23,656 nt of DNA. Source: a virus. How positions within the stretch are numbered: the stretch's first letter is position 1; every line of letters starts with the position of its first letter. A model generated the notes under the pieces. That model saw only the letters and a program-made list of their open reading frames with translations, was not told where the DNA came from and did not search any database. The DNA lies in IMG/VR virus record IMGVR_UViG_3300010397_000089, positions 1 through 23,656 of that record, one strand, 5' to 3'. Below are positions 1 through 23,656 of this stretch, in pieces. The position numbers were made by a program, and so were the translations under genes.

Positions 1-39
1 CAACGCCTAGCGCCACCAAGCCAATCCGGAGATGATCGG

Positions 40-68
40 GGCTCCGCTCGCGAAGGCCGGGCGGAGCC
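40..68 (+). other. Hairpin before the first small ORF
   Basis: A perfect 8-bp inverted repeat (GGCTCCGC at 40-47, GCGGAGCC at 61-68) encloses a 13-nt loop and ends just before the ribosome binding site of the ORF at 82. No T-tract follows. It could be a weak terminator for an upstream gene (an in-frame TAG lies at 8-10) or a leader structure. In DNA this GC-rich an 8-bp stem may also be chance. Confidence 0.3.
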
Positions 69-81
69 GAGGAGGAGAGCA

Positions 82-141
82 ATGGAAGACTTTGCCCAGC
101 TGGCCTACGAGGCCTGCCAGAAGACGGAGATGCGGGCGTGA
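82..141 (+). CDS. 19-residue ORF coupled to the dCTP deaminase gene
   Basis: The ATG at 82 follows a strong purine-rich ribosome binding site (GAGGAGGAGAGC, 69-80). The frame encodes MEDFAQLAYEACQKTEMRA and stops with TGA at 139-141. That stop overlaps the GTG start of the next gene (GTGA, 138-141), the standard coupling arrangement of this genome. No domain is recognisable; the sequence could form one short amphipathic helix. It may be a true small protein or a translated leader that delivers ribosomes to the deaminase, which has no good site of its own other than through this ORF. The excellent initiation site is the main evidence. Confidence 0.5.
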   Translation: MEDFAQLAYEACQKTEMRA

Positions 142-914
142 GCATCCTCTCGGACCGCGACATCCGGCGAGCGCTCGATCGAGGTGACATCCGGATCGGC
201 TACGCGGGGGCAAGGGAGTGGGAGGATGCCCCCGAGGAGCCGTGGCGCATTCAGCCCTCCTCGCTGGAGGTGACGCTGGGGGTCGGCCACGGGTCGCTCC
301 TCGGGTACACGCGGCCGATGACGGGCTCGCCGGTGGGGATCGTCGACCCGGAAGACCCGCCCGCGATGGTGCCGCGCGTATGGGAGCGCACAGCGCGCAA
401 GGACGAGCGCGGATGGCGCCCGTTCTACATCTTGCGGCCGGGGGAGTTCGTTCTGGGCTCGACGGCCGAGCAGCTGTTCATCAGCCCGGCCCTCTGCGCC
501 GCCATCGAGGGCAAGTCGTCGCTCGGGCGCCTCGGGCTGATGATCCACGCCACCGCCCGCTTCATCGACCCCGGCTGGGTGGGGCGCCTGACGCTGGAGT
601 TCTTCAACGCCTCACCGCGCCCGATCCGGCTGTGGGGCGGGATGCGGATCGGGCAGGTTCGCTTCGAGCGCCTCTCCTCGCCCTCTGAGCGGCCCTACGG
701 CGATGAATCCCTGGGGAGCCACTATCAGGGGAGCGTCGATACTGTTCAGGCCAGCTCCGTGGCGTACGTGGCTCCGGAGCCCGTTCTCCTGACGACCGAT
801 ACCGACACGCAGATCAGGCATGCCCGTTGCGAAACGCCCTCGTTGGTCGCGGCCGGGGGCGACCTCGTGTGCCGCTCGTGCGGGACGTCGCTGGCGTTGC
901 CACCGCCTGCCTAG
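138..914 (+). CDS. dcd: dCTP deaminase, probably bifunctional DCD:DUT type
   Basis: A 258-residue enzyme of nucleotide metabolism. It would deaminate dCTP and probably hydrolyse the resulting dUTP, giving dUMP for thymidylate synthesis and keeping uracil out of phage DNA. The family core is clear: EGKSSLGRLGL at 124-134, HATARFIDPGW at 137-147, TLEFFN at 152-157 with the expected catalytic Glu154, and GMRIGQ further on, then a YQGS segment resembling the C-terminal lid of the family. The EGKSSLGRLGL form matches the mycobacterial bifunctional enzyme as I remember it, rather than the RSSLAR form of monofunctional E. coli Dcd. About 45-50 residues extend past the usual end and carry His228, Cys231 and a C245-x2-C248 pair, possibly a small zinc ribbon. 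The GTG start overlaps the preceding stop. Bifunctionality is inferred. Confidence 0.9.
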   Translation: MSILSDRDIRRALDRGDIRIGYAGAREWEDAPEEPWRIQPSSLEVTLGVGHGSLLGYTRPMTGSPVGIVDPEDPPAMVPRVWERTARKDERGWRPFYILRPGEFVLGSTAEQLFISPALCAAIEGKSSLGRLGLMIHATARFIDPGWVGRLTLEFFNASPRPIRLWGGMRIGQVRFERLSSPSERPYGDESLGSHYQGSVDTVQASSVAYVAPEPVLLTTDTDTQIRHARCETPSLVAAGGDLVCRSCGTSLALPPPA

Positions 915-1152
915 CGTCGGCTACGGTAGGAAGCGCTTGGGGGCTAGGCTGCGGGAGACGCGATGGTTACCGCGGTCGACGGGCTGACGCGCAGTCCGCC
1001 TCTCGGCGCCCGAGGGCTTCGGGCCGCAGCGGTTCGCGGCGCTGTTGGCCGACAATGGGGTGACAAACCCTGCGCTCGGGTTGAGGCGCTCCGTGCCGTG
1101 GGGAAGCGGCCGGAGCGCCTACCCATACCCGGCCAGGATCGGAGACACGACA
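915..1152 (+). other. 238-bp gap before small terminase; partly coding-like
   Basis: No tRNA, convincing promoter or terminator is visible. A TAGGCT at 945-950 resembles an actinobacterial -10 box but lacks a -35 box. An ATG at 963 with a GGGAG site (952-956) opens a 68-codon frame to 1169, but its codon use is poor. From 988 onward the frame of the downstream terminase gene is open and has 80-95% G/C at third positions by hand count, so part of this stretch may be a missed N-terminus (see findings). The only start codons there are a TTG at 1045, without a ribosome binding site, and a GTG at 1060. Confidence 0.4.
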
Positions 1153-2043
1153 GTGCCAACCCCACCTAGGAAGCGAGCGCCCCTCCGCGCGGTGCCCGAT
1201 GTCGAGGAGGCGCCTCCGGAGCGCTCGGCGAGGGCGAAGCGAACCAACCCCGATGCGCGCCCGAACGGGAAGGGTGCTGACTCCCCGGTCAAGAAGTGGG
1301 AGGCAGCCGGGCGCCCGGTCGGCAAGAATCGGCAGCACAACGAGGCCATGGCGGTCCACAACCACGGGCCGGACCTCCCGCCTGGGAAGGCCGTCGCGTG
1401 GCTTCCCTCGGCCGACGAGGTGCCGCCGAAGCCGACGACCGAGCCCGCGATGGAGTGGCCCGGCCTCGGCCATATGCGTGACGGGCACCCGGAGTGGCAG
1501 CTACGGACCATCTTCGTCTCCGATGACAAGCACGCGCTCAAGACCGCCTTCGAGGCGGGCGAGGACATCGTGGTGCGCCGGGAGTGGCAGGTTCGGTGGG
1601 TCCCGCCGGACGAGCGCCGGTGCAACGCTCGGGCGGTCGGGAAGATCAGCGAGTGGATGGGCAATCGCTGCACCATGAAGGCGATCAAGGGCGGCCGGGT
1701 CTGCCAGGCGCACGGCGGGCGGCTCTCGACCGTCAGGAAGGCGGCCCAGGCCACCCTCGCCCGAGCGGCGCTCCCGGCGGCCGAGAAGCTGGTCCACATC
1801 GCGCTCAACAAGCGGGGCGTCTCGGACGCCGATCGGATCAAGGCCATCGTGCAGATCCTCGATCGCGCCGGGGTCGAGGGACGCCAGACGATCGAGCTGG
1901 AAGTCAAGCCTTGGCAGGCCGTGCTGGAGCGCGTGTACTCGGACGTCTCCGGCGTGCCGATCGACGCCGAGGAGGTCGAGGGCGTGGACTACGAGGTGGA
2001 TGACGAAGAGAGCGAGCACCTGGAGAGCGAGGGCGACGAATGA
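1153..2043 (+). CDS. Terminase small subunit (DNA-recognition)
   Basis: A 296-residue protein from the GTG at 1153, chosen because GGAG sits 8 nt upstream and the product begins with a natural basic MPTPPRKRAP end. Small terminase binds the packaging site and hands DNA to the large subunit. The first 150 residues are charged, Pro-rich and probably flexible. Next comes a Cys/His cluster (C157, C173, C184-x2-H187, in CQAHGG) resembling the small zinc-binding element of many actinophage small terminases. A helical region follows, including RIKAIVQILDRAGVEG, which resembles the C-terminal part of that family, and the protein ends in a very acidic tail. Its place two genes before the large terminase supports the call. 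The frame is open upstream, so the start is not certain. Confidence 0.72.
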   Translation: MPTPPRKRAPLRAVPDVEEAPPERSARAKRTNPDARPNGKGADSPVKKWEAAGRPVGKNRQHNEAMAVHNHGPDLPPGKAVAWLPSADEVPPKPTTEPAMEWPGLGHMRDGHPEWQLRTIFVSDDKHALKTAFEAGEDIVVRREWQVRWVPPDERRCNARAVGKISEWMGNRCTMKAIKGGRVCQAHGGRLSTVRKAAQATLARAALPAAEKLVHIALNKRGVSDADRIKAIVQILDRAGVEGRQTIELEVKPWQAVLERVYSDVSGVPIDAEEVEGVDYEVDDEESEHLESEGDE

Positions 2044-2237
2044 AAGCGCCGCAGCCCAACGTGGTCCTGGCGTTGGTGGACGAGGCGGGTAACGAGTGGG
2101 TGGCGGCCGCCCGGATGTGTCCCATGATCCGCTACGCCGATGGGAATCGGGTGGAGTGGCTCGCGCCTGAGAGCCTCAAGGATCGCGCCTTCACGCTGAC
2201 CTCGTTCAAGATGATTCGTCGGCCAGGGGATGTGTGA
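2040..2237 (+). CDS. Small unknown protein between terminase genes
   Basis: A 65-residue product whose ATG overlaps the small terminase stop (ATGA, 2040-2043) and whose TGA overlaps the next start. The predicted fold is mostly beta, with segments such as NVVLALVDEAGNEW and FTLTSFKMIRR. There is no signal peptide, membrane segment or motif I recognise. Tight coupling on both sides and good codon use argue that it is real. It could be a packaging accessory factor or a small unrelated gene carried in this slot; the sequence does not decide. Confidence 0.7.
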   Translation: MKAPQPNVVLALVDEAGNEWVAAARMCPMIRYADGNRVEWLAPESLKDRAFTLTSFKMIRRPGDV

Positions 2238-2539
2238 TGGAGGGCGTGGTCCTCGACATGCGGGATGCTACGGTGGAGTTCGAGTGCTACACGGACGAGA
2301 CCGGGCAGCGCATCGTCAACCTCCGGCTCCACAACGACAAGGGCGCCCACGCGCTCATCCGGCTCGCCAACGTGAATCTGTTCATCTTCGACGATGGAGA
2401 GGCCGACGAGCCTTCGTGGCGCGAGGTCCCGCTACCGATCGAGTTCCCGGGCCTGAAGTCCGAGGCGGGCCGGAAGGCGGCTGCTGCCCTTGGCCTCTCG
2501 GGCGTCAGCGTCTACGAGGAGGGCAAGCGAGTTGGCTAA
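2234..2539 (+). CDS. Small beta-rich unknown protein upstream of terL
   Basis: A 101-residue product. The GTG at 2234 overlaps the preceding TGA; an ATG at 2237 is an equally good alternative that removes one residue. The N-terminal half is beta-rich (TVEFECYTDETGQRIVNLRL), and the C-terminal part contains a Lys/Ala-rich helix (KSEAGRKAAAALGL). It overlaps the large terminase start by 8 nt, and the ribosome binding site of terL (GAGGAGGGC) lies inside its last codons, so terL translation is probably coupled to it. No family is recognised and no function is assigned. Confidence 0.72.
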   Translation: MMEGVVLDMRDATVEFECYTDETGQRIVNLRLHNDKGAHALIRLANVNLFIFDDGEADEPSWREVPLPIEFPGLKSEAGRKAAAALGLSGVSVYEEGKRVG

Positions 2540-4085
2540 CAGCGCGCTCGCCGCTCGGCTGGAGGAGGGCTTCCGGCAGCAGCTAGGCTGGACGCCCCAC
2601 AAGGCCCAACGGGAGCTGATCGAGAGTCCGGCGCGTAACCGCGTGTTCGCCGGAGGGCGCCGCGTCGGTAAGAGCCAGACCGGTGGGCATCTCCTGATCC
2701 CCAAAGCCTTCTCGGCCTTCGGCGAGCGCGCCACCCTAGAGCACCACGGCATGAAGCGGTGGTACTGGATCGTGGGGCCAGAGTACAGCGACTCCGAGAA
2801 GGAGTTCCGCGTGCTCTACGATGGACTCAAGCGCCTCGGCGTCCCGTTCGACCACCCGGGGACCTACAACAACCCGCACGGCGGCGATATGCACATCTCG
2901 CTGTGGGGCGGGCTCTTCAAGGTGGATGCGCTCTCGGCGAAGTACCCCGACACGCTCGTTGGCGAAGGCGTCTCCGGGGCAGTCTTCTCGGAGGCGGCGA
3001 AGCTCAAGCCCACCGTGTGGCCGAAGTACGTCCGGCCGACGCTCGCGGACTACAAGGGGTGGGCCTACTTCGGCTCGACCCCGGAGGGCAAGAACTGGTT
3101 CTACCGGCTGTGGCAGGCGGGCCAGGACCCCACCCTCACCGACTGGGCCTCCTGGCGCGTCCCCTCGTGGGCCAACCCGTATGTGTACCGGCAGCAGAAG
3201 GTCCACGGGGCGAAGGCGGATCAGGCCGTCGCCGAACTCCTCCGCGCCATCCGGCTCCGCGAGTGGGGCGAGGGCGCTTCCTCCTGGGCGGAGTACGGCG
3301 ACATCCTCGGGCTCGACCCGGAGATCATCTCGATGGCGCTTGACCTCTCGCAGGAGCTGTTCAACCAAGAGGTGGCGGCGCTCTTCAACGAGTTCGTGGG
3401 GCGCGTCTTCAAGGAGTTCGACGAGGAGGTCCACGTTGGCGACTTCGAGTACGACCCAGAGTGGACCACCTACGCCGCTCTGGACTATGGGTTTACCAAC
3501 CCTTTCGTGTGGCTGCTCATACAGATTGATCCCCATCGTACGAATATCCGGATCATCGATGAGTACTATGAGACGGGCCGCACTACGGAGGAGGCGGGCG
3601 CCGAGATTCTGGCGCGTGGCCTCGCGCCAAAGAGCATTGTCCGCTTCTTTCCGGACCCCGCAGAGCCGGATCGCTCTGTCCAGCTTGGCAATCTACTCCA
3701 GATCCCTTCGGCAAGTGGTACCGGTGGCCCTCTGGCGGATCGCCTCGAATGGATCCGCCGCAAGCTCCGCCCGGCCGACGCGGTAGCGAACCTCTCGCCG
3801 GACCACCCGGAGTGGGTGCCTCAGCTCCAGATCAACCGGCGCTGCAAGATGACCATCCGGGACTTCAACAACTACCGGTACCCCAAGAGCGCCGAGGAGG
3901 CAGCCGAGAGCGGCCAGAACCTCCCCGAGGCGCCCCTGAAGAAGGACGACCACGCGCCGGAGGCGCTCGGCCGTCTCATGGCGGGGCTATTCGGCTCTCC
4001 ATGGGCGCTCGGCGAGTCTCCAGCCCGCCAGAGTAGGGCTCGGGTCGGCCGCACGGCCGGACGTCGCGTTGGGCGCGGCCGGTAA
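2532..4085 (+). CDS. terL: Terminase large subunit (packaging ATPase and nuclease)
   Basis: A 517-residue motor that pumps DNA into the procapsid and cuts the concatemer. The TTG at 2532 is chosen because GAGGAGGGC lies at the correct spacing; a TTG at 2490 in the same frame has no such site. The ATPase domain has a Walker A motif AGGRRVGKS at 40-48 (Lys47). The usual Walker B position reads GAVFSEAA at 149-156, with Ser153 where Asp is common and Glu154 as the likely catalytic residue. The RNase H-like nuclease domain has ALDYG (Asp318), IIDEYY (Asp343) and FPDPAEPD (Asp375), and ends with KKDDHAPEALGRL around 470-482. A patch of 85 codons at 3486-3740 has unusual codon use. The portal gene follows after 31 bp. 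Confidence 0.96.
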   Translation: MANSALAARLEEGFRQQLGWTPHKAQRELIESPARNRVFAGGRRVGKSQTGGHLLIPKAFSAFGERATLEHHGMKRWYWIVGPEYSDSEKEFRVLYDGLKRLGVPFDHPGTYNNPHGGDMHISLWGGLFKVDALSAKYPDTLVGEGVSGAVFSEAAKLKPTVWPKYVRPTLADYKGWAYFGSTPEGKNWFYRLWQAGQDPTLTDWASWRVPSWANPYVYRQQKVHGAKADQAVAELLRAIRLREWGEGASSWAEYGDILGLDPEIISMALDLSQELFNQEVAALFNEFVGRVFKEFDEEVHVGDFEYDPEWTTYAALDYGFTNPFVWLLIQIDPHRTNIRIIDEYYETGRTTEEAGAEILARGLAPKSIVRFFPDPAEPDRSVQLGNLLQIPSASGTGGPLADRLEWIRRKLRPADAVANLSPDHPEWVPQLQINRRCKMTIRDFNNYRYPKSAEEAAESGQNLPEAPLKKDDHAPEALGRLMAGLFGSPWALGESPARQSRARVGRTAGRRVGRGR

Positions 4086-4116
4086 GCTAAGCCAGCGATA
4101 GGAGGGGTGACGCCAG

Positions 4117-5673
4117 ATGGCGAATGACAAGAAGTACAACAGCGTCATCGCGACGCTAAGCCTGCCCATGCCAACCTGGGTCACCGATGGCCAGGATCAG
4201 CGTCGGGTGGCCGCGTACGATGGCTATGACTTGATGTACATGAATACTCCCGACACCTTCCCGGTCCGGGGCGGAGTGACGGACGTCCCGCTGTACGCTC
4301 CGGGTGCCAAGCGCATCGTCGAGGCCGTCGTGCGCTACCTCGGCAAGGACTGGGCCTGGGTCGTGGAGAACGCTGACCCGAACGTCGACCCGGCGAGCGA
4401 CTCCGGCGCGATCGACCTGACGCTGGCGTTCCACAACCTGTTCGTCCGCGAGGAGTTCAAGTCGCAGCTCTACTCGCTGAAGCGCCACATGGTGCAGCGG
4501 GGCGACGCGGTGTTCCACATCACCGCCAACCTCGGCGCCCCGGCAGGCTTCCGGATCTCGATCGACGAGCCCCACGCCCGCAACGTCTTCGCCATCCCGT
4601 TGGCGACGAACGACGCTGTGACGATCGGGTACTACCTCGTGGACCTGATCTACGCGGACGACGGCAAGACACAGATTGCCCGGCGCCAGGAGTACCGCTA
4701 CGACCCGGCGGGCTCGGGCCAGATCTGGTCGCAGCTGACCTTCTGGGAGACCAACGCCTGGGACGACCGTTGGGTGGGGCACCCCGCGCTCAAGCCGGTC
4801 GAGCCGCCCACCGCCTACAAGCAGGACCCGGCGCTGACACAGGCGATGACGGGCGGGTTCCTCCCGGCCTCGATCAAGAGCCTGCCGGTGTACGTGTTCC
4901 GGAACGGCCGGGAGGGCGGCGAGCGCTGGGGCTCCTCTCAGGTGGCCGGTCTGGAGACACTCATCGGTGGCGTCAACAACACCGTGACGGACGCCGACAT
5001 CACCCTCGCCCTCAACGGGCTCGGGCTCTACGTGACGGACTCCGCGCGGCCAGTCGACGAGGCCGGGGTGGAGACCGACTGGGTGGTGGCGCCGGGCTCG
5101 GTCCTGGAGGTCCGGACCGGTACCAAGTTCGATCGCGTGGCCGGAGTCTCCTCCGATGGCATGAAGGCGTTCGGCGAGCACCTGGAGTACCTCGGTGACA
5201 CCATCGACAAGTCGGCCGGGCTCTCTGCGACGGCGGTCGGGAACGTGGACGCCTCGGTGGCGGCCTCGGGCGTCGCGCTCCGGCTCGACATGGCGCCGAT
5301 CCTCGCGGGCAACGAGGAGCGCGAGACGGAGCTGTTGGGCCGCCTGGACCAGATGCTCTTCGACCTGATGACGATGTGGCTCCCGCTCGACGGGACCTCG
5401 GTGCCCCCGGGCTACATGATCACGAACAGCTTCGGTGACCCACTGCCGCGCGACCGGGCCGCCATCCTCAAGGAGGTCACCGACCTCTTCGGGGCGGGAC
5501 TCATCACGCTGGAGTTCGCGGTCGACTACCTGAGCAAGATGCTCGGCTTCCAGTTCCCGGAAGGGATGCTCGCCGAGCTACAGAGCGAGAGCGTGGCCGC
5601 CGTGGGGTCTAGGATTGGCCAGGAGGCTGCAGGAGCGGCTCCGGGTACTCCGGCTACCCCTCCGGCCGCATAG
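4117..5673 (+). CDS. Portal protein
   Basis: A 518-residue protein expected to form the dodecameric ring at one capsid vertex, the docking point for terminase and later for the tail. The ATG follows AGGAGGGG with 8-9 nt spacing. The position between large terminase and MuF protein, the length, and the composition (a mixed alpha/beta body, a helical stretch around LETLIGGVNNTVTDADITLA, then a C-terminal helical region ending in an Ala/Pro-rich tail) fit siphovirus portals. The segment KSAGLSATAVGN followed by ALRLDMAPILAGNEERE resembles the conserved S-G-x-A-L-R-L core of actinophage portals. No frameshift or truncation is seen. Confidence 0.9.
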   Translation: MANDKKYNSVIATLSLPMPTWVTDGQDQRRVAAYDGYDLMYMNTPDTFPVRGGVTDVPLYAPGAKRIVEAVVRYLGKDWAWVVENADPNVDPASDSGAIDLTLAFHNLFVREEFKSQLYSLKRHMVQRGDAVFHITANLGAPAGFRISIDEPHARNVFAIPLATNDAVTIGYYLVDLIYADDGKTQIARRQEYRYDPAGSGQIWSQLTFWETNAWDDRWVGHPALKPVEPPTAYKQDPALTQAMTGGFLPASIKSLPVYVFRNGREGGERWGSSQVAGLETLIGGVNNTVTDADITLALNGLGLYVTDSARPVDEAGVETDWVVAPGSVLEVRTGTKFDRVAGVSSDGMKAFGEHLEYLGDTIDKSAGLSATAVGNVDASVAASGVALRLDMAPILAGNEERETELLGRLDQMLFDLMTMWLPLDGTSVPPGYMITNSFGDPLPRDRAAILKEVTDLFGAGLITLEFAVDYLSKMLGFQFPEGMLAELQSESVAAVGSRIGQEAAGAAPGTPATPPAA

Positions 5674-5681
5674 GCGCTTAG

Positions 5682-7793
5682 ATGGCCAATGCAGCCGCCT
5701 CGAAGCCGAACCCGCTGGAGTACCAGACCCAGCGGGCGATCGTACTGCAGGCGGCCGACCGCGATGTCATCAAGATCCTGAAGGATCTCCAGGCGGACGT
5801 CCGTGCCCAGCTTCGCGCCCTGGAGCTGTCCAACAAGCCTGGCGTCGGCCGGATGATCCGGGAGTCGCAGCTCCGGCTCGTCCAGCGCAACCTACAGGTC
5901 GAGCTGGCGAAGGCGTGGCGCCGGGTCGGTGACGTGACCGAGGCCCGGCGCGTGGAGGCAGCGATCCGCTCCGCCAACTACGCTAAGGAAGAGAACACCT
6001 TCAGGCTCGTGACGGGAGGGGTAGCTGATGGGGGACTGATCGCTGATCACATCTTCGAGTCCGAGGCGGCCAACGCTGCCTCGGGCCTGGATCGGATGAT
6101 CGCTCGGACGTCCGGCGCCTCCTACGTCCCGTTGAGCGATCGGGTCTACAACTCCTCGGTCCACATCGGCGGCCAGCTCGACCGGATCGTCAACTCCGCC
6201 ATCGCTCGCGGGCTCTCGGCAGTCGAGTTCGCTCGCGAGGTGCGGCAGTTCGTCAATCCGCTGACTCCGGGCGGAGTTCGTTATGCGGCAATGCGTCTCG
6301 CGCGGACCGAGATCAACAACGCGGCCCACGCGATGGCCGTCCACGCCGTTCGGGATACGCCCTGGATCGACAAGATGCAGTGGCACCTATCGGGCTCGCA
6401 CGGGCGGCCGGACGTCTGTGACCAGCTGGCGAAGGGCGGCCCGAATAACAATGGGGCCTACCCGAAGGGCGCCGTGCCGTCGAAGCCCCACCCGCAGTGC
6501 CTGTGCTTCGTGACGCCGGTCTCGGCGGATGACGAGGAGTTCGAGAGCAACCTGTTGGCCGGGCGCTACAACCAGTACCTGGAGAAGTACCGGAACCTCC
6601 AGCCTGGGCAGGTCGTCTCGACCTCGTTTGGCGGATTCGCGCCGAAGGCTCCGACGCCGAGGCCTGTCCGGCCGACGAAGACTGCGACCCCAGAGAAGCC
6701 TGGGGCCAAGCCGCCAACGCAATCGGCTCCGAAGCCTCCTGGGGCGCCGACTCCGGCGACCTTCCAGCAGGAGCACATCGACTTCGCCAAGGTTCAGACG
6801 CGATATGGGGTAGACGCCGAGACTACGGCAAAGAACCTGATGCAGAGGTTCGGCGTCTCTCGTGAGCACGCGGATGAGATCGTCAAGCATGCACGGGCCG
6901 ACACACCCGGAATTGCCGTCGCGCCAAGGCCAGCTCCGGTGCCGCCCCCGAAGCCGTCGCCTGCCTCGCTCCAGGTCCGGGCGAATGAGATGGCGAGCCA
7001 GGGTTTCGGACAGGGCCAGATCGTGAAACAGCTGACTGCGGAAGGGGCGACCGGGAGCGACGCCCTGAAGGCTGCGCTGGATGCGGGGAAGTCCTTGGCA
7101 GTCCGGACTGTTCCGCCGGGGGTAAGCGCCGCTCCAGTCGCTCGCGTGACCCAGTCTTCCGAGGCACTGCTGAAGGCGAAGGTGAATCTACGAGGCTTGG
7201 AGAAGGCGCGGATTGAGGATGAGCTGCTTCGGCAGGCCAAGCTTGTGCCGCGAACTGCCAACCGACTCAACGGCGTTGACTACATGGACGCTGGGACTGC
7301 GGCCCGGATTGGTGCTCCGTCTGACGCTCTTGGCGTGTATTTGCCACGAGAGCAGAGGATTTACCTCAACCAGACCATCTTCAAGTCGCGATATGCCGAT
7401 TCGGTTTACCGCCGGGAGGTCCGCGCCAACTGGTGTTCGCATGCTGATGGGCACGTGAGGGGAGACCAGGCCACCTTCGGTCACGAGTTCGGCCATCACG
7501 TTGGTGAGCAGATCGCAAAGCTTCCCCTCCAGACCCGGACGGCCTTCTGGAAGGGGATTGCGAATGATCTCGGCGTGCCGCCGCCAATAGATGGCTCGCC
7601 GGGCTTCCTGAAGTCGTGGATGTCGAAGAACAAGAGCCAGCTACAGTCGCTCGTATCGGAGTATGGCACCACGAACGAGCATGAGTTGCTGGCGGAGATC
7701 TGGCACGAGTACACGCAGGCTAGCGGGGCGAACCGGAGGGCCTGGATCGGGAAGGCGGGCGACCGCATGCGAGACTTGGCGGAGACATCATGA
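5682..7793 (+). CDS. MuF head protein fused to a lethal-factor-like metallopeptidase
   Basis: A 703-residue fusion. Residues 1-290 form a MuF/SPP1 gp7-type head morphogenesis domain with RTEINN at 208-213, W234, D244-V-C246 and the HPQCLC signature at 270-275. Residues 320-480 are Pro/Ala-rich linkers around two short helical modules (about 361-402 and 429-475). Residues 485-703 form a zinc metallopeptidase: HEFGH at 601-605, and YGTTNEHELLAE starting at Tyr661 with Glu668 and Glu672. That spacing matches anthrax lethal factor as I recall it (HEFGH; Tyr728, Glu735, Glu739). MuF proteins enter the virion, so the peptidase is probably packaged and may be injected into the host, as proposed for MuF polymorphic toxins. 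A capsid maturation role is the alternative. Third-position GC falls from 86% in the first 50 codons to 62% in 50 codons near 7200-7349. The start has only a weak ribosome binding site, so coupling to the portal is likely. Confidence 0.92.
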   Translation: MANAAASKPNPLEYQTQRAIVLQAADRDVIKILKDLQADVRAQLRALELSNKPGVGRMIRESQLRLVQRNLQVELAKAWRRVGDVTEARRVEAAIRSANYAKEENTFRLVTGGVADGGLIADHIFESEAANAASGLDRMIARTSGASYVPLSDRVYNSSVHIGGQLDRIVNSAIARGLSAVEFAREVRQFVNPLTPGGVRYAAMRLARTEINNAAHAMAVHAVRDTPWIDKMQWHLSGSHGRPDVCDQLAKGGPNNNGAYPKGAVPSKPHPQCLCFVTPVSADDEEFESNLLAGRYNQYLEKYRNLQPGQVVSTSFGGFAPKAPTPRPVRPTKTATPEKPGAKPPTQSAPKPPGAPTPATFQQEHIDFAKVQTRYGVDAETTAKNLMQRFGVSREHADEIVKHARADTPGIAVAPRPAPVPPPKPSPASLQVRANEMASQGFGQGQIVKQLTAEGATGSDALKAALDAGKSLAVRTVPPGVSAAPVARVTQSSEALLKAKVNLRGLEKARIEDELLRQAKLVPRTANRLNGVDYMDAGTAARIGAPSDALGVYLPREQRIYLNQTIFKSRYADSVYRREVRANWCSHADGHVRGDQATFGHEFGHHVGEQIAKLPLQTRTAFWKGIANDLGVPPPIDGSPGFLKSWMSKNKSQLQSLVSEYGTTNEHELLAEIWHEYTQASGANRRAWIGKAGDRMRDLAETS

Positions 7794-8014
7794 CCAGCCG
7801 TACCCCCAACCTGTGCCGAGCCTGCGAGCGGTTCAACGTCCTTCATGGCGCCTGCGAGGCGTTCCCCGAGGGCATCCCGGATGACATCCTGATATTTGGC
7901 GAGGACCACTCCAAGCCGTTCGCGGGGGATCACGGGATTCGCTTCCAGCCAGGGAAGTCCCTGGAGCAGGTCGAGGCGCTCCAAGCATGGCAGAAAACCT
8001 TTGGCGATCAGTAG
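7790..8014 (+). CDS. Small Cys-containing protein overlapping the MuF gene
   Basis: A 74-residue product whose ATG overlaps the MuF stop (ATGA, 7790-7793). It has CRAC at 9-12 and Cys22, followed by the signature FPEGIPDDI and then GEDHSKPFAGDHGIRFQ. This Cys, FP-GIP, DH and GD-GI-F pattern is a compact family that I recall from phages and bacteria, often next to MuF genes, without a known function. The Cys and His residues could bind a metal. Because it is translationally coupled to a MuF-peptidase it is a candidate partner or immunity protein, but the family is common enough that a general head-assembly role is equally possible. Confidence 0.8.
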   Translation: MTSRTPNLCRACERFNVLHGACEAFPEGIPDDILIFGEDHSKPFAGDHGIRFQPGKSLEQVEALQAWQKTFGDQ

Positions 8015-8040
8015 GATCGCTGGAGTCAGGTAACCTACTG
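8009..8040 (+). promoter_or_regulatory. Inverted repeat next to the scaffold ribosome binding site
   Basis: A perfect 7-bp inverted repeat, CAGTAGG (8009-8015) and CCTACTG (8034-8040), encloses 18 nt and ends directly at the GAGGAGA ribosome binding site of the scaffold gene. It could modulate translation or be a processing site in the head transcript. The left arm includes the preceding stop codon. Chance is not excluded. Confidence 0.3.
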
Positions 8041-8050
8041 AGGAGACAGC

Positions 8051-8674
8051 ATGACCCAGCCAGTCGAGGGCGCACAGAGCGGCGCCGGTACCGAGGGACA
8101 GAGCGCCACCGGTACGACCGACGGCAACAGTGGTGCCCAGGGACAGAGCGCCCAGCAGACGGTACCCGAGACGGTGAGCCGGGCGGAGTTCGACCAGCTG
8201 CGCAACCAGTTGGCCGCAGCCGACCGCAACAAGACGGCCGCAGAGGCCAAGCTCAAGGAGCTGCAGGACGCGGCCCTCTCCGAGGAGCAGAAGCGCCAGC
8301 GGGACCTGGAGCAGGCCCAGGAGACCATCAAGGCCAAGGACGAGAAGATCCAGCAGCTGACGCTGGACCTCGCGTTCCTCAGTGACAACACGCACGAGTG
8401 GCACAACCCGAAGGCAGCGCTGGCGCTTGCCGACAAGAGCGCCGTGACGGTCGCCGAGGACGGCACCGTCAAGGGCCTCAAGGAGGCGCTCCAGGCCGTC
8501 GCGACGCAGCACCCGTACCTGCTCAAGGCGAAGGCCGAAGGCGAGGCCGGACAGGCCGCAGCGCCGACCGGCGTGACCGGGGTGGCCGGGCAGGGTGCTT
8601 CCGGGGGCGGCGCCAACAAGGGGCGAGGGGACCTGGAGCGTCGGTTCCCGCAGCTGAAGGGTCGCACCAGCTAG
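8051..8674 (+). CDS. Capsid scaffolding protein
   Basis: A 207-residue acidic protein. Residues 1-40 are low-complexity Gly/Ser/Thr/Gln, residues 42-100 form a long coiled coil (RAEFDQLRNQLAAADRN onward, rich in Ala, Glu, Lys and Gln), and the C-terminus is Gly-rich with a basic RRFPQLKGR segment that could contact the capsid protein. This architecture, together with the position before the decoration and major capsid genes, is typical of phage scaffolds, which direct shell assembly and then leave. The ATG follows GAGGAGA. No protease domain is present, so it is a pure scaffold and not a protease-scaffold fusion. Confidence 0.88.
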   Translation: MTQPVEGAQSGAGTEGQSATGTTDGNSGAQGQSAQQTVPETVSRAEFDQLRNQLAAADRNKTAAEAKLKELQDAALSEEQKRQRDLEQAQETIKAKDEKIQQLTLDLAFLSDNTHEWHNPKAALALADKSAVTVAEDGTVKGLKEALQAVATQHPYLLKAKAEGEAGQAAAPTGVTGVAGQGASGGGANKGRGDLERRFPQLKGRTS

Positions 8675-8714
8675 ACTTCCGGCAACGCAGAAACTCATTG
8701 AGGGGTGGTGAAAC

Positions 8715-9149
8715 ATGGCACAGACTCAGTTCGGCCGCTTTGACAAGTACAACGGCTTCGTGGGCGGTTTTCGCGCGCCTCTCAATGCGGCGATGAGCAG
8801 CACGGCGAACGACGTCGGCAAGGTGCAGGCGGTCGGCGTCAACACTTCCGGCAAGCTCATCATTGGCTCGGCGGCCGTCACCGGCATCGTCGGCCTCGTC
8901 TGCCCGACGAAGGTGATGAACGCGGGCGACCCGATCGACGTCATGGTGCGCGGCGAGATCATGGACGTGGTCAAGACGGCGGGCACGGCCTGGACCGTGG
9001 GCGACATCGTGTACGCTCACGCGGACGGGACGCTGGACGCCGTGGCGACGGCGGGGGTGGCCGTGGGCCGCATCCTGGAGGGACCGAAGGCTTCCGGCCT
9101 CGGCGCCCGCATGCTGGTGACCGTTCCCGTCGCGACGACGGCATCCTAA
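8715..9149 (+). CDS. Head decoration protein
   Basis: A 144-residue, Gly/Ala/Val-rich, beta-rich protein encoded immediately upstream of the major capsid protein. Phrases such as VGLVCPTKVMNAGDPIDVMV and GDIVYAHADGTLDAV resemble the compact beta-fold of capsid cementing proteins (the DUF2190-type group in my recollection). Such proteins bind the outside of the expanded shell and stabilise it. The ATG follows GAGGGGTGGTG. Third codon positions are almost all G/C, in keeping with high expression. The exact family cannot be confirmed without a profile search. Confidence 0.75.
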   Translation: MAQTQFGRFDKYNGFVGGFRAPLNAAMSSTANDVGKVQAVGVNTSGKLIIGSAAVTGIVGLVCPTKVMNAGDPIDVMVRGEIMDVVKTAGTAWTVGDIVYAHADGTLDAVATAGVAVGRILEGPKASGLGARMLVTVPVATTAS

Positions 9150-9166
9150 GGAGGGGGTGAACTAAC

Positions 9167-10282
9167 ATGGCCGGTGGTATTCACGCAGTAGGCGACGTCC
9201 TGACCCGTACGCGGGATGGACAGGACCTCAATGCGCTGTGGCAGCAGTACCAGGAGCTGCTCGCAAGCTGGAACGCGACGCGGCAGCCGCTCATCGACCT
9301 GCTCACCTTCAACGTGGGTGACCAGATCGTGGACGACGTGGCACAGGGCGTGGAGGAGGACTTCGAGGAGGCGACCGAGTTCGGTCAGCCGAAGGCCATC
9401 CGCCCGCAGATCACGATCCAGCAGCGCGCGTACGACTTCAAGTGGTACGACGTCGCGACCCGCTTCACCTTCCAATTCCTCGCCGATGCCACCGCGCAGC
9501 AGATCGACATGGCGCAGGCGCAGGTCCTGGAGGCCGACAACCGTCTGGTCTTCAAGAAGGTCATGAAGCGGCTCTTCAACAACACCAACAACCTGACCAC
9601 CATCAACAGCGTCGCCTACAACGCGAAGCCGCTCTACAACGCCGACTCCGAGTACATCCCGGACTACGCCGGCAACTCCTTCAACCCGGCGACCCACACG
9701 CACTACGTCACCTCGGGCGCGGCGACGCTCGACTCCGGAGACGTCGAATCGCTCGTGGGGCTCCTGGAGGAGCACGGCTACAAGCGGTCCACCGGCTACC
9801 AGATCGTGGTGCTGGTCAACCCGGCGGCGGCGCCGACGATTCGCCTGTGGCGGGCGGGGGTCGCCAACAACAACGGCGCCATCGCGCAGTTCGACTTCGT
9901 GCCGCCGCGTGGCGTCAACATCATCCTCCCGGCCACCGTGCAGCTGTTCGGCGACCAGCCCGCGCAGACCTTCGCCGGGTTCGACGTCGTGGGCGCCTAC
10001 GGCCCGTACCTGATCGTCCAGGACTCCAACATCCCGGCCGGGTACATGTTCGCCTTCGCCACCCAGGGCTCCTCCACCGCCTCGAACCTCGTGGGCATCC
10101 GGGAGCACGCCAACACCTCGCTCCGGGGCCTGCTCCTCAAGGGCGGCGACCGGAACGCCTACCCGATCATCAACTCGACGTTCATCCACGGCTTCGGGAC
10201 CGGCATCCGCACGCGCGGCGCCGGTGCGGTGATGCAGGTCACCGCGTCCGGCAGCTACACCATCCCGACCATCTACCAGTAA
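9167..10282 (+). CDS. Major capsid protein
   Basis: A 371-residue protein with an extremely strong ribosome binding site (AAGGAGGGGG) and near-complete G/C at third positions, both marks of the most highly expressed gene. The mixed alpha/beta sequence and the setting after scaffold and decoration genes fit an HK97-fold major capsid protein. There is no N-terminal delta-domain-like coiled coil to be cleaved off, which agrees with the separate scaffold gene. The segment TFAGFDVVGAYGPYLIVQD and the C-terminal NSTFIHGFGTGIRTRGAG resemble the P-domain/A-domain end of actinophage capsid proteins. No frameshift or truncation is seen. Confidence 0.93.
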   Translation: MAGGIHAVGDVLTRTRDGQDLNALWQQYQELLASWNATRQPLIDLLTFNVGDQIVDDVAQGVEEDFEEATEFGQPKAIRPQITIQQRAYDFKWYDVATRFTFQFLADATAQQIDMAQAQVLEADNRLVFKKVMKRLFNNTNNLTTINSVAYNAKPLYNADSEYIPDYAGNSFNPATHTHYVTSGAATLDSGDVESLVGLLEEHGYKRSTGYQIVVLVNPAAAPTIRLWRAGVANNNGAIAQFDFVPPRGVNIILPATVQLFGDQPAQTFAGFDVVGAYGPYLIVQDSNIPAGYMFAFATQGSSTASNLVGIREHANTSLRGLLLKGGDRNAYPIINSTFIHGFGTGIRTRGAGAVMQVTASGSYTIPTIYQ

Positions 10283-10294
10283 GGAGGCGGATCC

Positions 10295-10600
10295 ATGTCG
10301 AAGCAGATCGATTGGACCAAGCCGCTCTCCGACGCGGAGCGGGCCTGGGCGGAGCAGTTCCCGGGTGTGCACGCCGGTCTCCTGGAGGCCAACGCCGCGC
10401 AGTTCCCGCCGGAGGCCGAGGAGACGCTGGACGGCTCCGACGCCGAAGAGGTCCCGTACACCGAGTGGTCCAAGGCGGAGCTGACCACCGAGATCAAGCG
10501 CCGCAACGCCGAGGAGGGCCAGTCGCTCAAGACGACCGGCACGCAGGCGGAGCTGGCGAAGGTCCTGGAGGACGACGACGAGGCTCGCCCGCGCGCCTAA
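10295..10600 (+). CDS. HeH/SAP-like small protein after the capsid gene
   Basis: A 101-residue acidic protein with an AAGGAGGCGG ribosome binding site. Its first half is helical and acidic. Residues 55-95 have the helix-extension-helix pattern: YTEWSKAELTTEIKRRNAEE, then a TTGTQAELAKVLEDDD end. This is the phage HeH/SAP-type motif, usually thought to bind nucleic acid or to act as a capsid-associated tether. Together with the capsid gene it is the last gene before a strong terminator, so it is probably made in large amounts. Its role in the virion is not known. Confidence 0.8.
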   Translation: MSKQIDWTKPLSDAERAWAEQFPGVHAGLLEANAAQFPPEAEETLDGSDAEEVPYTEWSKAELTTEIKRRNAEEGQSLKTTGTQAELAKVLEDDDEARPRA

Positions 10601-10619
10601 CCGCACGGGTCCCGAGACG

Positions 10620-10656
10620 GAGCCGGGCACGCCTTCCCCGTGGGCGTGCCCGGCTC
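10620..10656. terminator. Strong stem-loop terminator after the head genes
   Basis: A perfect 14-bp GC-rich inverted repeat (GAGCCGGGCACGCC at 10620-10633, its complement at 10643-10656) with a 9-nt loop lies 20 bp after the HeH gene stop. Only a short CCCTTC follows instead of a T-run, which is usual for high-GC actinobacterial terminators. It probably lowers transcription from the abundant head genes into the connector and tail genes. The symmetry would also work from the other strand. Confidence 0.85.
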
Positions 10657-10678
10657 CCTTCAGATTAGGGGGTGAACG

Positions 10679-10996
10679 GTGGCTTCAATCGAGGACGTAT
10701 CCCAGCTCCGGCTGATGGTCGCGGAGCCGGACGACTCGACGTACGATGATGCGGCTCTGGGAGCCCTCCTGGACTCGTACGCGACCGCAACGGTTCCGCT
10801 GTCGCGGGCGGCGCGGGACGTGTGGGTGCAGAAGGCCGCAGCCTACGCCGAACTGGTGGACATCTCGGAGGGCGGCTCACAGCGCAAGAACGGCGACCTC
10901 CACAAGCGAGCGCTGACGATGGCGGACCTCTACGCGACCCAGATCGACCTCGACACGAGCGACCGGCCGACGCGGATTGCTAGGCTGGTGCGCTGA
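10679..10996 (+). CDS. Head-tail connector (adaptor) protein
   Basis: A 105-residue helical protein beginning with GTG after AGGGGG. The pattern of an N-terminal DVSQLRLMVAEPDDSTYDDA, then ALLDSYA, a long helix with VWVQKAAAYAEL, and a C-terminal helix with DLHKRALTMADLYATQI fits the gp6/gp15-type adaptors that form the ring under the portal. It is the first gene after the terminator, which also fits the first connector. The stop overlaps the next ATG (TGATG). Confidence 0.75.
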   Translation: MASIEDVSQLRLMVAEPDDSTYDDAALGALLDSYATATVPLSRAARDVWVQKAAAYAELVDISEGGSQRKNGDLHKRALTMADLYATQIDLDTSDRPTRIARLVR

Positions 10997-11331
10997 TGGC
11001 GATGGAGCTGGATCTCAAGCTAGACCAAGGCTCTCGGTGGATCGCCGTGTTCACGCCGCAGGTCGAGTGGCTCTCGTCGCTCGCCGGGTACTCCGCCCGG
11101 GGCAAGGTCAAGACCTCCCGGACGCTCCCCGGGGCGTCGCTGCTGTTCGACTTCGCGGCGTACATGACAGTGCAGGGCAACGATGTCGTCGTGGACGTTC
11201 CGGCCGACGCCCTCGCCGCGCAGTCTTGGAGGGTGGGCGAGTACGACTTCGAGCTGTACGACGGCAACGCTGCGCATGACGTCCGGTTCCTGCAGGGCAA
11301 GATCAGTCTCGATCCCGAGGTGACAACGTGA
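10996..11331 (+). CDS. Small beta-rich connector-region protein
   Basis: A 111-residue protein coupled to the adaptor gene by a TGATG overlap and to the next gene by GTGA. The sequence is beta-rich: DLKLDQGSRWIAVFTPQVEW at the N-terminus, GYSARGKVKTSRT in the middle and YDFELYDGNAAHDVRFLQGK toward the end. That suggests an Ig-like or beta-sandwich fold, as in small neck or virion proteins that begin with a D-Q-G-x-x-W/F phrase. I recognise no specific family. Its position suggests a virion structural role. Confidence 0.72.
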   Translation: MAMELDLKLDQGSRWIAVFTPQVEWLSSLAGYSARGKVKTSRTLPGASLLFDFAAYMTVQGNDVVVDVPADALAAQSWRVGEYDFELYDGNAAHDVRFLQGKISLDPEVTT

Positions 11332-11951
11332 AGCTGTACCGCCAGGCGTACGCCAAGGCGTACAACAAGGAAATCGACTGGGACTCCGACGCGCTGGTGT
11401 GGACCCAGCACACGTCGACCTACGTCCCGAACCAGGACACGCACGCCTACGTGTCCGACCTCACCAACGAACTCACGACCGGTGGCGGCTACACGGCGGG
11501 CGGGCTCGCCATCGCCTCGCCCACGCGGACCTACACGGCCGCCAACGCCTGGACGGTGCAGCGGGCCAACACGACCGCGTACGCCGTGGGGGACATCGTG
11601 CGCCCCGCGACCGGCAACGGGTTCCTCTACATGGCCTCCGTGGCGGGCACCTCCGGCGGCTCGATACCGACCTACCCGACCGTCGTGGGAACGACGGTGG
11701 CGGACGGCGGCGTGACGTGGGAGTGCATCGGCTCCGGCATCATCGTCTTCGGCTGCTCCGACCCGTCGTGGTCCTCGGCGACCTTCGGCCCGGCGCGGTA
11801 CGCCGTCCTGTCCGACCGGACGCCCGGCACGGCCGCGACCCAGCCGCTCATCGGATACGTCGATTACGGCTCCGACAAGACCGGCGGTGGGCTCGCCTTC
11901 ACGGTCCAGCTCCACACCGCGCTCCGCGCGATGCACATCGTGGTTCCGTAA
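11328..11951 (+). CDS. Virion structural protein with a chitin-binding-like domain
   Basis: A 207-residue protein with a GTG start overlapping the previous stop. The first 80 residues resemble actinophage virion proteins (TYVPNQDTHAYVSDLTNELT). Residues 70-140 form a small aromatic-rich domain: AWTVQRANTTAYAVGDIVRP, then GFLYMASVAGTSG, PTYP and VADGGVTWECIG. The Y-x-x-GD-x-V-x-P and DGxVTWxxxG phrases resemble carbohydrate-binding modules found in phage structural proteins. It probably sits on the virion surface near the neck or capsid; this location is inferred from gene order. Confidence 0.75.
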   Translation: MKLYRQAYAKAYNKEIDWDSDALVWTQHTSTYVPNQDTHAYVSDLTNELTTGGGYTAGGLAIASPTRTYTAANAWTVQRANTTAYAVGDIVRPATGNGFLYMASVAGTSGGSIPTYPTVVGTTVADGGVTWECIGSGIIVFGCSDPSWSSATFGPARYAVLSDRTPGTAATQPLIGYVDYGSDKTGGGLAFTVQLHTALRAMHIVVP

Positions 11952-11960
11952 GGGGAAGCC

Positions 11961-13361
11961 GTGACTGTCAGCTTCGGTGTCGGCACCAACTACCTGGCTT
12001 TCACGGCTGGCTCCTCGGCCGCTATGGGGTCCGGGGCGTTCTCCATGTTCGCCTTGGTAAAGTTCGGCGGCGGGAACAACAATGGTGGCGTCTGGGGCGG
12101 CTACAACTCAACCACCGCCGTCCGGGCGTTCGGCGAGGCCAGCAATGCGCTGTTCGGCCTGAACGACTTCTCCGGCGGCGTGGGGCCGCTGACCCAGGGC
12201 ACGTGGTACATCGTCGGCATCACGAAGGCCGCTGGGTCGGCCATGTACCGGATGCACTTCCGGGCGCAGGGGGCAGGCTCCTGGACCCATGCGGTGGGGA
12301 GCGGCGCATCCAACCAGTCGGACGGGTCGGCGCTCACCGAGCACCGCATCGGCTTCTCGGCGGTGTTTGGCGGCAACGTCGATGTCGGCTGGGCCGGTCT
12401 GTGGACCTCGGCGCTCGCTGATGCCTCGATCGATACCTGCGGAACGTCGGCGCTGCAGGACTTCGCCAGCCTTTCGCCGCAGGACCTGATTGAGTTCTCC
12501 GGTTGGAACGGGACCTCCGGGCACACGAGGCCGATTGGCACCACAACGCTGACCGGGGCGACGGGAACCAACTCCGTAGGCACCAACCCAACCTACAACT
12601 TCACGGTCTCTGGCGGCGGCACCGCCGTCAACGTCGCAGACGTCGTGAACTCCGGCGCCCGGATGCTATCGGCCGGGGGCGCAGCCTTCCTGGGCGTGCT
12701 GGCGGCCGACTCCGCGAACACCGGCCTCCGGGCGGGGCAGTCTGTCACGCAGCAGGCCTCCGGGCTCCTCGTGGTGGATGCTCCAAGCCTCATCCGGGCG
12801 CCAGGGAGTCAGGCGAGCGCGCTCACCGGCGTGCTCGTGGCGGACGTCGAGAACACCGGCCTCCGGGCGCCGGAGAGCCCGGCAACGGCCGTCAACGTCT
12901 CAGCCTTCCCGGACCTGGACCAGATGGCGCCTCGGGCGCTCTCGGCGGATGGCCCCGGAGTCGTCACCGGCGTGGCTGTGGCGGATGCCCCTTCGGCCGT
13001 TCGGGTGGGATCGTCGGCCGCTCTCGGCGCCTTCGGGCTCCTCGCCCTCGACACGCCGGGCTCAGCAACCCGCCTAGGAGCCTCGCTCGCCAACGTTCTG
13101 GCCGGGGTGGTAGTCTCGGATACCCCCGGGCTCGTCCGTTGGCTCTCCGCCACAGAGAGCGTGTTGGCTCCGGTCGGCAACCCGGTCGATCTCCGGCCGC
13201 TCCCGGCCCGGTGGCTCTCGGCGGATGCCTCGGTGTTCATCCAGCAGCCGTCGCACGAGGTGCCGGTGCCCCCGATCATCGTGCCGGTCTCGCGCTTCCG
13301 GGCTGGGTCTCGGGTGGGCGTGACCCGGATAATCGTGCCAGTGGAGGAGGTGCGGGCATGA
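11961..13361 (+). CDS. LamG-like surface protein with Arg-anchored repeats
   Basis: A 466-residue protein with a GTG start after AAGGGGAA. Residues 1-200 look like a concanavalin/LamG lectin fold: FSMFALVKFGGG, GTWYIVGITKAAGS, then NVDVGWAGLWTSALADASID, the usual closing strand and helix of that family. Residues 225-430 hold about eight degenerate units of 22-24 residues, each anchored by Arg (234, 257, 279, 302, 325, 348, 371, 393, 417) with a G-[VL]-x-[VA]-x-D core. Residues 431-466 form a Pro/Val-rich basic tail. The lectin part suggests glycan binding and the repeats a stalk or solenoid. It lies between connector genes, an odd place for an adhesin, so a head or neck fibre is a reasonable guess. 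The stop overlaps the next ATG. Confidence 0.82.
   Translation: MTVSFGVGTNYLAFTAGSSAAMGSGAFSMFALVKFGGGNNNGGVWGGYNSTTAVRAFGEASNALFGLNDFSGGVGPLTQGTWYIVGITKAAGSAMYRMHFRAQGAGSWTHAVGSGASNQSDGSALTEHRIGFSAVFGGNVDVGWAGLWTSALADASIDTCGTSALQDFASLSPQDLIEFSGWNGTSGHTRPIGTTTLTGATGTNSVGTNPTYNFTVSGGGTAVNVADVVNSGARMLSAGGAAFLGVLAADSANTGLRAGQSVTQQASGLLVVDAPSLIRAPGSQASALTGVLVADVENTGLRAPESPATAVNVSAFPDLDQMAPRALSADGPGVVTGVAVADAPSAVRVGSSAALGAFGLLALDTPGSATRLGASLANVLAGVVVSDTPGLVRWLSATESVLAPVGNPVDLRPLPARWLSADASVFIQQPSHEVPVPPIIVPVSRFRAGSRVGVTRIIVPVEEVRA
12660..13250 (+). repeat. About eight 66-72 bp coding repeats
   Basis: This is the DNA encoding the 22-24-residue units of the LamG protein. The units are diverged at DNA level, but an 18-bp identical piece (AACACCGGCCTCCGGGCG) recurs at 12717-12734 and 12852-12869, 135 bp apart, which equals two units. 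This points to past duplication of a two-unit block. Confidence 0.7.
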
Positions 13362-13738
13362 GTCTCGCGACGGAGCTGAGAGTCAACCGGCGCAACACGC
13401 TGGCGTTCATCGCTGCGCGCCCGCTCGTGATCGCGCTCATCCCGCAGGCCCGCGTCCGGACGGCCTCAGGCGGGGCGAAGTACGAGGATCTGCCCGCCCG
13501 CGCTGAACAGACGCTACGGCTGATTGAACAGGCTTCGGCCTACGGGAACTCCCCCGGACTTCTTCAGGCCCAGGACGGCAAGCAGAGGCGGGTGCAATAC
13601 CAGCTCCTCGGGGCCTGGGACGCGACGATCGCGATCCGGGACTACTTCGTGCTGGATGGGCTGCGCTACGAGGTGCTGGAGCTGTTGCCCTTCAACGGGT
13701 ACGAGCGCCGGGGGCAGCTGGTCCAGTATGGGGAGTAA
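13358..13738 (+). CDS. Head closure-type connector protein
   Basis: A 126-residue protein. The ATG at 13358 overlaps the preceding TGA (ATGA); the same frame is open far upstream but only as a shadow of the LamG gene. Features are a basic N-terminal helix (SLATELRVNRRNTLAFIAAR), a middle helical part with YEDLPARAEQTLRLIEQA, and a beta-rich C-terminus with IRDYFVLDGLRYEVLELLPF and YERRGQLVQYG. Size, topology and position between adaptor and neck genes fit the head-tail stopper/closure group, which seals the packaged head. The assignment rests mostly on gene order. Confidence 0.75.
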   Translation: MSLATELRVNRRNTLAFIAARPLVIALIPQARVRTASGGAKYEDLPARAEQTLRLIEQASAYGNSPGLLQAQDGKQRRVQYQLLGAWDATIAIRDYFVLDGLRYEVLELLPFNGYERRGQLVQYGE

Positions 13739-14099
13739 CAACAGCAGCTTCGAGTTCAAGCCGGGCTCGCTGAAGGTCAACCTGAAGCGGTTCGACTACG
13801 ACATCAACGCGCTCGTCGCCGGAGTCGTCGACTACCAAGGCCACAAGGCCGTCGCCTGGATGAAGACCAACGCCAAGTGGAAGGACCGCACCGGGAACGC
13901 GCGCCAGACCCTCTCGGGGCACGCCGAGCACTCCGACACGTGGCATCTCATCAAGCTCTATGGCGGGGTGCCGTACCAGATCTGGCTGGAGGTCCGGTGG
14001 GCCGGGAAGTTCGCGATCATCGGCCCAGCCGTCAAGTATCAGGGGCTCGCTCTGATGAACCGGTTGCGGGGCATCGTCAATAAGCTGGGGAGCGTCTGA
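13728..14099 (+). CDS. Neck protein, HK97 gp10-like
   Basis: A 123-residue protein from the ATG at 13728, chosen because GGGGG lies upstream and the 11-nt overlap is normal here; the frame is open further upstream only as a shadow. It has a basic N-terminal half (KVNLKRFDYDINALVAGVVD), then RTGNARQTLSGHAEH, SDTWHLIKLYGGVPYQIWLE and a C-terminal ALMNRLRGIVNKLG helix. The RTGN...L...LYGGVPYQIWLE layout is typical of tail-completion/neck proteins that sit between stopper and tail terminator. The stop overlaps the next start (TGATG). Confidence 0.8.
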   Translation: MGSNNSSFEFKPGSLKVNLKRFDYDINALVAGVVDYQGHKAVAWMKTNAKWKDRTGNARQTLSGHAEHSDTWHLIKLYGGVPYQIWLEVRWAGKFAIIGPAVKYQGLALMNRLRGIVNKLGSV

Positions 14100-14542
14100 T
14101 GACTGTTCGCGAACTCGTCTATGGGTTGATATCCAACGACTCGGAGCTGGCAACGCTCGGGCTCACGCCCGACACCCTGTTCGCCAACGGCGCACCCGAC
14201 TCGCCGCCGGATGCACCTGGGAAGATCTGGGCCGTGCTGCGCTGGGGCGCCGAGACCGGCGCTCTCCTGGGCGGAGCAGCCCGAGGTCGGGGTCACGTCA
14301 GCGAGCGGGACTGCGAGCTGTGGGTGTACTCGCGAGAGGACGACTTCGGCGACATCAACCAGGCGATCAAGCGCTGGTGCGCGGTGATGGATGGCCTGGA
14401 GGCGACACGGACCGGCGTCGGTCCTGTGGACGGATGGGTTGTGGCTACACAATGGCAGGGCGATAGCGCTGACGGCTGGGACGACGTGTATGCAGCCAAC
14501 TACCGTTCCTCGGCATATACGATTGTCGCCAGCGGGGACTGA
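14099..14542 (+). CDS. Tail terminator protein
   Basis: A 147-residue protein coupled to the neck gene by TGATG. It begins with a helix (RELVYGLISNDSELATLGL), then an irregular loop, a strand with KIWAVLRWGAE, a strand with DCELWVYSREDD, and the helix INQAIKRWCAVMDGLEA. This order and the position directly before the tail tube genes match tail terminators, which cap the finished tail tube and provide the head-binding surface. No unusual feature is seen. Confidence 0.82.
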   Translation: MTVRELVYGLISNDSELATLGLTPDTLFANGAPDSPPDAPGKIWAVLRWGAETGALLGGAARGRGHVSERDCELWVYSREDDFGDINQAIKRWCAVMDGLEATRTGVGPVDGWVVATQWQGDSADGWDDVYAANYRSSAYTIVASGD

Positions 14543-14551
14543 GGAGGGAAC

Positions 14552-14803
14552 ATGGCGGACGCCAAGCAGGAGAAGGCCAAGACGCAGACGGTCATCAAGT
14601 TCCTGGGCAAGCCGGGGCTCCGGCTGATCCAGGCTGAGGACTGGGCCGAGGCCGGGGTCAAGGATCACGCGCCGACGCTGTGGGGTCCGGAGAACGACTG
14701 GACCGTGGCCAAGGAGGATCTCGGCCTCAACGGCGAGCAGTACGCCAGGATCATCCTGGCCGACCGGGGTCTTCGCGAGGAGACCGTCGCGGTCGAGGAG
14801 TAA
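14552..14803 (+). CDS. Small unknown tail-region protein
   Basis: An 83-residue protein with a strong GAGGAGGG site. After a Lys-rich start it reads VIKFLGKPGLRLIQAEDW, then DHAPTLWGPENDW, and ends in a helix with RIILADRGLREE. No cysteines, signal peptide or membrane segment are present. I recall similar small proteins before the tail tube gene in actinophages, without known function. A minor virion or assembly role is plausible. Confidence 0.72.
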   Translation: MADAKQEKAKTQTVIKFLGKPGLRLIQAEDWAEAGVKDHAPTLWGPENDWTVAKEDLGLNGEQYARIILADRGLREETVAVEE

Positions 14804-14806
14804 GCG

Positions 14807-15016
14807 GTGGAGCAGGTCGAACTGCGGTGCGACAACGGGATCAAGTTCGCGGAGCTGTACCCGGACCTCCGGGAGATCGCAGTGAAGTGCCGGTCCGGGC
14901 GTTGCGGGGCAGCCCGAGGCGTTGTCGTGATCCATACGTTCGACCTCGCCACCGGTAGGATGGTTGGCACGGAGCGCTACCGCGATCCGGTCACAGAGCA
15001 AGAGGAGGGAAAGTGA
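14807..15016 (+). CDS. Small Cys-containing protein before the tail tube gene
   Basis: A 69-residue protein from the GTG at 14807, three bases after the previous stop. Cys8 and a C28-x4-C33 pair suggest a small metal-binding knuckle, though a fourth ligand is not obvious. The remainder reads VVVIHTFDLATGRMVGTERY, an elongated beta hairpin. The stop overlaps the tail tube GTG (GTGA), and the tube gene's GAGGAGGGAAA site lies inside the last codons, so it may help couple tube translation. No function is assigned. Confidence 0.65.
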   Translation: MEQVELRCDNGIKFAELYPDLREIAVKCRSGRCGAARGVVVIHTFDLATGRMVGTERYRDPVTEQEEGK

Positions 15017-15567
15017 CACTTCAGTCGCAGTCCCTGCCGTTCGGTATGCGTCAGGTGCGGCTCACGCCGTACACGGACGTCTCGGCCACGGTGCTGGCGG
15101 GCTTCTCGGTCGCCCTGCCCATGGCTCAGATCTTCAGCTTCACGGAGACAGAAGACTTCGAGGAGCTGCGGGGAGACGACCGGCTGCAGACGTCGCACGG
15201 CAAGGGTCCGCAGATCGACTGGGAGCTGACGGCGGGCGGCATCGTCCTGGAGGCTTACCAGGTGCTCGCGGGCGGCTCCGCCCCGATCACGACCGGCACG
15301 ACCCCCAACCAGGTCAAGACGTACCGCAAGCTGGTTACCGACCAGCGCGTGCCGTTCAAGGCCGAGGGGCGCGCCATCTCTGACAACGGCGGCGACATGC
15401 ACGCCATCGTGTATCGCTGCAAGACGACCGGCGATATCGCTGGCTCGTTCGAGGATGGAAAGTTCTTCCTCACCAAGGCCAAGGGCACCGGGTACGCCTC
15501 GCTCATCTCGCCGATCGACGCCGTGTACGACTTCGTGCAGAACGAGACTCCGGTGGTGATCCCGTAA
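15013..15567 (+). CDS. Major tail (tube) protein
   Basis: A 184-residue protein with an excellent ribosome binding site and very high third-position GC. It has FGMRQVRLTPYTDVSATVLA at the start, then SFTETEDFEELRGDD, DWELTAGGIVLEAYQVLAGG, FKAEGRAISDNGGDMHAIVY and a C-terminal segment with YDFVQNETPVVIP. This fits the tail-tube beta-barrel of long-tailed phages, which polymerises into hexameric rings around the tape measure. Position after the terminator and before the chaperones agrees. There is no C-terminal Ig-like domain fused to it. Confidence 0.88.
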   Translation: MTLQSQSLPFGMRQVRLTPYTDVSATVLAGFSVALPMAQIFSFTETEDFEELRGDDRLQTSHGKGPQIDWELTAGGIVLEAYQVLAGGSAPITTGTTPNQVKTYRKLVTDQRVPFKAEGRAISDNGGDMHAIVYRCKTTGDIAGSFEDGKFFLTKAKGTGYASLISPIDAVYDFVQNETPVVIP

Positions 15568-15944
15568 TGGCCGTGCTGACTGCTCGCCGACAGGGCCTCA
15601 CCTTCGCGACGCCGAACTACCAGGCCGTCTCGGCGGCCGACAAGTTCGCCGCCGTGCCCGGGGCGAAGTACCTGCTGCACTACAAGAACGGCGCCACGGC
15701 GCAGGCCTCCGGCTCGACCCCCAACAAGGTCACCGATCAGACCTCCGTCATCCCGGCGGGCTCGGCGGCCGTCGCCGGATTCGCCGATCTCCTCACCTCG
15801 GGCGCGGCCGGTATGACCGCGACGACCGAGGCGACCATCGAGATCGACAACTCCACGCGGTTCCTCGATGCGCAGGGCTTCATCAACCTGACGCACGGCG
15901 GGACCGTCACCACCGTCACGGTCGACATCGTCGGCCCGCTGTAA
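15567..15944 (+). CDS. Accessory virion protein after tail tube
   Basis: A 125-residue protein coupled to the tube gene by TAATG. The sequence is beta-rich and low in charge: YQAVSAADKFAAVPGAKYLL, then HYKNGAT, NKVTDQTSVIPAGSAAVAGF and a C-terminal THGGTVTTVTVDIVGPL. The KNGA...VPAG...GF phrase pattern resembles small Ig/jelly-roll decoration proteins found in many actinophage virions. It may decorate the tail tube or capsid surface. High third-position GC suggests it is well expressed. Confidence 0.75.
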   Translation: MAVLTARRQGLTFATPNYQAVSAADKFAAVPGAKYLLHYKNGATAQASGSTPNKVTDQTSVIPAGSAAVAGFADLLTSGAAGMTATTEATIEIDNSTRFLDAQGFINLTHGGTVTTVTVDIVGPL

Positions 15945-15969
15945 ACCAACTCCCGGAGGGACCACAAGG

Positions 15970-16554
15970 ATGGCAGGCTCCGCAAAGAAGTACAAGGCCA
16001 CCGCCTGGAAGCAGGGCGGCGAGCGGCTGACCGACCTCGAAATGCCGAGCGGTCAGATGGCGCAGGTGAAGCTCCCCGGCGTCACCGGCCTCGTGAAGGC
16101 CGGAATCCTCGACAGCCTGGACTCGCTGACCGGGCTCGTGAAGTCCGAGCACATCGATCGCGTCCAGAAGGGCGCCCCGACCACCCGTGAGATCACGCCC
16201 GAGGATCTCCAGGAGCTGGCTGGCAACACCGATCAGCTCGTCAAGGTCCTGGACCTCATGGACAGGGTGGTTGAGTACGCCGTCGTCCAGCCGCCGGTGC
16301 TCCGCCCGGTCCAGCGCGACGAGGTCGGAAAGCCCATCCTCATGTGGCGGGGCAAGCTCAACGACGACTCCTCGCAGCTGATGGAGGAGATCGACCTCCC
16401 GGACGAGGAGCGCGACCCGGAGCAGGTCTACACCGACATGATCGACGCGATGGACAAGGTGTTCATCTTCCAGTTCGTCGTGGGTGGAGTCCGCGACTTG
16501 GAGACGTTTCGTGAGGAATTCGGGGAGACTCTGGGAAGTATGGAGGCTCTCTAA
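15970..16554 (+). CDS. Tail assembly chaperone (short, unshifted form)
   Basis: A 194-residue protein with a GGAGGG ribosome binding site. It is the first of the two overlapping chaperone frames that precede the tape measure gene in nearly all long-tailed phages (G and GT in lambda). It is charged and helical, with LEMPSGQMAQVKLPGVTGLV at the start and IDLPDEERDPEQVYTDMIDA near the end. Normal termination is TAA at 16552. Ribosomes that shift by +1 near 16522-16525 would instead make a 268-residue product (185 residues from this frame plus 83 from the next). Such chaperones bind the tape measure and recruit tube subunits. Confidence 0.88.
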   Translation: MAGSAKKYKATAWKQGGERLTDLEMPSGQMAQVKLPGVTGLVKAGILDSLDSLTGLVKSEHIDRVQKGAPTTREITPEDLQELAGNTDQLVKVLDLMDRVVEYAVVQPPVLRPVQRDEVGKPILMWRGKLNDDSSQLMEEIDLPDEERDPEQVYTDMIDAMDKVFIFQFVVGGVRDLETFREEFGETLGSMEAL

Positions 16555-16777
16555 GCAATACCATTGCCGCCCAAGCGAATTGGTCGACGCCAGAGACGAG
16601 TTCGCCGCCTACGTCTTCGATCGGGCGGTGTTCGCCTTCGGGATGGCGGTCCAGGAGTCGATCGACGAGGCAGTGGACGGCAAGCAAGGAGCGGTGGCTC
16701 AGGCAGCGGCGCAGAATGCGATCGCTCTCTGGACGGGAGCCCCAATGAAGTTCGCGAATCCGACAGCGACTCGTTGA
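16484..16777 (+). CDS. Tail assembly chaperone extension (frameshifted part)
   Basis: An open frame in the +1 register relative to the first chaperone. Its own possible GTG at 16484 has no ribosome binding site, so it is most likely translated only as a C-terminal extension from about 16526. Protein-like sequence starts with RLWEVWRLSKQYHCRPSELV, followed by a helical region with FDRAVFAFGMAVQESIDEAV and AVAQAAAQNAIALW. The W-x-x-x-x-x-x-x-CRPSEL phrase resembles the T region of other phage chaperones. It ends 11 bp before the tape measure start. Whether the long product is made is inferred. Confidence 0.75.
   Translation: MESATWRRFVRNSGRLWEVWRLSKQYHCRPSELVDARDEFAAYVFDRAVFAFGMAVQESIDEAVDGKQGAVAQAAAQNAIALWTGAPMKFANPTATR
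16519..16528 (+). promoter_or_regulatory. Probable +1 programmed frameshift site
   Basis: The zero frame reads TTC GGG GAG; a P-site tRNA on GGG (16522-16524) can re-pair with the overlapping GGG (16523-16525), moving +1 onto AGA, a rare codon in this genome. The two frames overlap only here and downstream to the TAA at 16552. An alternative is a +1 slip at CTC TAA G (16549-16555), driven by the slow stop codon. A -1 shift would enter the wrong frame. Confidence 0.55.
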
Positions 16778-16788
16778 GGAGGTGAGAG

Positions 16789-19626
16789 GTGGCAGGGCAG
16801 TATAACCTCGGGACGGCCGAGGGAACCATCAAGATCAACTACGATGGCAAGGGCTCGAAGCAAGCGCAGCAGGACTTCCAGAACGTCGAGAAGTCCGCCA
16901 AGAAGACATCAGGCTCGTTGACCGAGGCCGGGAACAAGGCTGCTGTTGCTGGCGGCCTCCTCGCCGCAGGGCTCGGCTACGCAACCACAAAGGCCATCGA
17001 CTTCGAGAAGCAGATCAGCGCGATTGGCGCCGTCTCCGGCGCCACGAAGGCGGATCTGGAGGACCTGCGCAAGAAGGCGCTGCAGATTGGCGCCGACACG
17101 TCCTTCAGCGCCTCGCAGGCGGCGCTCGCTATGGAGGAGCTGGCAAAGGCAGGCGTCAACACCAAGGACATCCTGAATGGCGCGGCCGACGCTACTGTCG
17201 CCCTCGCCGCTGCGGGCGGAGTCGAGCTGCCTGAGGCGGCTGGCATCGCCGCCAACGCCATGAACCTCTTTGGGTTGACTGCCAAGGAACTCCCGAAGGT
17301 CGTGGACCAGATTGCGGGGGCGGCCAACAACTCTGCGATTGACGTCCACGACTTCGGGTACTCCCTGGCTCAGGTTGGCGCCGTCGCCAAGCTGTCCGGG
17401 CTCTCGTTCCAGGACACGGCCGTGGCGATCACCGCCATGGGTAACGCTGGCATCAAGGGCTCCGACGCAGGCACCTCGCTGAAGTCCTTCCTGCAGAACC
17501 TCATCCCGACGACGAAGCAGCAAATCGCGCTCTCGAAGGAGCTTGGCCTCATCACTAAGGATGGGTCCAACGCCTTCTTCGATCAGTCAGGCAAGGTGAA
17601 GAGCCTCGCGGATATCGCGCAGGTGCTGCAGAACTCCATGAAGGGGCTGTCGAAGGAGCAGCAGCTCAGCTACCTCAACACCCTGTTTGGGTCGGATGCG
17701 ATCCGTGCGGCGGCCGTCATCGCGGGCGAGGGCGCGCAGGGCTTCAACGACCTCGCTACGGCGCTGAACAAGACCTCGGCGGCCGACGTCGCGGCGGCCC
17801 GACTCGACAACACAGCAGGCAAGATCGAGCAGATGAAGGGCCAGCTGGAGACCGCCTCGATCCAGATTGGGACGGCGCTCCTTCCGGCGCTCCTCCAGAC
17901 TGTTGATGTGGTATCCAAGCTCGCGACATGGTTCTCCAACCTGTCGCCTGCGACGCAGAAGACCATCATCACCGTCGTCCAGGCGGTGGCAGCCTTCCTG
18001 CTGATCTTCGCCGCCGTCACGAAGGTCATCGCCATCGTTAGGGCCGTCCAGGCGGCCTGGATCGCGCTCAACGCGTCATTCCTGTTCTCGCCAATTGGCC
18101 TGATCATCATCGCCATCGTCGCGCTCGTCGCGGCCTTCGTCATCCTCTGGGTCAAGTTCGCCTGGTTCCGCAACTTCTGGATCGGGACCTGGAACGTCAT
18201 CTGGGGCGCTCTGAAGGCCATCGGGAGCTGGTTCGCTGGACCGTTCGCGGACTTCTTCGTCAAGACCTGGAACGTCATCTGGGGCTTCTTCAAGGCGATC
18301 GGCGCCTGGTTCGCCGGGCCGTTTGCCAACTTCTTCGTCAGCCTCTGGAACGTCATCTGGCCCGTCCTCTCTGCGATCGGGAAGGGGGCGAAGGCCGTCT
18401 GGGACGGCATCGTTGCAGGGGTGACGTTCGTCTGGAACATCATCAAGGCCATCTTCAACTTCTTCGCCCCGTTGATTAAGGCCACCTTCGGCCTCGCGGT
18501 CGACATCGTCAAGACGGCGTGGTCCATCATCTCGGCGCTCTTCCAGGTGGCGGCCACCGTATGGGGCGCCATCTTCAAGGCCATCGCGACCGTCATCCTG
18601 GCCATCTGGAACTTCCTGTGGAACACCACCGTTGCAGTGGTGAAGTTCGTCTGGGGCCTGATCGAGCCGATCATCACATGGGCTTGGGACCGGATCGTCA
18701 AGGCGATCCAGTTCGGGGCGCAGGTCCTCACAGCCATCTGGAACTTCCTGTGGGGCGGGATCAAGGCTGCCGCCCAGGCCGTCTGGGACTGGATCGCGCC
18801 CTACATTCAGGCGTCGATCAACCTCACACGCGCCATCATCGAGACGGTTCTCAACTGGATCAGCACGGCCTGGGATGCGACGTGGGGCGTCATCAAGGGC
18901 GTTGCTTCGGCCGTCTGGGACTTCATCGTTGGCGTCATCCGCAAGGCCGTCGAGATCATCACCGGCCAGATCAACGCGATCCGCGCGCTGCTGGCGAAGG
19001 TCCGGGAGTTCTTCGATGGTCTGAAGAACGCTGCCTCCCAGGGCGTCGGCCCGCTGATCGCGTACGTCCGGCAGATCCCCGGGATGGTCTGGGATGCGAT
19101 CTCCGGGCTCGCCGGTCGTATGTGGGACGCCGGGAAGAATGCCATCCAGTCGCTCATCGACGGCATCAAGTCCATGGCCGGTAAGGTGTACGACATCGTG
19201 GAGGGCATCGTCGGCAAGGTCCGCAACCTGCTGCCCTTCTCGCCCGCCAAGGAGGGTCCGCTCTCCGGCCGAGGCTACACGCTGTACTCCGGCCAGGCGC
19301 TCGCCGAGGGTCTGGCTGAGGGCATCAGGCAGCGGGCCGGTAAGGCCGTCCAGGCGGCTCTGCAGATGGCCATGGCGGTTCAGGCTACCGCGAACCTCTC
19401 GCAGCCCCTTACAGCGGCTCTCGCGGGCGCTAACGGGTCCCCTACGTTCGTCAGCCCGGCGCCGAACGTCAGGGTTGCTCCGCAGATCAAGGTCTACGCG
19501 GTGATTGGCGACGAGGTGAAGGAGGTTGCCCGCACGACGATCGCCGAGGAGCCGGGGCTGGTCTCCGACTCCGCCAACAAGGGCAACCAGAGCCGCACAT
19601 TCCTCGCTCCCGGGAGGGCGCTGTGA
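16789..19626 (+). CDS. Tail tape measure protein
   Basis: A 945-residue protein, starting at a GTG after GAGGAGGTGAGA. It sets tail length and is ejected with the DNA. At about 0.15 nm per residue it predicts a tail of roughly 140 nm. The N-terminal 350 residues have the phage minor tail/TP901-type layout (FEKQISAIGAVSGATKADLE, then an ITAMGNAGIKGSDAGTSLKS segment). Two long hydrophobic stretches lie at about 391-416 and 434-457 and may insert into the host membrane. Residues 460-750 contain regularly spaced Trp/Phe residues, including exact 26-residue repeats with Trp at 468, 494 and 520. The C-terminus has NLLPFSPAKEGPLSGRGYT, a common tape measure ending. No lysozyme or peptidase domain is visible. 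Confidence 0.95.
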   Translation: MAGQYNLGTAEGTIKINYDGKGSKQAQQDFQNVEKSAKKTSGSLTEAGNKAAVAGGLLAAGLGYATTKAIDFEKQISAIGAVSGATKADLEDLRKKALQIGADTSFSASQAALAMEELAKAGVNTKDILNGAADATVALAAAGGVELPEAAGIAANAMNLFGLTAKELPKVVDQIAGAANNSAIDVHDFGYSLAQVGAVAKLSGLSFQDTAVAITAMGNAGIKGSDAGTSLKSFLQNLIPTTKQQIALSKELGLITKDGSNAFFDQSGKVKSLADIAQVLQNSMKGLSKEQQLSYLNTLFGSDAIRAAAVIAGEGAQGFNDLATALNKTSAADVAAARLDNTAGKIEQMKGQLETASIQIGTALLPALLQTVDVVSKLATWFSNLSPATQKTIITVVQAVAAFLLIFAAVTKVIAIVRAVQAAWIALNASFLFSPIGLIIIAIVALVAAFVILWVKFAWFRNFWIGTWNVIWGALKAIGSWFAGPFADFFVKTWNVIWGFFKAIGAWFAGPFANFFVSLWNVIWPVLSAIGKGAKAVWDGIVAGVTFVWNIIKAIFNFFAPLIKATFGLAVDIVKTAWSIISALFQVAATVWGAIFKAIATVILAIWNFLWNTTVAVVKFVWGLIEPIITWAWDRIVKAIQFGAQVLTAIWNFLWGGIKAAAQAVWDWIAPYIQASINLTRAIIETVLNWISTAWDATWGVIKGVASAVWDFIVGVIRKAVEIITGQINAIRALLAKVREFFDGLKNAASQGVGPLIAYVRQIPGMVWDAISGLAGRMWDAGKNAIQSLIDGIKSMAGKVYDIVEGIVGKVRNLLPFSPAKEGPLSGRGYTLYSGQALAEGLAEGIRQRAGKAVQAALQMAMAVQATANLSQPLTAALAGANGSPTFVSPAPNVRVAPQIKVYAVIGDEVKEVARTTIAEEPGLVSDSANKGNQSRTFLAPGRAL
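18187..18360 (+). repeat. 78-bp tandem repeat inside the tape measure gene
   Basis: ACCTGGAACGTCATCTGGGG occurs at 18187 and 18265, and a TGGAACGTCATCTGG core again at 18346, an exact period of 78 bp (26 residues: TWNVIWG, then KAIGxWFAGPFAxFF). High DNA identity suggests recent unit duplication, a simple way to lengthen a tail. Confidence 0.8.
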
Positions 19627-20531
19627 ACGATACCTCGATCTGGTTCGGGCGGCCGGGCTCGCTCCGGAGGCTGTGGGCGCCGGTGGGCGGGATCGAGGCC
19701 ACTCGTGCCCGCGACACCTCGGTGTTCTCCAACAAGTCCGGCGGCACGCGGACGACGAAGGCGCTGGAGGCGGCGCGGCAGTATGTGCTGAACTACAACG
19801 TCTTGGGTCGGGCCAGCTTTGAGTACCTGAACCAGTTCGCACAGGGGCACATGGGGGCAGGGCCTTGGGTCTTCATCGATCCGGGGCGCCGGAATCTGTT
19901 GACGGTCAACCAGAGCAGCGCCACGAGCCAGGCTGGCGATACGCGCGGCTTCCGGATCGCCTCGGGCGTTGGCTCGGCGATCTCCTCGGCTGCCTCGCCG
20001 TGGGGCGGCCTGCCGCGAATGCTCAACTGGGCCTTCTCCTCGTCCGCCCCCGCCTCGCCATCGCTGGAGCTGTCGAAGCCTTCGGCCGTCTCAGGATGGT
20101 ACGGATACCCGGTCATCAACCGGCCCTACACGTTCTGGTGCGACGTCGTCTCCTCGGGCGGAGCTATCGACGTCAACCTCCAGATCGACTGGTATGGATT
20201 GACAGGCTCGGTTGTCTCCTCGTCCATTACGGCCTCCGCCGTCAGCACGAGCACCACGGTCCCGAAGCGCGTAGCGCTCGCAAACGTGACCCCGCCCGCT
20301 ACGGCTGCCTGGGCGATGGCATATGTGACGCCGGTCTCGGGGACGATCGCCGCCGGGGAGACGCTCAGCTTCCTGGACTTCCAGCTTCAGGAGGGCACAT
20401 CGCCGGACCCACAGTGGACCGGCGGCACCGGCGTCTACCCGGTCACATTCGTTGGTATGCCTGAGAGGTATGGCTATGACGAGCCGGGGATGCTCGTCGG
20501 GCCGAACGCTGTTCTGCAGGAGGTCCGCTGA
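19623..20531 (+). CDS. Distal tail-type protein with carbohydrate-binding-like domain
   Basis: A 302-residue protein whose GTG overlaps the tape measure stop (GTGA). Residues 1-90 resemble actinophage distal tail proteins: WFGRPGSLRRLWAPVGGIEA, then YNVLGRASFEYLNQFAQGHM and WVFIDPGRRNLL. Residues 100-270 look like a beta-sandwich carbohydrate-binding module of the CBM4/9 type, with GYPVINRPYTFWCDVVSSGG, IDWYGLTG and ETLSFLDFQLQEG. The C-terminus (WTGGTGVYPVTFVGMPERY) returns to the tail part, so the binding module is probably inserted in a distal tail scaffold. It would form the ring joining tube to tip and add glycan binding. The stop overlaps the next ATG. Confidence 0.82.
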   Translation: MNDTSIWFGRPGSLRRLWAPVGGIEATRARDTSVFSNKSGGTRTTKALEAARQYVLNYNVLGRASFEYLNQFAQGHMGAGPWVFIDPGRRNLLTVNQSSATSQAGDTRGFRIASGVGSAISSAASPWGGLPRMLNWAFSSSAPASPSLELSKPSAVSGWYGYPVINRPYTFWCDVVSSGGAIDVNLQIDWYGLTGSVVSSSITASAVSTSTTVPKRVALANVTPPATAAWAMAYVTPVSGTIAAGETLSFLDFQLQEGTSPDPQWTGGTGVYPVTFVGMPERYGYDEPGMLVGPNAVLQEVR

Positions 20532-23500
20532 TGGCGACGTGGGATGATCTCAGTGCGGGGACGTGGGATCAGCTCTATAGCTGGGACGACCCAGACCGCG
20601 ACATCGCCCTGGATGCCGCGTATGGCGTCGGCGCGATCATCGTGGATGCGCCTAGGCTCACGGTCGACTGGGTGGGTGATGCGCCTACCGACCAGATCTC
20701 GCCAACGATGGTTCGGGATGAGTTCGTCACAACCATTGCGGCGATTGACACCTACAACCGGTCGGTGTCTAATGGCCTTGGCTCTACTGACAACGGCGTT
20801 CAGTACACCACCGCTGGCGGCTCCGCCTCGGACTACTCCGTGTCGGTTGATCCGACGCTCGGCGGCCGGGCGCTGATCTCCAACGCAAGCTTGAGCACGC
20901 AACGCCGTACGCAGCTCCCGGCGACGAACGCTCTTCACTTCGACGTGACCGTCAAGTTCACCATCGCGGCTCCGCCCACGGGAGCGGGCGGGAATGTGGT
21001 TCAGGGCATTCGCGGGCGCTTCCAGGATACGTCGAACTTCGTCGAGTGCACGCTGTGGCGCAACGTGAACTCCAACAACTGCACGGTCCAGGTCTTCCAA
21101 CTGCTTTCGGCTGCCAACACGGGATCTAGCTTCGTCTCGGTGCCAAATGCGACGCCGGGGTCAACCGTCTGGGTCCGGTTCGTCGCGGTGGGGGCGGAGC
21201 TGTACGGCTACGGCTGGGTTGATGGGGCGGACACGCCCTCTTCTCCGCTGGTTACGCTGACGGGCTGCACGCAACTTACGGCGGGCTCCTTCGAGGTATA
21301 CCACTCGCTGAACTCCAGCATTACCAACACCTTGCCGCTCGTCACCGCGCAGTACTCGCTGACAATTGTCGATCGAGACCTCGACAAGACCTCGATCGAG
21401 GCGCACCCGTGGGCGGGCTCGTTCGGGACGACGATGATCCGGTGGAGCGTTCACCCGGATGGATATGCCGTGCTCCGCCCGGGGGCTGTCAACACCACGT
21501 ACACGGTGTTCATCAATGACGTCTCAGAGGTGGACTTCGACGTCACCATAAAGGTCCGAGCCCCTGCGGTCTTCACCGGGGCCAAGGGGACGGCGTATAT
21601 CGTCGGCCGCTTCCAGGACAACAGCAACTTCCTCCGCTTTCGGCTCGACTTCAACACCGATCAGATCATGGGCTATGCGATGGAGACGTCATCCACTGCG
21701 GGCGGCTTCGTCGTCAACGGCTCCGGGCTGTTCCCTGACATCCTTCACGACCCGAACCGTTGGGTTCGGTTCCGCGTCCAGGGGATCGGCTCCATCATCC
21801 GCCTCAAGGCGTGGATGGATGACGACCGGGTCAATCGCGACTGGAACGCCTACTTCATCGACAGCACCTTCCCCCAAACGCCTGGCAAGTCGGGCATGTC
21901 CGGGCTCGTCTCTACGGGCAACACCAACGTCATCCCGGAGTTCTATTTCGACCAGTACTGGCAGGGTGCCAACTCCGCCCTCGATATCGGCTCGATCTCC
22001 GTTGGGCTTTCGCTGGATGATGGTCTTCCCTCCGGGGTCACCAACACGCAGAACATCGGCGTCAACGAGGCCGGGACCGACCTCCTCGGGCCGATCGGGA
22101 CGTCTCCGGACATCTACTTCAGCACCTTCCGGGCCGACATGCCGTTGGGGGACCTGGAGCGGGACGTCGCTGGCGTGGCGATTACGGCGCAGGTCCTGTC
22201 GGCGAACGGCGTGCGTTCGGTCCGGACGTTTACCGGCCGGATGACCGACATCCCGCTGGACGACCGGAGCGCCAAGCTCCAGGCGATCTCGGCCGCGCGG
22301 CTGGCGCTCTCGGCTCCGGTTCAGCCGCCCGCTGTGCATGGCTTCTACGAGGGCGGAGAGGCCACGTGGCTCATCGCCTACGTGCTGTTCAAGGCGGGGC
22401 TGTATGTGGCTCCTAGGCCGCTCGACGGGTGCCGCCTGTACCTCCCGCTGAATGGCACGACGCACCCCTACATTCCGGACACCAACTATGGGGCGGCTGC
22501 AGTCTCCGGCGTCTCCTTCAGCGGCCTCAACTCCGGAGCCTTCACGCCGCCGAAGTGGATCGATGGGCCGTTCACCGCCGCGCCAGATCTCGGCGTCGAC
22601 AAGGATCGCACAGACACGCTGCAGAGCGGTCCGGGCTCGCTCGACTACCCGGCCTCGTTCGCCCCAGGCGAGGACTTCCTGTCACAGACCGGCTACAAGG
22701 GCCGCATCGAGTGCTGGGTGAAGGGCGACGCCACGAACGTTGCGGCCTCGTACAGCCCATCCCAGGTGCTGCTTGCGATCCGGCTCCACAACCCCAGCTT
22801 CTCGCGGCAGGCCAAGCTGATCATCGGCGCAGACCGGAAGGTGTACGGCTCGATCGCCGATGGCTTCGGGTCGGTCGTCTACCCGGTGGGCGATCTCCCG
22901 GCCGATGGGCAGTGGCACTTCATCGCCTTCGGCTGGGACCTCGCGCCCTCGGGCGGAACCTGCCGGACGCTCCTTGACAATCGTGGTGTCACATACCTTT
23001 CCGGGGTGACGAACTCCAACCTGCCCGTCCGCGATGACCTCACGGGGGCTGACATGAGCGTCGGTCTACCGGTCTGCGAGATCCGGTTCACATCTGGCGC
23101 GAGCGCGGCGAAGGCTGGTTGGGCCAACGCGATGAACTTCAGCCCGGACGTCATCATGCGCAGGAGCCTCCTGCAGATGGACGCTGTGGCAGAAACTGCG
23201 CCGCGCGAAGCCTTCGAGCTTCTGTCGTCGCTCGCCCAGTCGGAGCTGGCGCACCTCGGCTTCGACGCGCAGGACCGCGTGCTGTACCTCCCGCTGCGGT
23301 ACTGGGGCGAGCCGGATCAGCAGGTCCTGACCGAGGCGCTGAGCACGGATACCAACCTAGGCAGAGCTTTCAAGGTCACGCGGGATGTCCACCGGATCTT
23401 CAATCAGGTGACGCTCGCCTACAAGCAGGCGGTCGTGAACGAGACCTGGGTGACGGGCTTCCAGACGTCGCAGCTGGTGGTCGTCGATCCCGGCGCTGTC

Positions 23501-23656
23501 ATCCAGATCTCGTTCGCATTCAATGCCCCGGCAATCGAGTTGCGGGGTCTGACGTTGGCGCTGATGTCCGGGACGGCGCTCGCCGCTGCGCCGCCTTCGG
23601 TGACCAATGCCATCAACTACATCACCATGAACACGGCGCAGGACGGCTCCGGTACG
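20531..23656 (+). CDS. Tail hub and receptor-binding protein (partial, right end missing)
   Basis: The ATG at 20531 overlaps the preceding TGA; the frame stays open for 1042 codons to the window edge. The N-terminus reads MATWDDLSAGTWDQLYSWDD. Two similar jelly-roll-like domains follow (about 63-279 and 290-475), each containing a GRFQD-x-SNF phrase (161-169 and 360-368). Residues 475-610 look like a hub segment (VRSVRTFTGRMTDIPLDD). A LamG-like domain spans about 695-850 (GRIECWVKG, then DGQWHFIAFGWD). A second hub segment starts near 893 (AFELLSSLAQSELAHLGFDA and DRVLYLPLRYW), typical of actinophage tip proteins. It probably forms the tail tip and binds cell-surface glycans. Third-position GC is about 76% in the first 50 codons, lower than in the capsid genes. 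Confidence 0.85.
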   Translation, partial: MATWDDLSAGTWDQLYSWDDPDRDIALDAAYGVGAIIVDAPRLTVDWVGDAPTDQISPTMVRDEFVTTIAAIDTYNRSVSNGLGSTDNGVQYTTAGGSASDYSVSVDPTLGGRALISNASLSTQRRTQLPATNALHFDVTVKFTIAAPPTGAGGNVVQGIRGRFQDTSNFVECTLWRNVNSNNCTVQVFQLLSAANTGSSFVSVPNATPGSTVWVRFVAVGAELYGYGWVDGADTPSSPLVTLTGCTQLTAGSFEVYHSLNSSITNTLPLVTAQYSLTIVDRDLDKTSIEAHPWAGSFGTTMIRWSVHPDGYAVLRPGAVNTTYTVFINDVSEVDFDVTIKVRAPAVFTGAKGTAYIVGRFQDNSNFLRFRLDFNTDQIMGYAMETSSTAGGFVVNGSGLFPDILHDPNRWVRFRVQGIGSIIRLKAWMDDDRVNRDWNAYFIDSTFPQTPGKSGMSGLVSTGNTNVIPEFYFDQYWQGANSALDIGSISVGLSLDDGLPSGVTNTQNIGVNEAGTDLLGPIGTSPDIYFSTFRADMPLGDLERDVAGVAITAQVLSANGVRSVRTFTGRMTDIPLDDRSAKLQAISAARLALSAPVQPPAVHGFYEGGEATWLIAYVLFKAGLYVAPRPLDGCRLYLPLNGTTHPYIPDTNYGAAAVSGVSFSGLNSGAFTPPKWIDGPFTAAPDLGVDKDRTDTLQSGPGSLDYPASFAPGEDFLSQTGYKGRIECWVKGDATNVAASYSPSQVLLAIRLHNPSFSRQAKLIIGADRKVYGSIADGFGSVVYPVGDLPADGQWHFIAFGWDLAPSGGTCRTLLDNRGVTYLSGVTNSNLPVRDDLTGADMSVGLPVCEIRFTSGASAAKAGWANAMNFSPDVIMRRSLLQMDAVAETAPREAFELLSSLAQSELAHLGFDAQDRVLYLPLRYWGEPDQQVLTEALSTDTNLGRAFKVTRDVHRIFNQVTLAYKQAVVNETWVTGFQTSQLVVVDPGAVIQISFAFNAPAIELRGLTLALMSGTALAAAPPSVTNAINYITMNTAQDGSGT

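What the first reader, a model, noticed from the sequence alone, without database searches (positions are those of the whole stretch)
11961..13361. Lectin-plus-repeat protein encoded among connector genes
A LamG-like domain followed by about eight units of 22-24 residues anchored on Arg 234, 257, 279, 302, 325, 348, 371, 393 and 417 with a G-[VL]-x-[VA]-x-D core. I know no named repeat family with this pattern. An adhesin-like gene between adaptor and closure genes suggests a head or neck appendage rather than a tail fibre.
Basis: partly seen in the sequence, partly recalled or inferred. Interest (0 to 1): 0.6.

Follow-up and report, generated by a model that had tools for sequence, protein, structure and literature searches.

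The report
Lectin-tipped repeat fibre in mobile cassette
A soil phage carries, among the genes that build its neck, a protein with a probable sugar-binding head on a stalk of repeated 22-24-residue units; it belongs to a three-gene adhesion cassette that related phages carry at different places in their head genes, so it is probably an extra host-gripping fibre.

Summary
The repeats are real. The 466-residue protein at 11961-13361 has Arg anchors exactly where stated. Period 23 exceeds 1,000 shuffles, and a profile built only from relatives scores its repeat region at 31 bits against 7.3 for the best shuffle. About six units are well formed. The first ~218 residues look like a ConA/LamG-type lectin by fold, from a weak model only. 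Relatives at the same place keep repeats and C-terminus but exchange the N-terminal domain and carry different numbers of units. The gene is the third of a cassette (p1084-p644-fibre) found between adaptor and stopper, portal and MuF, or TerS and TerL. p1084 is sequence-related to T5 p132, the collar protein that holds T5's side fibres, and to a structural protein of Pseudomonas phage KPP25. Best reading: an accessory side fibre on a p132-like anchor, separate from the tail tip. Gene position alone does not place it on the head or neck, because the cassette moves. Neck placement is favoured by portal adaptors in relatives with extra N-terminal domains, and by the tailless satellite MiniFlayer, which has a homologous p644 and a LamG-plus-repeat protein and binds its helper's neck with short fibres. 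Neck versus tail remains open.

The parts
10679..10996 (+). portal (head-to-tail) adaptor; conserved upstream flank of the cassette
   Evidence: profile A10 matches PDB 9gb5_I 'gp50 - Portal adaptor protein', E=7.2e-5; phrog_5274
10996..11331 (+). p1084: probable fibre anchor, related to T5 p132 / BppU_N
   Evidence: phrog_1084; profile A4 hits KPP25 ORF087 (26dk_M, 5.2e-11), DT57C-type p132 (8hqz, 6.9e-6), T5 p132 (7qg9, 1.6e-4); L104 member hits BppU_N below cut-off (E=0.0045); hhalign to KPP25 ORF087 97.8%
11328..11951 (+). p644: second cassette gene, conserved beta-rich structural protein of unknown role
   Evidence: phrog_644, residues 1-83, E=2.3e-19; directly or nearly directly upstream of the fibre gene in the relatives; homologue is MiniFlayer gp6
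11562..11729 (+). optional module inserted in p644 (about residues 79-134), shared with phrog_20658 (head decoration)
   Evidence: absent from MiniFlayer gp6 and the Rhodococcus homologue in the alignment; phrog_20658 E=2.3e-8 over residues 79-132
11961..13361 (+). lectin-plus-repeat fibre protein, 466 aa
11961..12614 (+). exchangeable N-terminal domain, ConA/LamG-like (residues 1-218)
   Evidence: own profile found in L004 and the middle of L104; Foldseek of the low-confidence model; replaced by an unrelated-looking domain in L003, L005, L095, L099, L101
12612..12635 (+). junction motif GGTAVNV between N-terminal domain and repeats
   Evidence: same motif at the same boundary in L101, L003 (GSTATNV) and L099 (GGTDVNV); L071 GGATNVNV
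12660..13208 (+). 22-24-residue repeats, R-x-[GL]-x-S-x(6)-G-V-x-V-x-D-x-P (residues 234-416); six well formed, the rest degenerate
   Evidence: predicted beta strands
13209..13358 (+). C-terminal segment ending V-x-EVRA, similar in L003 and L101
   Evidence: last 45 residues 36-42% identical to L003/L101
13358..13738 (+). head-to-tail stopper; conserved downstream flank
   Evidence: phrog_4904; homologues annotated 'head-to-tail stopper'

Best explanation
The gene encodes an accessory adhesive side fibre of the virion. It is the third gene of a mobile three-gene cassette. p1084 is a p132/BppU_N-like protein that docks the fibre on the virion, presumably as a ring or collar around the tail or neck. 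p644 is a conserved companion of unknown role. The 466-residue protein is the fibre: an exchangeable N-terminal lectin-like head, a beta-rich stalk of 22-24-residue units whose number sets the length, and a short C-terminal end that is better conserved among the closest relatives and may be the attachment end. The head would bind a glycan on the host surface reversibly and so raise adsorption; the tail tip, encoded elsewhere, would do the irreversible step. Shown here: the repeats as conserved units, domain exchange, copy-number variation, cassette linkage and mobility, and p1084's sequence relation to p132. Inferred: the lectin fold, oligomeric fibre form, glycan binding, attachment through p1084, which end is distal, and the position on the particle (neck slightly favoured over tail).
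For: Repeats statistically strong and conserved as units in independent relatives. L099 and L095 were not used to build the unit profile and give 9 units each, E=2e-31 and 1e-23. N-terminal domain exchanged: LamG-type in window, L004 and L104, another domain in L003, L005, L095, L099 and L101, both in L104; N-domain identity of window to L101 14% while repeats plus C-terminus are 48% and p644 78%. p1084-p644-fibre stay adjacent in three different places of the head module. p1084 related to T5 p132 and KPP25 ORF087; in T5, p132 is a dodecameric Ig-fold collar onto which the side fibres are grafted (PMC10038345). Accessory: relatives L022 and L006 go from adaptor straight to stopper, most surveyed relatives have a short MCP-stopper interval, and L019 has a different fibre-type protein in the same slot (phrog_14726 tail fibre). 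Near-complete records G001 and G005 carry the cassette once, plus a separate set of genes after Dit. MiniFlayer has a p644 homologue, a 1,376-aa protein with Laminin_G_3 and repeats, no tail tube or tape measure annotated, and short fibres seen by EM.
Against: No direct evidence that the protein is in the virion. AlphaFold models are poor (pLDDT 41.6 and 52.8), so neither lectin fold nor fibre shaft is established. Known fibres usually bind the virion with the N-terminus; here the lectin is N-terminal. MiniFlayer gp9 could not be shown to be related to p1084, and its gp8 repeats differ in sequence. L095 (record G004) has p644 and the fibre but no p1084 was found in its record.
Confidence: 0.62

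Rival explanations
1. Neck (collar) fibre: the same device, specifically anchored at the portal adaptor/stopper region like whiskers.
For: In this window and four relatives the cassette lies between adaptor and stopper. Three relatives have portal adaptors with extra N-terminal domains: L037 (205 residues), L007 and L010 (about 110 residues; the L010 domain matches a tail-fibre PHROG, E=1.8e-5); the adaptor identity is supported by PDB 9gb5. MiniFlayer has only head and neck genes annotated plus this type of module, and binds its helper's neck with short fibres. A p1084 homologue is a structural protein of KPP25 (short-tailed, from my own knowledge).
Against: The cassette also sits at other places in the head module. 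p1084's best-studied relative forms a tail collar. The adaptor extensions of L007/L010 are not detectably related to p1084, and the L037 extension is unidentified.
Confidence: 0.42
2. Side tail fibre near the tail tip, its genes merely misplaced in the head operon.
For: p132 and BppU_N anchors sit on tail-tube rings or Dit in T5, TP901-1 and 80alpha (PMC10038345, PMC7291167). In Gordonia phages Orchid and GMA1 the p644 homologue lies in the tail/lysis region beside minor tail or hypothetical genes.
Against: Repeated insertion among head/neck/packaging genes, never next to Dit, in the relatives that carry this fibre; MiniFlayer has the p644-lectin part without any tail gene annotated.
Confidence: 0.33
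3. Capsid decoration: a lectin displayed on the head surface that sticks the phage to biofilm-like polysaccharide or soil glycans.
For: Cassette embedded in the head genes; p644 carries a module shared with phrog_20658 'head decoration'; MiniFlayer shows capsid-to-capsid adsorption too.
Against: An anchor of p132/BppU_N type points to a tube or neck ring; a separate decoration protein already exists (8715-9149).
Confidence: 0.15
4. Low-complexity or disordered linker whose periodicity has no structural meaning.
For: Model confidence is low; composition is A/G/V/S rich; no significant fold match for the repeats.
Against: Units are conserved across diverged relatives and vary in number, and strands are predicted at the same place in each unit, at pLDDT about 60-67 over ten units of L099.
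Confidence: 0.08

Closest known systems
T5 p132 collar with pb1 L-shaped side fibres (and BppU of TP901-1)
   Same: Small anchor protein related in sequence to p1084; fibre gene close by; fibre is accessory to the main receptor-binding machinery.
   Different: In T5 the anchor is in the tail-tip operon and the fibre's N-terminus is thought to be attached; here the cassette is in the head module, has p644 in between, and the lectin is N-terminal.
MiniFlayer putative adsorption module (gp6-gp9)
   Same: p644 homologue (47% identical to the window protein), LamG plus tandem-repeat protein, small third protein annotated 'tail fiber', placed between MCP and adaptor.
   Different: Different repeat sequence (PMxGSG type), two LamG domains and other domains; gp9 not detectably related to p1084; it grips a helper phage's neck rather than a cell.
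Lactococcal neck passage structure with carbohydrate-binding modules (936/P335 phages)
   Same: Idea of sugar-binding modules displayed at the neck (PMC6669499, abstract only).
   Different: No sequence relation was tested or seen; hosts and anchors differ.
Fibre-type protein of relative L019 (9824-11389)
   Same: Occupies exactly the same slot between adaptor and stopper; tail-fibre PHROG at its N-terminus.
   Different: Different architecture (DHTHG repeats), no p1084/p644, no 23-residue repeats.

Membership tests
T5 p132 / BppU_N fibre anchors (for p1084) | sequence-profile similarity to p132 | tested here: met
   8hqz E=6.9e-6, 7qg9 E=1.6e-4, 26dk E=5.2e-11
T5 p132 / BppU_N fibre anchors (for p1084) | Pfam BppU_N above its cut-off | tested here: not met
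   L104 member 17.1 bits against cut-off 23.1; the three other members scanned had no hit
T5 p132 / BppU_N fibre anchors (for p1084) | gene next to a fibre gene | tested here: met
   also phiHAP-1 and Phage C48C1, with annotated tail fibre genes close by
T5 p132 / BppU_N fibre anchors (for p1084) | ring around the tube holding fibres | not testable with these tools
   needs cryo-EM
LamG / ConA-like lectin (N-terminal domain) | Pfam Laminin_G match | tested here: not met
   no match for window, L004 or L104
LamG / ConA-like lectin (N-terminal domain) | beta-sandwich lectin fold | tested here: inconclusive
   low-confidence model, but hits mainly ConA-like lectins
Any named repeat family | match to a curated repeat or a solved repeat fold | tested here: not met
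   Pfam, PHROGs, PDB sequence and Foldseek PDB: none significant
MiniFlayer-type adsorption module | p644 homologue plus LamG-repeat protein near the adaptor | tested here: met
MiniFlayer-type adsorption module | anchor gp9 homologous to p1084 | tested here: inconclusive
   hhalign probability 0.1%; phrog_3304 'L-shaped tail fiber protein assembly' only E=0.33 for gp9
Lactococcal neck passage structure | homology to NPS proteins | not tested
   no NPS sequence compared

The most novel reading that the evidence does not exclude
A mobile neck-adhesin cassette: a self-contained three-gene unit (p132-like anchor, p644, exchangeable lectin on a length-variable repeat stalk) that moves among head-module positions of actinophage-like viruses and builds neck fibres independent of the tail. 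Part of the same device (p644 plus LamG-repeat protein) would have been turned by the tailless satellite MiniFlayer into its grip on a helper's neck.
Probability: 0.3. Interest if true: 0.75.

Novelty: new variant of a known kind. Interest (0 to 1): 0.5.

Why it matters
It gives a candidate function to phrog_1084 (a p132-like fibre anchor; the T5 paper regards p132 as a landmark of T5-like phages) and a context for phrog_644, both unannotated in PHROGs. It shows that adhesion genes can move as a unit inside the packaging and head modules, so gene order there is not a safe guide to where a protein sits on the virion. It also suggests a shared parts list between ordinary phages and a satellite that travels on its helper's neck, which is testable by electron microscopy.

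Tried and rejected
tblastn of the protein and of relatives' fibre proteins against 50,697 phage records: nothing useful. Relation of p1084 to the extra N-terminal domains of the L007/L010 adaptors: hhalign 0.2%, rejected as a fusion argument for p1084 itself. p1084 versus MiniFlayer gp9: inconclusive. PDB profile search with fibre alignment A7: none; with p644: only chance antibody hits; with the alternative N-terminal domain: one weak unrelated-looking hit. Foldseek of the L099 repeat model: no significant PDB match; best viral-library match an 806-aa Microbacterium phage protein, E=0.009, not followed. Identity of the L037 adaptor extension: no Pfam, PHROG or PDB match, so 'lectin-like' there is only by eye. 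First run of the period test timed out and was repeated.

Full report
What is there. The window is a 23,656-base viral record with no wider genome held. A contig from another IMG/VR sample encodes residues 221-466 identically. The gene order is a standard siphovirus-type head and tail module: TerL, portal, MuF, scaffold, decoration, major capsid protein, adaptor, then p1084, p644 and the protein in question, then stopper, a gp10-like protein, tail completion, major tail protein, tape measure and Dit (some of these names rest on position and size only). The 466-residue gene starts at GTG 11961 behind AGGGGA and overlaps the stopper start; p644 overlaps p1084 in the same way. It therefore looks like one translationally coupled operon.

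The repeats. Arg anchors are exactly at the stated residues. Period 23 has z=6.5; the highest maximum over all periods in 1,000 shuffles was 4.3. A profile built from the relatives L003, L004 and L005 alone gives 31.1 bits for the window repeat region, against 7.3 for the best of 1,000 shuffles. Six units are well formed; the others have lost the core. Two relatives not used for the profile, L099 and L095, hit it at E=2e-31 and 1e-23 with nine units each. So the repeats are conserved as units, and their number differs between relatives (from about six in the window to 15 or more scored units in L005). AlphaFold gives a poor model of the window protein (mean pLDDT 41.6). For L099 it gives a regular pattern of one long and one short strand per unit with pLDDT about 60-67 over the first ten units (mean 52.8 overall). 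That suggests beta-structured units and argues against disorder, but it does not establish a solenoid. These may be oligomeric shafts, which a single-chain prediction cannot show. Foldseek found no significant solved relative of the repeats.

The N-terminal domain. No profile library or PDB sequence recognises it. The weak model nevertheless matched mainly ConA-like lectins (legume lectins, neurexin LNS, galectin, CBM66, a phage evolved-Dit CBM). Its own profile also finds L004 and the middle of L104. L003, L005, L095, L099 and L101 have instead another N-terminal domain; L104 has both, separated by repeats. The swap is sharp: window versus L101 is 14% identical in the N-terminal domain but 48% in repeats plus C-terminus and 78% in p644. 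The boundary carries a conserved GGTxVNV motif in the window, L101, L003 and L099, also visible in L071. This is mosaic exchange of a probable binding head on a common stalk.

The cassette. p1084, p644 and the fibre gene are adjacent in the window, L003, L004, L005 and L101 between adaptor and stopper; in L099 between portal and MuF; and in L104 between TerS-like gene and TerL. L021 has p1084 after portal and a different repeat protein before MuF. Close relatives L022 and L006 lack all three, going from adaptor directly to stopper. In most of the other capsid-relatives the MCP-to-stopper interval is only about 0.6-1.6 kb. L019, with an 81% identical capsid protein, has a quite different tail-fibre-type protein in the same slot. 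The slot is thus a site for accessory appendage genes, and the cassette is mobile.

The anchor. A nine-sequence profile of p1084 matches three solved proteins: KPP25 ORF087 (26dk, E=5e-11; identified as KPP25 by tblastn), the p132-type protein of 8hqz (7e-6) and T5 p132 (1.6e-4). hhalign to KPP25 ORF087 gives 97.8%. [quoted passage not shown] PMC7291167). In two other phages with a p1084 relative, phiHAP-1 and C48C1, annotated tail fibre genes are close by. This makes a fibre-anchor role for p1084 likely and, by linkage, a fibre role for the protein in question.

Where on the particle. Gene position alone is weak, because the cassette moves and because the p644 homologue lies in the tail/lysis region in Gordonia phages. 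Two independent lines favour the neck. First, the adjacent conserved gene is a portal adaptor (profile match to PDB 9gb5, E=7e-5), and in three relatives that adaptor carries an extra N-terminal domain (L037, L007, L010). Second, MiniFlayer, a satellite with head and neck genes but no tail tube or tape-measure gene annotated, has a p644 homologue (47% identical) and a 1,376-residue protein with Laminin_G_3 domains and repeats. It shows short fibres that adsorb to its helper's neck, and the authors propose these genes as an adsorption module (PMC10690885). Against this, p132 and BppU relatives sit on the tail. I leave neck about 0.42, tail 0.33 and capsid 0.15.

Not the main receptor-binding device. 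The near-complete records G001 and G005 carry one cassette each, and after Dit both have a large protein and small fibre-like proteins. In G001 the 1,014-residue protein contains a LamG-like stretch by eye only. The cassette therefore looks additional.

Verdict. The location claim needs different evidence from that offered and stays open. It is a new variant of a known kind (anchored side fibre), with an unnamed repeat and an unusual mobile cassette in the head module.

Noticed in passing
L007:10240-12366, L010:11905-13458, L021:3093-5222, L071:11344-14010, L064:2-1714, L065:2302-3597: Many capsid-relatives have other tandem-repeat proteins among their head genes, with quite different units (14-residue HNTRALAGDNAVLL, 20-residue LTVAGV..., 20-residue GxAxETDTA...; the last matches phrog_14065). 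A whole class of repeat stalks of unknown structure.
   Followed up: partly
L037:9583-10527: A portal adaptor with a 205-residue N-terminal extension that looks lectin-like by eye but has no database match.
   Followed up: partly
window 5682-7793: The MuF-type head protein is 703 aa and its C-terminal part contains a zincin-like motif (HEFGHHVGE), as in MuF proteins with polymorphic C-terminal domains.
   Followed up: no
window 16789-19626: The tape measure protein shows a strong 44-residue periodicity (z about 10), also seen in relatives' tape measures.
   Followed up: no
window 11562-11729: p644 carries an optional inserted module (residues ~79-134) missing in MiniFlayer and Rhodococcus homologues; the same module occurs in phrog_20658 (head decoration).
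   Followed up: partly
L019:9824-11389: Same slot in a close relative is filled by a tail-fibre-type protein with repeated RGDHTHG motifs and a following 235-residue protein.
   Followed up: partly
L182:13699-16743 (record G001): The 1,014-residue protein after Dit appears to contain an embedded LamG-like stretch by eye; no Pfam match.
   Followed up: no
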